A stretch of DNA of 64,000 nt from Abyssibius alkaniclasticus (GTDB taxonomy: Bacteria; Pseudomonadota; Alphaproteobacteria; Rhodobacterales; Rhodobacteraceae). How positions within the stretch are numbered: the first letter of the stretch is position 1; every line of letters starts with the position of its first letter. Below are positions 1-64,000 of this stretch, in pieces. The notes beneath the pieces were generated by a model. The model searched no databases and had not been told where the DNA came from. It saw nothing but the letters and a program-made list of their open reading frames with translations. The position numbers and the translations under genes were made by a program. The stretch is taken from assembly GCF_020447305.1 (NCBI RefSeq), contig NZ_CP095732.1:1272501-1336500 (forward strand). The letters are read 5' to 3'.

Positions 1-995
1 GGCTGTTGCTTGTGATCGTGGTCGCCTCTGCGCTGGCATTGATGCTTTATGCGCGCAGCAAGGTCAGCGCGAATTTCCGCGCCCGTCAGAGTGTTGAGAA
101 GATTATCTCCGGTCTGATGATCTTCTGTTCTGTCGTCGCGGTTTTCACAACCATCGGCATTGTCGCCGCGCTGACTTTCGAAACCTACAAATTCCTGACA
201 ATGGTGCCGTTAACAGACTTCCTGTTCGGGCTGAACTGGGAGCCGCAGATCCCCATTCGTGAAGACCAGATCGCTGCCGAAGGTGCATTCGGGATTGTTC
301 CGGTCTTTTTGGGAACGCTCGTTATTGCCACGGTTGCCATGCTGATCGCGCTTCCCATTGGTCTGCTCACCGCGATTTACCTGAACGAATTTGCCTCGCG
401 CAGGGTGCGCGAAATCGTCAAACCGGTAATGGAAATCCTTTCGGGTGTGCCTACGGTTGTTTATGGCTTCTTTGCCATTCTGGTGGTTGCCCCGGCCATG
501 CGCAGTTTCGGGCAGTCTATCGGGCTGGATGTTGCACCGAATACCGCGCTTGCAGCCGGTGGTGTGATGGGGCTCATGCTGATCCCGTTTATTTCGTCTT
601 TTGCCGATGACGCGCTATCGGCTGTTCCCCAGTCGCTGCGCGACGGGGCGCTGGCATTGGGTGCAACGCGCGCCGAAACGGTTCTGGGTGTTCTGTTTCC
701 TGCCGCAATTCCCGGCATCGTCGGTGGTGTGCTGCTGGCAGTCAGCCGCGCGATTGGCGAAACGATGATCGTGGTCATGGCGGCCGGTCTGATTGCCAAA
801 CTCACAATCAACCCGCTTGATAGTGTAACCGCCGTGACGGTGCAGATCGTGACACTGCTGATCGGTGATACATCGTTTGACAATCCCAAGACGCTCGCAG
901 CCTTTGCACTTGGAATGGTGCTGTTTCTTGTCACGCTGATGATCAACATCTTTGCCTTGCGGATTGTCCGCAAGTATCGCGAAATCTACGATTAG
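1..995 (+). CDS. pstC: Phosphate ABC transporter permease PstC (5' end missing)
   Basis: Inner-membrane permease of the high-affinity phosphate importer PstSCAB. Only the carboxy-terminal ~330 residues are present. The frame stays open to the left edge, so the TTG at 6 is not the true start. Several hydrophobic segments are visible, plus the EAA-type cytoplasmic loop (ALALGATRAETVLGVLFPAA) that contacts the ATPase. PstA begins 9 nt downstream, so the two permease subunits are co-transcribed. A pstS gene and any Pho box should lie to the left of the window. The identification rests on the permease fold together with the pstA-pstB-phoU-phoB context and is firm. Confidence 0.93.
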   Translation, partial: LLLVIVVASALALMLYARSKVSANFRARQSVEKIISGLMIFCSVVAVFTTIGIVAALTFETYKFLTMVPLTDFLFGLNWEPQIPIREDQIAAEGAFGIVPVFLGTLVIATVAMLIALPIGLLTAIYLNEFASRRVREIVKPVMEILSGVPTVVYGFFAILVVAPAMRSFGQSIGLDVAPNTALAAGGVMGLMLIPFISSFADDALSAVPQSLRDGALALGATRAETVLGVLFPAAIPGIVGGVLLAVSRAIGETMIVVMAAGLIAKLTINPLDSVTAVTVQIVTLLIGDTSFDNPKTLAAFALGMVLFLVTLMINIFALRIVRKYREIYD

Positions 996-1004
996 GGCTT
1001 ATCC

Positions 1005-2309
1005 ATGACCGATACAACAAGCGCCCCAAGTGGCAAACGCCCGACCCGTGCAACCGACGATCTTGTGCGCGCCAGTCTCAAACGCCGTAACCGCAAGCAG
1101 GTGATGATTCAGGCGCTCGGCCTAGCTGCGATCATTTTCGCCATCGGGATGCTCGGCATCCTGATCGCGTCGCTGGTTACAAGCGGTCGTTACGCCTTCA
1201 CGCAAACGCATGTCGAGATTTCGGTCTTTGTCGATCCGGAAGAGATCAGCGAAGAGCGGCTGCCACGCGGCGGGTTCCGCGATGTGCTGGCGGTTGCAAT
1301 GGGCCAGTATTTCCCCGATGTGGACCTGAGCGATCGTGCCGCTGCGCGCGCGCTAACCGCGATACTCTCGGATGGTGCCCAGTTCCAGTTGCGCGACATG
1401 GTTGCCGCCGACCCGACACTCATCGGGCAGACCGTTCGCCTGCGCGTGCCGGTTTCCGATCCGTATGACCAGTTGAACAAAGGCCTGATCGCGCGCGACA
1501 CGCCCGAAGATCGCCGCCGCATAAACGATGCCGAGGTCGAGCGTTTCGACCGGCTCGTCGAACTTGGCCTTGTTTCACGCCCGCTCAACTGGGCGCTGGT
1601 TGCCAATGCCGACTCGCGGTTTCCCGAGCTTGCAGGCTTGAAAGGCGCGCTGGTCGGTTCGTTCTGGGCTTTGCTTGTGTGCTTTCTTATCGCCTTCCCG
1701 CTGGGCATTGGCGCGGCCATCTATCTTGAGGAATTCGCCCCCAAGAACAAATTCAGCGACTTCATCGAGGTCAATATCAACAATCTTGCTGCGGTGCCCT
1801 CGGTTGTGTTCGGTTTGTTGGCGCTTGCGGTGTTCATCGGCTGGTTCGGTATGCCCCGCTCGGCCCCCTTTGTTGGTGGTATGACGCTGGCGCTGATGAC
1901 CATGCCAACGATCATCATTGCAACACGCGTCGCGCTCAAGGCTGTGCCACCATCCATTCGCGAGGCGGCGTTGGGGGTTGGGGCATCCAAACATCAGGTG
2001 GTGTTCGGCCATGTGCTGCCTTTGGCCATGCCCGGAATTCTGACAGGCACGATCATCGGTCTTGCGCAGGCATTGGGTGAGACCGCGCCGCTGCTATTGA
2101 TCGGCATGAATGCCTTTATCACCTCTGCCGCCTCAACCCCTTTTGACAGTGCCACCGCCCTGCCGACCCAGATTTTCATCTGGGCAGACAGCCCCGAGCG
2201 CGGCTTTGTCAGCCGCACATCGGCGGCGATTCTGGTGTTGCTGGCTTTCCTGATTACAATGAATGCGATTGCCATTTATCTGCGCAGCAAGTTTGCGCGC
2301 AAATGGTAA
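1005..2309 (+). CDS. pstA: Phosphate ABC transporter permease PstA
   Basis: Second membrane subunit of the phosphate importer. At 434 residues it is much longer than the enterobacterial protein (about 300). The extra ~200 residues at the N-terminus hold one membrane segment (about 35-60) followed by a polar, probably periplasmic domain of the DUF3333 type often seen in alphaproteobacterial PstA. The transporter core follows, with the EAA loop ([20 protein letters not shown]) near residue 330. The stop codon overlaps the first possible pstB ATG (2303), but pstB more likely starts at 2324. Confidence 0.95.
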
Positions 2310-2323
2310 GAGAGGATCAAGCG

Positions 2324-3121
2324 ATGTATGACAATCCCAGTCAGGAGGCCGTTGTGGCTGAAACCAGCATGAAGTTTACCACGAAAGACGTGAACGTCTT
2401 TTATGGCAAAACACAGGCAATCACGAATGTCTCGATCGATATCGAGGACAAGACCGTAACGGCGTTTATCGGCCCTTCGGGCTGCGGAAAATCTACCTTT
2501 CTGCGCTGTCTGAACCGCATGAATGACACGATTGATATCTGCCGTGTATCCGGCGATATCCGGCTCGACGGTGAAGATATCTATAACAAGGATATCGACC
2601 CCGTGCAGCTGCGTGCCCGGGTGGGTATGGTCTTTCAAAAGCCAAACCCTTTCCCGAAATCGATCTATGACAATGTTGCCTATGGCCCGCGCATTCACGG
2701 CCTGACCAACACCAAAGCCGAGTTGGACGAGATCGTTGAAACGTCGCTGCGCCGCGCAGCCCTGTGGAACGAGGCCAAGGACAGGTTGAACGAGCCCGGC
2801 ACCGGGCTTTCGGGTGGCCAGCAGCAGCGCCTGTGCATTGCGCGCGCCATTGCCACGGCGCCGCAGGTATTGCTGATGGACGAGCCGGCAAGCGCGCTCG
2901 ACCCGATTGCCACTGCCCGGATTGAAGAGCTGATAGATGAACTTCGCACCGATTTTTCGGTGGTCATCGTGACCCATTCCATGCAGCAGGCCGCCCGCGT
3001 CAGCCAGAAAACCGCGTTTTTCCACATGGGCGACCTTGTGGAATATGGCGATACGACCGAGATTTTCACCAATCCGCGCGAGCAGCGCACGCAAGATTAT
3101 ATCACCGGCCGTTTCGGTTGA
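2324..3121 (+). CDS. pstB: Phosphate import ATP-binding protein PstB
   Basis: Cytoplasmic ATPase of the phosphate importer, 265 residues. It shows Walker A (GPSGCGKST), the ABC signature (LSGGQQQRL) and Walker B with the catalytic Glu ([11 protein letters not shown]). An in-frame ATG at 2303 lies inside the end of pstA. I prefer 2324 because AGAGAGG sits 8 nt before it and the family usually starts a few residues before this point. The stop codon TGA (3119-3121) overlaps an ATG of the next frame, so pstB and phoU are probably translationally coupled. Confidence 0.95.
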
Positions 3122-3132
3122 TGGAGGACAAT

Positions 3133-3831
3133 ATGGGACCGCATATCGTATCGGCATTTGATGATGACCTGATCGCCGTTCAGGGCAAGATTTCGGAAAT
3201 GGGCGGGCTGGCGGAAGAATTGCTGCGCAACGCGCTGGAAGCCGTGCAAAACCGCGATGCCGAAATGGCCGCGCAGGTGCGCGAGCGCGACAAGGTGCTT
3301 GATGCGCTGGAGCTTGAGCTTGAGACAATGGCCACCCGCGTGATTGCGCTGCGCCAGCCAATGGCCCAGGATTTGCGGGTGCTGATCTCGGCGCTCAAAA
3401 TCGCCTCGACCCTGGAGCGTATCGGCGACTTGGCCAAGAACATTGCGCGCCGCGCCGCCTATCTGGCCAATGCCCGCCCGGTGAAAATCTCCCATTCCAT
3501 CGTGAATATGGGGCAGGCCACGCTGGCGCAACTGTCCGAAGTGCTGGATGCGCATGGCTCGCGCAATGCCGAACAGGCCGTGGCGATCTGGAAGAGCGAT
3601 GTGAAGATCGACGAGATGTATAACGCCATCTTCCGCGAGGTTGTGACCTATATGATGGAAGACAGCCGGATGATCGGGCTCGGGAGCCAGCTTTTGTTCG
3701 TGGCCAAGAACCTCGAGCGTATCGGCGACCATACGACCCATGTTTCCGAGATGATCTACTACATCGTCAAGGGCGAGCCACTGGGCGATGACCGCCCCAA
3801 GGGCGAGCCCATCGGGCTGGATTTTGAATAG
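3133..3831 (+). CDS. phoU: Phosphate transport regulator PhoU
   Basis: PhoU is a helical metal-binding protein that links the Pst transporter to the PhoR/PhoB two-component system and limits phosphate uptake. The 232 residues contain the two tandem three-helix PhoU repeats. Each has the family motif ending in LERIGD followed by a small or polar pair (roughly residues 95-103 and 190-198). Starts at 3121 and 3118 are open, but GGAGG at 3123-3127 lies correctly for the ATG at 3133. It sits between pstB and phoB, as in most alphaproteobacteria. Confidence 0.94.
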   Translation: MGPHIVSAFDDDLIAVQGKISEMGGLAEELLRNALEAVQNRDAEMAAQVRERDKVLDALELELETMATRVIALRQPMAQDLRVLISALKIASTLERIGDLAKNIARRAAYLANARPVKISHSIVNMGQATLAQLSEVLDAHGSRNAEQAVAIWKSDVKIDEMYNAIFREVVTYMMEDSRMIGLGSQLLFVAKNLERIGDHTTHVSEMIYYIVKGEPLGDDRPKGEPIGLDFE

Positions 3832-3840
3832 GGGCTGGAT

Positions 3841-4539
3841 ATGGGCGCACGGGTTCTGATTGTCGAGGATGAAAGCGCGATCAGCACGCTGCTGCGCTAC
3901 AACCTGACACGCGAAGGCTATGATGTGTCGCTGTGTGAAGATGGCGACGAGGCGCTGGCAGCGGTGGGCGACAACACCCCCGATCTGGTGATACTGGACT
4001 GGATGCTGCCCGGCCTGTCGGGCGTTGAAATCTGCCGCCAGCTGCGCGCGCGCAGTTCTACCAAAGACCTGCCGATCATCATGCTCACCGCGCGCGGCGA
4101 GGAAGAAGACCGCGTGCGCGGGCTGAACACCGGGGCTGATGATTACCTGACCAAGCCCTTCTCCATGTCCGAGCTTATGGCGCGGCTGCGGGCCGTTCTG
4201 CGCCGCCGTGCGCCCGGCATTGCCACCAATGCCACCAAGTTCGGCGATATTGAACTCGACCGCGAAGCCTGCCGCGTGCATCGTGCCGGGCGCGAGGTAA
4301 AACTGGGGCCGACCGAATTTCGCCTGCTCGATGCGCTGATCAGCCGCCCGGGCCGCGTTTATAGCCGCGAACAATTGCTCGACCGGGTCTGGGGGCAGGA
4401 TATTTATGTCGAGATCCGCACGGTTGATGTGCATATCGGCCGTCTGCGCCGCGCGCTGAACCTGCGCGGTGCTGCTGACCCCATTCGCACCGTGCGTGCG
4501 GCGGGCTATGCTTTTGATGAAACCTACACCCCCGCCTAG
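3841..4539 (+). CDS. phoB: Phosphate regulon response regulator PhoB
   Basis: OmpR/PhoB-type transcription factor activated under phosphate limitation. The receiver domain (about 1-118) has the acidic pair E9-D10, phospho-acceptor D53 (LDWMLPG) and the conserved Lys in DDYLTKPF. The winged-helix DNA-binding domain (about 130-228) has the typical GPTEFRLLDAL and VWGQD...RTVDVHIGRLR blocks. It follows phoU by 9 nt and is the last gene of the pst cluster here. A phoR kinase is not in the window and may lie upstream of pstS. Confidence 0.94.
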   Translation: MGARVLIVEDESAISTLLRYNLTREGYDVSLCEDGDEALAAVGDNTPDLVILDWMLPGLSGVEICRQLRARSSTKDLPIIMLTARGEEEDRVRGLNTGADDYLTKPFSMSELMARLRAVLRRRAPGIATNATKFGDIELDREACRVHRAGREVKLGPTEFRLLDALISRPGRVYSREQLLDRVWGQDIYVEIRTVDVHIGRLRRALNLRGAADPIRTVRAAGYAFDETYTPA

Positions 4540-4564
4540 GGGAAGTGCATTTGCCCATTGCACG

Positions 4565-4600
4565 CGCCTGCTCTGTGCTTGTATGGGCACAGCGAAGGCG
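4565..4600 (+). terminator. Weak hairpin after phoB
   Basis: An inverted repeat pairs CTGTGC (4573-4578) with GCACAG (4587-4592), framed by CGCC (4565-4568) and GGCG (4597-4600). There is no T-run after it, so it may be a rho-dependent end or have no function. Confidence 0.3.
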
Positions 4601-4633
4601 TTAGGTCTAATCTAAGCAGAAACTGGAGGCGAT

Positions 4634-5488
4634 ATGGCCTGGTCCCCGCAACCGCTTGTCAGCACGGCATGGCTGGCTGATCACCTGACCGCACCCGACC
4701 TGCGCATCATCGATGCAAGCTGGTATATGCCCGCCGACAATCGGGATGTGCGCGCGGAATATGACAAATGCCACATTCCCGGCGCACGGTTCTTTGACAT
4801 CGACGAAATCTCCGATGCGCAATCAGACCTGCCGCATATGGCGCCTTCTGTCGAGAAATTCGTTTCACGGATGCGCGCCCTGGGCATTGGCGACGGGCAT
4901 CGCGTGGTGGTGTATGACAGCGCCGGCATATTCTCTGCCGCGCGCGTCTGGTGGCTGTTCAACCATTTCGGCAAGACCGATGTTTCGGTGCTGGATGGCG
5001 GCCTGCCGGCCTGGATCGCCGAGCGGCGCGACACGTTGGATTTTCCACCAACTTTGCGCGACCGGCATTTCACCGCGCGGCGCAACGCCGACCTTGTGCG
5101 CGATGTTACGCAAGTCGCCGCCAGCGCCAAGCTGCGAGATGTGCAAATCGTCGATGCCCGCGCGCCTGCCCGCTTTGAAGGCACAGCACCCGAGCCGCGC
5201 GAAGGTTTGCGCTCTGGCCATATTCCCGGCGCGCGCAATCTGTTCTTCAAGGATCTGCTGACGGCTGATGGCAAGATGAAGGACAAGGACGGGCTGCGCG
5301 CGGCTTTCGCGGCGGCTGGTGTCGATCTTGACCGCCCGATCGTCACAAGCTGCGGTTCGGGTGTGACAGCCGCCATCATCAACCTTGCCCTTGTTGTGCT
5401 GGGCCATTCCAACCATGCGCTTTATGATGGGTCATGGGCGGAATGGGGTGCTTACAAAGACCTGAAAGTCGCCACCGGCCCGGCCTAG
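4634..5488 (+). CDS. sseA: 3-mercaptopyruvate/thiosulfate sulfurtransferase (two-rhodanese protein)
   Basis: Transfers sulfur from 3-mercaptopyruvate or thiosulfate to acceptors such as cyanide or thiols. The 284 residues form two rhodanese domains (about 8-130 and 160-275). Only the second carries the catalytic Cys, C240, in the loop CGSGVTA, which is the mercaptopyruvate-type loop. GGAGG at 4625-4629 supports the ATG at 4634. It stands alone, about 50 nt before an aminotransferase that could supply keto acids. Confidence 0.9.
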   Translation: MAWSPQPLVSTAWLADHLTAPDLRIIDASWYMPADNRDVRAEYDKCHIPGARFFDIDEISDAQSDLPHMAPSVEKFVSRMRALGIGDGHRVVVYDSAGIFSAARVWWLFNHFGKTDVSVLDGGLPAWIAERRDTLDFPPTLRDRHFTARRNADLVRDVTQVAASAKLRDVQIVDARAPARFEGTAPEPREGLRSGHIPGARNLFFKDLLTADGKMKDKDGLRAAFAAAGVDLDRPIVTSCGSGVTAAIINLALVVLGHSNHALYDGSWAEWGAYKDLKVATGPA

Positions 5489-5539
5489 GGCGACGCCCGC
5501 GCTACACTCCGATCAACCCTGCCGTCCAAGGATGCTGCA

Positions 5540-6721
5540 ATGCTCGAACATCTCAAACCCCAGCCTGCCGATAAGATCATCGAGCTTATCGCGCTTTATG
5601 CGGCCGATACCCGCGCCGACAAGCTTGACCTTGGCGTCGGCGTATACAAGGACGAGGCGGGCAAAACCCCGATCATGGGCGCAATCAAGGCCGCCGAGTC
5701 GCGCCTGCTGGAGGCACAGGCCAGCAAGTCTTATGTCGGGCTGCTGGGCGATCTGAATTTCGTGGCCGCCATGCGCGATATGGTGCTGGCCGATGCCGTG
5801 CCAGCCGCGCGCGTGGTTGGCGCACAAACGCCCGGCGGCACCGGGGCCATCCGGCAATTGTTCGAAATGATCCGCATGGCCAGCCCCGATGCAACGGTCT
5901 GGCTGTCGGATCCGACATGGCCCAACCATCCGGCCATTCTCAAGCATGTCGGCCTGAAGGGTGCGAGCTATCGTTACTTTGACAGCGCAACCTGCGCGGT
6001 GGATTTTGCGGGCATGATGGAGGATCTGGCCCATGCCAAAGCGGGCGATATCGTGCTGCTGCATGGCTGCTGCCACAACCCGACCGGCGCAAATCTGGAC
6101 GCCGCGCAGTGGCAGGCCGTGGGCGATTTGCTGCTGGAACGCGGTCTGATCCCGATGATCGACATCGCCTATCAGGGCTTTGGCGACGGGCTCGATGCCG
6201 ATGCGGCAGGGCTGCGCGGGCTTGCCGAACGTGTGCCGCAAATGCTGATCGCCGCGAGCTGCTCCAAGAATTTCGGCGTGTATCGTGACCGTGTCGGCGT
6301 GGCTTTGGCCATTGCGGCAGACGCGGATCAGGCCCAGCTTGCCAAGGGCGCGCTGACCACGCTGAACCGGCTGAACTATTCTTTCCCGCCCGATCATGGC
6401 GCCGTGGTTGTTGCCACCGTGCTGGCCGATACCGCGCTGCGCGCCAGTTGGCAGGCCGAGCTTGAGGCCATGCGCCTGCGAATGCTCGATTTGCGCAACG
6501 CTTTGGCCGCCGCCTTGCGCAAGGCCACCAATTCCGACCGGTTCGACTTTATCGCCGATCATCGCGGCATGTTCTCGCGCCTTGGCCTTTCGCCCGAGCA
6601 GGTGCAAAAGCTGCGCAGCGAATATGGCATCTACATGGTGGGTGATAGCCGGTTCAACGTGGCGGGCCTACCTGCCGAGCGGTTGGATTGGCTGGCAGGT
6701 GCCATTGCCAAAGTGCTGTAG
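5540..6721 (+). CDS. Class I aromatic/aspartate aminotransferase
   Basis: PLP-dependent transaminase of fold type I, 393 residues, resembling TyrB/AspC. The N-terminus has the family block LGVGVYKDE. The cofactor Lys is K243 in SCSKNFGVYRDR, and NPTGAN follows the CHNPTG pattern of this subgroup. It would interconvert aromatic amino acids or aspartate with their 2-oxo acids. Exact substrate preference cannot be read from sequence. AAGGA lies 7 nt before the ATG at 5540. The stop is 3 nt before the next gene, so the two are co-transcribed. Confidence 0.88.
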   Translation: MLEHLKPQPADKIIELIALYAADTRADKLDLGVGVYKDEAGKTPIMGAIKAAESRLLEAQASKSYVGLLGDLNFVAAMRDMVLADAVPAARVVGAQTPGGTGAIRQLFEMIRMASPDATVWLSDPTWPNHPAILKHVGLKGASYRYFDSATCAVDFAGMMEDLAHAKAGDIVLLHGCCHNPTGANLDAAQWQAVGDLLLERGLIPMIDIAYQGFGDGLDADAAGLRGLAERVPQMLIAASCSKNFGVYRDRVGVALAIAADADQAQLAKGALTTLNRLNYSFPPDHGAVVVATVLADTALRASWQAELEAMRLRMLDLRNALAAALRKATNSDRFDFIADHRGMFSRLGLSPEQVQKLRSEYGIYMVGDSRFNVAGLPAERLDWLAGAIAKVL

Positions 6722-6724
6722 CGC

Positions 6725-7642
6725 ATGGCCATCCCCTATATCACCGCCGATATGGTTGAAGCGCGCCTGAGCTGGAGCGCGGTGGCCGATGCAATCATTG
6801 CAGGCTCCAAAGCCGCGGCACCCAAAATCGGCGACCAGTTTCTGCGCGAGGGCGACAATACGCTTTTGTCGCGCGCAGCCTGGATTGCGGGCATGGGGAT
6901 TGGTGTTAAATCGGTCACGGTGATGCCGGGCAATGCAGCCAATGGCCTGCCCAGCATCCACGGCGCAATGCTGGTTTTTGACGATGCGACCGGCCAGATC
7001 GAGGCGGTGATCGACAGCGATCTGGTCACCAAATGGAAAACGGCGGCCGACAGTCTGGCGGGCGCGCGGCTTTTGGCGCGGGCTGATGCAGCGCGGCTTT
7101 TGGTCATCGGCGCGGGGCGCGTGGCGGAGTCTGTCATCGACGCCTATCGCAGCCACTGGCCGGAACTGGATGTCATGGTCTGGGCGCGCAAACCTGCCCA
7201 GGCCGAGGCGCTGGCCAATGCCAAGGGCGCGCGCCTGGCCACAGATTTGCCGCGCGCCGTGGCGCGCGCCGATATCATTGCCACGGCGACAATGGCCAAA
7301 GAGCCCGTTCTATGGGGCGAATGGCTGCATCCCGGCCAGCATATCGACCTGATCGGCGCCTTTACCGCCGATATGCGCGAAGCCAATGATACAGCCCTGC
7401 AGCGCGCCAAAATTTTTGTCGACAGCCGGGCAACGACCGTTGGTCATATCGGCGAATTGATGATCCCGCTTGCCAGCGGCGCGATAACCGAAGCGCAGAT
7501 TCTGGGCGAATTGCCTGATCTGGCCACGGGCCGGGCCGGGCGGCACTCGGCGCAAGACATTACCCTGTTCAAGAACGGCGGTGGCGCGCATCTGGATTTG
7601 ATGACCGCGCGGCTGATCCTTGATATCTATCGCGGCGCATAG
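6725..7642 (+). CDS. Ornithine cyclodeaminase / mu-crystallin family protein
   Basis: NAD(P)-binding protein of 305 residues. The Rossmann motif VIGAGRVAESV is near residue 122. The N-terminal block, including K at VKSVTVMPGN, is typical of ornithine cyclodeaminase, alanine dehydrogenase and ketimine reductase relatives. Members interconvert amino acids, imino acids and keto acids, so the substrate here is uncertain. It lacks a good ribosome binding site and starts 3 nt after the aminotransferase stop, which suggests coupling. Its last 16 nt overlap the end of the convergent symporter-kinase gene. Confidence 0.82.
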   Translation: MAIPYITADMVEARLSWSAVADAIIAGSKAAAPKIGDQFLREGDNTLLSRAAWIAGMGIGVKSVTVMPGNAANGLPSIHGAMLVFDDATGQIEAVIDSDLVTKWKTAADSLAGARLLARADAARLLVIGAGRVAESVIDAYRSHWPELDVMVWARKPAQAEALANAKGARLATDLPRAVARADIIATATMAKEPVLWGEWLHPGQHIDLIGAFTADMREANDTALQRAKIFVDSRATTVGHIGELMIPLASGAITEAQILGELPDLATGRAGRHSAQDITLFKNGGGAHLDLMTARLILDIYRGA

Positions 7643-10311
7643 TCTGCAAGCGGCAGGCTTACGCGAAACACCGCACCGGGGGCATTGTCTTCCAGCGTCA
7701 GATCGCCATGCAGATTGCGCATGATCTCGCGGCTGATCGGCAAGCCAAGCCCGGCGCTTCCGGCCAGGGTTTCCGAGCTGAGGCGCGAAAATTTTTCAAA
7801 CACGCGCATATGTTCGTGCGGGGCGATTCCGGGGCCGTTATCGATGACGCCGATCAGCGCAAGCTTGCCAACCCTGCGCGCATGAATGATGATTTCGGGC
7901 GCGTTTGATATGCCATATTTCACGGCATTGGTAATGAGGTTGATGAACACCTGCGCCAGCCTGTCAAAATCGGCATGAACGACAAGCGGCGTTTCGGGCA
8001 TTTTTTGCACGATGCGCACGCCAGCGGCGCTGATCAGTGCCTCGGCGCTGTTCAGGGCGCGGTCGATGACCGCTTGCAGGGGCACATCTTGCAAAACCCA
8101 GTTCACGCGCCCGCTTTCCAGATGCGACAGGTCAAGGATTTCATCCAGAATCCGCGTCAGCCGCTCGCTTTCGTCGCGGATGATCCCGGCAAAACGCTGG
8201 GCCTTTTCATCTGACAGGTCTTTGGTTTCACGCAGAATTTCGGAAAACGAGCGGATCGAGGTCATCGGTGTGCGCAGCTCATGGCTGACCTGGCTGAGAA
8301 ACGCGTCTTTTTGCGCGCCAAGCTCGGTCAGCTTGGCATTGGCCTGGCGCAATTGCTGCGCGGTTTCCGCCAACTCGCGCGACTGCGCCTCGACCTGCTG
8401 CGAATATTCCATGATCTGCGCGGTTTCATCGGCAATTTTCATCAGCTCATCGACCGACACCATACCGCCCCCGGCGATCTGGCTGACCATCGCATGGGCC
8501 GATGCCCCGCCGACCGAACCGGAAAGCTCGCGCTCCAGCACCTGCACAAAGTCATCGGTCGCCTCGGGCAGGCCGCTGCTGCGGCCTTGCGCGCGGGCAA
8601 CGCGGGTGAACAGCGCATGGGCCGCATCGGCCCCCAGAATGCGCTGGGCGAGCGTGTAAAGGTCTTCCGCCGTGGCTGAACGCGCAATCAGGTAGCCGCC
8701 CGAGCCTTCGTTCAGGCGAAACACATCGACAAACTGGGTGGATTGCAGCCGCTCCAGCGGGGTGGGCGTGCTGCCAAGCGATACGGCAATGAACAGCCCG
8801 GTATTCACCGTCATCGCCCAGAACATCGAATGCACCAGATCATCGCCAAAATCCAGACCGAACAGGGTTTGCGGGCGCAGCATTTCCCAACCGAACGGGC
8901 CATTGGCCAGCGTTTGCGCGCTCAGGATGAAACCACCGTCAAAGCTGGGCAGAAACAGCGTATAGGCCCAGATGATGAAGCCGCCGATCATGCCCACCAG
9001 CGCGCCCTTGCGCGTGGCCCCGCGCCAGAACAGCCCGCCGATCAGCGCGGGCATGACCTGCGCGATGCCGGCAAAGGAAACAAGCCCGATGGCGGCCAGC
9101 GCGGTCGAACCGCCCGTCAGCCGGAAATAGAGATAGCCAAGCAGCAGCACCACCCCGATGCTGATACGGCGACTGACCAAAAGCACCTGCTTCACATCGC
9201 CCGAGGTTTGCAAAAGCCCCGTGCTGGCGCGCAGCCAAAGCGGCATGACAATATGGTTTGACATCATCGTTGACAGCGCAATCGCCGCCACGATCACCAT
9301 AGAGGTGGCCGAGGAAAACCCGCCAAGAAAGGCAAAAAGTGCAAGCATGTTCTGCCCTTCGGCCAAAGGCACCGACAACACGAACAGATCGGGGTTGGAG
9401 CCTTCGGGCAGTATTGCCCCGCCCGCAATGGCGATGGGCAGCACGAACAGGCTTATCAAGAAAAGGTAGAAGGGAAAGGCCCAGCTTGCCACGGCAAGGT
9501 GGCGCTCATCGGCATTTTCGACCACTGTCACCTGAAACATGCGCGGCAGGCAGATGATGGCCGTGGCCGACAGGAACACCAGCGTCGCCCAGCGCGGCGA
9601 AAAGATGTTTTCGGGGTGCAGCAGGTTGGGTGCCGCGCGCGAAAATATGTCAGCCGGGCCATTGGCCACGCCCCAAACCACAAAAATGCCTACCGCGAGC
9701 AGTGCAAACAGCTTTACCACCGCTTCCAGCGCGATGGCGGTCACAACGCCGTGGTGGCGTTCGTTCACATCCACATTGCGGGTGCCGAACAGAATGGTGA
9801 ATACCGCAAGGCCAACCGCAATCCAGAAGGCCGTGGCATTCGCACTGCCAAAGCCGCTTTCGCCGGTATCAAAAACCGAGAATGACAGGGTAATCGATTG
9901 CAATTGCAGCGCGATATAAGGGGTAGAGCCGACCACCGCCAGAAAAGTAACCACCACGGCCAGCGTTGGGCTTTTGCCATAGCGCGAGGAGATCATATCG
10001 GCGATCGAGGTGATGCGCTGCGCCCGGCCAATGCGCAGTATCTTGCGCAGCAGCCACCACCAGCCGATGAACACCAGTGTCGGCCCAAGGTAGATGGCCA
10101 CATATTCCAGCCCGTTGCGCGCCGCCGAGCCAACGGCGCCATAAAACGTCCAGGCCGTGCAATAGACCGAAATGGACAGCGTGTAGACTATGGGCGAGCG
10201 AAGCCAGGAAAAATGGCCGCGCGCCGCGCGCCGCTCCGCCCAGAAAGCAACCGCAAAAAGCAGGGCGACATAGGCAAGGCTGACGAAAAGCAGAGTGTTG
10301 AAATTCAACAT
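7627..10311 (-). CDS. Sodium/solute symporter-histidine kinase (CbrA/CrbS-like)
   Basis: Membrane sensor kinase of 894 residues. The first ~500 form an SSS-family sodium/solute symporter with about 13 hydrophobic segments. A STAC-like linker (about 525-600) and a coiled coil (about 630-665) follow. The DHp domain has H677 in SHELRTP, and the ATPase domain has an N box (NLITNAVKYG), G1 (DNGPGIA) and G2 (GLGLPIS). No PAS or attached receiver is visible. Characterised relatives such as CbrA and CrbS/MxtR respond to amino acids or acetate. It is the last gene of a four-gene leftward operon and begins 3 nt after the small membrane protein gene. The signal it senses is inferred from the acs context only. 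Confidence 0.88.
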   Translation of the reverse strand: MLNFNTLLFVSLAYVALLFAVAFWAERRAARGHFSWLRSPIVYTLSISVYCTAWTFYGAVGSAARNGLEYVAIYLGPTLVFIGWWWLLRKILRIGRAQRITSIADMISSRYGKSPTLAVVVTFLAVVGSTPYIALQLQSITLSFSVFDTGESGFGSANATAFWIAVGLAVFTILFGTRNVDVNERHHGVVTAIALEAVVKLFALLAVGIFVVWGVANGPADIFSRAAPNLLHPENIFSPRWATLVFLSATAIICLPRMFQVTVVENADERHLAVASWAFPFYLFLISLFVLPIAIAGGAILPEGSNPDLFVLSVPLAEGQNMLALFAFLGGFSSATSMVIVAAIALSTMMSNHIVMPLWLRASTGLLQTSGDVKQVLLVSRRISIGVVLLLGYLYFRLTGGSTALAAIGLVSFAGIAQVMPALIGGLFWRGATRKGALVGMIGGFIIWAYTLFLPSFDGGFILSAQTLANGPFGWEMLRPQTLFGLDFGDDLVHSMFWAMTVNTGLFIAVSLGSTPTPLERLQSTQFVDVFRLNEGSGGYLIARSATAEDLYTLAQRILGADAAHALFTRVARAQGRSSGLPEATDDFVQVLERELSGSVGGASAHAMVSQIAGGGMVSVDELMKIADETAQIMEYSQQVEAQSRELAETAQQLRQANAKLTELGAQKDAFLSQVSHELRTPMTSIRSFSEILRETKDLSDEKAQRFAGIIRDESERLTRILDEILDLSHLESGRVNWVLQDVPLQAVIDRALNSAEALISAAGVRIVQKMPETPLVVHADFDRLAQVFINLITNAVKYGISNAPEIIIHARRVGKLALIGVIDNGPGIAPHEHMRVFEKFSRLSSETLAGSAGLGLPISREIMRNLHGDLTLEDNAPGAVFRVSLPLADYAPR

Positions 10312-10314
10312 GGC

Positions 10315-10557
10315 CTAGCCCGGATCGTCACGCATGATGGCGCGCGCCAGCCTGCGCGCCAGCCAGATCAGCCCCAGCCAAACACCGAATACATAGACGA
10401 ATGCCGCCGGCAGGCCCAGAATGGTGCCGGCCTGCGCAAAAATCCAGATAATGGGCGAAAGCAGTAAAAACCCGCCAAGAATGGGCAAAAGCGCGGCAAA
10501 ATCCTGCCTGCGCCGCCGTTCCAGCGCACGCTGGGCCAGGTCGGGCTTGGGTTTCAT
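10315..10557 (-). CDS. Small two-helix membrane protein preceding the symporter-kinase (CbrX-like position)
   Basis: An 80-residue protein with a basic N-terminus (residues 1-20) and two hydrophobic helices (about 22-44 and 46-65) ending in a basic tail. It resembles the small partner proteins encoded beside SSS-family transporters. It occupies the place of CbrX, a small protein translationally coupled to cbrA in Pseudomonas. Its ATG shares four bases with the response regulator stop, and its own stop is 3 nt from the kinase ATG, so all three are tightly coupled. It may stabilise or tune the symporter domain (inference). Confidence 0.75.
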   Translation of the reverse strand: MKPKPDLAQRALERRRRQDFAALLPILGGFLLLSPIIWIFAQAGTILGLPAAFVYVFGVWLGLIWLARRLARAIMRDDPG

Positions 10558-10919
10558 AGCCCGACCAGCAGCCGCGCGCGCGCCACCAGTTCGGCATTGG
10601 CAAAGGGTTTGGTCATGAAAACATCCACGCCAATATCTTCGGCCATTTGCTGGTCACGCGACTGGCCCTTGGCGGTGAGCATCATCACTTTCGGTGCGAT
10701 TTGCCCTTTCAGGCGCAGATCGCGCAAAATGTCAAAGCCGCTGCGATTGGGCAGCATCACATCGAGGATCACCAGATCGGGGGCAGAGTCTGCAATGCGG
10801 GCCAATGCGCGGTTGCCGTCAGATTCGCTTTGCACGGCGAAGCCTGCGCGTTCCAGCAAAAAGGTCAGTGATTCGACGATATTCGGTTCGTCCTCAACAA
10901 TCAGGACAGATTTGCGCAC
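10554..10919 (-). CDS. Single-domain response regulator
   Basis: A free receiver domain of 121 residues with no output domain. It has the acidic pocket (E9, D10), phospho-acceptor D53 (LDVMLPNRSG), a Thr/Ser switch position in MLTAKG and the conserved Lys in FMTKPF. It lies between the XRE regulator gene (73 nt upstream) and the small membrane protein (4-nt overlap) in the kinase operon, so it is the likely target of that kinase. Characterised CbrB/CrbR partners carry a DNA-binding domain. This one does not, so the signal must pass on through another protein. Confidence 0.88.
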   Translation of the reverse strand: MRKSVLIVEDEPNIVESLTFLLERAGFAVQSESDGNRALARIADSAPDLVILDVMLPNRSGFDILRDLRLKGQIAPKVMMLTAKGQSRDQQMAEDIGVDVFMTKPFANAELVARARLLVGL

Positions 10920-10992
10920 AGATTACCCCCCGACGCCCATGCGGCGCTTGGGGCAGGATAAAAGGCCAAAAGGTCAAATGCCAAGCGATTTG

Positions 10993-12315
10993 TCAGCCAA
11001 CCACCTGGGGGATATCGGTAAGATAGGCGGCGCGGCTGCGCGCGTCGCAGCCTTTGCGCGGGCAAATCGCACAGGCCGTGCCAACCGCCGAAATGCCTTG
11101 GGGTTGCGGCAGCCACGCCGAAATCACCTTCAGGCTGTCATCGGGGATCAGCAGCATGGCCGCCTGATAGTTGGGGGTTTGGCCCACCGGGGCCGGCGCG
11201 GTCTGCTCGGCCAACGACAATGCGGTAATCACCGTGCCATCGCTTAGCGACAGGGCCGAAATGGCGCTGCGCTCGGGGTGGCTGAAGGCCTGAAAGATGG
11301 GCCAAAGCGCACAGGCGGCACCGTGGCGGGGCAGGGCGAAACTTTCGAGCGGCTGGCGCCAGATGGGCTGGCCTGCGGCATTGACCACCAATAGCCCGAA
11401 GCGCGGCGCGGCAATATCCTCGCGCCGCAAGGCCGCAAGCCTGCGATAGATGCGGATCTGGCTGCCGCCGAAATGCTGGCCCAGCGCATGGGGGTTATAG
11501 GCCAGGCGCGCGGCGGTGGCGGCAAATTCCGCAAGCGGCAGGGCGGCGGCATCGCCCGCATAACGCGCCAGCAGGTCATGCGCCATAGAGCGTGCGGCCG
11601 GGCTGTCCAGTTCGGGGGCGTCGGCCAGAAGCGCCGCCACACTGCCTCCGGCATCGAGCGCCGGAAAGCGATAGCCGTGCCGTTGCAGGAAACTGTCCAC
11701 CGCCTCTTCCGGCGTGGCCGCAGCGGCGGCACCTTCGCTTGCGCGGTCAAGATAGGCGCTCAGCGCCGTGGCCGCATCTGAAAGGCGGCGGCTTTCATCG
11801 TGAATGCTGCGCACAAAGCGGCGCTGCTGGTCGGGGGCAATGTCATCAACCGTGCTTAGAATGCCCGCGGTCGAGCGGATTGCCGTGATGTTCGACAGGA
11901 TATTATGCAGCGTTTCGGCCAAAAACGGATCATGCCCCAAACGATCGCTCAGCACGGTAATGGCCTCGCGCAAGTCATGGTTCTGGCGCGACAGGGCGGC
12001 CACGCTGTGCGCCCAGTCGGGAAATTGCGCGATGAACGCCTCGATCAGGCCCGGATCGATGCCGCCCTGCGCGGTGGCCACGGCGCGCAATTCGGCCAAT
12101 TGTGCCGAATCCGGCCCCTCGTTCAATGCCGAAGCCGGCAAGTGGAGCGCGCGCGCCAAAGCCTGAAGGCGCAACCCCGCGATTCTGCGTTTGTTATGCT
12201 CGATCAGGTTGAGATAGGAGGCCGACAGCCCGGCCGCGGCCGCAAGTTGACGTTGCGTGAGCCCCATTTTGCGCCGGGCTTCACGAATGCGTGTTCCAAC
12301 CAGGTATCCGACCAT
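10993..12315 (-). CDS. XRE-family short-chain-acyl regulator with an embedded histidine-kinase DHp-like segment
   Basis: Transcription factor of 440 residues. The XRE helix-turn-helix is at about 8-62 (TQRQLAAAAGLSASYLNLIE). The C-terminal half resembles the DUF2083 region of RamB/PrpR/ScfR-type regulators that respond to short-chain acyl-CoA metabolism, with a Cys cluster C-x2-C-x4-C (CAICPRKGC) near the end. Residues ~128-188 resemble a histidine-kinase DHp helix pair with His at 137; no ATPase domain follows. The frame is open to 12384, but GAGG just before the ATG at 12315 and the family start (MVGYLVG) fix the start there. First gene of the leftward operon and divergent from the transporter-acs operon, which it probably controls (inference). 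Confidence 0.82.
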   Translation of the reverse strand: MVGYLVGTRIREARRKMGLTQRQLAAAAGLSASYLNLIEHNKRRIAGLRLQALARALHLPASALNEGPDSAQLAELRAVATAQGGIDPGLIEAFIAQFPDWAHSVAALSRQNHDLREAITVLSDRLGHDPFLAETLHNILSNITAIRSTAGILSTVDDIAPDQQRRFVRSIHDESRRLSDAATALSAYLDRASEGAAAAATPEEAVDSFLQRHGYRFPALDAGGSVAALLADAPELDSPAARSMAHDLLARYAGDAAALPLAEFAATAARLAYNPHALGQHFGGSQIRIYRRLAALRREDIAAPRFGLLVVNAAGQPIWRQPLESFALPRHGAACALWPIFQAFSHPERSAISALSLSDGTVITALSLAEQTAPAPVGQTPNYQAAMLLIPDDSLKVISAWLPQPQGISAVGTACAICPRKGCDARSRAAYLTDIPQVVG

Positions 12316-12354
12316 GCGCGATCCTCTTGCTTTGCAACGGAAAAACGACACGCT

Positions 12355-12403
12355 TGTAAATAAATTTACTATTGTGCGCTGCAATATAGAAATAAGTTTA
12401 CAA
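12355..12403. promoter_or_regulatory. Candidate operator(s) in the divergent promoter region
   Basis: The AT-rich gap between the XRE regulator and the transporter operon contains a palindrome, GTAAAT-AA-ATTTAC (12356-12369). A larger inverted pair is TTGTAAA (12355-12361) with TTTACAA (12397-12403). RamB-type regulators bind short T/A-rich palindromes containing TTTGCAAA-like halves, so this is a plausible binding site for the divergent regulator. That assignment is inference. Confidence 0.5.
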
Positions 12404-12518
12404 AATAATGCAAGGAAAGCAATAATTTATTGTGAACTTCACAAACCTCCCGGCATTATACCTATGGCGCAATGCGCCCCGCCGGATAACCGGCAAGGAC
12501 AGGAATGGGAGGAAATTC

Positions 12519-13862
12519 ATGTCAAAACTAACCCTCAGCCGTCGCGGACTCATCCGCTCGGGCGCCGTTGCAGGCGCGGGGCTTGCTTTGCCCACAATTT
12601 TTACCGGCGCTGCGTCGGCCTATACAAACGAACCTACCGGCAGCGATGTCATCTTTGGCTTTAACGTGCCCCAGTCCGGCCCCTATGCCGACGAAGGTGC
12701 CGACGAGCTTCGCGCCTATCAGCTTGCTGTCAAACACCTGAACGGTGAAGGCGATGGCGGCATGATGAACACCTTCAGCGGCAGCGCGCTGACAGGTCAG
12801 GGTGTGCTTGGCAAGCGGGTCGCCTATGTCACCGGCGATACGCAGACAAAATCCGACGCCGCGCGCGCTTCGGCCCAGTCGATGATCCAGCGCGATGGCG
12901 CCATCATGATCACCGGCGGCTCGTCATCGGGTGTGGCTGTTGCCGTGCAGGCGCTCTGCCAGGAGGCCGGGGTTATCTTCATGGCCTGTCTGACGCATTC
13001 CAACGACACGACCGGCAAGGACAAGAAGGCCAATGGCTTCCGCCATTTCTTCAACGCCTATATGTCGGGTGCGGCACTTGCGCCGGTTCTGGCCAAAACC
13101 TATGGCAGCGACCGTCGCGCCTATCATCTGACCGCCGACTATACCTGGGGCTGGACACAGCAGGCATCGATGCAGGCCTTTACCGAGGCTGAAGGCTGGG
13201 AAACCGTCAACAACGTGCTGACCCCGCTGACCGCAACCGATTTCAGCTCGTATATCGCGCCGGTTCTGAACTCGGGTGCCGATGTTCTCGTGCTGAACCA
13301 TTACGGCGGAAACATGGTGAACTCGCTCACCAATGCCGTGCAGTTCGGTCTGCGCGACAAGCAGGTCAACGGCAAGAACTTCGAGATTGTTGTGCCGCTC
13401 TATTCCGAGCTTATGGCCAAAGGCGCGGGTGAAAACGTGCGCGGCATTCTTGGCTCAAGCAACTGGCACTGGCAATTGCCCGATCCGGGCACCCAGGCCT
13501 TCACCAAATCCTTTGGTGAGGAATATGGCTTCCCGCCAAGCCAGGCCGCACAAACCGCCTATGCCCAGACGCTGCTATATGCGGATGCGGCTGAACGCGC
13601 CGGCACCTTCAATCCTTGCGGGATTGTGGATGCGCTTGAAGGCTTCAGCTTTGATGGCCTTGGCAATGGCCCGACCGAATACCGTGCCGCCGACCACCAG
13701 TGCTTCAAGGATGTGCTGGTTGTGAAAGGCACCGAAGCGCCAACCTCGGAATATGATGTGCTTGAGGTGGTTGAAATCACCCCGCGCGCACAGGTCGAAT
13801 ATGACCCCGAGAACGAGTTCTTCGCCGGTGGCGCTTTGGGCGAATGTAACCCGGGCGCATAG
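12519..13862 (+). CDS. Periplasmic substrate-binding protein of a HAAT-type ABC transporter
   Basis: Binding protein of 447 residues (Peripla_BP_6 fold, LivJ/urea type). The N-terminus has a twin-arginine-like signal (SRRGLIRSG, then a hydrophobic stretch ending at TGAASA, about residue 34), so it is exported. A longer frame starts at 12432, but GGGAGG just before the ATG at 12519 and the signal peptide decide the start. It heads an operon with two permeases, two ATPases and acetyl-CoA synthetase. The family binds amino acids, amides, urea or small carboxylates. The acs link suggests a short-chain carboxylate or its precursor (inference). Confidence 0.85.
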   Translation: MSKLTLSRRGLIRSGAVAGAGLALPTIFTGAASAYTNEPTGSDVIFGFNVPQSGPYADEGADELRAYQLAVKHLNGEGDGGMMNTFSGSALTGQGVLGKRVAYVTGDTQTKSDAARASAQSMIQRDGAIMITGGSSSGVAVAVQALCQEAGVIFMACLTHSNDTTGKDKKANGFRHFFNAYMSGAALAPVLAKTYGSDRRAYHLTADYTWGWTQQASMQAFTEAEGWETVNNVLTPLTATDFSSYIAPVLNSGADVLVLNHYGGNMVNSLTNAVQFGLRDKQVNGKNFEIVVPLYSELMAKGAGENVRGILGSSNWHWQLPDPGTQAFTKSFGEEYGFPPSQAAQTAYAQTLLYADAAERAGTFNPCGIVDALEGFSFDGLGNGPTEYRAADHQCFKDVLVVKGTEAPTSEYDVLEVVEITPRAQVEYDPENEFFAGGALGECNPGA

Positions 13863-13884
13863 GTTTCCCCCTCGGGAATCACTC

Positions 13885-13917
13885 CCGGTCGCATCCTGTG
13901 TGATGCGGCCGGCTTTT
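13885..13917 (+). terminator. Hairpin between binding protein and permease genes
   Basis: Eleven bases at 13885-13895 pair with 13902-13912 (one G-T pair) around a six-base loop, followed by CTTTTCC. Such structures between a binding-protein gene and its permeases often weaken transcription or protect the upstream mRNA, giving excess binding protein. That role is inferred here. Confidence 0.5.
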
Positions 13918-13958
13918 CCGCACAAGCGGGCATAACGTAACATCGGGCGGGGAACACG

Positions 13959-15002
13959 ATGGACGCCATCTTCCTACAATTACTGAACGGTCTGGACAAA
14001 GGTTCGGCCTATGCGCTGATCGCGCTGGGGCTTACGCTGATTTTCGGCACTTTGGGCGTGGTCAATTTTGCGCATGGCGCCTTGTTCATGCTCGGCGCGT
14101 TCTGCGCTGTGACCTTCAACAATATCCTGAATATCGCAAGCGTCACGCTTGATCCGGAGCGCACCGATTTTCTGGGCAACCCGCTGAAGGTGGAAACACC
14201 CTATCTAGAAATGTGGTTTGGTGAATTCGGCAGTTGGATGATCGATTACACCGTGCCGCTGGCCATCATCGTTGCCATTCCGGTAATGATCCTGATCGGC
14301 ATCATCATGGAACGCGGGCTGATCAAGCATTTTTACAAACGCCCCCATGCCGACCAGATTCTTGTAACCTTTGGCCTGGCGATCGTGCTGCAAGAGGTCA
14401 TCAAATTCTACTTCGGCGCCAATCCCATTCCCACACCCAGCCCTGCGGCCTTCAAAGGCTCGCTCGATATCGGTGTGATGTTGGGGTTTGACCCGAATGC
14501 CGTGATCTACCCCTATTGGCGGCTGATCTATTTCTTCTTTGCGGCCATCGTCATCGGCGCGGTCTTTGCCTTCCTGCAATTCACCACCTTTGGCATGGTT
14601 GTGCGTGCCGGCATGGCCGACCGTGAAACCGTGGGCCTGCTTGGCATCAATATCGACCGGCGCTTCACCATCATGTTCGGGGTGGCGGCTGCGGTCGCCG
14701 GGGTTGCAGGGGTCATGTATACGCCTATCAACAGCCCCAATTACCATATGGGCATGGATTTTCTGGTGCTGAGTTTCGTGGTGGTCGTGGTTGGCGGCAT
14801 GGGCAGCCTGCCCGGCGCCGTGGCTGCGGGCTTCCTGCTTGGCGTTCTTGAAAGCTTCGCCTCGATGGTCGAGGTCAAGGACGCCTTTGAATCCATCGGC
14901 CTGCCCAGTATCGACCAGATTGTAATCTACCTTGTTGCAGTGATCATCCTGCTGACAAGGCCGCGTGGCCTTATGGGCCGCAAAGGCGTGATGGAGGAAT
15001 AG
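13959..15002 (+). CDS. livH: LivH-family ABC transporter permease
   Basis: Inner-membrane permease of the HAAT family, 347 residues, with about 8 membrane segments. Typical blocks are [20 protein letters not shown] near the N-terminus and [14 protein letters not shown] near residue 275. It is about 50 residues longer than usual LivH because of a polar insertion after the second membrane segment (about 57-88, containing [11 protein letters not shown]). The insertion may mark a subfamily with a different substrate. It follows the binding-protein gene by 96 nt and is 1 nt from the next permease. Confidence 0.88.
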
Positions 15003-15003
15003 C

Positions 15004-16176
15004 ATGTTCAACACGACCCGCACCAATGACCGGCTTTTGTTGACCATTGTCATCATCATGGTTCTGCTTGGCCCGATCATCCTTGCGCCCTTTGGCGCAG
15101 GCTACCCCGCGCTTTTGCAGCGTTTCGCCATTTACGGGCTGTTTGCCGTTGGCTTCAACATTCTGTTCGGCCTTACCGGCTATCTGTCCTTTGGCCATGC
15201 GGCCTTTCTGGGCGTCGGCTCTTATGCGGCGGTCTGGATGTTCAAGCTGCTGACCATGAACATCATCCCGGCGATCTTGCTGGCGATGGTCATTTCCGGG
15301 CTGTTTGCGCTGCTGATCGGCTATATCAGCTTGCGGCGTTCGGGGATCTACTTTTCGATCCTCACGCTGGCCTTTGCGCAGATGAGCTATAACATGGCCT
15401 ATTCCGTGCTGACCCCGCTGACCAATGGCGAAACCGGTCTGCAACTGGCGCTGAGCGATCCGCGCGTGCTGGACAGGGTTGAAAACGCCAACCAACTGCC
15501 GCTGACCAACCTGTTCGGGCTGGATATGAACGCCGTCTTCTGGAACCCGACGCTGCTGGGTTACCAGATTCAGTTCAACTATGGTTTCTATGTCTGCGCG
15601 GCCTTCCTGATCGGCGGGTTCTATCTGTCGATGCGCATCTTCCGCTCGCCCTTCGGGCTGATGCTGCGCGCCGTCAAGACCAACCGCACACGGCTGAACT
15701 ATACCGGCATCAACCCGCGCCCCTATACGCTTGCGGCCTTTGTGATCTCGGGCATGTATGCCGGGCTGGCGGGGGCGCTTCTGGCCAGCATGGAACCGCT
15801 GGCCGGTGCCGAGCGTATGCAATGGACAGCATCGGGCGAGGTGGTCTTGATGACCATTCTGGGCGGTGCAGGCACGCTGATCGGGCCGGTCTTGGGCGCG
15901 GGTGCGATCAAATATTTCGAAAACATCTTTTCGACCATCAATGAAAACGTGCTGCATGGCTGGTTCAGCATCTTCCCCGAATGGCTGAACAGCACATTGA
16001 GCTGGGTCTTTTCGCCCTTCTTTGGCGAAGGCTGGAGCCTGACCCTGGGGTTGCTGTTCATGCTGGTGGTTATCTTTCTGCCCGGCGGGCTGGTTGAAGG
16101 AGCGCAAAGGCTGGGCGGCTGGCTCAAGGGATTGGTCGGCAAACGCCCTGAAACCGCCACCACACCGGCTGAATAG
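15004..16176 (+). CDS. livM: LivM-family ABC transporter permease
   Basis: Second permease of the same importer, 390 residues. It has the family block [20 protein letters not shown] (about 53-72) and the EAA-like region [26 protein letters not shown] polar stretch of ~60 residues (about 138-190) interrupts the usual membrane pattern, so both permeases carry extra extramembrane material. The gene starts 1 nt after livH and ends 9 nt before livG. Substrate unknown. Confidence 0.88.
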
Positions 16177-16185
16177 GAGCGGAAG

Positions 16186-16944
16186 ATGGGCATTTTAGAA
16201 GTTCAGAACGTCAACAAACGCTTTGGTGGCCTGCAGGCGCTTTCAAACGTCAACCTCGATGTGCAGGAAGGCTCTATCCATGCGATTATCGGGCCGAACG
16301 GGGCGGGCAAATCCACCTTCCTCAATTGCCTGATCGGCAAGCTGAAACCCGATACCGGCACGGTGCTGTTCAACGGCCAGTCGGTGCTGGGCAAGAAACC
16401 CCACCAGATCAACCAGCTCGGCGTCAGCCGGGTGTTCCAGACGCCGGAAATCTTTTCCAGCCTCAGCGTATGGGAAAACGTGCTGATCCCGTGCTTTGCG
16501 CATCGTGACGGGGCGTTCACGCTGAACCCGCTGAAATCGGTCGCCAAGGATGCCGATATTCGCGCCAAGGCCGAAGAAATTCTGGCCGATGTCGGCATGT
16601 CGGACAAGCGCAACATGATCGCGGCTTCAATGTCGCGCGGCGACAAGCGGCGCCTGGAAATGGCCATGTGCCTTGTGCAGGAACCCAAGCTCTTGCTGCT
16701 TGACGAGCCGACCGCCGGCATGGCGCGGGCCGATACCAACAACACGATCGCGCTTTTGCGCGAGATCAGCGAAAAGCGCAAAATCACCAAAGTGATCATC
16801 GAACATGACATGCATGTCGTGTTTTCGCTGGCCAGCCGCATTTCGGTGCTGGCACAGGGTGCGATCATTGTCGAGGACACGCCGGAAAATATCAAAGGCC
16901 ATCCGAAAGTGCGAGAAGCCTATCTAGGGGAGGCACAGGTATGA
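16186..16944 (+). CDS. livG: LivG-family ABC transporter ATPase
   Basis: Cytoplasmic ATPase of 252 residues with Walker A (GPNGAGKST) and Walker B (LLLLDEPTAGM). The signature loop reads SRGDKRRLEM rather than the LSGGQ form, a LivG/UrtD-like variant. It pairs with the next ATPase to power the importer. Its end overlaps the start of livF by 4 nt, so the two are translationally coupled. Confidence 0.9.
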   Translation: MGILEVQNVNKRFGGLQALSNVNLDVQEGSIHAIIGPNGAGKSTFLNCLIGKLKPDTGTVLFNGQSVLGKKPHQINQLGVSRVFQTPEIFSSLSVWENVLIPCFAHRDGAFTLNPLKSVAKDADIRAKAEEILADVGMSDKRNMIAASMSRGDKRRLEMAMCLVQEPKLLLLDEPTAGMARADTNNTIALLREISEKRKITKVIIEHDMHVVFSLASRISVLAQGAIIVEDTPENIKGHPKVREAYLGEAQV

Positions 16945-17705
16945 CCCTGACCGATACAGACTATTCCAACGCGGCCTCTGAAAACCTTGGGCGGGTCGAG
17001 CCGGCCTATTTCCAGTGCCACGACATCCATGCCTATTACGGCGAAAGCTATATCGTGCAGGGCGTGAGCTTCAACATTCATGAAGGTGAGATTCTGGCGC
17101 TGCTCGGGCGCAACGGGGCGGGCAAAACCTCGACCCTGCGCGCCATTGCCCGCATGGATGACCCGGCGCTGAAACGCGGCGAGATCTGGCTCGACCATAA
17201 GCCGCTGCACGATATGAAATCGTTTCAGGCCAGCCAGTTCGGCGTGGGGCTGGTGCCGGAAGACCGGCGGATCATTCCCGGCCTGACGGTGGAAGAAAAC
17301 ATCAAGCTGGCGCAAATCGCCCCGCCTAAAGGCTGGTCGGCCGAGCGGATTTACGAGCTGTTCCCCCGCCTTGGCGAGCGGCGCAAGCAAGAGGGTGTAA
17401 CCCTGTCGGGCGGCGAGCAGCAGATGCTGGCCATTGGCCGCGCACTGGCCCGCGATGTGAAGCTGCTCTTGCTGGATGAGCCTTATGAAGGGCTTGCGCC
17501 GGTCATCGTGCAGGAAATCGAGCGCACTTTGGCGCAGATCAAATCACTCGGCATCACCACGATTATCGTCGAGCAAAACGCCATTGCAGCGTTGAAACTG
17601 GCCGATAGGGCGGTCATTCTGGATACCGGACAGGTGGTGTTTGACGGCACGGCCCAAGAGGTGCTGGACAATGAGGCGCTCCGCCAGGAATATTTGGCCA
17701 TCTAG
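16941..17705 (+). CDS. livF: LivF-family ABC transporter ATPase
   Basis: Second ATPase of the importer, 254 residues. It has Walker A ([10 protein letters not shown]), a canonical signature (LSGGEQQML) and Walker B ([11 protein letters not shown]). Compared with usual LivF (about 235) it carries ~20 extra N-terminal residues. It is followed by acs after 53 nt with no obvious terminator, which ties uptake to acetyl-CoA synthetase. Confidence 0.9.
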
Positions 17706-17758
17706 CCCGCTTTGCGCCAGCAAGGGCGCGGCGCCCGGCCCAAACGGATGAGGATACA

Positions 17759-19708
17759 ATGACAAACGCAAGCTTCCCCCCCGCAACCGATTTTGCGGAG
17801 AATGCGCATATTGATGCGGCGACCTATGAAAAAATGTATGCAGAATCAATAGCCGACCCCGATGCGTTCTGGGGCAAGGCGGCGGCGCGGCTGGATTGGG
17901 TGAAAGCGCCCAAAACCATCAAGAACACCTCATTCGCCTATGAAAATGTGTCGATCAAATGGTTTGAAGATGGCGAATTGAACGTCGCCGCCAATTGCAT
18001 TGACCGGCATCTGGCCACGCGCGGCAACCAGACCGCAATCATCTGGGAGGCGGACGACCCCGCCACCCCCGCCAAGCACATCACCTATGCCGAATTGCAC
18101 GACCAGGTCAGCCGCTTGGCCAATGTGCTGCGCGCCCAGGGTGTGGGCAAGGGCGACCGCGTTGTCATTTACCTGCCGATGATCCCTGCCGCCGCCTATG
18201 CCATGCTGGCCTGCGCGCGCATCGGTGCCGTGCATTCCGTGGTGTTTGCGGGCTTCTCGCCCGACGCGCTTGGCAACCGCATCAACGATAGCGGCGCCAA
18301 GGTGCTGATCACCGCCGATGAAGCCCCGCGCGGCGGGCGCAAAACGCCGCTGAAATCCAATGCCGATGCCGCCCTTCTGCATTGCAGCGATTCCGTGCGC
18401 TGTTTGGTTGTCAAACATACCGGCGGGCAAACCACATGGGTTGCGGGGCGCGATATCGACCTGCTCGCCGAAATGGCGGCGGCCAGTGGCAATTGCGCGC
18501 CCGAAGTGATGAATGCCGAAGACCCGCTTTTCGTGCTGTATACCTCCGGTTCTACCGGCAAGCCCAAGGGCGTGGTCCATTCCTCGGGCGGCTATCTGCT
18601 TTATGCCGCGATGACCCATGAATACACGTTCGACTATCATGATGGCGATATCTACTGGTGCACCGCCGATGTCGGCTGGGTGACCGGCCATAGCTATATC
18701 GTTTATGGCCCGCTGGCCAATGGCGCGACCACGCTGATGTTCGAAGGCGTGCCAACCTGGCCCGATGCCTCGCGCTTCTGGCAGGTGTGCGAAAAGCACA
18801 AGGTGAACCAGTTCTACACCGCCCCCACCGCCATTCGCGCGCTGATGGGGCAGGGCGACAGCTTTGTGTCGGGCTGCGATCTGTCCAGCCTGAAACTGCT
18901 GGGCACGGTGGGCGAGCCGATCAACCCCGAAGCCTGGAACTGGTATAACGAGGTGGTCGGCAAGGGAAAGCTGCCCATCGTCGATACATGGTGGCAAACC
19001 GAAACCGGCGGCCACATGATCACCCCGCTGCCCGGCGCGATTGCCGCCAAACCCGGCTCTGCCACCAAACCGTTCTTCGGCGTGCAGCCGGTTATTCTTG
19101 ATGCCACAACAGGCGAAGAGCAAACTGCGACCGAGGCCGAGGGCGTGCTTTGCGTTAAAGACAGTTGGCCCGGCCAGATGCGCACGGTATTTGGCGACCA
19201 TGACCGCTTCGTTTCGGCCTATTTCGCCGATTACAAAGGCTATTATTTCACCGGCGATGGCTGTCGGCGCGATGCCGATGGCTATTACTGGATCACCGGG
19301 CGGGTTGATGACGTGATCAACGTCTCGGGCCACCGGATGGGCACGGCCGAGGTGGAAAGCGCGCTGGTCGCGCACGCAAAAGTGGCCGAGGCTGCGGTTG
19401 TCGGCTATCCTCATGCCATCAAGGGGCAGGGGATTTATGCCTATATCACCCTGATGAACGGCGTTGAGCCCAGCGACGAGCTGAAGCGCGAGCTGGTGCT
19501 ATGGGTGCGCAAGGAAATCGGCCCCATCGCCAGCCCCGACCTCATCCAATGGGCGCCGGGCCTGCCAAAGACTCGGTCAGGCAAAATCATGCGGCGGATT
19601 CTGCGCAAGATCGCCGAAAACGAGTATGGCAGCCTTGGGGATACATCTACGCTTGCAGACCCGGGCGTGGTTGACGATCTTATTACCAACCGGATGCATC
19701 GAAATTAA
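17759..19708 (+). CDS. acs: Acetyl-coenzyme A synthetase
   Basis: AMP-forming acetate-CoA ligase of 649 residues. It activates acetate to acetyl-AMP and then acetyl-CoA. The adenylate motif [11 protein letters not shown] is near residue 260. The A8/A10 regions include [18 protein letters not shown] and SGKIMRRIL. The Lys of the latter is K609, the position acetylated and regulated in Salmonella Acs. Length and motifs fit Acs well, although a propionyl-preferring relative cannot be excluded. Last gene of the transporter operon, with GATGAGGA before the ATG and a strong hairpin after the gene. Confidence 0.95.
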
Positions 19709-19731
19709 TTATACTAAACTTTTATGAATGC

Positions 19732-19770
19732 ATGATGCCTTCTTTTTTGCTAAAAGAGGGCATCATCTTT
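19732..19770 (+). terminator. Terminator-like hairpin after acs
   Basis: Fifteen bases at 19732-19746 pair with 19752-19766 (one G-T pair) around loop TTGCT, followed by CTTT. It ends the transporter-acs operon. The ribosome binding site of a small lipoprotein gene begins directly after it. Confidence 0.7.
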
Positions 19771-19784
19771 GTAGGAGTTTAACG

Positions 19785-19898
19785 ATGCGCGTCATTTGTT
19801 TGTTCGTCATAACAGCCGCCCTGTCCGGCTGCATTTACCCGAATGCGATTTATCCCGACCTGCCACAGGGCCAATATACAGAGCCGACAGAACCATAA
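19785..19898 (+). CDS. Very small putative lipoprotein (37 residues)
   Basis: A short frame with TAGGAG ahead of the ATG at a good distance. The product has a hydrophobic start (CLFVITAA), a lipobox LSGC with Cys at residue 16, and a short polar/Pro-rich tail of 21 residues ending in EPTEP. This is the form of entericidin-like or other tiny lipoproteins, for which no specific role can be assigned. It lies between the acs terminator and the convergent irr gene. Confidence 0.55.
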   Translation: MRVICLFVITAALSGCIYPNAIYPDLPQGQYTEPTEP

Positions 19899-19963
19899 AC
19901 CCGGCCACAAGGCTGCGCTTTGGCCCCATCAACCATTTCAAGGTATCGGATCGTCTGCGCCCG

Positions 19964-20398
19964 CTAACGTCGGCGCAGACGAATCACCACATCCACGCGC
20001 GAAATTTCTGTGTTTTCCGGCGGGGTTGGCAGGCCTTCAATTTGTATGGCCGAATTTGGCGCATCCGACAGCCGCCCGTCATCTTCCCAATAGTAATGCG
20101 GATGATGGTCGGTGCGGGTGTCAAAATAGGTGCGGTTCCCGTCGACGGTAATTTCATGCAGCAGGCCAGCGCCGCAAAAGGCGCGCAGCGTGTTGTAAAC
20201 CGTGGCCAGCGAGACCGATTGATCGCCCGAAGCCGCCGCCTCGTGCAGGCTTTCGGCGGTGACATGGCGGTCGCGCCCGTCGCCCACCAGCAGCGTGGCC
20301 AAGGCCAGCCGTTGCCGGGTTGGGCGCAGCCCGGCATCGGTTAGCCAATCGGCGGCCCGCTCATGCGGGCGCAGCTGGTTTTTTTGCTCATGTGGCAT
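19964..20398 (-). CDS. irr: Iron response regulator Irr (Fur family)
   Basis: Fur-family regulator of 144 residues. The winged helix (about 15-90) has LRPTRQRLALATLL and SLATVYNTL. The metal/heme region has the Irr-type His cluster HHPHYYWEDDGRL (about 97-109). Irr controls iron and heme genes in Rhizobiales and Rhodobacterales and responds to heme status. Linkage to fabA-fabB-fabI, with irr facing away, is a recurring alphaproteobacterial arrangement. The 175-nt gap shared with fabA should contain both promoters; I see a small inverted repeat at 20467-20481 but no perfect Irr box. Confidence 0.9.
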   Translation of the reverse strand: MPHEQKNQLRPHERAADWLTDAGLRPTRQRLALATLLVGDGRDRHVTAESLHEAAASGDQSVSLATVYNTLRAFCGAGLLHEITVDGNRTYFDTRTDHHPHYYWEDDGRLSDAPNSAIQIEGLPTPPENTEISRVDVVIRLRRR

Positions 20399-20573
20399 AA
20401 TATTTCCCGCCTTACTGTTTAATTAGCGCAAAAACCCCATATAGTTCCAGCGAAAAGCCTATCAGCCGCCGATATGCGGCGATATTGTGCAGGCAGGCAC
20501 GCTTGCACGCCAACCCTTGCGGGTGATAGGGAAAGAGCCAACACTGGCGCAAAGAACTAAGGAGCAGGGCTTG

Positions 20574-21080
20574 ATGCAACACCGCCCCACCAGCATAGAC
20601 TATGACGGGCTGCTAGAATGCGCGCGCGGCGAAATGTTCGGCCCCGGCAATGCGCAATTGCCCATGCCGCCCATGCTGATGATGGACCGCATCACCGAAA
20701 TTTCCGCCGATGGCGGCCCGCACGGTCAGGGCCATGTTGTTGCCGAGTTCGATATCAAGCCCGACCTGTGGTTCTTCCCCTGCCATTTTGTCGGCAACCC
20801 GATCATGCCCGGCTGTCTGGGGCTTGATGCGCTTTGGCAGATTACCGGCTTCAACCTTGGCTGGCGCGGCATGAAGGGGCGCGGCATGGCGCTGGGTGTG
20901 GGCGAGGTGAAATTCACCGGCATGGTCACCCCCGAAACTAGGCTCGTGCGTTACGAGGTGGATATGGTGCGGGTGATCGACCGTAAATTGAAAATTGGGC
21001 GCGCCGATGGGCGTATGTATGCCGATGATGTGCATGTTTATACCGCGCTCGACATGAAAGTTGGCCTGTCGCAAGACTGA
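20574..21080 (+). CDS. fabA: 3-hydroxydecanoyl-ACP dehydratase/isomerase FabA
   Basis: Bifunctional dehydratase and isomerase that introduces the double bond in anaerobic unsaturated fatty acid synthesis. It has 168 residues. The catalytic pair is H71 ([13 protein letters not shown]) and D85 (LGLDALWQ), matching His70 and Asp84 of E. coli. The frame is open from 20487, but AAGGAG at 20559-20564 and the family start (MQHRPTS) place the ATG at 20574. fabB follows after 26 nt. Confidence 0.95.
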
Positions 21081-21106
21081 TCTGACCAAAGCAAAGGAAA
21101 TCCGCT

Positions 21107-22333
21107 ATGCGTCGCGTTGTCATCACAGGGCTGGGAATCGTCTCGTCAATCGGCGTTTCGGCGACCGAAGTGCTTGATTCATTGCAAACCGGTCGTTCGG
21201 GCATCAGCTTTGCTGAAAGTTACGCTGAAAACGGCTTTCGCTCGCGCGTGCATGGTATGCCGAATATCGATGTGAGCGCCCATATCGACAAGCGCAACCT
21301 GCGCTTCATGGGCGATGGCGCGGCCTATAATTTCATCGCTATGGAACAGGCGATTGCCGATGCCGGGCTGGAAGACAGCGATGTCTCCAACGAACGCACC
21401 GGGCTTGTCATGGGCTCTGGCGGGCCAAGCACCAAGAACCTGTTCAACGCCCACCAGATTGTGCTGAAAAACGGCGCGCCCAAACGCATGGGGCCGTTCA
21501 TGGTTACGCGCGGCATGTCCTCGACCAACTCGGCCTGTCTGGCGACGCCTTTCAAGATCAAGGGTGTGAACTATTCCATCACCTCGGCCTGCTCCACCTC
21601 GGCGCATTGCATTGGCAACGGGGTCGAGCAAATCCAGCTTGGCAAGCAGGATGTTGTCTTTGCCGGCGGGGGCGAGGAGCTGGATTGGACCCTGTCCTGC
21701 CTGTTCGATGCGATGGGCGCAATGTCCTCCAAATACAACGACACGCCGGAACTGGCCAGCCGCGCCTATGATGCCGACCGTGACGGTTTTGTCATTGCCG
21801 GTGGTGGCGGGGTTGTCGTGCTGGAAGAGCTTTCGCACGCACAGGCGCGCGGTGCAAAAATTTACGCCGAAGTCACGGGCTATGGGGCCACTTCTGATGG
21901 TTATGACATGGTCGCGCCTTCGGGCGAGGGGGGCGAGCGATCTATGAAGCTCGCGCTTGGCACGATTGGGGACCGCAAGGTTTCCTATATCAACAGCCAC
22001 GGCACCTCCACCCCGGCTGGCGATATCACGGAGATCGACGCCATCCGCCGGGTGTTTGGCGATGGTGCCACCCCGCCCGTATCTTCAACCAAATCACTGA
22101 CGGGCCACAGCCTTGGGGCAACCGGCGTGCAGGAAACCATTTATTGCCTGCTGATGATGCAGCATAATTTCATTGCCGCCAGCGCCAATATCCAGACTCT
22201 CGATCCGGCCCTCAAGCCTTCGGAAATTGTGATGGCGCGGCGCGACAATGTGGATCACGATACACTACTTTCGAACTCCTTCGGATTCGGCGGCACGAAC
22301 GCGACGCTCGCGCTCTCTAAATTTCATGGGTAA
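21107..22333 (+). CDS. fabB: 3-oxoacyl-ACP synthase I FabB
   Basis: Condensing enzyme (KAS I) that elongates unsaturated acyl-ACP, 408 residues. The catalytic triad is C162 ([10 protein letters not shown]), a His in [10 protein letters not shown] and a His in [10 protein letters not shown]. It works directly after FabA in the unsaturated pathway. The stop TAA is shared with a possible ATG of fabI, so translation is likely coupled. Confidence 0.95.
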
Positions 22334-22338
22334 TGATC

Positions 22339-23130
22339 ATGGCTGAATTGATGCGCGGCAAACGTGGGCTGGTGATGGGTGTCGCCAATGACCGTTCTAT
22401 CGCCTGGGGAATTTCAAGGGCGCTTGCGGCCGAAGGGGCGGAGCTTGCCTTCACCTATCAGGGTGAAGGTTTTGGCAAGCGCGTGCTGCCCTTGGCGCAA
22501 AGCCTTGGCTCGAACATGGTGATCGAGGCCGATGTGCAGGATTCCGCATCGCTGGACCGCGCCTTTGGCACATTGGCCAAAAGCTGGGGCAGCATCGACT
22601 TTCTGATCCACGCCATCGCCTATTCCGACAAGGACGAGCTGACCGGCCGTTTCCTGAACACCACGCGCGCGAATTTCCTCAATTCGATGGATATTTCCTG
22701 CTATTCGCTGGTCGATGTGGCGCGGCGCGCTGCCCCCTTGATGAAGCAGGGCGGCAGCATTGTCACCCTCACCTATATGGGCAGTCAGCGGGTTATTCCG
22801 AATTACAATGTGATGGGCGTGGCCAAGGCGGCGCTTGAAGCCACGGTCCGCTATCTGGCAAATGATCTTGGCCCCGATGGTATCCGCGTCAACGCCGTCT
22901 CCCCCGGCCCGATGAAAACCCTGGCCGGGGCCGCGATTGGCGGGGCGCGCAAGGTTTATCGCGCAACCGAGGAAAACGCCCCGCTACGCAGCAATGCCAG
23001 CCTGGAAAGCTGCGGGGCGATGGGCATGTTCCTGTGTTCGGATATGTCTGCACATACAACCGGCGAAGTGATCTATGTCGATGGTGGCTACCATGTCATG
23101 GGCATGGCGCAGCCGGAAAACCTCGCCTAG
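22339..23130 (+). CDS. fabI: Enoyl-ACP reductase FabI (NADH)
   Basis: Reduces trans-2-enoyl-ACP in the last step of the fatty acid cycle. SDR fold of 263 residues with the nucleotide motif GVANDRSIAWGI. Active residues Y156 and K163 (YNVMGVAK) have the same numbering as E. coli FabI. An ATG at 22333 is also in frame; 22339 (MAELMRGKRGL) matches the usual start better. Its stop TAG lies in a CTAG that also serves as the stop of the convergent gene. Confidence 0.94.
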   Translation: MAELMRGKRGLVMGVANDRSIAWGISRALAAEGAELAFTYQGEGFGKRVLPLAQSLGSNMVIEADVQDSASLDRAFGTLAKSWGSIDFLIHAIAYSDKDELTGRFLNTTRANFLNSMDISCYSLVDVARRAAPLMKQGGSIVTLTYMGSQRVIPNYNVMGVAKAALEATVRYLANDLGPDGIRVNAVSPGPMKTLAGAAIGGARKVYRATEENAPLRSNASLESCGAMGMFLCSDMSAHTTGEVIYVDGGYHVMGMAQPENLA

Positions 23131-23735
23131 AACAAACCGCCTTTCTTGCCAAGGTCCATCGAGGTCTTGGCGGTGACGTGGCAAAGCTTGACGACCTTGT
23201 CCAGAATATCCTGCGAATGTTTGGCGTCGAGCTTGTTGATCGTGTCGTCGATATGCTTCCAGAGCTTCACGAAATCCTTTGGGTCATAGGTTTTGACCTG
23301 CGTGGCCGCGGCCAGCATCCCGCGCACCGGCCCTTGGCGGAACAGTTGAAGATCGTTCAGCGGTCCGCCAGCCTTCAGCTTTCCTGCCGCCGCCAATAAT
23401 TGCGCCACGCGCCCGGCAAAGGCCTTCACCTCACCCGCCATCGCCGAAAATTCTTCCTTCGCGGCAGAGGCCATGTTCACATAGGTCTTCTCGAATTCCG
23501 ATTTGAACTTCTTGGCATCCTTTGCCGACTTGTCGGGAAATTTCGCCAGATAGGTCGCCAGCGCCTTGTAGCATTCGGCGGCGGCGGCGGCGTTCTTTGC
23601 GAAATCCCGGCCATAGACCTTGTGAAACGCATCAAGCGACTTGCCGACATTTACAGAGCTGACAGCGTTCGCGCCGACCCCGTGCGTTGTCTTGAACTTC
23701 TTCCATTGTGCATGTGTAGGAATGCTGACGGCCAT
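23127..23735 (-). CDS. Conserved-looking helical protein of unknown function
   Basis: I do not recognise this 202-residue protein. It is rich in Ala and Lys, appears almost entirely alpha-helical (long stretches such as KSAKDAKKFKSEFEKTY), and has no signal peptide, membrane segment or clear motif. The open frame runs further upstream, but GGAG before the ATG at 23735 and the change to poor coding sequence beyond it set the start. It is convergent with fabI, sharing the CTAG stop. A palindrome (23794-23806) about 60 nt upstream may be part of its promoter. Confidence 0.7.
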   Translation of the reverse strand: MAVSIPTHAQWKKFKTTHGVGANAVSSVNVGKSLDAFHKVYGRDFAKNAAAAAECYKALATYLAKFPDKSAKDAKKFKSEFEKTYVNMASAAKEEFSAMAGEVKAFAGRVAQLLAAAGKLKAGGPLNDLQLFRQGPVRGMLAAATQVKTYDPKDFVKLWKHIDDTINKLDAKHSQDILDKVVKLCHVTAKTSMDLGKKGGLF

Positions 23736-24072
23736 GATAAATGCTCCAAACTGAAATAATATTGGGCAGACTACACCCGACACCCCAAAAAATGAAAATG
23801 ATTTTCCTGACGGCACATTGCCCCGGCCCGGCTTGGCCAGCGGGGGGCTGTCCTCATCTGCCGCCAGCCAATATGAGTGACATGGGCGGATGTTGCTGAT
23901 TTGCGCATTGCTGCGCCAGCCCGCCCGGTGCGGCGAGTCCAACTTGTTTTGCGCGGCCCGGGCAGCTTTCCGGTTTCTCAAGCCAGAGTTTGCACGCAGG
24001 GCCCGCAAGGGGCTTATAGGGGTTTTCCACATGCGATTTGCGTGACAAAATGCACCGCAAAGGGGAGGCTTT
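23736..24072. other. Intergenic region between two divergent genes
   Basis: A 337-nt gap between the unknown helical protein (leftward) and the dehalogenase (rightward). It should contain both promoters. The part next to 23735 is AT-richer and holds the GAAAAT-G-ATTTTC palindrome. The rest is GC-rich without a convincing gene, RNA or repeat. A 35-codon frame at 23792-23899 is not supported. Confidence 0.5.
23794..23806. promoter_or_regulatory. Palindrome upstream of the helical protein gene
   Basis: GAAAAT-G-ATTTTC is a perfect 6+6 inverted repeat about 60 nt upstream of the start at 23735. It resembles part of an AT-rich Fur-type operator but lacks the full 19-bp form, so the regulator is unknown. 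Confidence 0.35.
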
Positions 24073-24759
24073 ATGCCGATTACAACTTGTATTTTTGATG
24101 CTTACGGAACCCTGTTCGACGTTGCGGCCGCCGCGCGGCAAGTGGCGGATGAGCCAGGAAACGAGGAATTTTCCGCCAAATGGCCGGAAATTGCCCGCAC
24201 ATGGCGCGACAAGCAGTTGCAATATTCATGGCTGCGCGCCGTGGCCGACGCCCATAAGGATTTTTGGCAGGTCACGCAGGATTCGCTCGACTACACGCTT
24301 GAAGCGCATGGGTTTGCCTCGGAGTCTTTGCGCCAGCGCCTGCTCGATCTTTACTGGAAGCTCAAGGCCTTTCCCGAAGTTCCCCCAATGCTGGCCGCGT
24401 TGAAAGACCGGGGCATGGTCACGGGCATCCTGTCCAACGGTTCGCCCGACATGCTGGATGCGGCGGTTGAATCGGCTGGCATTGCACAATGGCTTGATGT
24501 GGTGCTGAGCGTGGAGGATGTGGGCGTTTTCAAGCCGCATCGCTGGGTTTATGACCTTGTTGGCAGCCATTTCGGCAGCCAGCCCAGCGAGGTATTGTTT
24601 GTCTCGTCCAACGGCTGGGATGCGGCGCACGCGGCGGGTTACGGGTTTCAAACCGTCTGGGTGAACCGCGCGAATGACCCGGTTGACCGGTTTGACTGGT
24701 CGCCCGACCATGTGATGCGCGATTTGACCGGCATTCCTGAACTGGCGGCCGCGCGGTGA
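24073..24759 (+). CDS. Haloacid dehalogenase type II (L-2-haloacid dehalogenase family)
   Basis: HAD-superfamily hydrolase of 228 residues. Nucleophile D9 is in FDAYGTLFD. Other family residues are the Arg/Lys block RDKQLQYSWLR, the Ser-Asn motif ILSNGSPDML, a Lys in FKPHRWVYD and the SSNGWDAAHAAGYGF block. This set is typical of L-2-haloacid dehalogenase, which replaces a halogen by hydroxyl. Many members act on unknown substrates. It is the first gene of a three-gene operon with 4-nt overlaps. Confidence 0.88.
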   Translation: MPITTCIFDAYGTLFDVAAAARQVADEPGNEEFSAKWPEIARTWRDKQLQYSWLRAVADAHKDFWQVTQDSLDYTLEAHGFASESLRQRLLDLYWKLKAFPEVPPMLAALKDRGMVTGILSNGSPDMLDAAVESAGIAQWLDVVLSVEDVGVFKPHRWVYDLVGSHFGSQPSEVLFVSSNGWDAAHAAGYGFQTVWVNRANDPVDRFDWSPDHVMRDLTGIPELAAAR

Positions 24760-25577
24760 CGCCCTTTGTCACAGCCGATGGGCTGCGGCTGGATTATACC
24801 GATCAGGGCCAAGGCCCCGCCGTGCTGTGCCTGCCCGGCCTGACCCGCGATTTGCGCGATTTCGACGAACTTGCCGCCGCGCTTTCCGGCGTGCGCCTGC
24901 TGCGCCTGACCCCGCGCGGGCGGCACGGGTCTGACTGGGCGCAAGATGCTTCAAGTTACAATATAGCCGCGGAATCGGCGGATTCACTGGCATTTCTCGA
25001 CTTTCTGGGGGTGGAGAAGGCGGTTGTCATCGGCACTTCGCGTGGCGGGTTGCAGGCGATGGTGATGGCTGCAACCGCGCCCGAGCGGCTGGCTGGCGTC
25101 GTGCTGAACGATATCGGCCCCGAACTGTCTGCCGATGGTCTGGGGCGGATCATGGATTACCTCGGCATCGCCCCGCGCGCCCAAAGCCTGCCCGAGCTTG
25201 TAGCCGCGCTGCGCGCCACGATGGGCGCAGGCTTCCCCGGCCTTTCGGCGGAAAAGTGGGAGACACTGGCCCGGCGCTGGTTTGATGTGCGCGATGATGG
25301 CATCGGGCTGACCTATGATCCCAAAATCCGCGACGCGGTGATTGAGCAAAGCGCAACACCCGCGCCCGACCTCTGGCCATTCTTCGACCTTTTGCCAGCG
25401 CCGCTGGCGGTCATCCGCGGCGCAAATTCCGATTTGCTGAGCGTCGAGACCGTTGCCAGAATGAAGGCCCGCCGCCCGGCGCTGATCAGCGCCGAGGTTC
25501 CAAACCGTGGCCATGTGCCGTTTCTGGATGAGCCGCAGGCGCTGGCCGCAATTCACGCAGTGTTGGAGCAGGTATGA
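24756..25577 (+). CDS. Alpha/beta hydrolase
   Basis: Alpha/beta-hydrolase fold protein of 273 residues. The nucleophile elbow is GTSRGG (about residue 93), the oxyanion region is GLTRDLRDF, and the catalytic His lies in NRGHVPFLDEP near the end. The GTG start at 24756 overlaps the stop of the dehalogenase by 4 nt, and the gene ends overlapping the next ATG, so all three are translated together. Substrate unknown; members include esterases, lactonases and haloalkane dehalogenases. Confidence 0.85.
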   Translation: MTPFVTADGLRLDYTDQGQGPAVLCLPGLTRDLRDFDELAAALSGVRLLRLTPRGRHGSDWAQDASSYNIAAESADSLAFLDFLGVEKAVVIGTSRGGLQAMVMAATAPERLAGVVLNDIGPELSADGLGRIMDYLGIAPRAQSLPELVAALRATMGAGFPGLSAEKWETLARRWFDVRDDGIGLTYDPKIRDAVIEQSATPAPDLWPFFDLLPAPLAVIRGANSDLLSVETVARMKARRPALISAEVPNRGHVPFLDEPQALAAIHAVLEQV

Positions 25578-26545
25578 GCAGGATCGAGATGATACACGCC
25601 GCGCGGGCGCGCAGTGCGAACCATGTGCGGCAAACGCCGGTTCTGTCCTCTCCGTTTCTGGACGAGATCGCCGGGCGCCGGGTTTTGGTGAAGGCTGAAT
25701 GCCTGCAGCATACCGGCAGCTTCAAGTTTCGCGGCGGCTATTCGGCGCTGTCGGGGCTGAGCGATGCGCAGCGCGCGGGCGGGGTTATCGCCTATTCCAG
25801 CGGCAACCATGCGCAGGGCGTGGCGCTGGCCGCAAGGCTGCACGGGGTGGCGGCGGTGATTATCATGCCGTCTGACGCACCCAGGCTGAAGATTGAGAAC
25901 ACCCGCGCCCTTGGGGCCGAGGTGGTGTTATATGACCGGTTTGGCGAGGATCGCGACGCGATTGGCCAGTCGTTGGCCACCGCGCGCGGGCTGACGCTGA
26001 TCCGCCCCTATGACGAGCCTTTGGTTGTTGCCGGTCAGGGCACGCTGGGGCTGGAGTTGGGGCCGCAACTGGCCGAAGCGGGCATGACATCGGGCGATGT
26101 TCTGGTGTGCTGTGGTGGCGGCGGGCTGACCTCGGGCGTGGCGCTGGCCTTGGCCGAAGTCGCGCCGGGGTTGCGCGTGCGCCCGGTCGAACCTGTGGGG
26201 TTTGACGATGTGCGCCGTTCGCTGATGTCCGGCCGCATCGAGGGCAATGCACCGGAGGCGCGCTCGATCTGCGATGCGATCGTCACGCCAGGGCCGGGCA
26301 AGCTGACATTCCCGATCATGCAGGAACATTGCGGACCGGGGCTGGCGGTGCCGGATGAAGACGCGCTGCGCGCCGTGGCGCTGGCCTTTCAACGCCTGAA
26401 AATCGTGGCCGAACCGGGCGGGGCCGTGGCGCTGGCCGCCGCGCTGTTTCAGGCCGATCAGCTTGAGGGCGAAGCCGTGGCCGTGGTGGTGACGGGGGGC
26501 AACGTGGATGGTGATGTGTTTGCGCAAGCTCTGGCGCGCCTGTAG
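25574..26545 (+). CDS. Threonine/serine dehydratase family protein (PLP fold type II)
   Basis: PLP-dependent enzyme of 323 residues. The cofactor Lys is in GSFKFRGGY, the Asn block is SSGNHAQGVA, and the Gly-rich phosphate loop is CGGGGLTSG. Length and lack of an ACT domain fit catabolic threonine dehydratase or the serine racemase/threo-hydroxyaspartate dehydratase group rather than biosynthetic IlvA. It would deaminate a beta-hydroxy amino acid to a 2-oxo acid. It ends a three-gene operon and is followed by a structured repeat. Confidence 0.86.
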   Translation: MSRIEMIHAARARSANHVRQTPVLSSPFLDEIAGRRVLVKAECLQHTGSFKFRGGYSALSGLSDAQRAGGVIAYSSGNHAQGVALAARLHGVAAVIIMPSDAPRLKIENTRALGAEVVLYDRFGEDRDAIGQSLATARGLTLIRPYDEPLVVAGQGTLGLELGPQLAEAGMTSGDVLVCCGGGGLTSGVALALAEVAPGLRVRPVEPVGFDDVRRSLMSGRIEGNAPEARSICDAIVTPGPGKLTFPIMQEHCGPGLAVPDEDALRAVALAFQRLKIVAEPGGAVALAAALFQADQLEGEAVAVVVTGGNVDGDVFAQALARL

Positions 26546-26570
26546 CAGCACAGATACTCCCGCGCCGCAC

Positions 26571-26652
26571 CGCCGATCAAAGATCGGCGATGGGGCTTGG
26601 CGGTGGCAGCGCGGCACTGGTGCGCAATGTGCAATGTCGCACCCGCGCTGCC
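26571..26652 (+). repeat. Structured intergenic repeat, copy A
   Basis: It starts with a perfect hairpin CGCCGATC-AAA-GATCGGCG (26571-26589), then GGGGCTTGGC. A second, longer stem follows: 26605-26614 pairs perfectly with 26643-26652, with an inner 5-bp stem 26620-26624/26638-26642 and a loop containing a GCAATGT tandem. It lies just after the dehydratase gene. Two further copies occur at 26733-26815 (inverted) and 58275-58324. Confidence 0.7.
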
Positions 26653-26732
26653 CTGCACCGTGGCACGTGACGCCGGCTAGCATGGCCTGAACGCCACCCT
26701 GAAGGAGTTGCAACCAGGGGCAACATCGGCAA

Positions 26733-26815
26733 GCGGCGCGGGCGTGAGCGGCAATCTGGTGCTGCCCTGGCCGCGCCGCCACCGCCAAGCCCCCGGGCTG
26801 ATCTTTGATCAGCCC
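26733..26815 (-). repeat. Structured intergenic repeat, copy C (inverted)
   Basis: On the minus strand it has the same order as copy A: hairpin GGGCTGATC-AAA-GATCAGCCC (26795-26815), then GGGGCTTGGC, then a core whose ends (26771-26783 and 26733-26742) pair through GCGGCGCGG-type arms. It follows the end of the leftward dehydrogenase gene. A and C share a 23-nt block (one mismatch) outside the first hairpin, so this is a repeat family and not only a pair of terminators. Confidence 0.68.
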
Positions 26816-26833
26816 AAGGGGGCGCGGCAGGGC

Positions 26834-29320
26834 CTAGCCATCAATCCGGATTGTGGCATTCGCCGGGTCATAGGGGCTGTCTTCGACCACTTCGGCATCC
26901 CAAAGCTGGTTCAGCATCTTGACCTTCAGCTTCTGGCCGACCGTGGCCAGATCGGGGCGCACATAGCCCATGCCGATGGATTTGCCGAAATGCACGGAGT
27001 AACCGCCCGAGGTGAGGCGGCCGATCTTGGTATTTCCATCAAACAGCGCCTCGCGGCCCCAGGGGTCGCAATCGGCGGGGCCGTCGATGAGCAGGGTGAC
27101 GCATTTGGCGCGGATGCCGGTGGCCTCCATCGCCGCTTTGCCCTGGAAGTCTTTGGACAGGTCGACAAAGCGGGGCAGGTCGGCTTCCAGCGGGGTGGCG
27201 TCGCGGCCAAGCTCGGTGCCAAAGGCGCGGTAGGATTTTTCTTGGCGCAGCCAGTTTTGCGCGCGCGCGCCAACCAGCTTCATGCCGAATTCCGCCCCGG
27301 CCTTCTCAAGCTGGTCGAACAGGTAGTTCTGCATTTCGATCGGGTGGTGAAGCTCCCAGCCCAGCTCGCCGGTATAGGCCACACGGATGGCGTTGACGGG
27401 GCACATGCCAAGCTCGATTTGCCGGGCAGACAGCCAGGGGAAGCGCTTGTTGGACAGCGCGGTTTCTGGGTCGGCATCGCGGATGAGTTTTTTCAGCACG
27501 TCGCGCGATTTCGGCCCCGCAATGGCGAAAACGCCCCATTGTGTGGTGACATTCTGCACCTCGATGCGGCCAAACGCGGCCTCTTTGTCGGCCACGCATT
27601 TGCGCAGATAATCGGCGTCATAGGCTGTCCACGCGCCAGCAGAGACGAGATAATACTCGTCATCCTTAAGCCGCACGATGGTGTATTCGGTGCGGGTCGT
27701 GCCGGTTGGTGTCAGCGCATAGGTGAGGTTGATGCGGCCCACTTTCGGTAGCTTGTTGGTGGTGAACCAATCAAGGAAAGCCGTGGCACCGGGGCCTTTG
27801 ACGATATGTTTGGTAAACGCCGTGGCGTCGATCAACCCGACGCCGTTGCGGATGGCTTTGGCTTCCTCAACCGCATATTGCCACCAGCCGCCACGGCGGA
27901 AGCTGCGGCTATCATGATCATTGAAGCCCATGGGGGCGTAATAGTTCGGGCGTTCCCAGCCGTTTACCTGACCGAACTGCGCGCCGCGCGCGGCTTGCCG
28001 GTCATAGGCGGGCGAGGTGCGGAGCGGGCGGGCGGCGGGGCGTTCCTCATCGGGGTGGTGGAGGATGTAGACATGGTCATAGCACTCCTCGTTCTTGCGC
28101 ATGGCATACTCAGTCGTCATCCAATCGCCAAAACGCTTGGGGTCGAGCGACGCCATGTCGATTTCAGCCTCGCCATTCACCATCATCTGCGCAAGGTAAT
28201 AGCCGGTGCCGCCAGCCGCCGTGATGCCAAAGCTAAAGCCCTCGGCCAGCCACATATTGCGCAGGCCGGGCGCGGGGCCGACCAGCGGGTTGCCATCGGG
28301 GGTGTAGCAGATCGGGCCGTTGAAATCATCCTTCAAGCCGCTGTTCTCGCATGAGGGGATGCGGTGGATCATCGCCATATACTGGCTCTCAATGCGCTCC
28401 AGATCGAGCGGGAACAGGTCGGCGCGGAAACTGTCGGGCACGCCATATTCAAACCGGGCGGGGGCGTTCTTCTCGTAAACGCCCAAAATCCAGCCGCCGC
28501 GTTCCTCGCGCACATAGGATTGCGCATCGGCGTCGCGGATGACGGGGTGTTCGGGGTTGGTCTTGCGCCATTCCACCAGCGCGGGGTCGGACTCCATAAC
28601 GATGAACTGGTGTTCAACCGGAATGGCGGGGATCTTGATGCCAAGCAATTTGGCCGTGCGCTGGGCGTGGTTGCCGGTGGCTGTCACCACATGTTCGGCG
28701 CGGATTTCAAACCTGTCCTCTCCGGCCACCAGATTGCCGCCGCGCTCCACCATTTTGGTGCCGCGCACGATCCATTCGGACCCCGTCCATTCATAGCTGT
28801 CGACCTGCAGCTTGCGGTAAATCTCGGCCCCCAACTGGCGGGCGCCCTTGGCCATCGCCTGGGTGACATCGGCAGGGTTAATATAGCCGTCTTCGGTGTG
28901 GTAAAGCGCGCCTTTAAGGTCATCCGTGCGGATCAGCGGCCAGCGGGCCTTGATGTCATCCGGCGTGAGGAATTCATACTTGATGCCCACCGAATCGGCG
29001 GTAGAGGCATAGAGCATGTATTCGTCCATACGCTCTTGCGTTTGGGCCATGCGCAGGTTGCCCACCACCGAAAAGCCTGCATTCAACCCGGTTTCAGCCT
29101 CCAGCGTTTTGTAGAAATCAACCGAATACTGGTGGATATGGCTGGTGGCGTAACCCATGTTGAACAGCGGCAAAAGGCCGGCGGCGTGCCAGGTGGAACC
29201 GGATGTCAGCTCGTCACGCTCGATCAGAACGCATTCCCAGCCGGCCTTGGCCAGATGATAGGCAATGCCCGCCCCTACGGCCCCGCCGCCAACAACCAAT
29301 GCTTTGACCTGGGTTTTCAT
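26834..29320 (-). CDS. Dimethylglycine/sarcosine dehydrogenase-like FAD protein with GCV_T domain
   Basis: Large oxidoreductase of 828 residues. The N-terminal half is a DAO-type FAD domain with VVGGGAVGAGIAYHLAKAG at the start and GSTWHAAGL, whose His position matches the residue that binds FAD covalently in dimethylglycine dehydrogenase. The C-terminal half (from about 430) is an aminomethyltransferase GCV_T domain that would pass the formaldehyde unit to tetrahydrofolate. Roles include demethylation of dimethylglycine, sarcosine or similar N-methyl compounds. GGAG precedes the ATG at 29320; the longer frame to 29425 is not used. It is divergent from an amino acid transporter. Confidence 0.85.
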   Translation of the reverse strand: MKTQVKALVVGGGAVGAGIAYHLAKAGWECVLIERDELTSGSTWHAAGLLPLFNMGYATSHIHQYSVDFYKTLEAETGLNAGFSVVGNLRMAQTQERMDEYMLYASTADSVGIKYEFLTPDDIKARWPLIRTDDLKGALYHTEDGYINPADVTQAMAKGARQLGAEIYRKLQVDSYEWTGSEWIVRGTKMVERGGNLVAGEDRFEIRAEHVVTATGNHAQRTAKLLGIKIPAIPVEHQFIVMESDPALVEWRKTNPEHPVIRDADAQSYVREERGGWILGVYEKNAPARFEYGVPDSFRADLFPLDLERIESQYMAMIHRIPSCENSGLKDDFNGPICYTPDGNPLVGPAPGLRNMWLAEGFSFGITAAGGTGYYLAQMMVNGEAEIDMASLDPKRFGDWMTTEYAMRKNEECYDHVYILHHPDEERPAARPLRTSPAYDRQAARGAQFGQVNGWERPNYYAPMGFNDHDSRSFRRGGWWQYAVEEAKAIRNGVGLIDATAFTKHIVKGPGATAFLDWFTTNKLPKVGRINLTYALTPTGTTRTEYTIVRLKDDEYYLVSAGAWTAYDADYLRKCVADKEAAFGRIEVQNVTTQWGVFAIAGPKSRDVLKKLIRDADPETALSNKRFPWLSARQIELGMCPVNAIRVAYTGELGWELHHPIEMQNYLFDQLEKAGAEFGMKLVGARAQNWLRQEKSYRAFGTELGRDATPLEADLPRFVDLSKDFQGKAAMEATGIRAKCVTLLIDGPADCDPWGREALFDGNTKIGRLTSGGYSVHFGKSIGMGYVRPDLATVGQKLKVKMLNQLWDAEVVEDSPYDPANATIRIDG

Positions 29321-29448
29321 CGCTCGCTCCAATTCCTGATGATTTGGTAAAGCTATCATGCAGAACGGCGCGCGCAACTTGCGAGCGCCCGACCAGATGG
29401 CGGCTGCTTCCGACATGCGCGCCAATCAAAGCCGCATTTTGAGATGCA

Positions 29449-29476
29449 CTTGCCCCAGCCACGCCCTTGGGGCAAG
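29449..29476 (+). other. Inverted repeat in the leader of the binding protein gene
   Basis: CTTGCCCC (29449-29456) pairs with GGGGCAAG (29469-29476) around a 12-nt loop, about 20 nt before the ribosome binding site. It could be an mRNA leader structure or an operator. No further signal is visible in the 190-nt gap. Confidence 0.35.
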
Positions 29477-29509
29477 CTGGTGCCGGATTTTCAAAACGGA
29501 GTGCGGATT

Positions 29510-30301
29510 ATGCGACTTTCACATATGATTCTCGGCGCGGCGATGGCGGCGATCAGCCTGCCCGCGATGGCCCAGGATGTGCCCGACCTAGGGGGCCGCG
29601 AAGTGGTGGTGGTAACGGAAAACGCCTATCCGCCGCTGCAATTCATCGACCCGAGCAGCGGCGAGGCGATCGGCTGGGAATATGACGCGATGGCCGAAAT
29701 TGCCAAGCGGCTGAATATTACCGTGACCTACCAGAACATCAGCTGGGATGCGATGATCCCCGCCGTTTCGGAAGGCCAGTTCGATATGGGCATGACCGGC
29801 ATCACCATCCGCGATGACCGTCGCGAAATGGTCGATTTTTCCGAGCCTTACATGCGCAGCGAAATGTTCATGCTGGTGCGCGCCGATGAAGAGCGTTTCA
29901 GCGATGGCGCAAGCTTTGCCGCCAACCCCGATCTGCTGGTCGGCGCGCAGGCCGGCACCACGCCGTTCTATACCGCCGTTTACGAGGTGCTGGATGGCGA
30001 TGAGGCCAACCCGCGCATCAAGCTGTTTGAAACCTTTGGTGTGAGCATCGAAGCCTTGCGCAATGGCGATGTCGACCTTGTGCTGACCGATGGCACGGCG
30101 GGCAATGGCTATGTGCGCGCCAACCCCGACACGTTCAAACTGGTGGGCGCGCCGATGGGCGTTGAAGATTTCGGCTTTATCTTTCCACGTGGCAGCGACC
30201 TTGTCGGCCCGATGAATGCCGCAATTGCCGCAATGGCCGCCGATGGCACATTGGAAGCGCTGAACATCAAGTGGTTCCTTGAATATGAGATTGGCCAGTA
30301 A
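29510..30301 (+). CDS. Polar amino acid ABC transporter substrate-binding protein
   Basis: Periplasmic binding protein (SBP_bac_3 family) of 263 residues with a signal peptide (cleavage after AMAQ region, about residue 22). It has the family blocks [24 protein letters not shown] and [14 protein letters not shown] 8 nt before the ATG at 29510 fixes the start; the frame is open from 29444. The permease follows after 42 nt. The substrate is probably a polar or N-methylated amino acid, judged only from the divergent demethylating dehydrogenase. Confidence 0.88.
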
Positions 30302-30343
30302 GGCCACCGGGCGCGGTGGGTTTGCCTGCCGCGCCGCTTTGTC

Positions 30344-31135
30344 ATGAATAAAAACCCCCCCAAGGATTTTCCCTATTGGCTGGTCGCCGTGGTGCTGATT
30401 GGCCTGTATCTCGCCTATCGCGTGGCGGTCGATGAGCTGTATGCGCAGGTCTATGCGCGCATTTCCCAGGGCATTGCGATGACCATCGAGGTTGCGCTGG
30501 TGGCCTTTGCGCTGGCCACGGTGCTGGGGCTTGGCCTTGCCGTGGCGGCGCTGAGCCGGTTCATCGTGCTGCGCCAGATCGCGCGCTTCTACATCGAAGT
30601 CGTGCGCGGCGTGCCGATTCTGGTGCTGCTGTTCTACATCGCCTTTGTGGCCGCGCCGGTCTTTGTGGTGGCCATCAATGCGCTGATCGAGCCCTTGGGG
30701 TTTGAAGCCATGCGCCCGCGCGATCTGTCGATGAAATGGCGCGCAATACTGGCGCTGATGATAGGCTATGGCGCCTTTCTGGCCGAGGTGTTTCGTGCGG
30801 GGCTGCAATCGGTCGACCCGGGGCAAATCGAGGCGGCCGAGGCTTTGGGGCTGAACGGCTGGCAACGCTTCCGGCTGATCGTGTTCCCGCAGGCCATTCG
30901 CACGGTGCTGCCGCCCCTGGGCAATGATTTTGTGGCAATGGTCAAAGACAGCTCGCTTGTGTCGGTGCTGGGCGTGGCCGACATCACCCAGCTTGGCAAA
31001 ACCTATGCTGCCGGAAGTTTCCGCTATTTCGAGGCGTATAATATAGTCGCCTTCATCTACCTTGCCATGACGATCGGCCTGTCGCTTGCGCTGCGCCGGC
31101 TGGAGCGCCATATGCGCAAGAACACCCACCAATAG
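30344..31135 (+). CDS. Polar amino acid ABC transporter permease (HisM/GlnP family)
   Basis: Inner-membrane permease of 263 residues with about five membrane helices. Family motifs are EVVRGVPILVLLFY and the EAA loop EAAEALGLNGWQRFRLIVFPQA. It pairs with the binding protein just upstream. No ATPase gene adjoins it: the next gene, 9 nt downstream, encodes a peptidase. An ATPase elsewhere in the genome must complete the importer, or the locus has lost one. Confidence 0.88.
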   Translation: MNKNPPKDFPYWLVAVVLIGLYLAYRVAVDELYAQVYARISQGIAMTIEVALVAFALATVLGLGLAVAALSRFIVLRQIARFYIEVVRGVPILVLLFYIAFVAAPVFVVAINALIEPLGFEAMRPRDLSMKWRAILALMIGYGAFLAEVFRAGLQSVDPGQIEAAEALGLNGWQRFRLIVFPQAIRTVLPPLGNDFVAMVKDSSLVSVLGVADITQLGKTYAAGSFRYFEAYNIVAFIYLAMTIGLSLALRRLERHMRKNTHQ

Positions 31136-31144
31136 GAGCCGCGT

Positions 31145-33166
31145 ATGAACCCGCTGTTGCAGGACTGGAGCGCGCCTTTCGGGATGCCGCCCTTTGCCGA
31201 AATCAAGCCCGAACATTATGCCGAGGCGTTTGCGGCAGGCTTTGCCGAAGCGCGGGCGCATATCGAGGCGATTGCCACAAATCCGGAAGCGCCCGGTTTT
31301 GCCAATACGGTGGATGCGCTGGAGCGCGCCGATGCGCTGCTCAGCCGGGTTTCGGGCGTGTTCGACAATATCTCCAGCGCAGATAGCAGCCCCGAATTGC
31401 AGGCGCTGGAACGCGATCTGGCCCCGCAGCAAGCGCGGTTTGCCAGCGAACTTGCAAGTGACAAGCGGCTTTATGCGCGTCTGTCGGTGCTGGATGCGCA
31501 GCGCGCCGATCTGGGGCTGAGCGGCGAGCAGGAGGAGGTGCTGAAGCAGTATCTGCGCATGTTCCGCCGGGCGGGTGCGCATCTGGCGGCGGAGAAGGTT
31601 GCGCGGCTCAAGGAAATTGCCGCGCGTATGGCCAGCCTTGGCACGCAGTTTACGCAAAACCTGCTGAAGGACGAGGCGGCCTGGGAAATGCCGCTTGCCG
31701 CCGATGATCTGGCCGGCCTGCCCGAAGATCTGGTTGAGGCCCTGGCCGCAGCGGCGGGCGAGCGTGGGCACAAGGGGCATTGCCTGACCCTGTCACGCGC
31801 ATTGATCATGCCGTTCTTGCAATTCTCCAACCGGCGTGATTTGCGCAAGCTGGCCTTTGAGGCCTGGGAGGCGCGCGGCGCCAATGGCGGGGCGACCGAC
31901 AATCGCGCCATTGCCCGCGAAATGCTGGAACTGCGCGCCGAGCGCGCACAGCTTCTGGGCTATGGCTCGTTTTCCGCCCTTCGGCTGGAAGCTGAAATGG
32001 CCGGAACGCCGGAAGCGGTGCGCGGCTTGCTGGCCCGCGTGTGGGAACCTGCGCGCAGCGCCGCCCTGCGCGATGCCGACGCCTTGCAAGAGCTGATGGC
32101 CGCCGATGGTGTGCAGGATGATCTGCGCCCCTGGGACTGGCGGCGCTACGCCACCAGCTTGCAAAAGCGCGATTTCGATATCGATGAGAACGAGGTGAAG
32201 CCGTATTTGCAGCTTGATGCAATGATCGAGGCGGGTTTCGATGTGGCCAACAAGCTGTTCGGCCTGGAGTTCACACCGCTTGAAATTCCGCTTTACCACC
32301 CAGATGCGCGGGCCTGGGAGGTGCGCGAGGGCGCGCGGCATATCGGAGTGTTCATCGGTGACTATTTCGCGCGGCCTTCCAAACGTTCGGGCGCATGGTG
32401 CTGGCGTTTTCGCCCCCAGCAGGCGCTGAACGGTCAGCAGCGCCCGATCGTGGTGAATGTCTGCAATTCGGCCAAACCGCCCAAGGGCAGCCCCGCGCTG
32501 CTGACCTTTGATGACGCGCGCACGCTGTTTCATGAATTCGGCCATGCGCTGCACCAATTGCTCTCGGATGTGACCTATCCCAGCGTTTCGGGCACCTCGG
32601 TGCCGCTGGATTTTGTGGAATTGCCCAGCCAGTTGTTCGAGCATTGGCTGGCCACGCCCGAGGTTCTGCGCAAATTTGCCCGTCATTACAAAACCGGCCA
32701 CGCCATGCCCGAAGACCTGATTGCCCGCATCAAGGCGGCTGAAAATTTCGACCAGGGCTTTGCAACGGTCGAGTTTATTGCCAGCGCGATGGTCGATCTT
32801 GACCTGCATTTAGGCCCGCCCCCTGCCGACCCGATGCAGGCCCAGGCCGCCACGCTGGACAGGCTGGCCATGCCGGCGGCGATCCGGATGCGCCACGCCT
32901 TGCCGCATTTTGCGCATATCTTTGCCGGTGATGGCTATGCCAGCGGCTATTATTCCTATATGTGGTCGGAGGTGATGGATGCCGATGCGTTTGAAGCCTT
33001 TGAGGAAGCCGGTGATGTGTTCGACCCCGCCACCGCGCAACGCCTGCGCAAGCATATTCTGGCAGCCGGGGGTGCAGGCCCGGCCGAGGCCGCCTATATC
33101 GCGTTTCGCGGGCGTATGCCGGGGGTTGAAGCCTTGCTGCGCGGACGAGGCTTTCCGGTTGAGTGA
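31145..33166 (+). CDS. M3-family oligopeptidase (peptidyl-dipeptidase / oligopeptidase A)
   Basis: Zinc metallopeptidase of 673 residues, matching the ~680 of PrlC/Dcp proteins. The zinc site is HEFGH at 463-467, with the third ligand Glu about 25 residues later (near LDFVELPSQ). No signal peptide is present, so it acts in the cytoplasm and degrades short peptides, including cleaved signal peptides in the case of PrlC. It follows the amino acid permease by 9 nt and may be read from the same promoter. Confidence 0.9.
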   Translation: MNPLLQDWSAPFGMPPFAEIKPEHYAEAFAAGFAEARAHIEAIATNPEAPGFANTVDALERADALLSRVSGVFDNISSADSSPELQALERDLAPQQARFASELASDKRLYARLSVLDAQRADLGLSGEQEEVLKQYLRMFRRAGAHLAAEKVARLKEIAARMASLGTQFTQNLLKDEAAWEMPLAADDLAGLPEDLVEALAAAAGERGHKGHCLTLSRALIMPFLQFSNRRDLRKLAFEAWEARGANGGATDNRAIAREMLELRAERAQLLGYGSFSALRLEAEMAGTPEAVRGLLARVWEPARSAALRDADALQELMAADGVQDDLRPWDWRRYATSLQKRDFDIDENEVKPYLQLDAMIEAGFDVANKLFGLEFTPLEIPLYHPDARAWEVREGARHIGVFIGDYFARPSKRSGAWCWRFRPQQALNGQQRPIVVNVCNSAKPPKGSPALLTFDDARTLFHEFGHALHQLLSDVTYPSVSGTSVPLDFVELPSQLFEHWLATPEVLRKFARHYKTGHAMPEDLIARIKAAENFDQGFATVEFIASAMVDLDLHLGPPPADPMQAQAATLDRLAMPAAIRMRHALPHFAHIFAGDGYASGYYSYMWSEVMDADAFEAFEEAGDVFDPATAQRLRKHILAAGGAGPAEAAYIAFRGRMPGVEALLRGRGFPVE

Positions 33167-33244
33167 AGTCTGACAACTGGTCTAAAAACCGCCTGTTCTA
33201 CAAATTTTCATGGGTTATCAGGCAATTACGCGTTGCATTAGATG

Positions 33245-33260
33245 TTTTAGTAAACTAAAA
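33245..33260. promoter_or_regulatory. AT-rich palindrome upstream of the MucR-like gene
   Basis: TTTTAGT-AA-ACTAAAA is a perfect 7+7 inverted repeat in a 200-nt AT-rich gap, about 115 nt before the regulator start. MucR/Ros proteins bind AT-rich sites and repress their own genes, so this may be an operator. It could also act as a weak terminator for the peptidase gene. Confidence 0.4.
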
Positions 33261-33372
33261 AATAGCGGTGCGAGCAGGTGTTCATGCGTGTAATTATTGG
33301 TCTTAGTCTGGTAAGTGTGGTAAGAAAACAGTGCCCGTCTCTAAATTGGTATTACTGTAGGAGACAGTGACA

Positions 33373-33813
33373 ATGGAAGAAGAAACAAGCGCTCCTGACA
33401 CGTTGGAACTGCTGGCCATGACAACCGATGTCGTGGTGTCTTTCGCGTCAAAAAATGAAATGGCCGCCGGTGATGTGCCCGACATGATCGCCAGCGTCTA
33501 TGCCATGTTCAAGCAGCTTGCCGAAGGTGAGTTGAGCGCGCCGCAAGAAGATCTTGTGCCTGCCGTGCCGATCAAGAAATCCATCACGCGCGATTATATC
33601 ATTTGTCTGGAAGATGGTAAGAAGCTGAAAATGCTGCGCCGTCACCTGGCGTCGGCCTATGATATGACGCCCGAGCAATATCGTGAGAAATGGGGCTTGA
33701 AAGCCGATTATCCGATGGTTGCGCCCGCCTATGCCGAACTGCGCCAGCAGCTTGCCAAGAAAATCGGCCTTGGCCGCAAGGGCAAGGGGCGCCCGCGCAA
33801 AACCAAAGAGTGA
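33373..33813 (+). CDS. MucR/Ros-family transcriptional regulator
   Basis: A 146-residue member of the prokaryotic zinc-finger family. The domain lies at about 75-125 (CLEDGKKLKMLRRHL, then MTPEQYREKWGL). In Ros the zinc ligands are Cys, Cys/Asp, His, His. Here Cys, Asp and the first His are present, but the last His position is Tyr (RHLASAY). The finger may therefore fold without zinc, as reported for some rhizobial relatives. The basic C-terminus (RKGKGRPRK) aids DNA binding. TAGGAG favours ATG 33373 over GTG 33367. MucR proteins silence many surface and motility genes. Confidence 0.88.
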   Translation: MEEETSAPDTLELLAMTTDVVVSFASKNEMAAGDVPDMIASVYAMFKQLAEGELSAPQEDLVPAVPIKKSITRDYIICLEDGKKLKMLRRHLASAYDMTPEQYREKWGLKADYPMVAPAYAELRQQLAKKIGLGRKGKGRPRKTKE

Positions 33814-33851
33814 TGCGGAATTGCCCCGCGCGCAGTTTGCGCGTATAGGAG

Positions 33852-33883
33852 CGGCGCGGGAAAACCTGCGCCGTTTTTGTTTT
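33852..33883 (+). terminator. Rho-independent terminator of the MucR-like gene
   Basis: CGGCGCGGG (33852-33860) pairs with CCTGCGCCG (33865-33873) over an AAAA loop, followed by TTTTTGTTTT. It ends only 10 nt before the miaB start, so miaB must depend on a promoter overlapping it or on read-through. Confidence 0.82.
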
Positions 33884-33893
33884 GGGAAAGCTC

Positions 33894-35216
33894 ATGTCTG
33901 CGCCGAAGAAGCTGTTCGTTAAAACCTGGGGCTGTCAGATGAATGTCTATGACAGCGAGCGCATGGCCGAGGCGATGGGCGCATCGGGCTATGAGGCGAC
34001 GGAGTCGGCTGATGATGCCGATATGATTCTGCTGAACACCTGCCATATCCGCGAAAAGGCATCCGAGAAGATGTATTCCGAGCTTGGCCGCCTGAAAGAA
34101 CACAAGCTCGCGCGCCCCGATGTGAAAATTGGCGTGGCGGGCTGTGTGGCACAGGCCGAGGGCGCCGAGATTATTCGCCGCCAGCCGATGGTCGATGTGG
34201 TGGTGGGCCCGCAGGCCTATCATCGTCTGCCCGATATGGTGGCGCGCTCCAGCAATGGCGCCAAGGTTGTCGATACCGAGTTCCCCGAGGAAGACAAGTT
34301 TACGCGCCTGCCGCGCGGCCCGAAAGCACGGCGCGCACCGGCGGCGTTTTTGACCGTGCAGGAAGGTTGCGACAAGTTTTGCGCCTTTTGCGTGGTGCCC
34401 TATACGCGCGGTGCCGAGGTCAGCCGCCCGGTTGCGCGCATTATCGCCGAGGCGCGTGATCTGGTAGAGCGCGGCGTGGTCGAACTGACCTTGCTTGGCC
34501 AGAATGTGAATGCCTATCACGGGGCCGGGCCGGATGGCGAAGCCTGGTCGCTGGCACAATTGGTGCGCGAGTTGGCAAGGCTCGATGGGCTGGAGCGCAT
34601 TCGCTACACCACCAGCCACCCCAATGATATGAGCGATGATCTTTACGCAGCCCATGCCGAATTGGACAAGCTGATGCCCTATTTGCACCTGCCGGTGCAG
34701 TCGGGCAGCGACAGGATTCTGAAAGCCATGAACCGCCGCCACACGGCTGAAACCTATATGCGTGTGATCGAGCGGATGCGCGCAGCCCGCCCCGATATGG
34801 CGCTTTCGGGTGATTTTATTGTCGGCTTTCCGGGGGAGTCCGATGAAGATTTCGCCGATACGATGGCGCTGGTGAAAGAGGTTGGCTACGGCTCGGCCTT
34901 CAGCTTCAAATATTCGGCGCGGCCGGGCACACCGGCGGCTGGGCGTGAATTGGTGCCCGATGATGTTGCGCATGAACGTTTGCTCACCCTGCAAGCGCAG
35001 ATTACCGCCGACCAGTTTGCCTTTCAGACCAGCATGATTGGCCGCACTTTGCCGGTATTGGTGGAAAAGAGCGGCCGCAAGGCCGGGCAGGTGATTGGCA
35101 AATCGCCCTACCTGCACGCCGTGCATTTTGAAGCGCCCGCAACATCTATTGGCCAGATAGTGCCGGTGCGTATTGTTGCCAGCGAGAAGAATTCGCTGAC
35201 CGGTCGGGCCGAGTAA
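33894..35216 (+). CDS. miaB: tRNA-2-methylthio-N6-dimethylallyladenosine synthase MiaB
   Basis: Radical-SAM methylthiotransferase that modifies A37 of tRNAs reading UNN codons. It has 440 residues. The N-terminal cluster Cys are in WGCQMN, NTCHI and AGCVAQ. The radical SAM site is GCDKFCAFC (C-x3-C-x2-C), followed by a TRAM domain (about 375-438). A TTG at 33882 is in frame but lies in the terminator; the ATG at 33894 gives the family start. It heads the miaB-phoH-ybeY-corC-lnt cluster. Confidence 0.95.
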
Positions 35217-35300
35217 CACAATATTCATGAAACTCCGACTTGCCAGACGCAGGATGTTGAGGCAGGCTGGACCTTATTTCGCAAAAGGACCAAACCGCCT

Positions 35301-36317
35301 TTGACACAGCATGACACGTCGATTCAATCGCCGCCAGCTTCGGATGAAACCGCGCTGACATTCCCCGACAACCGGCTGCTGATCGACCTGTGTGGCGAGT
35401 TGGATTCAAACCTTACCCGTGTCGAGCAAGGCCATGATGTGCAGATCGTGCATCGTGGCAACGAGGTTGTGCTTTATGGTGAACCGGCGGCACGGCGCAT
35501 GGCAGCGGCGACTTTGCAGGGGCTATATGCGCGGCTGCGTGCCGGGCGCGCGGTTGAACCGGGCGATGTGGATGCCGCCATCCGGATGCAGGGCGAGGTG
35601 TTTGAAGCGCCGATGACCACCGAGCAGATTGAAATGTTCGCCGGTGGCCCACTGGAAATTCGCACCCGCAAGCGCGTTGTCGAGCCGCGCACGCAAACCC
35701 AGAAACTATATGTCAAATCGCTGTTCGATCATGAGCTTGTTTTCGGCCTTGGCCCGGCGGGCACGGGCAAAACCTATCTGGCCGTGGCAGCCGCCGTGTC
35801 GATGTTCATGGAAGGGCGGGTTGACCGGATCATCCTAAGCCGCCCCGCGGTTGAGGCGGGCGAGCGGCTTGGCTTTCTGCCCGGCGACATGAAGGAAAAA
35901 GTCGACCCCTATATGCAGCCGCTTTACGATGCGCTGAATGATTTCATTCCCGGCAAGCAGCTTGGCCGGATGATGGAGGAAAAGCAGATCGAGATTGCGC
36001 CGCTGGCCTTCATGCGCGGGCGCACATTGTCCAATGCCTTTGTGGTGCTGGACGAGGCGCAGAACTCGACCACCATGCAGATGAAAATGTTCCTCACCCG
36101 GCTTGGCGAGGGTTCGCGCATGGCGATAACCGGCGACCCGACCCAGATTGACCTGCCGCGCGGCGTGACCAGCGGGCTGGTCGAGGCCGAGCAGGTTTTG
36201 GCCGGCGTCAAAGGCGTGGGGATGACGCATTTCACCGCCGATGACGTGGTGCGCCACCCGATGGTTGCGCGCATCATCAAGGCCTATGACGCTGCCGCCC
36301 TGCGCCGAAATGCCTGA
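35301..36317 (+). CDS. PhoH-family ATPase
   Basis: Cytoplasmic P-loop ATPase of 338 residues with Walker A GPAGTGKT (about residue 152) and Walker B VVLDEAQN, plus the N-terminal KH-like region of PhoH proteins. Location between miaB and ybeY is typical and suggests a role in RNA or ribosome maturation with YbeY. The best start is TTG at 35301 with AAAGGA upstream. No in-frame ATG is available before the conserved region. The ATG of ybeY overlaps its end. Confidence 0.9.
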   Translation: MTQHDTSIQSPPASDETALTFPDNRLLIDLCGELDSNLTRVEQGHDVQIVHRGNEVVLYGEPAARRMAAATLQGLYARLRAGRAVEPGDVDAAIRMQGEVFEAPMTTEQIEMFAGGPLEIRTRKRVVEPRTQTQKLYVKSLFDHELVFGLGPAGTGKTYLAVAAAVSMFMEGRVDRIILSRPAVEAGERLGFLPGDMKEKVDPYMQPLYDALNDFIPGKQLGRMMEEKQIEIAPLAFMRGRTLSNAFVVLDEAQNSTTMQMKMFLTRLGEGSRMAITGDPTQIDLPRGVTSGLVEAEQVLAGVKGVGMTHFTADDVVRHPMVARIIKAYDAAALRRNA

Positions 36318-36795
36318 CATTTCCGATTGCGTGATCGAGGATGCCCGCTGGGAAGCTTGCGATTTGCCAAGCATTGCCGAGCGTGCCACCCGCGCAGCTT
36401 TGGCGATTGCAGGGCTGCAGGGCGAGGATTGGGAAGTTGTCGTCATGGCTTGCGATGATGCGCGCATCGCCACGCTCAACGCCGATTTTCGCAGCAAACC
36501 CGTGCCCACCAACGTGCTTTCATGGCCTGCTGAAGCGCTTGGCGCCGCCACAGCGGGCGAAACCCCGCTGGCGCCCGAAGGGCCGGAACTGGGTGATATT
36601 GCAATCGCCTTTGAAACCTGCGAGGCCGAGGCGCGCGATCAGGGCATTGAATTTGCCGCCCATGTGGCCCATCTGATCGTTCATGCCGTGTTACATTTAT
36701 TGGGCTACGACCATATTGAGGATGCGGATGCGACATTGATGGAGGGGCTTGAAATCAAGGCTCTTGCCAGCATGGGCATTCAAAATCCATATTAG
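36310..36795 (+). CDS. ybeY: rRNA maturation endoribonuclease YbeY
   Basis: Zinc-dependent RNase of 161 residues that takes part in 16S rRNA 3'-end maturation and ribosome quality control. The metal motif H-x3-H-x5-H is HAVLHLLGYDH near residues 121-131. The longest frame begins at 36241, deep inside phoH; the ATG at 36310 (MPDISD), overlapping the phoH end by 8 nt, gives the normal length. Confidence 0.93.
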   Translation: MPDISDCVIEDARWEACDLPSIAERATRAALAIAGLQGEDWEVVVMACDDARIATLNADFRSKPVPTNVLSWPAEALGAATAGETPLAPEGPELGDIAIAFETCEAEARDQGIEFAAHVAHLIVHAVLHLLGYDHIEDADATLMEGLEIKALASMGIQNPY

Positions 36796-36836
36796 GACAG
36801 ATGTAGGAAGTGCATCGCATTTCGGATTAGGGAGTC

Positions 36837-37727
36837 ATGAGCAGTCATTCGGACGCAAGTCCACCAGAACAAGGCAACGACCCGGAGCCTTACAGTTTCG
36901 ACGACGATTACCGCCCCGGCCTGTTTCAGCGCCTGTTCGGGCGCAACGGCGACAGCGAAGAACCAACCGAGGGTGCCGCCGAATCGCTGGCCCAGACCCG
37001 CGAAATGCAGGGCAATCTGCGCAAGCTGCATTCGCGGCGGGTTGACGATATTGCCGTGCCCAAGGCCGATATCATCGCCATTCCCAATAGCTCGACGCTG
37101 GCCGAAACTGTCGAGGTGTTCCGCGACTCCACACTTACCCGCCTGCCGGTATTTGCCGATACGCTGGACGAGCCGCTTGGCCTGATCCACCTGAAAGACC
37201 TGGCGCTGACCCACGGTTTTGGCAAATCGGGCAAGTTCGACCTTGCCGCGCTGATCCGTCCGCTGATCTATGCGCCTCCATCCATGCCTGTCGCCGTGCT
37301 GTTGCAGCGAATGCAAAGCGAGCGTGTGCATATGGCGCTGGTGATCGATGAATATGGCGGTGTCGACGGTCTGGTGACAATCGAGGATATTCTTGAGGAA
37401 ATCGTCGGTGACATCATCGACGAGCATGACGAGGAAGAGGCCGCATTGTGGATCGAGGAACGCCCCGGCGTCTACCTTGCCCAGGCCCGCGCACCGCTGG
37501 ACGAGTTTGAAGAGGCCGCCGGGGTCGATCTGCTGCCCGCCGAGCTTGATGAGGAGATCGACACTTTGGGTGGGATTGTTGCCAAACTGACTGGCCGTGT
37601 GCCTGTGCGCGGCGAGATTGTGCGCGACGAGGCGGGCCATGAATTTGAAGTGGTCGATGCCGATCCACGCCGCATCAAACGCCTCCGGATCACGCTTTCC
37701 GGTGCAGCACGCACCGCAGCCGAATGA
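36837..37727 (+). CDS. CorC/HlyC-type CBS-pair transporter-associated protein
   Basis: A 296-residue protein with two CBS domains (about 65-195) that bind adenosyl ligands, followed by a CorC_HlyC (TerC-associated) domain (about 210-290). Such proteins are linked to magnesium/cobalt efflux or form the cytoplasmic part of CNNM-like transporters. No membrane segment is present. AGGGAG precedes the ATG. The end overlaps lnt by 4 nt, as in many proteobacterial ybeY-corC-lnt operons. Confidence 0.9.
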   Translation: MSSHSDASPPEQGNDPEPYSFDDDYRPGLFQRLFGRNGDSEEPTEGAAESLAQTREMQGNLRKLHSRRVDDIAVPKADIIAIPNSSTLAETVEVFRDSTLTRLPVFADTLDEPLGLIHLKDLALTHGFGKSGKFDLAALIRPLIYAPPSMPVAVLLQRMQSERVHMALVIDEYGGVDGLVTIEDILEEIVGDIIDEHDEEEAALWIEERPGVYLAQARAPLDEFEEAAGVDLLPAELDEEIDTLGGIVAKLTGRVPVRGEIVRDEAGHEFEVVDADPRRIKRLRITLSGAARTAAE

Positions 37728-39208
37728 TCGAGACGCTGCTGCATCAGCGCGGCTGGCGGCGTGCGCTGCTTGCGCTTGTGCTTGGCGCGCTGCTGGCGCT
37801 GGCCTTGCAGCCCTTCAACCTGCCTGTGGTGAATCTGGTGGTGCTGCCGGCGCTTGTGGCGCTGCTCGCCCCGCAAGGCGGGCGGTTCTGGCGCGGTTTC
37901 GGGTTGGGCTGGTTCGTGGGGCTTGGCTATTTCGCCGTCGCCCTGCACTGGATTGTTGAACCCTTTCTGGTAGATGCGGCGCGCACGGGCTGGCTTGCAC
38001 CCTTTGGGCTGGTTGGAATGGCGGGCGGTATGGCGCTGTTCTGGGGGCTGGCCTTTGGCTTTGCCGTGCGCGTGGCCAGGGGCACGGCGCGCGATGCGCT
38101 GGCGCTGGCCGTCATCTGGGGCGCGGTTGAACTGGCGCGCGGCTATGTGTTTACCGGCTTTCCCTGGGCGCAGCTGGCGCAAGGCCTGCTCGATACGCCG
38201 CTTGCGCAATGGGTCGCCTATATCGGTGCGCCGGGGCTGGGTGCAATGGTCATGCTGGGCGCGGGGCTACTGGCCTATCGCACAAGCTTTCTGGCCGGGC
38301 TGATGATGCTGCTGATCATGGGCTCGGTCGGCATCATGCGCGACGCGGGCGCAACACCGGATGAACCCGGCGTTACCCTGCGCCTTGTGCAGCCCAATGC
38401 CAGCCAACAGGAAAAATGGCTGCCCGAGCGTATTTACGATTTCTATCTGCGCCAGATACAGCTTACCAGCGCGGGCGCGGCCCCCGATCTGACGATATGG
38501 CCCGAAGCCGCCGTTGCCTATCTGCCCGATGAAGATGCACAATTGCGCGAGGAAGTCGCGGCAGCCGGGCGCGGCAGTCCGGTCATTCTGGGGGCGCAGC
38601 GGCGCGATGCGCGCGGCGTTTACAACACATTGTTCGCAATCGATTCCGGCGCTGGCATAGCCGCCGCCTATGACAAGGTGCGCCTTGCCCCGTTTGGCGA
38701 ATACATGCCGTTCAATGATTTTTTCAGCCGGTTTGGCATTTCCGGCCTGGCCGATGTGATCGGTGGCGGAATGCAAAAGGGCACGGAAACCGGGCCGATC
38801 GCGCTAAATGGGCTGCCCCCCTTCCTGCCGCTGATCTGCTATGAGGCGATTTTCCCGCAAGCCGCCAGCACCCAGCCGCGCCCCGCATGGCTGTTGCAAA
38901 TCACCAATGACGCCTGGTTCGGCACATTCTCTGGCCCCTACCAGCACCTTGCCCAGGCGCGTCTGCGCGCCATCGAGCAGGGCCTGCCGCTGGCGCGCGC
39001 CGCCAATACCGGCGTTTCGGCCATGATCGACGCGCGCGGCCATATCCGCGCCCGCACCAATTTGGGCGAGGTCGCAGCCCTTGACGTGCGCCTGCCCGGC
39101 GCGCTGCCGCCCACGCTTTACAGCCGCACCGGCGATTGGCCCGTGGCGCTTGTGCTAAGCCTGCTTGCGGCATTCTTTGCAATACGGCGCCCGCGCGCCA
39201 AAGCCTGA
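37724..39208 (+). CDS. lnt: Apolipoprotein N-acyltransferase Lnt
   Basis: Inner-membrane enzyme that adds the third acyl chain to the N-terminal Cys of lipoproteins. It has 494 residues: an N-terminal block of about seven membrane helices, then a nitrilase-type periplasmic domain (about 218-465). The catalytic triad is E261 (IWPEAAV), K318 (YDKVRLAPFGEY) and C372 (LICYEAIF). A final membrane helix ends the protein. It overlaps corC by 4 nt. Confidence 0.95.
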   Translation: MIETLLHQRGWRRALLALVLGALLALALQPFNLPVVNLVVLPALVALLAPQGGRFWRGFGLGWFVGLGYFAVALHWIVEPFLVDAARTGWLAPFGLVGMAGGMALFWGLAFGFAVRVARGTARDALALAVIWGAVELARGYVFTGFPWAQLAQGLLDTPLAQWVAYIGAPGLGAMVMLGAGLLAYRTSFLAGLMMLLIMGSVGIMRDAGATPDEPGVTLRLVQPNASQQEKWLPERIYDFYLRQIQLTSAGAAPDLTIWPEAAVAYLPDEDAQLREEVAAAGRGSPVILGAQRRDARGVYNTLFAIDSGAGIAAAYDKVRLAPFGEYMPFNDFFSRFGISGLADVIGGGMQKGTETGPIALNGLPPFLPLICYEAIFPQAASTQPRPAWLLQITNDAWFGTFSGPYQHLAQARLRAIEQGLPLARAANTGVSAMIDARGHIRARTNLGEVAALDVRLPGALPPTLYSRTGDWPVALVLSLLAAFFAIRRPRAKA

Positions 39209-39218
39209 CGCGCGGCGC

Positions 39219-39254
39219 GCCGCCTTTCCCGCCGCCTTTCCCGCCGCCTTTCCC
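39219..39254 (+). repeat. Three tandem copies of a 12-bp unit
   Basis: GCCGCCTTTCCC occurs three times without mismatch at 39219-39230, 39231-39242 and 39243-39254. It lies between the lnt stop and the metK riboswitch. It is probably a slipped-strand microsatellite, and its copy number may vary. Confidence 0.85.
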
Positions 39255-39298
39255 ATTGACCCGCCCCCACAACTATCGGTAAAGCAGGGCATTCATCC

Positions 39299-39341
39299 GC
39301 GCACAACGGCTTCCTGGCGTGCGGCGGTTAAACAATGGAGC
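39299..39341 (+). promoter_or_regulatory. SAM/SAH riboswitch in the metK leader
   Basis: The leader carries ACAACGGCTTCCTGGCGT, which matches the core of the SAM/SAH riboswitch class known from Rhodobacterales metK genes. Stem P1 is CGCAC (39300-39304) with GTGCG (39319-39323). The loop segment GCTTCC (39309-39314) can pair with GGAGC (39337-39341) as the pseudoknot. GGAG is also the metK ribosome binding site, so ligand binding should hide it and lower SAM synthetase translation. Confidence 0.88.
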
Positions 39342-39345
39342 GTTT

Positions 39346-40512
39346 ATGTCCCGTCAGAACTATATTTTCACCTCGGAATCCGTATCCGAGGGGCACCCCG
39401 ATAAGGTGTGCGACCGTGTGTCCGATGCCATTCTGGATGCGTTTCTGGCCGAAGAGCCGAATGCGCGTGTGGCTTGTGAAACCTTTGCCACCACCAATAA
39501 TGTCGTTGTCGGCGGCGAGGTCGGGCTGTCGAGCAGGGACAGGTTGGAAACCTATATGGGCAGGATTGACGGGATCGTGCGCGACTGCGTGCGCGATATC
39601 GGCTATGAGCAGGACAAGTTCCACTGGAACACGCTGACAGTGCAGAACTTGCTGCACGCCCAATCGGCGCATATCGCCCAAGGGGTCGACCGTGATGGCG
39701 CGGGCGATCAGGGCATCATGTTTGGCTTTGCGGTTGATGAAACGCCCGAACTGATGCCCGCCCCGATCCTATATTCGCACGCGATTTTGCGGCGTCTGGC
39801 CGAGGCGCGCAAATCGGGGGCCGAGCCGACTCTGGGGCCGGATGCCAAAAGCCAGTTGAGCCTTCGTTATGAGGGCGGCAGGCCGGTCGAGGTGACATCG
39901 CTGGTGCTGTCGACCCAGCACGCGCATGAGGCGCAGACAAGCGATGATATCCGCGCGATTGTCGAGCCTTACATCCGCGATGTGCTGCCGGATGGCTGGC
40001 TGACCGAGGCGACCGAATGGTGGGTGAACCCGACGGGTAAATTCGTGATCGGCGGGCCGGATGGCGATGCCGGGCTGACCGGGCGCAAGATTATTGTCGA
40101 TACTTACGGCGGTGCCGCCCCGCATGGCGGCGGTGCGTTTTCCGGCAAAGACCCGACCAAGGTTGACCGTTCGGCGGCTTATGCGGCGCGCTATCTGGCG
40201 AAAAACGTGGTGGCGGCGGGCATGGCGACGCGCTGCACGATCCAGCTGAGCTATGCCATCGGTGTGGCCAAGCCGCTGTCGATTTACGCCGATACGCATG
40301 GCACGGGGCAGGTGGATGAGGCGCAGATCGAACGCGCCGTGGCCCGCGCGATGGACCTGACGCCGCGCGGCATCCGCACGCATTTGCAGCTTGACCGGCC
40401 GATTTATGCACGCACCGCCGCCTATGGCCATTTTGGCCGCGCGCCCGAGGCCGACGGCGGATTCAGCTGGGAGAAAACCGATCTGGCCGCCGCGCTGAAA
40501 GCCGCGATCTAG
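39346..40512 (+). CDS. metK: S-adenosylmethionine synthetase
   Basis: Makes SAM from methionine and ATP. It has 388 residues, with the N-terminal [14 protein letters not shown] block, [10 protein letters not shown] (ATP site) and [16 protein letters not shown] (P-loop-like). The frame is open from 39319, but GGAG at 39337-39340 and the family start (MSRQNY) place the ATG at 39346. Translation is probably controlled by the SAM/SAH riboswitch that includes this ribosome binding site. A series of GC-rich hairpins follows the gene. Confidence 0.96.
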
Positions 40513-40530
40513 GCGCTCCCGCCCGGCGCA

Positions 40531-40615
40531 GGCGGGGCAGGCCCCGCCATTGCCGGTTGGGCCGGGCCGCGCACACGCGGGTGTGCGCGGCGCAGAACCC
40601 CGCCGGGGCGGGGTT
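40531..40615 (+). terminator. Three consecutive GC-rich hairpins after metK
   Basis: Hairpin 1 is GGCGGGGC-AG-GCCCCGCC (40531-40548). Hairpin 2 is GCCGCGCACAC-GCGG-GTGTGCGCGGC (40566-40591), an 11-bp perfect stem. Hairpin 3 is AACCCCGC-CGGG-GCGGGGTT (40596-40615). No T-run follows, so this may block RNA decay or polymerase rather than act as a classical terminator. It fills most of the 136-nt gap before trmB. Confidence 0.6.
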
Positions 40616-40648
40616 GACCGTTTGCGCGCCGGACACTAGAGCAGCGCC

Positions 40649-41386
40649 ATGAATGATACGCCAGACCAGCCCCGTGATACGCGCCCTGCTGCCCGCCCGA
40701 ACGCCCCTTGGCGTAACCTGTATGGCCGTGGCAAGGGCAAGCCGCTGCGCGCCGGGCAGGCGGAACATATGGAACATACGCTGCCGCGCCTGTCGCTGCC
40801 CGGCGTGTCGTGGGATTTCAACCCGACGCGCGCGCCGATCGATCTGCGCGCGGTGTTCGGCGATGACCGGCCCATCTGGCTGGAAATCGGCTTTGGGGGT
40901 GGCGAGCATCTGGCGGCACTCGCAGCCGCCAATCCCGATATCGGCTTCATTGGTGTCGAGCCGTTTTTGAACGGGATGGCGGCGCTGCTGCCGCGCGTGG
41001 CCGCGCTTGAAAACATTCGCCTGCATCTGGGCGACGGGCGCGACGTGATGGATGTTTTGCCCGATGCCAGCGTTGCGCGGGCGTTTCTGCTTTACCCCGA
41101 CCCCTGGCCGAAGAAGCGCCACCACGGCCGCCGCTTTGTGAAGCCCGAAAATATCGACCCGTTGGCGCGCGTGCTGAAACCCGGCGGGCAGTTTCATATT
41201 GCCTCGGATATCGAGGATTATGTGCGCCATACGCAGGACCATATGGCACCCCGCCCCGATTTTACCGGCGGTGAGGTGATGCTGGAGCCCTGGGAGGGCT
41301 GGCATTCCACCCGATACGAGCAAAAGGCGCTGCGTGCCGGGCGCACACCGCATTACATGACCTTCATCCGGGCCGATCATGCGTGA
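40649..41386 (+). CDS. trmB: tRNA (guanine-N7-)-methyltransferase TrmB
   Basis: Rossmann-fold methyltransferase of 245 residues that forms m7G46 in tRNA. The SAM site is LEIGFGGGEHL (about 72-82). The family signature PDPWPKKRHHGRRFV lies near 150. It follows metK, which makes its cofactor, though the hairpins between them argue against one simple transcript. Its last 8 nt overlap the NUDIX gene. Confidence 0.94.
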   Translation: MNDTPDQPRDTRPAARPNAPWRNLYGRGKGKPLRAGQAEHMEHTLPRLSLPGVSWDFNPTRAPIDLRAVFGDDRPIWLEIGFGGGEHLAALAAANPDIGFIGVEPFLNGMAALLPRVAALENIRLHLGDGRDVMDVLPDASVARAFLLYPDPWPKKRHHGRRFVKPENIDPLARVLKPGGQFHIASDIEDYVRHTQDHMAPRPDFTGGEVMLEPWEGWHSTRYEQKALRAGRTPHYMTFIRADHA

Positions 41387-41831
41387 ACGGCCCACGGCGC
41401 GGATTATCCTGCTGGACCCGGATGACCGGGCATTGATGTTTCATTTCGTGCATGAGCGCGGCATTCTGGCAGGTCAGCGGCACTGGGCAACGCCGGGCGG
41501 GGGGATTGCGGCTGGTGAAAGCCCGCAGGCCGCCGCCGCGCGTGAATTGCGCGAGGAAACCGGCTTTGAGCTGCCGCTGAGCGATGTGATCGCCACGCGC
41601 GCCGTGGATTTCCGCCTCGAATCGGGCGAGCTGCTGCGCGCCCATGAAAGCTATTTCGCGGCCTTCGCCCCGCATGAGCGGATTGACAAGACCCGCTGGA
41701 ATGCGTTTGAGCGGCGTGTGATGCAAGACCATCGCTGGTGGGGGCTTGAAGACCTGGCCACAACCAGCGAAACCTACTTCCCAGAGAACATGGCCGGGAT
41801 GATAGCGCGTGCCCGCGCGCTGCGGCCCTGA
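41379..41831 (+). CDS. NUDIX hydrolase
   Basis: Nucleoside-diphosphate-linked hydrolase of 150 residues. The Nudix box runs from GGGIAAGESP through AARELREETGF (about 32-53), with the metal-binding REx2EE. Substrate cannot be read; relatives clean up damaged or signalling nucleotides. It overlaps trmB by 8 nt and precedes aroA by 16 nt, so it may be co-transcribed with both. Confidence 0.88.
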   Translation: MRERPTARIILLDPDDRALMFHFVHERGILAGQRHWATPGGGIAAGESPQAAAARELREETGFELPLSDVIATRAVDFRLESGELLRAHESYFAAFAPHERIDKTRWNAFERRVMQDHRWWGLEDLATTSETYFPENMAGMIARARALRP

Positions 41832-41847
41832 AACATAAGGATAACCG

Positions 41848-43197
41848 ATGTCTGGCACTGGAACCCCGCGCCCGCTGACCGCCCGCAAATCGCCCCCGCT
41901 GAAAGGCGCGGCCGCAGTGCCGGGCGATAAAAGCATCAGCCATCGTGCGCTCATTCTGGGCGCGTTGACCATTGGCCGCACAGAGGTGCGCGGGCTGCTG
42001 GAGGGCGAAGATGTGCTGGGCACAGGCCGCGCGATGCAAGCCTTTGGCGCGCAAGTCGAGCGCCACGGCCCCGGTGAATGGAGCATCGAGGGCGTGGGTG
42101 TGGGCGGCTTTGCCGAACCGGCCGATGTGATTGATTGCGGCAATGCCGGCACCGGCGTGCGGCTGATCATGGGGGCGATGGCCACCACGCCGATCACCGC
42201 CACCTTTACCGGCGATGCCAGCTTGCGCAAACGCCCGATGGGCCGGGTGACAGACCCGCTGGCACTGTTTGGCGCGCAGGCTTTTGGCCGCAGCGGGGGC
42301 CGTTTGCCGATGACGATTGTCGGTGCGGAAAACCCCGTGCCGGTGCGCTATGTCTCGCCGGTGCCAAGCGCGCAGGTGAAATCGGCCGTGCTGCTGGCGG
42401 GGCTGAACGCGCCGGGGCAAACCGTGCTGATCGAGGCGGAAGCGACGCGCGACCATTCGGAAAGGATGCTGGCGGGGTTTGGCGCGGAAATTGTCACAGA
42501 AGTTACCGATGAAGGCCGCATGATTACGCTGACGGGCCAGCCGGAGCTTAAGCCGCAGAAGATTGACGTGCCGCGCGACCCGTCCAGCGCCGCCTTTCCG
42601 GTATGTGCGGCGCTGCTGGTTGAAGGCTCGCAGGTTCTGGTGCCGAATATCGGGCTGAACCCCACGCGCGCCGGGCTGTTCACCACATTGGTGGACATGG
42701 GGGCCGATATTACATTTGAGAATGCGCGCAGCGAGGGGGGCGAGCCCGCCGCCGATTTGCGCGTGCGCTTTGGCCCGCTGAAAGGCATAGACGTGCCGCC
42801 CGAACGCGCTGCAAGCATGATTGATGAATACCCCATTCTGGCGGCACTGGCGGCAACTGCCGAGGGCAATACCGTGATGCGCGGCATCAAGGAATTGCGG
42901 GTCAAGGAATCGGACCGGATTGACGCGATGGCGCGCGGGCTGGAGGCTTGCGGTGTTTCCCTGGAAGAGGGTGAGGATTATCTCATCATCCACGGGCGCG
43001 GGCCGGGAAGCGTGGCGGGCGGGGCGACGGTGGCCACGCATCTGGACCACCGGATTGCCATGTCCTTTTTGTGCCTTGGCATGGCGAGCCTAAAGCCCAT
43101 TACCATTGATGATCTGGGCGCGATTGCCACCTCCTTCCCCGATTTTGTGCCGCTGATGGAAGGCCTGGGCGCGGTTTTTCACGCCGGTAATGGCTGA
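41848..43197 (+). CDS. aroA: 3-phosphoshikimate 1-carboxyvinyltransferase (EPSP synthase)
   Basis: Sixth step of the shikimate pathway, joining shikimate-3-phosphate and PEP. It has 449 residues. The N-terminal [10 protein letters not shown] block, [13 protein letters not shown] and LRVKESDR follow the class II form, typified by the Agrobacterium CP4 enzyme. The PEP-site loop reads NAGTGVR. CP4 has Ala in place of the Gly here, a change linked to glyphosate tolerance, so this protein lacks that substitution. It begins the aroA-cmk-rpsA run. Confidence 0.95.
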
Positions 43198-43282
43198 ATG
43201 TGCGGAATTAACGATTGCCGAGATAGCGCCTGTAAACCACGGCCAAACATCGTTATGACTTGCTGAAGTTACAGGGAATGAC

Positions 43283-43912
43283 ATGGCCTTCACCGTTGCC
43301 ATAGACGGCCCCGCAGCGGCGGGCAAAGGCACGATCGCGCGCGCGGTTGCGGCGCATTTCGGCTTTTCACATCTGGATACCGGGCTGCTGTATCGCGCGG
43401 TTGGCATGGCCACGCTGGATGCCGCGCGCGGGGTGATTGATGAGAATATGGCCGTGACTATGGCCAAAACGCTCAGCGAAACCGACCTTGCGCGCGATGA
43501 TTTGCGCAGCGCGCGGGCCGGGCAGGCGGCCAGCAAGGTTGCCGCCATTCCCGAAGTGCGCAGCGCATTGCTGAAATTCCAACAGGATTTTGCGCGCCGT
43601 GAGGGTGGCGCCGTGCTGGATGGCCGCGACATCGGCACGGTGATTTGCCCCAATGCCGAGGTGAAGCTGTTTGTGACGGCATCGGACGCCGTGCGCGCCC
43701 AACGCCGCTTTGCAGAGCTTTCAGCCACCAACCCCGCGCTGACCGTGGCGCAGGTGGCTGGCGATCTGGCCCAGCGCGATGCGCGCGATGCCGAACGCGC
43801 CATCGCCCCGTTGCAGCCTGCCGATGATGCCGAACTGCTCGACACGTCGACGCTGAGCATCGCAGCCGCCATCCAAAGCGCGATTGCAACCGTGCAAAAG
43901 CGGCTGAAATAG
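43283..43912 (+). CDS. cmk: Cytidylate kinase
   Basis: Phosphorylates CMP and dCMP using ATP. It has 209 residues. P-loop GPAAAGKGT is at the N-terminus, [10 protein letters not shown] is the NMP-binding segment, and [13 protein letters not shown] with the RAQRRFAEL region forms the lid. It follows aroA by 85 nt and is separated from rpsA by a terminator, a common proteobacterial order. Confidence 0.94.
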
Positions 43913-44015
43913 GCCGATTGCGGGCGCTTTGGCCCTGAATCAGGCTTGATTGCCGCAGGGATTGCGTGTAACCACGCCCCGTTGCAGGGCACAGACCAAA
44001 AATAACAAACAGGCA

Positions 44016-44050
44016 GGGTCGGATTACAATCACCGGCCCTTTGTGTTTTT
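44016..44050 (+). terminator. Terminator between cmk and rpsA
   Basis: GGGTCGG (44016-44022) pairs with CCGGCCC (44033-44039), one G-T pair, over a 10-nt loop, followed by TTTGTGTTTTT. It ends the aroA-cmk transcript. The rpsA promoter is then expected within or just after this region. Confidence 0.65.
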
Positions 44051-44128
44051 GGCGCTTGGCAACATGAAACCCCAAAGACCGGCGGAAACAACCGCTCGGC
44101 CCGTAAAAACACTTGAAAGGACCTACAT

Positions 44129-45814
44129 ATGGCCGCATCCGTGGCAATGGAAGAATTCGAAGCCCTTTTGAACGAAAGCTTCGAACTTGAAACCCCCGAC
44201 GAGGGCTCAGTCGTCAAAGGCACAGTGGTTGCCATCGAGGCCGGTCAGGCCATCATCGACATCGGCTATAAAATGGAAGGCCGTGTCGACATCAAAGAAT
44301 TTGCCGCCCCAGGCCAGACCCCCGAAATCGCCGTTGGCGATGTTGTCGAGGTCTATCTGGACCGGGTTGAAAACGCGCGTGGCGAGGCTGTTCTCAGCCG
44401 TGAAAAAGCCCGCCGTGAAGAAGCCTGGGACCGTCTTGAAAAAGCCTATGACAAGGAAGAGCGCTGCGAAGGCGTTATCTTTGGCCGGGTCAAAGGTGGT
44501 TTCACCGTCGATCTGGGTGGCGCGGTGGCCTTCCTTCCGGGCAGCCAGGTCGATGTGCGCCCCGTGCGCGATGCCGGCCCGCTGATGCAGCTTCCCCAGC
44601 CCTTCATGATTTTGAAAATGGACCGTCGCCGTGGCAACATCGTCGTGTCGCGCCGTGCCATTCTTGAAGAAAGCCGTGCCGAGCAGCGCGCCGAGATCGT
44701 TGGCAAACTGGCCGAAGGCGATGTGGTTGACGGCGTTGTCAAGAACATCACCGAATACGGTGCATTCGTTGACCTTGGCGGCGTTGATGGCCTGCTGCAC
44801 GTGACCGACATGGCCTGGCGCCGTGTGAACCACCCGTCGGAAATTCTGGCGATTGGCGAAACGGTCAAGGTGCAGGTTGTCAAGATCAACAAAGACACCC
44901 AGCGCATTTCGCTTGGCATGAAACAGCTTGCCGCCGATCCGTGGGACGATGTCGAAGCCCGCTATCCGCTGGAAAGCCGCCATACGGGCCGCGTGACCAA
45001 CATTACCGATTACGGCGCATTTGTTGAGCTGGAAGCCGGTGTTGAAGGGCTTGTTCACGTCTCCGAAATGTCCTGGACCAAGAAAAACGTTCACCCCGGC
45101 AAGATCGTCTCGACCAGCCAGGAAGTTGAAGTTGTCGTTCTGGAAATCGACACGGCCAAACGCCGCGTAAGCCTTGGCCTGAAACAGACCCAGGGGAACC
45201 CGTGGGATAACTTTGCCGCTGGCAACCCTGCTGGCACCATCGTTGAAGGCGAAGTCAAGAACATCACCGAATTCGGTCTGTTCATTGGCCTTGAAGGCGA
45301 TATTGACGGCATGGTTCACCTGTCCGATCTGGACTGGACCCGTTCCGGCGAAGAAGCGATCAAGGATTATCGCAAAGGTGACATGGTCAAGGCCGTGGTG
45401 TCCGATGTCGATGTTGAAAAAGAGCGTATCTCGCTGTCCATCAAGGGCCTTGAAGGTGACAAGTTCGCCGATGCAACCGGTGGCGTAAAACGTGGTGCGG
45501 TTGTCACCGTAACCGTGACCGCCATTGAAGACGGCGGGATCGAGGTGGAATATGAAGGCATGAAAGCCTTTATCCGCCGTTCGGACCTGAGCCGCGACCG
45601 TGGCGACCAGCGCCCCGAGCGCTTCTCGGTTGGCGACAAGATTGATGCGCGTGTCACCAATATCGACGCGAAATCGCGCAAGCTTGGCCTGTCGATCAAG
45701 GCACGCGAAATTGCCGAAGAAAAAGAAGCCGTCGAACAGTTCGGCAGCTCGGATTCCGGTGCATCGCTGGGCGACATTCTTGGCGCTGCGCTGAAAGGCA
45801 AAACCGACGAGTAA
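44129..45814 (+). CDS. rpsA: 30S ribosomal protein S1
   Basis: RNA-binding ribosomal protein that holds mRNA on the small subunit. The 561 residues form six S1 repeats of about 70-85 residues. The middle ones repeat the pattern KNITEYGAFVDLGG...GLLHVTDMAW with high similarity. GAAAGG precedes the ATG at 44129. Codon use is more biased than in neighbours (fewer rare codons), as expected for high expression. S1 normally represses its own leader; I cannot identify the site here. Confidence 0.96.
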   Translation: MAASVAMEEFEALLNESFELETPDEGSVVKGTVVAIEAGQAIIDIGYKMEGRVDIKEFAAPGQTPEIAVGDVVEVYLDRVENARGEAVLSREKARREEAWDRLEKAYDKEERCEGVIFGRVKGGFTVDLGGAVAFLPGSQVDVRPVRDAGPLMQLPQPFMILKMDRRRGNIVVSRRAILEESRAEQRAEIVGKLAEGDVVDGVVKNITEYGAFVDLGGVDGLLHVTDMAWRRVNHPSEILAIGETVKVQVVKINKDTQRISLGMKQLAADPWDDVEARYPLESRHTGRVTNITDYGAFVELEAGVEGLVHVSEMSWTKKNVHPGKIVSTSQEVEVVVLEIDTAKRRVSLGLKQTQGNPWDNFAAGNPAGTIVEGEVKNITEFGLFIGLEGDIDGMVHLSDLDWTRSGEEAIKDYRKGDMVKAVVSDVDVEKERISLSIKGLEGDKFADATGGVKRGAVVTVTVTAIEDGGIEVEYEGMKAFIRRSDLSRDRGDQRPERFSVGDKIDARVTNIDAKSRKLGLSIKAREIAEEKEAVEQFGSSDSGASLGDILGAALKGKTDE

Positions 45815-46134
45815 GCACTGCGCTTGACTTCGCGCTTTGCAAGTAATCCGGGGCTGCATCATTTGATGTGGCCCCGTTTCTTGAGACGAATCACCAATCA
45901 ACCTTTAGGTAACAGTGCCCGGATTCGATTTGGCGCATGGGTTTCTACAGATTCAGATGCGATGACCCGGCGTTAGATGTGTTGCGATCGGCAGATTCGC
46001 GCATAATTGCGACGCATGGAACAAGCCGCTATTCCATCGCGCCAAAAATCCTGTCAAAATACCCCAAGTAGCGTTTTGCCGAAAATCGGCGCAGTATAGC
46101 CCGCGCACAGCGGGGCGATGAGAGGATGCAACCA
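45815..46134. other. Intergenic region between rpsA and ihfB
   Basis: A 320-nt gap. It holds the rpsA terminator (45849-45880), then about 250 nt without a gene, of mixed composition, which must contain the ihfB promoter. No repeat, RNA or convincing protein frame is visible. Confidence 0.6.
45849..45880 (+). terminator. Rho-independent terminator of rpsA
   Basis: Twelve bases at 45849-45860 pair with 45865-45876 (two G-T pairs) around loop ATTT, followed by TTTC. Confidence 0.72.
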
Positions 46135-46416
46135 ATGATCAAATCAGAACTGGTTCAGAAAATCGCAGATGAAAATCCGCATCTCTATCAGCGCGATGTC
46201 GAACGTATCGTCACAACCATCTTTGACACGATCATCAATGCAATGGCCGAAGGAAACCGCGTAGAACTACGCGGTTTCGGCGCATTTTCGGTGAAAAAGC
46301 GCGATGCGCGCCAGGGCCGAAACCCGCGCACCGGCGAATCTGTCGCCGTGGAAGAAAAGCATGTGCCGTTCTTCAAGGCGGGCAAGCTGCTGCGTGACCG
46401 GCTGAACGAATCCTGA
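46135..46416 (+). CDS. ihfB: Integration host factor subunit beta
   Basis: HU/IHF-family DNA-bending protein of 93 residues. It has the DNA-arm block RNPRTGESV (about 62-70) and the [11 protein letters not shown] segment. The ATG at 46126 is too close to AGAGG (46121-46125), so the ATG at 46135 is the start. IHF beta pairs with IHF alpha (not in the window) to bend DNA in transcription and recombination. Position after rpsA is conserved in proteobacteria and supports beta rather than HU. Confidence 0.93.
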
Positions 46417-46435
46417 TTACAAAGGCCGAAACAAC

Positions 46436-46774
46436 ATGATCCGAATGATCCGCCTGGCCGTGCTTGGGCTTGTGCTTTTGGTGCTTGTGCTATTGGCGCT
46501 GGCCAATCGTGGGGCGGTTGACGTGGCGCTGTTGCCCGCGGGCCTGCCGCTGGCCGACAGCCTGAAGCTGACCGTTCCGCTGTTTCTGATCGTCTTCGCA
46601 GCACTATTGCTGGGCCTGCTTCTGGGCATGTTCATTGAATATTTCCGCGAACACAAACTCCGCCGCGCGGCCAGCCAGTCGCGCCGTGAGGCCAGCCAAC
46701 TGGCCGGCGAGGTGGAGCGGTTGAAGGCCGAGGGCGGCAAGGACGAGGATGACGTTCTTGCCCTGCTCAACTAG
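46436..46774 (+). CDS. LapA-domain membrane protein (DUF1049)
   Basis: A 112-residue inner-membrane protein with two helices (about 5-24 and 46-68) and a C-terminal coiled coil (about 75-105, rich in Arg, Glu and Ala). This is the LapA/YciS form, in which the tail links to lipopolysaccharide-assembly control in E. coli. It begins 19 nt after ihfB and ends directly before trpF. Confidence 0.8.
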   Translation: MIRMIRLAVLGLVLLVLVLLALANRGAVDVALLPAGLPLADSLKLTVPLFLIVFAALLLGLLLGMFIEYFREHKLRRAASQSRREASQLAGEVERLKAEGGKDEDDVLALLN

Positions 46775-47407
46775 ATGAACGTCAAAATCTGCGGGCTGCG
46801 CGATGCGGCCACGCTGCGCGTGGCACTGGAGGCTGGCGCGCGCTATGTCGGCTTTGTGTTTTTTGCCAAATCACCCCGCCATGTGGAAATTGAAACCGCA
46901 CGGGCGCTGGCGCTTTCGGTGCCCGAAGGCGTTGCCAAGGTGGCGCTGACAGTGAATGCCGATGACGCTTATCTTGATGCGATCAACGCCGCCGTGCCGC
47001 TGGATATGCTCCAGCTTCACGGGCAGGAAAACGTTGCGCGTATTGCCGCTTTGCGCGCCCGCTATGGCCTGCCGATCATGAAAGCCGTGGGCGTGGCCGA
47101 GGAAAGCGACCTTGCCAGCCTTGCCAGCTATGGCGCGGTGGCCGACCAGCTTTTGGTTGATGCCAAACCCCCGAAAGACGCGGTTTTGCCCGGTGGTAAC
47201 GGGCTGGCCTTTGACTGGCGGCTGATTGCCAACCGCCGCTGGCCTGTGCCCTGGATGCTGGCCGGTGGGCTGACAGCTGATAATGTCGCCGAGGCGATCC
47301 GCCTGACCGGGGCCAGGCAGGTTGATGTATCCTCGGGCGTGGAAAGTGCTGCGGGCGTGAAAGACCCGGCGCGCATCCGCGCCTTTATCGACGCAGCATC
47401 GGCATGA
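46775..47407 (+). CDS. trpF: Phosphoribosylanthranilate isomerase
   Basis: Third step of tryptophan synthesis, 210 residues in a (beta/alpha)8 barrel. The catalytic Cys is C6 (VKICGLRD). Further motifs are [11 protein letters not shown] and the phosphate-binding end [10 protein letters not shown] / DVSSGVES. Its ATG follows the previous stop with no gap, and its stop overlaps the next ATG by 4 nt. Confidence 0.94.
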
Positions 47408-47844
47408 CGCCAGTGTTCCGCCCCGCCGTTCTGGCCGATGTGCCGGGCGTTGTGGCGCTTCTGGCCGATGATGATATTGGCGGTGCCCGCGAAACCGCCC
47501 CGCTGGAAGACTACCTTGCTGCCTTTGCGCGCATGGATGAACGCTGCCAGCTTATCGTCGGCGAAGCAGATGGCCAGCTTGTTGCCTGCTATGATCTGAT
47601 CATCCTTGACGGGCTGAACGCCCGTGGCCAGCGCCGCGCACAGGTTGAAGGCGTGCGCGTTGCCGCGCATTTGCGCGGCCGGGGGTTTGGGCATAGGCTG
47701 ATGGAGGACGCGATGGCGCGCGCCCGCGCCAATGGCGCGCAGTTCATGGAGATGATGTCGAACGCCGCGCGCCTCAAGACCCATGCGTTTTATGAACGGC
47801 TTGGCTTTACCCGCAGCCACCTAGGCTTTAAACGCAAACTGTAG
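47404..47844 (+). CDS. GNAT-family N-acetyltransferase
   Basis: Acetyl-CoA-dependent transferase of 146 residues. The acetyl-CoA loop is [13 protein letters not shown] (about 80-92). The C-terminal [15 protein letters not shown] block is typical of GNATs that act on small molecules or amino acids. It sits between trpF and trpB with a 4-nt overlap upstream, so it is part of the trp transcript, but no tryptophan-related role can be assigned. Confidence 0.85.
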
Positions 47845-47865
47845 CATTCCACAAAAGGGCCATAC

Positions 47866-49086
47866 ATGTCCGTTGATATCCTGAATTCATTCCGCACCGG
47901 CCCCGATGAGAACGGGCGCTTTGGCCAGTTTGGCGGGCGGTTTGTGTCTGAAACGCTGATGCCGCTGATTCTGTCGCTCGAGGCCGAATACGAGCGCGCC
48001 AAGACCGATGACAGTTTCTGGGCCGAGATGGATTTCATGTGGAAGCATTATGTGGGCCGCCCCAGCCCGCTTTACCACGCCCCGCGCCTGACAGAACATT
48101 TGGGCGGTGCAAAGATTTACCTCAAGCGCGACGAGTTGAACCATACCGGAGCCCATAAAATCAACAATGTGCTTGGGCAAATCCTGCTGGCCCGCCGCAT
48201 GGGCAAAACCCGCATTATTGCCGAAACCGGTGCAGGCCAGCACGGTGTGGCCACCGCCACGGTATGTGCGCGCTACGGGCTGAAATGCGTGGTGTTCATG
48301 GGCGCGACCGATGTCGAGCGGCAGGCACCCAATGTGTTTCGCATGAAATTGCTGGGTGCCGAGGTGGTGCCGGTTACCGCCGGGCGCGGCACGCTCAAGG
48401 ATGCGATGAACGAAGCCTTGCGCGATTGGGTGACCAATGTCGCCGATACGTTCTACTGCATCGGCACGGTGGCTGGCCCGCATCCATACCCCGCAATGGT
48501 GCGCGACTTCCAGGCGATCATCGGCAATGAAACCCGCGAGCAGATGATGGAGGCCGAGGGCCGTTTGCCCGATACGCTGGTGGCCGCCATCGGGGGTGGT
48601 TCAAACGCGATGGGGCTGTTCCACCCATTCCTCGATGATAAATCGGTCAATCTTGTTGGCGTCGAGGCCGGTGGCCACGGGGTTGACGAGCGCATGGAAC
48701 ATTGCGCCAGCCTCACCGGCGGGCGCCCCGGCGTGCTGCACGGCAACCGCACCTATCTGCTGCAAGATGCCGATGGGCAGATTCTGGAAGGCCATTCCAT
48801 TTCCGCCGGGCTCGACTATCCCGGCATTGGGCCCGAACATAGCTGGCTGCACGATATGGGCCGCGCGCAATATGTCAGCGTGACCGATGACGAGGCGCTG
48901 GAGGCGTTTCAGCTGTGCTGCGCGACCGAGGGAATCATCCCCGCGCTGGAGCCGAGCCACGCGCTGGCCCATGTCATCAAGCTTGCGCCAACCCTGCCGG
49001 CCGACCATTTGCTGGTGATGAATATGTGCGGGCGCGGCGATAAGGATATTTTCACCGTTGCCAAGGCGCTTGGCTTTAAGACCTAA
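47866..49086 (+). CDS. trpB: Tryptophan synthase beta chain
   Basis: Condenses indole with serine. It has 406 residues. The PLP Lys is K98 (HTGAHKINN), the phosphate loop is GGGSNAMG, and further blocks are [11 protein letters not shown] and GRGDKD. It belongs to the standard TrpB1 type. Its partner trpA is about 11 kb away at 60158, so the alpha and beta subunits are not co-transcribed in this genome. Confidence 0.95.
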
Positions 49087-49249
49087 GGCTTAAATCGGCC
49101 TTGAAACCATAAAACCCGGGGTTTAAGTGCGGCAAACTGCGGGATGAAACCGGTGGTTTTACACCCAGCGGCGCATAGGTGAACCGACCAGGAATATGTT
49201 TGTTTGAGCCATCGAAACGGCCTTTGGGCCATAACACGAGGACAAGAAC

Positions 49250-49750
49250 ATGAACCGCAAGCAAAACGCATTCGCAATCGCACTTACCGGCCTGGCACTT
49301 GGGGTAAGCGGGCAAACGGCTCTGGCGCAGTCAGCCAGCGTTGTAAGCCAGGGCAATACCAGCTTTAGCGCCGGTGAAACCGTCGTTGCGCAAACGCAAA
49401 CCTATATCGATGTCATGGCGCAGCTTGAAGCCAGCGGCTATGAGGTCATCAACGTTTCGCGCACCTGGCTTGGCCGGGTCAAGATTGAAGCCCGCAACCA
49501 GATTCATATGCGCGAAGTGGTTGTTTCCAGCAGCACGGGCGAGGTGATGAGCGACGTTGTCGTCTCTGTTTTCGCCCAGAACGACAATAACCAGCCCGCC
49601 GCGACAGATGAAGAAACATCGGGCAATGAGGGCTTGGGCGTGGGTGTCGACATCAACCTTGGCGCATCGGGCGCGGCCTCGGGCGGCTCGAATGGCGGCA
49701 GCGCCGGTGGCTCGGCTTCGGGTGGCGTCTCCATCTCGATCGGCAACTAA
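49250..49750 (+). CDS. Secreted protein with PepSY-like domain and Gly/Ser-rich tail
   Basis: A 166-residue exported protein. It has a signal peptide (cleavage after TALAQ, about residue 27), a small PepSY-like domain (about 40-100, GYEVINVSRTWLGRVKIEA) and an acidic spacer. The C-terminus is low-complexity Gly/Ser/Ala (about 125-166, GASGAASGGSNGGSAGGS) ending in SISIGN. A flexible tail of this sort suggests a surface or periplasmic role. GAGG lies ahead of the ATG. A membrane-bound LuxR-type gene follows after 53 nt. I do not recognise a specific family name. Confidence 0.78.
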   Translation: MNRKQNAFAIALTGLALGVSGQTALAQSASVVSQGNTSFSAGETVVAQTQTYIDVMAQLEASGYEVINVSRTWLGRVKIEARNQIHMREVVVSSSTGEVMSDVVVSVFAQNDNNQPAATDEETSGNEGLGVGVDINLGASGAASGGSNGGSAGGSASGGVSISIGN

Positions 49751-49803
49751 GTGCATGGCAGCGTGGCCCGGCGCGTTCCGGGCCACATTGCTTCAGGGGG
49801 TGA

Positions 49804-50349
49804 ATGATGTCGATTTTTTATCTGCGACGCCGCACGATCTGGCTATTGGCTTTGTTGTTTGTTGTGCAGCTTCTCTGCGCAATATTTTTTGTTACCGAAT
49901 TTGTGACCGAGGTGTTCGGCTTGCGCCGTTGGGCCTTGCCGTTTGCATGGCGCGAGGTGCTACAGGTTTTCGCAAGCCTCGGGCTGGTCATCGGCTCTGT
50001 CACCGGCGGGCTTTTGCTGCGCCATGTGTTGCGGCAAATGCGCCGCGTTCAGCACCAGTTGCAGGCCGCCTCGGGCGAGTTCCAGATGATGCTGGATGAT
50101 TGCCTGACACGCTGGGCGCTTTCCCCCGCCGAGCGCGATGTCGCGATTTTTGCCATCAAGGGCATGTCAAACGCCGAAATTGCCGCGCTGCGCGACAAAA
50201 GCGAGGCAACGATCAAGGCGCAGCTGAACGCGGTGTTTCGCAAAGCAGGGGTAAACGGGCGCGCGCAGCTCATCTCGTATTTCATCGAGGTCTTGATGAA
50301 TGCCAAACCGGGCGAAATGCGCGCCGCAGCCGCCGAGATTTCGCAATAG
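49804..50349 (+). CDS. Membrane-tethered LuxR-type helix-turn-helix protein
   Basis: A 181-residue protein with two membrane helices (about 10-34 and 48-72). After a short linker comes a LuxR/GerE helix-turn-helix (about 100-160: LSPAERDVAIFAIKGMSNAEIAALRD...TIKAQLNAVFRKAG). There is no receiver or autoinducer domain, so it would act as a one-component regulator held at the membrane. It follows the secreted Gly/Ser-rich protein gene and could respond to its export or state. That link is inferred from position. Confidence 0.82.
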   Translation: MMSIFYLRRRTIWLLALLFVVQLLCAIFFVTEFVTEVFGLRRWALPFAWREVLQVFASLGLVIGSVTGGLLLRHVLRQMRRVQHQLQAASGEFQMMLDDCLTRWALSPAERDVAIFAIKGMSNAEIAALRDKSEATIKAQLNAVFRKAGVNGRAQLISYFIEVLMNAKPGEMRAAAAEISQ

Positions 50350-50438
50350 CCTGAACGACATGGCCCTAGACATTGGGCTGGTGCAGGTCTATTGCAACGC
50401 TTTGCGCAATGGCGCGGCAACAGGCGCAGGAGGCCGGT

Positions 50439-50783
50439 ATGTCAGATTTTTCAGTAGGTGATATTGTGGTGCTGACGGCAGGCTCGCCGCGCATGAATGT
50501 CGAGGCCGTTGAAGGCACGAAAATTTCCACCGTCTGGTGCCACGAGGGTCAGATTGGCCGTGACGCGTTTGACGCAAAACTGCTGAAAAAGTGGGAAATG
50601 CGCGAAGAAAGCAGCCCGCGTGGCGGCTTTGGCGGCGGCAAGCCCTATCGTGGCGACCGGGACGGCGGCGCGCGCAAGTTTGATGACAAGCCCCGCGATG
50701 ACCGGGGCCGCGATGACAAGCCGCGTGGCAAGACCGGCTGGGATGGCAAGCCGCGCGAGAATAAATTCTTCCGCAAGGACTGA
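50439..50783 (+). CDS. YodC/DUF2158-like protein with charged low-complexity tail
   Basis: A 114-residue protein. The first ~55 residues form a DUF2158 (YodC) fold: FSVGDIVVLTAGSPRMNVE, then VWCHEGQIGRDAFDAKLL. The rest is a disordered Arg/Asp/Gly tail with repeated DDKPRG/DGKPR units (about 62-110), like RNA-binding tails. AGGAGG at 50428-50433 fixes the ATG at 50439; the frame from 50373 is not used. Function unknown. Confidence 0.8.
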   Translation: MSDFSVGDIVVLTAGSPRMNVEAVEGTKISTVWCHEGQIGRDAFDAKLLKKWEMREESSPRGGFGGGKPYRGDRDGGARKFDDKPRDDRGRDDKPRGKTGWDGKPRENKFFRKD

Positions 50784-50793
50784 GCCTATCCAT

Positions 50794-50820
50794 CGGGGCT
50801 TGGTTGAACCGCCAGCCCCG
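50794..50820 (+). terminator. Hairpin after the YodC-like gene
   Basis: CGGGGCT (50794-50800) pairs with AGCCCCG (50814-50820), with GGTT/AACC in the loop able to pair further. No T-run follows, so termination is not certain. Confidence 0.4.
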
Positions 50821-50861
50821 AGGGTGCTAACCTTTGGCCAAACCCAAAGGCTGCGCAACCT

Positions 50862-51695
50862 ATGACCATTTTTTCAGCCCAGAAGCGCCCCCGAACCAAG
50901 GCCGACGCCTGTGACTTTTTATGCGCCGGGGCGCAAAAGGCGGGCACAACATGGCTTTGGGCCAATCTTGGCCAGCACCCGCAGGTCAAAATGCCCCTCG
51001 TCAAAGAGGTGCATTATTTTGACAGGCTCTATCTGGGCACGGATATCCCCACAAATGTAGACCAGCATCGCGAAGCGGCACTTGCCTGTGCTGCAAAGCT
51101 CAAAGGCGCGGAGGCGGCAGACTTTCGGGCAATTGCACAAGGCTGCGATGCGCCCGACGATGGTTGGTATCGCCGTCTTTTCGCGCAGCGCGGCGGCAAA
51201 TTTTCGGGCGATATAACGCCGGCCTATCTGTGCCTTGGTCTGCGGGGTGTGCAGCATGTTCAACGCCTGTCGCCCAATCTGCGCGTGATTATTCTGGTGC
51301 GCGACCCGCAATCGCGCATGACGTCGGGCCTGGCGATGAGCATGGCGCGCAATCCCGGCCGCATTCCCATGCGCATTCTGGAAAACTGGCAGTTTCAGGA
51401 ACGCGGAAACTATGCGGCGCATATTCCCATCTGGGACCATATCTTTGGCGATCAGGTGCGCTATATCCCCTTTGGGCGCATCAGAACGGCGCCGCGCGAC
51501 GTTTTGGCCGAGGTTGAGGCGCATATCGGCCTGGAGTCCTTTGGCGGCTATGAGAACCCGGCACAGGTTCATAACAGTTTTCCGCCTGCCGAGGGCCTTG
51601 CCGCGGGTGTTTTGCAGCGGATTGAACAGATTGCCGCGCGCCAGTCAGCCTATTTGCTTGAACGCTTCGGCGCGGATTTCTGCGCCGAAATCTAG
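50862..51695 (+). CDS. PAPS-dependent sulfotransferase family protein
   Basis: A 277-residue protein. The 5'-phosphosulfate loop is GAQKAGTTWL (about 25-34). The 3'-phosphate region is RVIILVRDPQSRMTSGL, with the conserved Arg and Ser. It would transfer sulfate from PAPS to a hydroxyl or amino group, perhaps on a surface glycan. The acceptor is unknown and no glycan genes are adjacent. The stop codon lies in a CTAG shared with the convergent DUF2332 gene. Confidence 0.82.
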   Translation: MTIFSAQKRPRTKADACDFLCAGAQKAGTTWLWANLGQHPQVKMPLVKEVHYFDRLYLGTDIPTNVDQHREAALACAAKLKGAEAADFRAIAQGCDAPDDGWYRRLFAQRGGKFSGDITPAYLCLGLRGVQHVQRLSPNLRVIILVRDPQSRMTSGLAMSMARNPGRIPMRILENWQFQERGNYAAHIPIWDHIFGDQVRYIPFGRIRTAPRDVLAEVEAHIGLESFGGYENPAQVHNSFPPAEGLAAGVLQRIEQIAARQSAYLLERFGADFCAEI

Positions 51696-52738
51696 CCCTG
51701 CCACCGCAGCCAGCGGCCATGAAAATCGGCGCGGGCAATTTGGCGGGTCTCACCCTCTGGCCAGGTTGTGAGCGTAACAGCCGCCCCTTCGCCTTTCCCG
51801 TCAGCTTCCATGCGCAGCCATGCCAGCGGGGCTTCGGCACTCGCGCGTGCGCCCGCGCTTGCAATCAACGCCTCGCCCGCTTTTTGCGCCGCTTCGGGCA
51901 GGTATTGCCACATGATCGTGTGATAGATGACATGCCAGGCACCGGGGCGCGCGGCGCTGAGACGGGCGCGCAGAAAATCCAGTGCATCCATCCGCGCCAC
52001 TTTGGGCAGGGCAAAGCTGGTTTGCACCTCGATGGCACCATCGGTGCGGGTCAGCCTGTCGGGCTGGTCGGCCCAAAGATAGGCGCGCAGGCGCAGCTTG
52101 TCGGCAGGATCATTCGCGTCGAGCGGGTTCAGATCGCAGCCCGCGCGCTCGATCACCTGCACATCCTGGCGCGGCGGGGTGGGGCCGGTCCAGTCGGGTG
52201 TAAGCTGCACGGGGCTGCCGGCCGGCCCCCAGACTTGCGCCGCGATATGCAGCGCGAAATGGTCCCAGCCCATATTCAACCCGCCCGAGGCCCCGATTTC
52301 GCTGGTCACAAAGGGCAGGTCGCGCTGGCTGGCAAGCAGATGAAAGCCCGGAATCAGCGCCGATGCGCGCCGCACCTCGTTGGTTTGTGGCGGCGATTTG
52401 AGCCAATCAAGCAGGAAGGGCGCGTGGCGATCAAGCGCGCGCGCAATGGCCGCCCACAGCGTATCGTCATCCACCATATGCGGTGGATAGGCGGCCTGCA
52501 GGGCAGACTCGCGCCCTTGCAGCACCAGCGCATGAAGCCCGCCGGCAAGGCGCAGCGGCACGGCATCGGCACGGTGTGATGCAGTGCCGGGCCAGTTGGC
52601 AAGGTGGTGGGCAACGGCGCCGCTTTCGCCCAACCTGTCGGCCAGAAGCGTGCAGAGCCGCGCGGTAAAAGGCGAGCCGAGATCGTTGCAGTGAATGGCC
52701 TGTGCGCGAAAGGCGGCTTGAATATCGGCAAGGCTCAT
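51692..52738 (-). CDS. DUF2332 family protein
   Basis: A 348-residue soluble protein of the DUF2332 family, judged by the N-terminal FRAQAIHCNDLGSPFTARL and by EIGASGGLNMGWDHF near residue 145. The latter resembles a SAM-binding loop, so a methyltransferase fold is possible but not shown. It starts within the last 4 nt of pth (ATGA), so the two are coupled. It is convergent with the sulfotransferase, sharing the stop CTAG. Confidence 0.8.
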   Translation of the reverse strand: MSLADIQAAFRAQAIHCNDLGSPFTARLCTLLADRLGESGAVAHHLANWPGTASHRADAVPLRLAGGLHALVLQGRESALQAAYPPHMVDDDTLWAAIARALDRHAPFLLDWLKSPPQTNEVRRASALIPGFHLLASQRDLPFVTSEIGASGGLNMGWDHFALHIAAQVWGPAGSPVQLTPDWTGPTPPRQDVQVIERAGCDLNPLDANDPADKLRLRAYLWADQPDRLTRTDGAIEVQTSFALPKVARMDALDFLRARLSAARPGAWHVIYHTIMWQYLPEAAQKAGEALIASAGARASAEAPLAWLRMEADGKGEGAAVTLTTWPEGETRQIARADFHGRWLRWQG

Positions 52739-53424
52739 TTGCTGAATTTCTCCAGAAGCTGGCGCAATTTGCTGCCCGGCGGCGCACTGGTTTCGGGCTG
52801 TGCTGCGGGCTTTAGCGGCGCTATCGGTGGCGTTTCTGGCTTGGTGCCGGCGCGCGGCGGGTTCAGCCGCAGCGCAACCGCGTTCAAAAACCCCGGCCCG
52901 TCGCCATCGGCGAGCTTTGCGGCACCTTCGGACATGCCGCGCAGCATATCATCCAGCCCCTCGGCCTCGGCCTTGGCAAAATCGGCCAGCACATAGTTGG
53001 ACACTTGCGCCTTGTTGCCGGGGTGGCCAATGCCAATGCGCACGCGGCCGTAAGCCTCGCCGCAATGCGCATGGATCGAGCGCAGGCCGTTATGCCCGGC
53101 ATGGCCACCGCCCGATTTCAGCCGTATCTTGCCGGGGGCAAGGTCCAGCTCGTCATGAAACACCGTCAGCGCATCGGGCGCGAGCTTGAAAAACCCAAGT
53201 GCCGCCGCAACCGACTGGCCCGACAGGTTCATGAAGGTTTCGGGCTTGAGCAGGGTGATGCGCGCGTTACCCAGCCGCCCGTCGCTCACCTGTCCGTTGA
53301 ACTTGCTGCGCCAGGGCGAAAAGCCGTGGTCGGCGGCGATACGGTCCAGCGCCATAAAGCCGATATTGTGCCGGTTTCTGGCATATTTAGCGCCCGGATT
53401 TCCAAGCCCGACCCAAAGCTGCAT
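52735..53424 (-). CDS. pth: Peptidyl-tRNA hydrolase
   Basis: Releases tRNA from stalled peptidyl-tRNA. It has 229 residues. Catalytic H19 (NRHNIGF), ETFMNLSGQSV and HDELDL are present. About 35 residues at the C-terminus, rich in Pro and Lys/Ser, extend beyond the usual ~190. It follows rplY by 98 nt with a terminator between them. The rplY-pth pair is common in bacteria. Confidence 0.94.
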   Translation of the reverse strand: MQLWVGLGNPGAKYARNRHNIGFMALDRIAADHGFSPWRSKFNGQVSDGRLGNARITLLKPETFMNLSGQSVAAALGFFKLAPDALTVFHDELDLAPGKIRLKSGGGHAGHNGLRSIHAHCGEAYGRVRIGIGHPGNKAQVSNYVLADFAKAEAEGLDDMLRGMSEGAAKLADGDGPGFLNAVALRLNPPRAGTKPETPPIAPLKPAAQPETSAPPGSKLRQLLEKFSK

Positions 53425-53463
53425 AGCGCCCCCTTTTGGCCCGCTTCTAGCATGGCATCCGGC

Positions 53464-53501
53464 AAAAGAAAACGCGCCGCTGTCGGGCAGACAGCGGCGC
53501 G
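53464..53501 (-). terminator. Rho-independent terminator of rplY
   Basis: On the minus strand a perfect 12-bp stem (53490-53501 with 53473-53484, CGCGCCGCTGTC arms) closes a five-base loop and is followed by TTTTCTTTT. This is the clearest terminator in the window. Confidence 0.88.
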
Positions 53502-53522
53502 CTCAACGCGGTTGCGCGGGTC

Positions 53523-54155
53523 TTATTCGTCTTTGGCCTCGGCCTCGTCTTCAGCGGCTTCGGCCTCTTCCTCGGCATCTGCCGAACGCAGGCTGGAGGG
53601 CGAGCCGATATTCGCGATCACGAAGTCGCGCCCGGTGATAACGGGCGTGGTGCCCGCGGGCAGTTCGATATCGGAAATGTGGATCACATCGCCGATTTGC
53701 GCTTCTGCCAGGTCCACGGTCAGGTGGTCGGGAATGTTGTTCGCGGTGACCTTAAGTTCCACCTCGTTGCGCACAACGGTGAGCGTGCCGCCCTTTTTCA
53801 GGCCGGGGCAGGTTTCCTCGTTTTCGAACACAACCGGAATGAACAGGTTGATGCGCGACTTGTCCGACAGGCGCAGAAAGTCGACATGGGTCGGCAGGTC
53901 TTTGACAACATGGCGCTGCACGCCACGGCAAATGACTTTTTCCTTCTTGCCGTCGATATTTACCGTCAGCAGGGTCGACAGGAACTTGCCTGCCTTCAAA
54001 CGGGTAAACAGCGCATTGAATGGGATGTTGATGCTGACGGGGTCTTTGCCACCGCCATAGATAACGCCGGGCACCAGCCCTTCGCGGCGCGCAGTCCGGG
54101 CGGCCCCCTTGCCGCTGTTCTCGCGCACCATCACGTCGATTGTGTTCTCGGTCAT
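53523..54155 (-). CDS. rplY: 50S ribosomal protein L25/general stress protein Ctc
   Basis: 5S rRNA-binding ribosomal protein of the long (CTC) form, 210 residues. The N-terminal L25 domain (about 1-95) includes GKGAARTARREGLVPGVIYGG. The C-terminal beta domain (about 100-185) precedes an acidic tail (EEEAEAAEDEAEAK). The TTG at 54167 is in frame, but GGAG sits correctly for the ATG at 54155. It is divergent from the FMN dehydrogenase. Confidence 0.94.
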   Translation of the reverse strand: MTENTIDVMVRENSGKGAARTARREGLVPGVIYGGGKDPVSINIPFNALFTRLKAGKFLSTLLTVNIDGKKEKVICRGVQRHVVKDLPTHVDFLRLSDKSRINLFIPVVFENEETCPGLKKGGTLTVVRNEVELKVTANNIPDHLTVDLAEAQIGDVIHISDIELPAGTTPVITGRDFVIANIGSPSSLRSADAEEEAEAAEDEAEAKDE

Positions 54156-54319
54156 GTTCGTCTCCAAAAGTTAGCTCCGCGTGATCCTCCAAGGGTGTAA
54201 GCATCGCGGAAGCGTGGCTAATAGTCGATTTATTGGCCCATGACCAGCCAAAACCGCGTTGCAGGGCTTGCCATTATCGCCGTTTCGGTAAATTTATCGG
54301 GCCGGACAAGGAGAACTAT

Positions 54320-55495
54320 ATGCCCGTGATCACCAATATCGCCGATTTGCAGAACCTCGCGCGCCGCCGCGTGCCGCGCATGTTTTACCAATATGCCGAT
54401 TCGGGTTCATGGACCGAGCAGACCTACCGCGCCAACGAGCAGGATTTTGCGCGCATCCGCCTGAACCAGAAGGTGGCTGTCAACCTTGAAACCCGCAGCC
54501 TTGCCAGCACAATGCTGGGCGCGCCGGTTTCCATGCCGCTGGCCTTTTCCCCTGTGGGCATGTGCGGGATGCAATGCGCCGATGGCGAGATCAAGGCCGC
54601 ACGGGCTGCCAACGCGTTTGGTGTGCCTTTCAGCCTGTCGACCATGTCGATCTGCTCCATCGAAGATCTGGCCACCGAAACCGGCAAACCCTTCTGGTTC
54701 CAGCTTTATGTGATGCGTGATCAGGAATTTTCCGACCGGCTGATCGAGCGCGCGCGCGCCGCCAAGTGTTCGGCGCTGATTGTCACGCTCGACCTTCAGC
54801 TTCTGGCGCAGCGCCATAATGATTTGAAGAACGATCTGACCGCACCGCCGCGCCTGACGGTGAAGAACCTGATCAACCTCAGCACCAAATGGCGCTGGGG
54901 CATGGGGATGCTGGGCACCAGACGGCACACATTCGGCAATATCGTCGGCCATGCCAAGGGCGTGACCAATATGAACAGCCTGATGGAATGGACGAGCGAC
55001 CAGTTCGACCTTGCGCTCGACTGGGAGAAGGTCAAGGCGATCAAGAAAAAATGGGGCGGCAAGATGATCCTGAAGGGCATCTTGAACGTCGAAGACGCCA
55101 GGAAGGCCGTGGAAACCGGGGCGGATGCGATTATCGTTTCCAATCATGGCGGGCGGCAGTTGGACGGGGCGGTATCCTCTATTGAAATGCTGCCGCAAAT
55201 TGTTGATGCGGTCGGCGACAAGATCGAAGTGCTGTTTGACGGCGGAATCCGCTCGGGCCAGAGCGTGCTGAAAGCCGTGGCCCTGGGGGCGAAAGGCGCC
55301 TTTATCGGGCGGCCCTACCTTTATGCCCTCGGCGCAGAAGGCCAGCGCGGCGTGGAAAAAATGCTCGCCTTCATGCATAAGGAATTGGATGTCACTATGG
55401 CGCTGATGGGCCATAACGACATTCAGAATGTGGGCCGCGATGATTTGATCGACCCAGCCAAAGTGCTGAACCCCTGGATGGGGCCAGCCGCCTAG
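54320..55495 (+). CDS. lldD: FMN-dependent alpha-hydroxy-acid dehydrogenase (L-lactate dehydrogenase type)
   Basis: A 391-residue flavin enzyme that oxidises L-lactate or a related 2-hydroxy acid to the 2-oxo acid. The active-site His/Arg lie in SNHGGRQLDG (about 272-281). The FMN phosphate loops are DGGIRSGQSV and GRPYLYALGA. AAGGAG at 54308-54313 fixes the ATG at 54320; the frame from 54233 is not used. Glycolate- or mandelate-type substrates cannot be excluded. Its TAG abuts the stop of the convergent RTX gene without a gap. Confidence 0.88.
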   Translation: MPVITNIADLQNLARRRVPRMFYQYADSGSWTEQTYRANEQDFARIRLNQKVAVNLETRSLASTMLGAPVSMPLAFSPVGMCGMQCADGEIKAARAANAFGVPFSLSTMSICSIEDLATETGKPFWFQLYVMRDQEFSDRLIERARAAKCSALIVTLDLQLLAQRHNDLKNDLTAPPRLTVKNLINLSTKWRWGMGMLGTRRHTFGNIVGHAKGVTNMNSLMEWTSDQFDLALDWEKVKAIKKKWGGKMILKGILNVEDARKAVETGADAIIVSNHGGRQLDGAVSSIEMLPQIVDAVGDKIEVLFDGGIRSGQSVLKAVALGAKGAFIGRPYLYALGAEGQRGVEKMLAFMHKELDVTMALMGHNDIQNVGRDDLIDPAKVLNPWMGPAA

Positions 55496-56977
55496 CTAGA
55501 GAAAAATAAAGTCATCGGCCAAAAAGTCGCTTGCTGTCAGGCTTGAACCATCGTCGGTCATGACGCGGATCTCGTCATTGTTGACGGTGAGCATGATGCC
55601 GTTTTTCAGGCTTTTGAACCCGATATCATAGATCGAATAGAACATGGAAAAATCTGACAGGTCGATCCGGTCGATGCCGATCTGAAAATCGGTGATGACA
55701 TCGCGCTGGCCGTCTTCGCGGAACTGGAAAATATCGGCCCCGTCGCCACCGGTCAGACTGTCGCGGCCGCGCCCGTCGATCAGAATGTCATTGCCGGCCC
55801 CGCCATCCAGAATGTCGCGCCCGCCAAAGCCGTTGATGATGTCATCGCCCGCCGTGCCGACGAGCGTCTGGCGCCCGCGCCCGCCATTGATGGTTTCGCC
55901 AATATCAAGCGTAAGCTCGAACTGGGTAAAGCCATGTTCAGCCGCACTGGCTGCAAAAATGAAGATGCGCCCGCCGATTTCAACAATCTCGATATCGTCG
56001 ATATTGTTGAGCGTCGTGTCAAAATCATCGGCGACGGTGGTGACAAGATGCAGCCGGCCGCGATAGTCGATTTGCAAGATCGAAAACCCGTCATCGCTGC
56101 CGCCTGCAAGTATGAAACTCTTTCCCTCATACTGGAACAGTTTCATGGTGCTGACCTGTTCAAACCGTGTGTCATTGGTATCGACCAGCCGATCGACCAC
56201 TTTCATCTTGCCGCCCTGCGACACCCGCATGACGATCAATTCGTCAGTGCCCGCCGAGCCCATGACCAGAAAGCCGCGTGGCCCGATTTGCACCGCAACC
56301 ATTGCGGAGGGGTTGAAAAACCCGATCTCGCTGTCATCGCGCAGCATGGCTGGTGTTGCATTGCCCTGTGCGCCAAGTATGAAGCTTTGCACCCCGGCAT
56401 CAAAGGTCGATGCGGCGAACATGAAGTCTTTGCCATGCAGCCTGGCGCTGAACATGGCCGAAACATCATTCAGCGCATAGGCGTAGCTATCTGCCATGAA
56501 GCTGATATTTGACAGGGTGCCGTTGCTGTTCAGCCGCGAAACACCCACACCACCCCCGGCACTGGTAACGGTATAAACAAAGGTTCCCGCTTCGGTGCTG
56601 GTGCCATAGGTGGAGACAAGATTGGCGAAATTATAGCTTGCCGTCGGGGTCAGGATGCCATTGCCCTCGACCCGATAAATGGTGGTATTGTCATCATAGC
56701 GCCCGGCGGGAATGACAAAGCTCACCCCATCGACCGTATAGCTTGACAGGCCGCGCACCGATTGCGTGCCCGATGTGGCGCTCAGCAGCACATCGGCGCG
56801 GGGCTGCAAGCTGCCATTGGCCATGATCTCGTAGCTTGAAAGCCCGCCATCCGCCTCGCCCGCCGCAATCACAAAACTGCGCGTGCCGATGGTTAAAACT
56901 TCAAGGCTGTTGCACCCCAGCAATTGCCGCGCGGCAGAATCCAACTGCGCGGACAAACGTGTTACGCTTGCTCGCAT
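55496..56977 (-). CDS. RTX protein with a beta-propeller-like N-terminus
   Basis: A 493-residue protein without a Sec signal. Residues ~25-355 hold about seven repeats of ~45 residues. Each contains a G-(K/R)-x-F-hydrophobic-AG-x-D-x-G pattern, as in GKSFILAGGSDDGFSILQI, suggesting a seven-bladed propeller. Residues 363-415 hold RTX nonapeptides (GGRDILDGG, GGAGNDIL, GGDGADIF) that bind calcium. The C-terminus (ADDFIFL) fits type I secretion. GGAG lies 7 nt before the ATG but is partly inside a 9-bp hairpin. It is likely an exported surface or matrix protein; no T1SS genes are near. Confidence 0.85.
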   Translation of the reverse strand: MRASVTRLSAQLDSAARQLLGCNSLEVLTIGTRSFVIAAGEADGGLSSYEIMANGSLQPRADVLLSATSGTQSVRGLSSYTVDGVSFVIPAGRYDDNTTIYRVEGNGILTPTASYNFANLVSTYGTSTEAGTFVYTVTSAGGGVGVSRLNSNGTLSNISFMADSYAYALNDVSAMFSARLHGKDFMFAASTFDAGVQSFILGAQGNATPAMLRDDSEIGFFNPSAMVAVQIGPRGFLVMGSAGTDELIVMRVSQGGKMKVVDRLVDTNDTRFEQVSTMKLFQYEGKSFILAGGSDDGFSILQIDYRGRLHLVTTVADDFDTTLNNIDDIEIVEIGGRIFIFAASAAEHGFTQFELTLDIGETINGGRGRQTLVGTAGDDIINGFGGRDILDGGAGNDILIDGRGRDSLTGGDGADIFQFREDGQRDVITDFQIGIDRIDLSDFSMFYSIYDIGFKSLKNGIMLTVNNDEIRVMTDDGSSLTASDFLADDFIFL

Positions 56978-56986
56978 TTACTTGCT

Positions 56987-57012
56987 CCTTCACCCGAGGA
57001 TCAGGGTGAAGG
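56987..57012 (-). promoter_or_regulatory. Hairpin covering the RTX gene ribosome binding site
   Basis: On the minus strand CCTTCACCC (57012-57004) pairs perfectly with GGGTGAAGG (56995-56987) over an 8-nt loop. The last two G bases are the first half of the GGAG ribosome binding site of the RTX gene. Folding of the leader would reduce translation. Confidence 0.6.
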
Positions 57013-57040
57013 GCAGGCGTTAAGGCTTGGCTGAAATCTG

Positions 57041-57070
57041 TGGTTAACGCAGATGTAGAGATGGTTAACG
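57041..57070 (-). promoter_or_regulatory. Two CtrA-like half-sites upstream of the RTX gene
   Basis: CGTTAACCA occurs twice on the minus strand (57070-57062 and 57049-57041), 21 bp apart. The distal copy reads TTAACCAT, the CtrA half-site described in Rhodobacterales. A further TTAA is at 57020. Together they may be an operator for the RTX gene. No direct evidence for the regulator. Confidence 0.45.
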
Positions 57071-57071
57071 G

Positions 57072-58169
57072 CTAGGTATTAAACAGAAAATGCAACACAT
57101 CGCCGTCTTTGACGATGTAGGACTTTCCCTCGGCGCGCAGCTTTCCGGCCTCACGCGCGCCTGTTTCGCCATTATGGGCGATGAAATCGTCATAGGCGAT
57201 GGTTTCGGCGCGGATGAAGCCGCGCTCGAAATCACCGTGAATGACGCCCGCTGCCTGTGGGGCGGTTGCGCCTTGCGGAATGGTCCAGGCGCGCGCCTCT
57301 TTCGGGCCAACGGTGAAATAGGTTTGCAGGCCAAGCAAGTCGTGGCCCGCGCGGATAAGCCGGTCGAGCCCGGCCTCGTGCAGGCCAAGTTCTTCAAGGA
57401 ACAGGCTGCGCTCGTCAGCATCAAGCTGGCTGATTTCTTCCTCGATGGCCGCAGAAATGACAACGCAGCCCGCGCCTTGCGCGGCGGCCATTTCCGCCAC
57501 ACGGGCCGATTGGCGATTGCCCTTGGCGGCGGCGGCTTCTTCCACATTGCAGACAAACAGCACCGGCTTGGCTGTCAGAAGCTGCAAAATGCGCCACGAT
57601 TTTTCTTCATCCGCGCCAATGCGGACAGTGCGCGCCGGGCGGCCTTCTTCCAGTGCCGTCTTGGCGCGCGCCAGCAAATCGGCCTGTTCGGCGGCTTCCT
57701 TGTCGCCGCCGCGCAGCTTGCGCTGCATATTGGCAAGGCGGCGCTCGATGCTTTCCAGATCGGCGAGCATCAGCTCGGTTTCAATGGTTTCGGCATCGGC
57801 GACCGGGTCAACCCGGCCTTCGACATGGGTAATATCGTCATCTTCAAAGCAGCGCAGCACATGGGCGATGGCGTCGCATTCGCGGATATTGGCCAGGAAC
57901 TGGTTGCCCAGCCCTTCGCCCTTCGACGCACCGCGCACAAGGCCCGCAATATCGACAAAGGTCATACGTGTGGGAATGATCTGCCTGGATTTTGCAATGG
58001 CAGCAAGCGTGTCGAGCCGCGCATCGGGCACCGAAACCTCGCCGATATTCGGCTCGATCGTGCAAAAGGGGAAGTTGGCGGCCTGCGCAGCAGCCGTGCG
58101 GGTCAGCGCGTTGAACAGGGTCGATTTGCCAACATTCGGCAGGCCCACGATTCCGGTCTTGAAACCCAT
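57072..58169 (-). CDS. ychF: Redox-regulated ATPase/GTPase YchF
   Basis: OBG-family P-loop protein of 365 residues that prefers ATP and binds ribosomes. The P-loop is GLPNVGKST (8-16), switch region DIAGLVRGASKGEGLGNQFL, and a C-terminal TGS domain (about 280-363). The frame is open to 58199, but AAGGGG before the ATG at 58169 and the family start (MGFKTGIVG) fix the start. Its stop lies 2 nt from a CtrA-like site used by the next gene. Confidence 0.95.
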   Translation of the reverse strand: MGFKTGIVGLPNVGKSTLFNALTRTAAAQAANFPFCTIEPNIGEVSVPDARLDTLAAIAKSRQIIPTRMTFVDIAGLVRGASKGEGLGNQFLANIRECDAIAHVLRCFEDDDITHVEGRVDPVADAETIETELMLADLESIERRLANMQRKLRGGDKEAAEQADLLARAKTALEEGRPARTVRIGADEEKSWRILQLLTAKPVLFVCNVEEAAAAKGNRQSARVAEMAAAQGAGCVVISAAIEEEISQLDADERSLFLEELGLHEAGLDRLIRAGHDLLGLQTYFTVGPKEARAWTIPQGATAPQAAGVIHGDFERGFIRAETIAYDDFIAHNGETGAREAGKLRAEGKSYIVKDGDVLHFLFNT

Positions 58170-58274
58170 TTCCACTTCCCCTTGCCAATTTGTGCGCAAC
58201 TAAACCTGGGGCGCATCTAGGGGCGAGGGGTGGTTTTGGTCAAGGGGCAAAGCCGGAATTGCGCGAACGCCATC

Positions 58275-58324
58275 GGTGGCGGCGCGGTGCTATTGCACAA
58301 GTTGAAACGGCGCGCCCGCGCCGC
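58275..58324 (+). repeat. Structured intergenic repeat, copy B
   Basis: GCGGCGCGG (58279-58287) pairs with CCGCGCCGC (58316-58324). An inner GTGC-TATT-GCAC hairpin (58287-58298) overlaps the end of the left arm by one base. Over 56 nt it aligns without gaps to copy A (26602-26657) with about 41 identities. It lacks the GATCAAAGATC hairpin of copies A and C. It lies in the gap between the ychF start and the end of the BNR gene. Confidence 0.6.
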
Positions 58325-58346
58325 GTTGCAGCGTTTCGCCTGTCGC

Positions 58347-59426
58347 CTAGCTGAAGGCCAGCGTGGCGATGGGCGGCAGGGTGCTGGAAAGCTGTTGCCA
58401 GCTATCGCCCATATTCTCGCTCAGCCACAGGTTGCCGGTGGTCGAGCCCGTGGCCAGCCTGTTGCCGGTTTCATCGACGATCAGCGCATGGCGATAGACA
58501 AGGTCGTAGCTGGGGGCGCTGGGCAGGCCATTGTCCAGCACTTCAAAGCTTTGCCCGCCATCGCGGGTGCGGGTGATGACGAATTTACCATCGACCGGCA
58601 CGCGGCATTCATCTTTCACCGCCGGTGCAAACCATGCGGTATCCGGCTCATGCGGATGGGCGGCGACGGCAAAGCCGAAGTTCGATGGCGGCACGTTGTG
58701 CAACTCGGTGAAGTTCATGCCGCCATCATCGGAGCGATAGACGCCGCAATGGTGCTGGCACCACACACGGTCGGGCGCATTGGTGCAGGCGGCAATGAAA
58801 TGCGGATCTTGCGAGGTTGGGTCGCTCGCCTGTTCGGGGGGCAGGAAGGCGGCGTTGAACCCGTGGCCCGCCTGCGCCCAGCTTTGCCCGCAATCAAAAC
58901 TGTGCCAGCAGCCACCGCAAGACACGCCCAGCGTTATGTGCTGGCTGTCGCGCGCATCGGTGATGATGGAATGGATGCCGGGATGGTCGTAGCCGCCGCC
59001 GAACCATTTGGCGCGTTCGGGGCGTGCCCACAGGCTTTCGACCAGTTCCCAGCTTTCACCACGGTTGGCGGATTTGAACAAGCCGCCGGGCAGGGTGCCG
59101 GCCCAGATCAGCCCCGGCTGGTCGGCCCCGCCGGGGCTAAGCACCCAGATCATGTCCAGCGCGGGCGCGTCGGGCGCATCGGAAGCCGGGTAGGCGGGGG
59201 TGGGAAATTCCTGCCAGCTTTTGCCATTGTCCTGACTGCGGTGGAATTTGCAGCCGAAATGCCCATGCTGTAGCGCCACATATTGCGCCCCGTCGCGCGG
59301 GTCGACCATGAAGGCCGTGACCGGCCCGGCCAGAAAGGCGGGCGGACCGGCAAGCTGCCAGCCATCTGCGCCGCGCGTGTAGTGAAACAGCCCTTTGCGG
59401 GTGCCAACATGTAAACGGTCGCTCAT
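58347..59426 (-). CDS. BNR/sialidase-like beta-propeller protein
   Basis: A 359-residue protein without a signal peptide. It has several Asp-box (BNR) motifs of the S-x-D-x-G-x-x-W type: SQDNGKSWQEF, SANRGESWELV, SFDCGQSWAQA, RSDDGGMNFTE, TRDGGQSFEVL and SENMGDSWQQL. These mark a six-bladed propeller like that of sialidases and photosystem assembly factors, but catalytic sialidase residues are not evident. AGGAGG precedes the ATG at 59426. It starts 1 nt after a MoaD-like gene, suggesting a joint function. Confidence 0.82.
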   Translation of the reverse strand: MSDRLHVGTRKGLFHYTRGADGWQLAGPPAFLAGPVTAFMVDPRDGAQYVALQHGHFGCKFHRSQDNGKSWQEFPTPAYPASDAPDAPALDMIWVLSPGGADQPGLIWAGTLPGGLFKSANRGESWELVESLWARPERAKWFGGGYDHPGIHSIITDARDSQHITLGVSCGGCWHSFDCGQSWAQAGHGFNAAFLPPEQASDPTSQDPHFIAACTNAPDRVWCQHHCGVYRSDDGGMNFTELHNVPPSNFGFAVAAHPHEPDTAWFAPAVKDECRVPVDGKFVITRTRDGGQSFEVLDNGLPSAPSYDLVYRHALIVDETGNRLATGSTTGNLWLSENMGDSWQQLSSTLPPIATLAFS

Positions 59427-59427
59427 C

Positions 59428-59697
59428 TCATCCTCCTGAAAGGGCTTGCATGATGTAGATTTCGGCGTCGGGTTGCAGCGGGTCTGACAGTTTGACGCGG
59501 TCGGCCAGCAACGCGCCATCGATGAAGATGTTTACATGCTTGCGCAACCGCCCCTGCTCATCAAGCACATAGCCGGCGAGCAGCGGGTCGTCTTTGAGGG
59601 CGTTTTGCAGGGCTGCGGCCAGGGTTTCACCGCTGGCGAGCAGTTCTGGCACCGGGCGGTGGCGGGCGAGGTTTGCTGTGAAGCGGATGGTCGCCAT
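59428..59697 (-). CDS. MoaD/ThiS-family ubiquitin-like protein
   Basis: An 89-residue beta-grasp protein. The N-terminus MATIRFTANLARHRP is a first beta-strand, and the C-terminus ends in SGG, as needed for adenylation and sulfur or protein conjugation. No moaE, thiG or E1-like gene adjoins it. Its only partner in the operon is the BNR propeller gene 1 nt downstream. It may carry sulfur or be attached to another protein; the pathway is unknown. Confidence 0.78.
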   Translation of the reverse strand: MATIRFTANLARHRPVPELLASGETLAAALQNALKDDPLLAGYVLDEQGRLRKHVNIFIDGALLADRVKLSDPLQPDAEIYIMQALSGG

Positions 59698-59842
59698 AGG
59701 GCGGCTCCTTTGGCCCAGCTTGCCCCAAACCGGGCGATTCGCGCAATCAGTCTGGAAAACCGTTCGGGAACCGCAGGAGAATCTTGATCCTTTGTGGCGC
59801 AGCTCGCACTATGGGCCATAAGAATAGCCAACAGGAAATGAC

Positions 59843-60049
59843 ATGCATCTTGCATACAAAGTTAACAGCTACATTTCAGGGCGTTACCCGGAAGCGATTT
59901 GCGACGCTTGTATCGCCGCTTCGCTTGAAATTCGGCACCAACAGGCAAACCGCGTAACGATGGCCTTGGAAACAACAAGCGATTTTGATCGCGGAATTGG
60001 AATATGCGAGGACTGCGGCAAAGAACAAAAGGTCATTAAGCGCACCTGA
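59843..60049 (+). CDS. Small Cys-rich zinc-ribbon-like protein
   Basis: A 68-residue protein with two Cys pairs, CDAC (about 20-23) and CEDC (about 55-58), fitting a zinc ribbon. Between them is a small helical region with a Thr/Arg-rich segment (QQANRVTMALE). ACAGGAAAT upstream of the ATG gives a modest ribosome binding site. It is not similar to named families that I recognise. It lies between the MoaD-like gene (divergent) and trpA. Confidence 0.6.
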   Translation: MHLAYKVNSYISGRYPEAICDACIAASLEIRHQQANRVTMALETTSDFDRGIGICEDCGKEQKVIKRT

Positions 60050-60157
60050 AGTCGGATCCTGGATTGCACATGGCGTAATCGTTCGGAAATCGCCAAATGC
60101 AAGTTGATTTCCCGTTTGCATTGGGCCAAACCCGTTTTCAACAGACAGGAGCCGCCC

Positions 60158-60949
60158 ATGACCCGGATTGATGCCAGATTTGCCGAATTGAAAAGCCAGA
60201 ACCGCAAGGCCTTTGTGACCTTCGTGATGGCGGGCGATCCGGGCTACGAGGCTTCGCTGGAGCTTGTAAAAGGCCTGCCCGCCGCGGGGGCGGATATTAT
60301 CGAGCTTGGGATGCCCTTCACCGACCCGATGGCCGATGGCCCCGCCATTCAGCTTGCCGGCCAGCGCGCGCTCGATGCAGGCATGACCCTGCACCGCGTG
60401 CTTGACATGGTGCGCGCCTTTCGTGCGGGCGATGATGCCACACCGATCGTGCTGATGGGCTATTACAACCCGATTTTCGCGATGGGCGTGGAAAGTTTTG
60501 TCACCGCAGCGGTTGAAGCGGGCGTCGACGGGCTGATCGTGGTAGACCTGCCGCCCGAAGAAGACAGCGAGCTGTGCCTGCCCGCGCAGGCTGCCGGGCT
60601 GAACTTCATTCGCCTGACCACACCCACAACCGACAATGCCCGCCTGCCCGCCGTGCTGAAAAACACCTCTGGCTTCATATACTATGTGTCGATCAACGGC
60701 ATTACCGGGGCGGCCGAGGCCGATGCCTCTGCCGTGGCGCCCGAAGTGGCGCGCATCAAGGCCGCGACCGATCTGCCGGTTTGCGTCGGCTTTGGTATCA
60801 GAACCCCCGCGGGCGCGCAGGCGATTGCCGAGGTTGCCGATGGCGCGGTGGTCGGCTCGGCCATTGTCAGCAAGATCGGCGATGGTGAACCCACCGCCAA
60901 GGTGCTGGAGTTTGTGGCCGAACTGGCCGCGGGCGCGCATCGCGCCTAG
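60158..60949 (+). CDS. trpA: Tryptophan synthase alpha chain
   Basis: Cleaves indole-3-glycerol phosphate to indole, which is passed to TrpB. It has 263 residues. The catalytic pair E49 and D60 lies in [15 protein letters not shown]. The phosphate-binding segments are GFGIRTP and [14 protein letters not shown] before the ATG at 60158 fixes the start; the frame is open from 60104. It is separate from trpF-trpB in this window. Its stop is in a CTAG shared with the convergent metG. Confidence 0.95.
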
Positions 60950-62661
60950 GCGTTTTCGCCTGCAAACCGGGCTTCAAGGGCTGCACGCGCCTCATCGGAT
61001 ATCTTGGCGAACATCACGTCGGGCACGGTAAATTCGTGGCCGGGCTGAAGGGCCGAAACTGCGGATTTTACATTGGCCGGCCAGGCACCCGAAGTGTTGA
61101 GCGCGGCCTGTATGGTCGCCGCCGCATCTGGCACAAAGGGCGCTGCCAGGGCGCCATATAGGCCGATCAGGTTCAGCGCGAGTCGGATGATTGCCGCCGC
61201 GCCGTCCGGGTCGGTCTTGAACAGCGTCCAGGGGGCGGCGGCCTGCAAATACTCGTTGCCCGCCGCCCAGATGGCGCGCAGCTCGGCCGTGGCTTTGCGA
61301 ATTTCGATGGCATCCATATGGCCCTGATAGGCAGTGAGCCGGGTTTCAAGCTCGGCAATCAGCGCCGCCTCGGCCGGCCCATAGCTGCCAGCGCCCGGCA
61401 CGGCAGGGCCGAATTTGCTGTTGCAGAATTTGGTCACACGGCTGACGAAATTGCCCAGCACATCGGCCAGATCCTTGTTCACACCTGCCTGAAAGCTTTC
61501 CCAGGTGAAATCGGCATCGCTGGATTCTGGTGCGTTCGATAGCAGCCACCAGCGCCAGTAATCGGACGGCATGATCTCGAGTGCCTGATCCATGAACACA
61601 CCGCGCCCCTGGCTGGTGGAGAATTTGCCGCCCTCGTAATTCAGCCAGTTGAAGCTTTTGATATAGTCGACCAGCTTCCAAGGCTCGCCCGAGCCCATGA
61701 TCGTGGCGGGGAAGGACAGGGTGTGGAAGGGCACGTTATCCTTGCCCATGAACTGGACATAGCGCACATCATCGGCGCCCAGATCGTTGCGCCACCAGCG
61801 CTGCCAAGCGGCATCATCCTGCCCATGCGCATCGGCCCATTCGGCGGTGGCGGCGATATATTCGATGGGCGCATCGAACCAGACATAAAAGACCTTGCCC
61901 TCCATCCCCGGCCAGTCCTGGGTGCCGCGCTTCACCGGCACACCCCAGGCCAGATCGCGGGTAATGCCACGGTCTTGCAAGCCGTCGCCGTCATTCAGCC
62001 ATTTCCTGGCGATGGAGGTGGTCAGGATCGGCCAGTCTTTCTTGGTCTCGATCCATTCGGTGAGCTTGGCGCGCATGGCGGATTGGCGCAGATACAGGTG
62101 CTTTGTTTCGCGCACTTCCAAGTCGGTGCTGCCCGAAATCGCGCTGCGCGGGTTGATCAGGTCGGTCGGGTCAAGCTGCTTGGTGCAGTTTTCGCACTGG
62201 TCGCCCCGCGCATTTTCAAAGCCGCAATTCGGGCAGGTGCCTTCGATGTAGCGATCCGGCAGGAAACGGCCATCAGCGTGGGAATAGACCTGCTTTTCGC
62301 TGACCTCCTCGATCAGCCCTGCATCGGCCAGACGACCGGCAAAATGCTGGGTCAGGTGGCGGTTGCGGGTGGATGACGAGCGGCCAAAATGGTCGAATGA
62401 CAGGCGGAACCCATCGGCAATGTCCTTTTGCACCTGCCACATTTCGGCACAGAATTCATCGACCGGTTTGCCCGCCTTGGCGGCGGCCAGCTCGGCGGGG
62501 GTGCCATGTTCATCCGTTGCGCAGATGAACATCACCTCATGGCCACGCGCGCGCATGTAGCGGGCATAGGCATCGGATGGCAATTGGCTGCCAACCAGGT
62601 TGCCCAGATGCTTGATGCCGTTGATATAGGGCAGGGCCGAAGTGATAAGCGTGCGGGTCAT
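60946..62661 (-). CDS. metG: Methionyl-tRNA synthetase
   Basis: Charges tRNA-Met. It has 571 residues. Class I motifs are [11 protein letters not shown] (HIGH variant) and KFSTSQG (KMSKS variant). The zinc knuckle is CPNCG...CENC (about 143-160). It has the anticodon-binding helical domain but no C-terminal dimerisation domain, the shorter form common in alphaproteobacteria. It is convergent with trpA with a 4-nt stop overlap. Confidence 0.95.
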
Positions 62662-62716
62662 GGTGAATCCTTCAGGGTTTGGGCTGCTTTAGCGCAAGGC
62701 GTGGCGGCATTCCAGC

Positions 62717-63937
62717 CTATTGGTCGCCATTTCGCCGCCTGAACAGGCGACCCAGCACAAAGCTTGTGCGCGGCACATAGCTATAGGCGCTGCGCTTGCG
62801 GGTCGGGCGGCTGCGCATTCGGTAAAGCCCGAAGAGCGACAGGAAGATATGGGCCACCGCCATCATCAAAAACAGGCTGCTGGCCCCGTAATTGTCGATC
62901 AGCACCGAGGCCAGCAGCGGACTGGCAATCGCGCCGATGCCATACAGAAACATCAGCGACGAGGCGACCTCGACCATGTCTTCCACGGACGCAAAATCGC
63001 TGGCATGGGCCGATGAGATGGAGAAGATCGGAAATGTTGTGACGCCGAACAGAAAGGCGGCAACGAAGACAATGCCCGGGCTGACCTGCCCGAAGAACGC
63101 GGTGGCCAGGCACACCGCCACCGCCGCCAGCGAAATGCCGATCAGCACATGGCGGCGGTCGAAACGGTCGGCAAGCCAGCCAGCCGGTATCTGGCTGAGT
63201 GCCCCGCCTGCCACGGCCGTTGCCAGAAACAGGGCAATCTGATCGGCCCGCAGCCCCACTTCCTGCCCGTAAACCGGCCCGACCATGCGAAAGGCCGGCG
63301 ATGTGATGCCCGCCACAACAACACCGGCAGCCGCAAGCGGCGACAGCAATATCGTCTTGATCGGGCGCAGCCGCGGCGCTTCGGGCAGGCTTGGCGGCAC
63401 CGAGCGGGTGAGCATGAGCGGCAAGATCGCCGCGCTGCTCAGAATGGCCATGATATTGTAGGAAATATAGGACAGAGGATCGAGGACACCGATCAGCAGT
63501 TGCGCCACAAACGACGCGCCCATATCCACCACGCGATAGGCGCCCAGCACACGGCCGCGGTTGGCGTTGGTCACCTTGGCGTGCAGCCAGGCCTCGACAA
63601 TGGTAAAACAGCCGGCAACGGCCAGCCCGGTCATGACGCGCAGCAAGGCCCAGGCATAGGGGCCAACAAAAATCGGATGTGCCAATGCGCCGATCGTGCC
63701 AAGTGCGGCAAAGGCCGCAAAACCGCGCGTATGGCCAACCGCACCCAACAGGCGTGGCGCCCACCAGCAGCCCATGAAAAACCCGACGAAATGCGCCGAA
63801 CCGAGCAGGCCGACCTGGGTTGAGCTGAAGCCATAGCCAAGCCCGGCCAAAGCATCCAGCGGCCCCATTGCGCCCGAATGCAGCTGCAAAAGCGTAACCG
63901 AAAGCAGCAGGGCCGCAAATGAGATCATGATCCGCAT
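62717..63937 (-). CDS. MFS transporter (YcaD-like)
   Basis: Major facilitator protein of 406 residues with about 12 membrane helices. The motif A-like loop GWLADRFDRRHVLI lies near residue 257. The N-terminal pattern (GLGYGFSSTQVGLLGSAHFVGFFMGC) resembles the YcaD/UMF2 group. Substrate unknown. Of the possible starts, ATG 63937 and ATG 63928 are plausible; TTG 63943 is less so. No strong ribosome binding site is visible. It is 55 nt upstream of metG on the same strand. Confidence 0.85.
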   Translation of the reverse strand: MRIMISFAALLLSVTLLQLHSGAMGPLDALAGLGYGFSSTQVGLLGSAHFVGFFMGCWWAPRLLGAVGHTRGFAAFAALGTIGALAHPIFVGPYAWALLRVMTGLAVAGCFTIVEAWLHAKVTNANRGRVLGAYRVVDMGASFVAQLLIGVLDPLSYISYNIMAILSSAAILPLMLTRSVPPSLPEAPRLRPIKTILLSPLAAAGVVVAGITSPAFRMVGPVYGQEVGLRADQIALFLATAVAGGALSQIPAGWLADRFDRRHVLIGISLAAVAVCLATAFFGQVSPGIVFVAAFLFGVTTFPIFSISSAHASDFASVEDMVEVASSLMFLYGIGAIASPLLASVLIDNYGASSLFLMMAVAHIFLSLFGLYRMRSRPTRKRSAYSYVPRTSFVLGRLFRRRNGDQ

Positions 63938-64000
63938 GTGCAAGGCTTGGCAGATCGGCTTGACACGGGCAAGCCCGCTTGCAATTGGGCATTGATTTTT

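Follow-up and report, generated by a model that had tools for sequence, protein, structure and literature searches.

A DHp hairpin related to that of the operon's own symporter-kinase lies within an ScfR-type regulator of Rhodobacteraceae, which is probably switched by phosphate signalling

Introduction

The ScfR transcription factors, the symporter-kinases and the kinase-dead DHp domains that act as phosphotransferases are all already known. Single-domain receivers that lack an output domain are abundant, and in many cases their targets have yet to be found. Spo0B has a kinase-dead DHp and exchanges phosphate with a receiver, and we know of no DNA-binding domain in ChpT, Spo0B or PhyK. Among the ScfR proteins, PrpR and RamB use TTTGCAAA as their box. 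The 4Fe-4S ligands of the Mycobacterium tuberculosis PrpR (MtPrpR) are C363 and C447-X2-C450-X4-C455 (PMC6765138), and the RamB of Paracoccus uses two boxes, almost identical and separated by an 18-bp spacer (PMC10370305). In the latter study, Pden_1785 of Paracoccus denitrificans is placed in the ScfR network, beside two-component genes, and is not followed up there (PMC10370305). The CrbS/R system controls acs (PMC5715377, PMC9100948). HisKA kinases need an acidic residue at H+1 for kinase activity and Thr or Asn at H+4 for phosphatase activity (PMC3510030), and in Caulobacter the single-domain receiver MrrA hands phosphate to PhyK, which acts as a histidine phosphotransferase (PMC5964349).

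Here we describe a locus from Abyssibius alkaniclasticus in which an ScfR-type regulator shares an operon with a single-domain receiver and a symporter-like histidine kinase. The window, that is, the whole stretch of DNA analysed, comprises 64,000 nucleotides (NZ_CP095732.1, positions 1,272,501 to 1,336,500). A literature search, mostly outside subscription papers, found nothing relevant on a lone DHp within a DNA-binding regulator, and nothing was found on the regulation of acs in Roseobacter.

Results

The features of the locus are listed in Table 1. Across the family, the loci share the order regulator, receiver, (small protein) and symporter-kinase, divergent from the genes for a substrate-binding protein, LivH, LivM, LivG, LivF and acs; in most of them the ABC transporter genes point away from the regulator, and in nearly all the kinase adjoins the receiver. 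The receiver is the sole receiver of the operon and the regulator its sole DNA-binding protein. Residues D10, D53 and K104 of the receiver are intact in 97 of 97 sequences; Pfam revealed no output domain in its 121 residues, and a DNA-binding response regulator as in CrbS/R is absent. For the small protein, no significant Pfam or NCBIfam match was obtained. In the kinase, HisKA and HATPase domains follow a long hydrophobic N-terminal part, and acs lies in the divergent operon. Pfam gave no symporter match in this N-terminal half at E<=1, and we read it as an SLC5-type symporter by general resemblance and following the first-pass annotation. At another locus (L186 4507-8915), a gap of 30 bp is all that separates the regulator from the kinase after it; no receiver gene intervenes, and the receiver of this genome is on another contig. 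A urea/branched-chain-type ABC transporter is tied to acs and the regulator across the family.

Table 1. Coordinates of the features discussed, numbered from the first letter of the window.
Feature	Position	Strand	Basis or remark
XRE-DHp-ScfR transcriptional regulator, 440 aa	10993..12315	-	ATG at 12315; Pfam HTH_3 and ScfRs
DHp (HisKA-like) segment, residues 128-188	11752..11934	-	19/61 identities to kinase; hhalign; AF2; HisKA
H137 codon, candidate phospho-acceptor	11905..11907	-	H in 142/142 Rhodobacteraceae-type and 32/39 distant orthologues
4Fe-4S ligand cysteines C335, C415-X2-C418-X4-C423	11047..11313	-	conserved ~98%; MtPrpR pattern
Single-domain receiver, 121 aa, phospho-acceptor D53 (codon 10761-10763)	10554..10919	-	Response_reg 1.4e-25
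Small protein between receiver and kinase, probably membrane-bound	10315..10557	-	recognisable in part of the loci only
Symporter-like histidine kinase, 894 aa; HisKA 668-734 (H677), HATPase 781-889	7627..10311	-	Pfam
Divergent intergenic region, TTTGTAAA-type boxes	12316..12518	.	12397-12404 exact; 12353-12360 one mismatch
ABC transporter genes: substrate-binding protein, two permeases, two ATPases (urea/branched-chain type)	12519..17705	+	NCBIfam relatives below cut-off
acs, acetate-CoA ligase	17759..19708	+	TIGR02188 above its cut-off

The motif TTTGTAAA occurs in 33 of 52 orthologous intergenic regions, where shuffles gave 1.4 on average, and its copies are often paired, 32 bp from start to start, whereas TTTGCAAA was found in none of the 52 divergent regions. 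The TTTGTAAA boxes are likely to represent the operator, as predicted from the sequence, distinct from the box of PrpR/RamB, and both the ABC transporter genes and acs are likely targets of the regulator.

The regulator has the two domains by which an ScfR protein is recognised, an N-terminal XRE HTH (Pfam HTH_3, residues 10-61, 1.6e-12) and a C-terminal ScfRs domain (residues 301-431, 4.4e-14), both above their cut-offs, although it has no RamB equivalog status (NCBIfam NF038139, 108 bits vs a cut-off of 700). Fold searches with the whole model matched only the HTH and PrpR halves, and residues 200-438 resemble MtPrpR with Z 22.6 over 235 residues and 24% identity. All four PrpR-like 4Fe-4S cysteines are kept, as the GAF-like Cys and the CX2CX4C pattern of ScfR proteins. 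The C-terminus is a PrpR-like acyl-CoA/4Fe-4S domain, with acyl-CoA binding predicted from the fold match, and given this half's match to MtPrpR and the agreement of its cysteines with the 4Fe-4S ligands there, the regulator has probably kept its metabolite sensing.

Between these halves, the first-pass annotation had noted a gapless match of residues 128-188 to residues 668-728 of the operon kinase, with 19 identities in 61 and H137 facing H677. The match was reproduced exactly, and it is the top 61-residue diagonal of the two proteins; 19 identities were reached in 0 of 200 shuffles (maximum 18). BLASTP of the regulator against the operon kinase gave an E value of 7e-9 across 90 residues, and tblastn with the regulator over the whole genome recovered ScfR/XRE relatives and, as sole kinase, that of the operon (E 1.3e-5). 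With hhalign, 35 regulator segments aligned to 27 operon-kinase segments at a probability of 99.4% (E 2.7e-21), and the regulator DHp profile matched HK853 among solved structures at 3e-5. Pfam HisKA matched 24 of the 35 regulator segments at E<=0.1 (best member 8.9e-11), the window regulator alone scoring 16.5 bits, under the Pfam cut-off of 26.9. Structure prediction, proposed earlier as a check on a DHp-like hairpin, bore it out: in the AlphaFold (AF2) model, a long helix covering residues 99-128 bends at the near-invariant D129-P130 and gives way to the two helices of the hairpin (130-155 and 161-193), whose block-mean pLDDT is about 83-96 except at the end, and the isolated segment is predicted with the same fold as in the whole protein. 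Helical hairpins of such shape are common, and in a fold search with the isolated hairpin HK853 came first without significance, its top Z of 9.8 being shared with unrelated hairpins; this search by itself was consequently not used as proof. Homology in sequence and an antiparallel hairpin with the histidine on helix 1, both expected of a HisKA/DHp domain, were found, and residues 128-188 are a genuine DHp (HisKA) hairpin.

The kinase that this hairpin matches best is that of its own locus. In a DHp profile search of six genomes from six families, the neighbouring symporter-kinase came right after the regulator itself, at 1e-16 to 1e-19, and the next kinase 1.6e-7 or weaker, so that in 6/6 genomes the operon kinase was by far the best-matching one. 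A tree built from 104 DHp segments rests on some 75 columns and is supportive rather than proof; in it, the DHps of regulators and operon kinases stand apart from those of other kinases (UFBoot 89), and the regulator DHps form one group (UFBoot 81), with the same single exception (L293) in both cases. The likeness to the kinase looks closest in distant members, as between the L202 regulator, with HELRTFLTSIRSFSEIL, and the window kinase, with HELRTPMTSIRSFSEIL. The simplest reading of these sequence comparisons is that the regulator DHp goes back to a single ancient duplication, by which the DHp of the operon kinase entered an ScfR gene. Most of 198 family genomes encode an orthologue of the regulator, as do genomes from many further families of Alphaproteobacteria; in a phylum-wide sample, two matches lay outside the class, confined to the C-terminal half of the regulator family. 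One Rhodobacteraceae genome (G023; L211 6965-10413) has the symporter-kinase and receiver with no DHp-bearing regulator adjoining, and the receiver-kinase pair is for this reason probably the older unit.

The exception in the tree is a 703-aa protein (L293 708-2819) near a distant regulator/kinase locus, whose DHp sits on a long branch among the regulator DHps. By eye, it appears to comprise a membrane/HAMP part, PAS, a DHp without the histidine, an ATPase-like part and a DnaQ-type exonuclease. A second DHp-bearing neighbour may thus exist.

H137 is kept in 174 of 181 regulators, and none of the other histidines outside the HTH is more than 81% conserved, in a protein that evolves fast (33-46% identity). 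An automatic count gave 135 receiver-adjacent loci, all with the histidine, and 24 unlinked loci, seven of them without it (Fisher p 8e-7, a value that predates the correction of linkage and treats as independent events what amount to no more than two or three losses). Inspection showed that five of the 'unlinked' loci are in fact linked, the receivers having long open frames, which leaves no losses in about 140 receiver-adjacent loci and seven losses in 19 unlinked ones. Thus, the free variation of H137 among orthologues that keep the operon, against which the earlier idea was to be checked, was not observed. The replacements fall into three residue groups, F in f41, Q in f117 and Y in one f82 genome, all in lineages where the regulator left the receiver-kinase operon, and these regulators retain the fold-defining residues I152, F167 and L178. 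Loss of the kinase was considered as the cause of the histidine loss and rejected: kinase and receiver are still present in the F and Q genomes, so it is separation from the operon, and not loss of the partners, that accompanies the loss of the histidine.

H+1 is E or D in 126 of 142 Rhodobacteraceae regulators and mostly R, Q or A, also S, in distant members, and in the window regulator it is N138, not the acidic residue of a kinase. H+4 is S, T or N in nearly all orthologues, and the HisKA Pro at H+5 is replaced. Pfam found no HATPase (CA) domain in the regulator, the C-terminal half of which is filled by ScfRs. The first-pass annotation had described both the E/N after the histidine and the ATPase domain as missing; the absence of the latter stands, and that of the former applies only to a strict HE motif, given N138 here and the acidic residue in most Rhodobacteraceae orthologues. 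Together with the lack of an ATPase domain, the H+1/H+4 pattern fits a receiver-facing module for phosphate exchange or docking and not a kinase, because a receiver gene adjoins at almost all loci, H+4 remains S/T/N and regulators from beyond Rhodobacteraceae have lost the H+1 base.

Discussion

Our findings suggest that the regulator is probably switched by phosphate signalling besides metabolites, and we infer phosphotransfer as the means. The most likely route runs from the symporter-kinase through the single-domain receiver to H137 of the regulator and on to the ABC transporter and acs genes. We therefore hypothesize, giving it slightly better than even chances on sequence grounds, that the DHp of the operon's own kinase was duplicated into the ScfR regulator and that phosphotransfer from kinase to receiver to H137 controls DNA binding. 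The symporter-kinase would autophosphorylate at H677 and phosphorylate the receiver at D53; the receiver would then dock on the regulator DHp as it would on that of the kinase and exchange phosphate with H137 in a His-Asp-His relay, and this exchange would alter the geometry of the regulator dimer and its binding to the divergent promoter. In this way, the regulator would bring together the detection of a small carboxylate at the membrane and that of acyl-CoA inside the cell. The signal may be acetate or a related carboxylate, as acs and the CrbS-type kinases indicate (PMC5715377). By analogy, such a relay has a precedent in the same class, in the transfer from MrrA to PhyK. More tentatively, at somewhat less than even odds, the His-Asp-His relay may end as a phosphohistidine on a DNA-binding protein, integrated with acyl-CoA and 4Fe-4S sensing through a DHp captured from the operon kinase. 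The first-pass annotation had set the acyl-CoA sensing known for ScfR-type regulators beside its phosphorelay idea; since the acyl-CoA/4Fe-4S half is also intact, the phosphate input is probably an addition to metabolite sensing and not a substitute for it. Against a relay speak the F, Q and Y groups without the histidine, the replaced Pro at H+5, the sub-cut-off HisKA score of the window regulator (16.5 vs 26.9 bits) and the arrangement at L186.

Other explanations for the hairpin were weighed against the relay. That its DHp likeness is a chance similarity of helices, as the unspecific fold search with the isolated hairpin (HK853 at the same Z as unrelated hairpins) might suggest, can be ruled out for practical purposes by the hhalign, HK853 and HisKA profile matches, the agreement of the six genomes on the operon kinase, the tree and the orthologues. 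A genuine DHp could still serve for dimerisation or docking only, the receiver or nothing binding to it and the histidine staying unphosphorylated. Docking without phosphorylation may be viable, because the F, Q and Y groups keep the domain, with I152, F167 and L178, and because the F and Q genomes still encode both receiver and kinase; nevertheless, the near-absolute conservation of the histidine in such a fast-evolving protein, and its loss only after the operon was split, make this account improbable.

The regulator DHp might also act as a phosphate drain, dephosphorylating the receiver or taking phosphate from it, mainly so as to tune the kinase-receiver pair, with acyl-CoA alone controlling DNA binding. 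The H+4 S/T/N kept where the H+1 acid is not, outside Rhodobacteraceae, is the pattern of a phosphatase-competent, kinase-dead DHp (PMC3510030), and the pair found without the regulator in G023 could have an output of its own. The receiver, however, has no output domain, the operon encodes no DNA-binding protein besides the regulator, and the joining of the DHp to a domain that binds DNA points to an influence on that binding, so we regard a drain as unlikely. The earlier proposal that H137 exchanges phosphate in a relay, or that the regulator pairs with the kinase, fared unevenly. The link of the regulator to a phosphorelay through H137 is well supported by the hairpin and by the histidine in about 140 linked loci, while the receiver-facing look of the DHp makes direct phosphorylation by the kinase, or dimerisation with it, the weaker option. 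In this last case the ATPase domain of the kinase would act on H137 in trans or the two proteins would form heterodimers, to which the common origin of the two DHp domains, the E/D at H+1 in most Rhodobacteraceae regulators and the L186 kinase adjoining its regulator without a receiver gene between them would all be suited. But the H+1 acid required by a kinase is lost outside Rhodobacteraceae while the histidine stays, and a receiver gene separates regulator and kinase in almost every locus; we give this explanation a rather small probability.

If the preferred relay from kinase through receiver to H137 is correct, the target of a single-domain receiver can be read from its operon, as a transcription factor that retains a copy of the kinase's docking and phospho-accepting domain. 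It would represent a new connection of two-component signalling to transcription, in which sensing of acetate-type carbon outside the cell, by the symporter, and inside it, through acyl-CoA, is joined in one protein, and it would apply across a major group of marine bacteria and in other Alphaproteobacteria.

With the described ScfR regulators (PrpR/MccR, RamB, PccR), the protein shares the XRE HTH, the C-terminal acyl-CoA domain, the 4Fe-4S pattern and a similar type of operator box; it differs in the DHp between the HTH and the C-terminal half, in the receiver and kinase of its operon and in a box of TTTGTAAA and not TTTGCAAA. The use of two boxes recalls the RamB of Paracoccus, with 32 bp from start to start here and a spacer of 18 bp there. 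Pden_1785 is probably an orthologue of the regulator, and the accessible part of its description makes no mention of a DHp (PMC10370305). As in CrbS/R, CbrA/B and RpuS/R, with their SLC5/STAC kinases, what is read as a symporter is fused to a histidine kinase, but the partner here is a receiver without a DNA-binding domain, and the likely output is an ScfR regulator with a DHp of its own. In ChpT, and in PhyK with MrrA, a DHp exchanges phosphate with a receiver without kinase action (PMC3433190, PMC5964349). In contrast to ChpT, Spo0B and PhyK, the DHp protein of the present locus would itself be the terminal output.

Follow-up and report, generated by a model that had tools for sequence, protein, structure and literature searches.

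Gene-end repeats of the REP/BIME kind in two related genera, probably seeded by a fragment of dnaE2

The short palindromic repeats that most resemble those described here are the GTAG-tagged REP/BIME elements and the CGTC-tagged REPs of alphaproteobacteria. In other bacteria a GT(A/G)G head beside a palindrome is, in the account given in PMC2817692, a hallmark of RAYT-associated repeats. The 2013 survey (PMC3733652) does not settle whether REPs still form de novo. A literature search, conducted outside most subscription papers, found no REP family derived from dnaE2. For the origin of REP-like repeats, the family described here offers a specific, testable candidate source, the gene for a mutagenic polymerase. 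Its consensus, translated from the antisense strand, comes close to a stretch of an error-prone DNA polymerase, a hint at how such repeats can arise.

Three copies, A, C and B, lie in the window, the 64-kb stretch of Abyssibius alkaniclasticus DNA that was analysed (Table 1). With moderate confidence we place them in a REP/BIME-like family whose short palindromes lie at gene 3' ends and for which a dnaE2 fragment is the most likely source. The family is marked by its many copies, their placement, facing pairs, conserved arms and restriction to one lineage. The preliminary description of this DNA had read A and C as inverted copies between convergent genes, and that is indeed their arrangement; the inverted repeat that they form (26572-26615 / 26770-26813; 44 nt, 86% complementary) ranks first among those of the window. 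Its gapless alignment of A (from 26602) with B (from 58275) also holds, with 41 identities over 56 nt, where the next-best unrelated place in the window reaches 31 (window mean 15.2, sd 3.4). The compensating change claimed for the outer stem is correct as well: one P3 pair, A-U in A, is replaced by G-C in B, and across 27 copies the same pair is G-C in 23, A-U in 3 and G-U in 1. The GATCAAAGATC hairpin, in contrast, proves to lie outside the conserved unit. It occurs just twice in the whole genome, at A and C, so the conserved part is not that stem, which varies between copies with compensation.

Copy B has no upstream P1/P2 module. It is flanked by two minus-strand genes and is oriented opposite to the gene whose stop codon it adjoins. 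Copies A and C fold better than shuffled sequences (z = -2.28 and -4.15), whereas B alone does not (z = +1.07). In the window the repeats match no Rfam family; the one element there above its gathering score is a SAM/SAH riboswitch (SAM-SAH, RF01727; 39295-39342, 48.2 bits), which precedes the gene at 39418.

Table 1. Copies A, C and B of the repeat, their parts and the adjoining genes (positions within the window)
Feature	Position	Strand	Basis or remark
Gene upstream of copy A	25574..26545	+	threo-3-hydroxyaspartate/threonine ammonia-lyase-like, score below family cut-off
Copy A, upstream hairpin module	26557..26606	+	fold; covariation across 10 copies
Copy A, P1 5' arm CTCCCGC	26557-26563	+	
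Copy A, variable stem P2 GCCGATCAAAGATCGGC	26572-26588	+	
Copy A, P1 3' arm GCGGTGG	26600-26606	+	
Copy A, GTGG head	26603..26606	+	
Copy A, core dyad P3, GCAGCGCG-N30-CGCGCTGC	26606..26651	+	27-copy alignment
Copy A, tail (CCTGCACCGTGGCACG...)	26652..26675	+	agrees with the family's conserved ~24-nt tail
Copy C, tail, diverged	26709..26732	-	27-copy alignment
Copy C, core dyad P3, GCGGCGCG-N31-CGCGCCGC	26733..26779	-	
Copy C, upstream hairpin module	26779..26830	-	
Copy C, P1 3' arm/head GCGGTGG	26779-26785	-	
Copy C, P2 GGGCTGATCAAAGATCAGCCC	26795-26815	-	
Copy C, P1 5' arm CTGCCGC	26824-26830	-	
Gene upstream of copy C	26834..29425	-	FAD oxidoreductase, GcvT-like C-terminus
Copy B, GTGG head (58276-58279) and core dyad P3 (58279-58324)	58276..58324	+	core-dyad model R2: 67.5 bits, E 2e-12
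Copy B, tail (GTTGCAGCGTTTCGCC...)	58325..58348	+	runs into stop codon of minus-strand gene 58347-59426

The core of the repeat is a 46-bp dyad, GC(G/A)GCGCG-N30/31-CGCGC(C/T)GC, followed by a conserved tail of about 24 nt. The whole unit spans about 76 nt and comprises, in order, the GTGG head that most copies carry, an 8-bp arm, a loop of 30-32 nt, the complementary arm and the 24-nt tail. Its length follows from a second carrier genome, G229, in which the conserved stretch starts about 5 nt ahead of the dyad and ends 24 nt beyond it; both arms are exact in 60 of the 63 elements found there with the model. A GT(A/G)G head is present in 17/27 copies of the source genome (G000) and 35/63 of G229; the remainder carry other heads. 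In many copies of the source genome a variable, covarying hairpin separates the stop codon from the dyad. The order is then stop codon, P1 5' arm CTGCCGC, variable P2, GCTTG with the P1 3' arm GCGGTGG, P3 and a CCTGCACCGTTGCGC-like tail. P3 also occurs without P1 and P2, in several copies 0-12 nt past the stop codon.

The covariation that the preliminary description expected among further copies is found in one part of the structure and not in the other. In the upstream hairpin module, 12 pairs over the whole structure are changed on both sides among 10 copies, compared with 6.7 in shuffles, and 86.5% of cells are paired, compared with at most 59% in slid controls. In the core dyad P3 the arms are nearly invariant among the 27 copies, and covariation in the loop does not rise above shuffles. 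Strand preference in folding is weak: in only 11 of 16 copies does the hairpin module fold better as sense than as antisense strand. At one place (L035/L041, G000:C1:1140841-1140974), two facing copies are built on a single core dyad, while their upstream hairpins are separate.

Further copies do exist: covariance-model searches find about 30 in the 3.2-Mb source genome, the sole genome of its genus in our set. BLAST with copy A finds 26 places there at E<=1. A first covariance model, R1, made from 10 good copies, finds 23 matches at E<=0.01 and 32 at E<=1, copy B included. Thirty R1 loci, minus L041 (whose dyad is common with L035), L045 (broken dyad) and L055 (intragenic), make up the 27-copy alignment. 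With the core-dyad model R2, in which palindromic places may count twice, 37 matches at E<=1 are found in the source genome and 134 in G229; the other ten genomes searched give 2-24 where about one is expected, so E-values from R2 overstate significance in GC-rich genomes.

The spread of the family is narrow. When the dyad pattern was compared with a reversed-pattern control in 295 family genomes, clear enrichment outside the source genome (27/27 vs 2/3) was seen only in G229 (35/39 vs 1/1); most others lie near the control and a few moderately above it (for example G286, 23/21 vs 10/9). R1 gave one weak match, in G028, among 60 relatives, and the plasmid and viral collections searched gave none to the repeat. 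The P1...head pattern turned up at two places in contigs of other genomes, a Planctomycete and a Bradyrhizobium, which we take as chance. A DnaE1 tree with four usable family members groups the source genome and G229 as sisters (support 0.97); the row for G028, whose very long branch sets it apart, was probably read in the wrong frame.

Forty regions were compared more closely, 38 of them from G229 and picked from its best R2 matches. Of the 71 matches in the forty regions, 63 G229 elements were used for context and pair counts; left out were L154 and L155, which belong to other genomes, and the matches that scored lowest (<=25.5 bits). The G229 regions contain 61 exact dyads, 5 of which failed a tail test, and the 49 with an inner spacing of 31 or 32 were used for a G229 profile.

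By the predictions of a codon-usage gene finder, all 27 aligned copies of the source genome are intergenic, 20 with convergent neighbours, 7 with tandem and none with divergent ones. Convergent placement is thus far more frequent than among the gene junctions of the window (8/61; Fisher p 4e-8), and 23/27 copies follow a co-oriented upstream gene. Six facing pairs, A/C included, are present by coordinates, and a tail-to-tail arrangement of units between convergent genes is common. Of the 63 G229 elements, 29 have convergent neighbours, 29 tandem and 5 divergent ones, and 23 facing pairs were counted against one back-to-back pair in the 38 regions; as these regions were picked from the best R2 matches, the context and pair counts are not those of a random sample. 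Between 1.33 and 1.79 Mb of the source chromosome (G000:C1) the unpaired copies are all on the plus strand, mostly with positive GC skew, and elsewhere their orientation is mixed. One copy (L052 / L214, G000:C1:1497088-1497202) lies shortly upstream of the replicative dnaE1, directly after a terminator-like hairpin with a T-run.

Placement at gene ends might also be explained if the copies were ordinary intrinsic terminators, alike through their GC-rich composition. Indeed some copies, such as L030 and L052, have a canonical terminator just upstream, and a T5 run lies within 90 nt upstream of 15/63 G229 elements. Where a T-run is present, however, it comes before the dyad; a scan of 26500-26900 called no terminator at A or C; and arms, loop and tail are conserved beyond what any hairpin would need. 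We consider this explanation very unlikely.

The preliminary description also proposed looking for a REP-associated transposase, and none was found. PF01797 has no match in the source genome, and its five matches in G229, at four places, are degenerate, being fragments or carrying an internal stop. No repeat is present in the loci around these IS200-like remnants (L157-L161). A MITE or IS-end family mobilised by a transposase in trans would account for dispersed non-autonomous copies, and the remnants in G229 would fit it, but no repeat adjoins them, no parent element was seen nearby, and a longer unit with terminal inverted repeats was not noticed. Such a family is very unlikely. Of the earlier reading, a dispersed, folding family of the REP sort that is more than a terminator, the dispersal (about 30 copies), the inverted pairs and the gene-end placement stand; the transposase is missing, and the 30-nt loop is not that of a canonical 20-40 bp REP.

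An unforeseen feature of the family, for which the preliminary description supplied the family reading and not the link, is its likeness to dnaE2. In sequence, the unit resembles the antisense strand of about 25 dnaE2 codons. At E<=1e-6, R2 matched 14 of 394 family genomes: the source genome, G229, ten genomes with a single match each, antisense to the same stretch of dnaE2 (error-prone polymerase), and two, G028 and G306, with intergenic matches after stop codons. The single G306 match fits the G229 profile poorly (-22.6). One of the ten dnaE2 genes is named by NCBIfam NF004225, from a partial protein with a score below the cut-off. In four more genomes, not picked by R2, the best match is again this dnaE2 stretch; the best R2 matches of G286, G018, G155 and G003 are not in dnaE2. 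Thus in 14 other genera the single matches have one common place, antisense to dnaE2/imuC.

It could be argued that the likeness is a product of chance in GC-rich DNA and that the REP-like family has some other origin. GC-rich coding DNA yields many exact dyads, among them one in a second conserved coding stretch whose arms are identical, and the E-values of R2 are over-optimistic, as noted above. Against this, all coding matches at E<=1e-6 in the 394 genomes fall in one gene, dnaE2, and the likeness survives both masking of the arms and comparison with arm-matched controls. With the arms masked, the G229 profile scores the dnaE2 places at -12 to 25 and true copies of the source genome at -28 to 25, while 33 arm-matched controls have a mean of -36 (sd 15) and a maximum of -5.5. 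The G229 consensus agrees with the dnaE2 consensus at 43/61 non-arm bases, a figure favoured by the dnaE2 rows having mostly been found by R2, and with single dnaE2 rows at 31-39/61. The background over 505,114 positions has a mean of 16.2 (sd 3.6), the best place outside dnaE2 reaches 35, and the highest value among 20 arm-matched control placements is 26/61. Thirteen of the 14 dnaE2 places entered this base comparison, because L090 lacks exact arms; 12 of the 13 have a spacing of 31 and one was read at 36, maybe through a registration slip.

The two consensuses also agree in translation. Read antisense, the G229 consensus gives PQAPTLQRGAGAILPQAQCLTRRHR, which matches the DnaE2 consensus PQAPTAQGGAGAWLPQAQRLTRRFP at 19/25 residues; the consensus of the source genome matches the DnaE2 peptide at only 12/25. 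Taken together, these comparisons make chance very unlikely. The top-scoring control belongs to the other conserved coding stretch (GCGGCGCGTCAGACCGA...; L216, L217, L219, L222 and L231), which has the same arms and spacing in several genera, by chance or otherwise.

No DnaE2 was found in G229, and the DnaE2 of the source genome lacks the repeat-like segment; the proposed donor is therefore missing from both carriers. For the same reason we reject the idea that the repeats are antisense RNAs controlling dnaE2 mRNA, which the antisense position of the unit in other genera might suggest and which seems exceedingly unlikely.

The exchange may also have run the other way. In the common ancestor of the 14 genera, an old REP-like repeat of other origin may have entered dnaE2 and become coding. 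REPs inside DnaE2 genes are reported in PMC3733652, and both carrier genomes hold the repeats and not the dnaE2 segment. A further case comes from family f13, where the DnaE2 of G048 (L198) measures 79 aa from anchor to anchor. The extra DNA is an inverted pair starting CGTCACCCCGGA that folds at -91.9 kcal/mol and, judged by the description in PMC3733652, is a CGTC-type REP dimer. This in-frame palindrome pair adds about 45 residues at the loop whose counterpart in other genera resembles the repeat. The loop does, then, take up repeats, and insertion into dnaE2 is a real alternative. With an unrelated REP in the same DnaE2 loop of another family, exchange between repeats and dnaE2 can be tested directly in either direction.

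Several features nevertheless argue against insertion as the source of the likeness. The anchor-to-anchor stretch of DnaE2 is 36-38 aa in the ten genera measured and 28-36 aa elsewhere, bar the one repeat-bearing case, so that no gain of some 25 codons is seen. In DnaE2 of other alphaproteobacterial families a helix can be aligned with the segment, and the codons beneath the 5' arm (L.RRFP) can be aligned with the outgroup G037 (GEFADQVARLARRFP). These observations favour dnaE2 as the source. The GTGG head, common in the repeats, is missing at the dnaE2 places. Entry of a repeat into dnaE2 is therefore unlikely, though a serious contender.

We give somewhat better than an even chance to the opposite course, in which a 75-bp piece of the gene, antisense to a helix and loop of DnaE2, became a REP-like mobile palindrome and spread to gene ends in two related genera, the donor being lost in one. 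Most likely, a dnaE2 fragment that was palindromic by chance would have gained a GTGG head. The headed fragment could then have been copied as a non-autonomous unit by an enzyme acting in trans, through machinery no longer visible. Because the copies sit at gene ends and face each other, a 3'-end or insulating role may be proposed: where transcribed, the hairpins might serve as 3'-end structures by which transcription coming from facing genes is stopped or insulated and mRNA ends are protected. The sequence, with no U-tract at A or C and a weak strand preference in folding, gives no proof of such a role, which is the less certain part of the proposal.

The family is thus a real, lineage-limited one, REP/BIME-like and not a classical REP. 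With Rho-independent terminators it shares hairpins past stop codons, but A and C have no U-tract, and loop and tail are conserved. A RAYT-associated REP has a RAYT (PF01797) flanked by repeats, whereas here there is none in the source genome and none beside the G229 remnants. The CGTC-tagged REPs of alphaproteobacteria, as described in PMC3733652, are alike in having no dedicated transposase known, in their gene-end sites and in their occurrence inside dnaE2; the present family has neither the CGTC tag nor the CCA tail, and its stem is unrelated. Compared with REP/BIME elements as PMC3733652 and PMC2817692 present them, units of 20-40 bp with a short loop, the repeat is larger, with a dyad of 46-47 bp, a loop of 30-32 nt, a 24-nt tail and a unit of about 76 nt; it differs also in having no associated RAYT and in its likeness to dnaE2. 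In copy number, intergenic 3'-end sites, convergent or unidirectional gaps and facing dimers the two are alike, and the GT(A/G)G head of REP/BIME elements is found on about 60% of the copies here.
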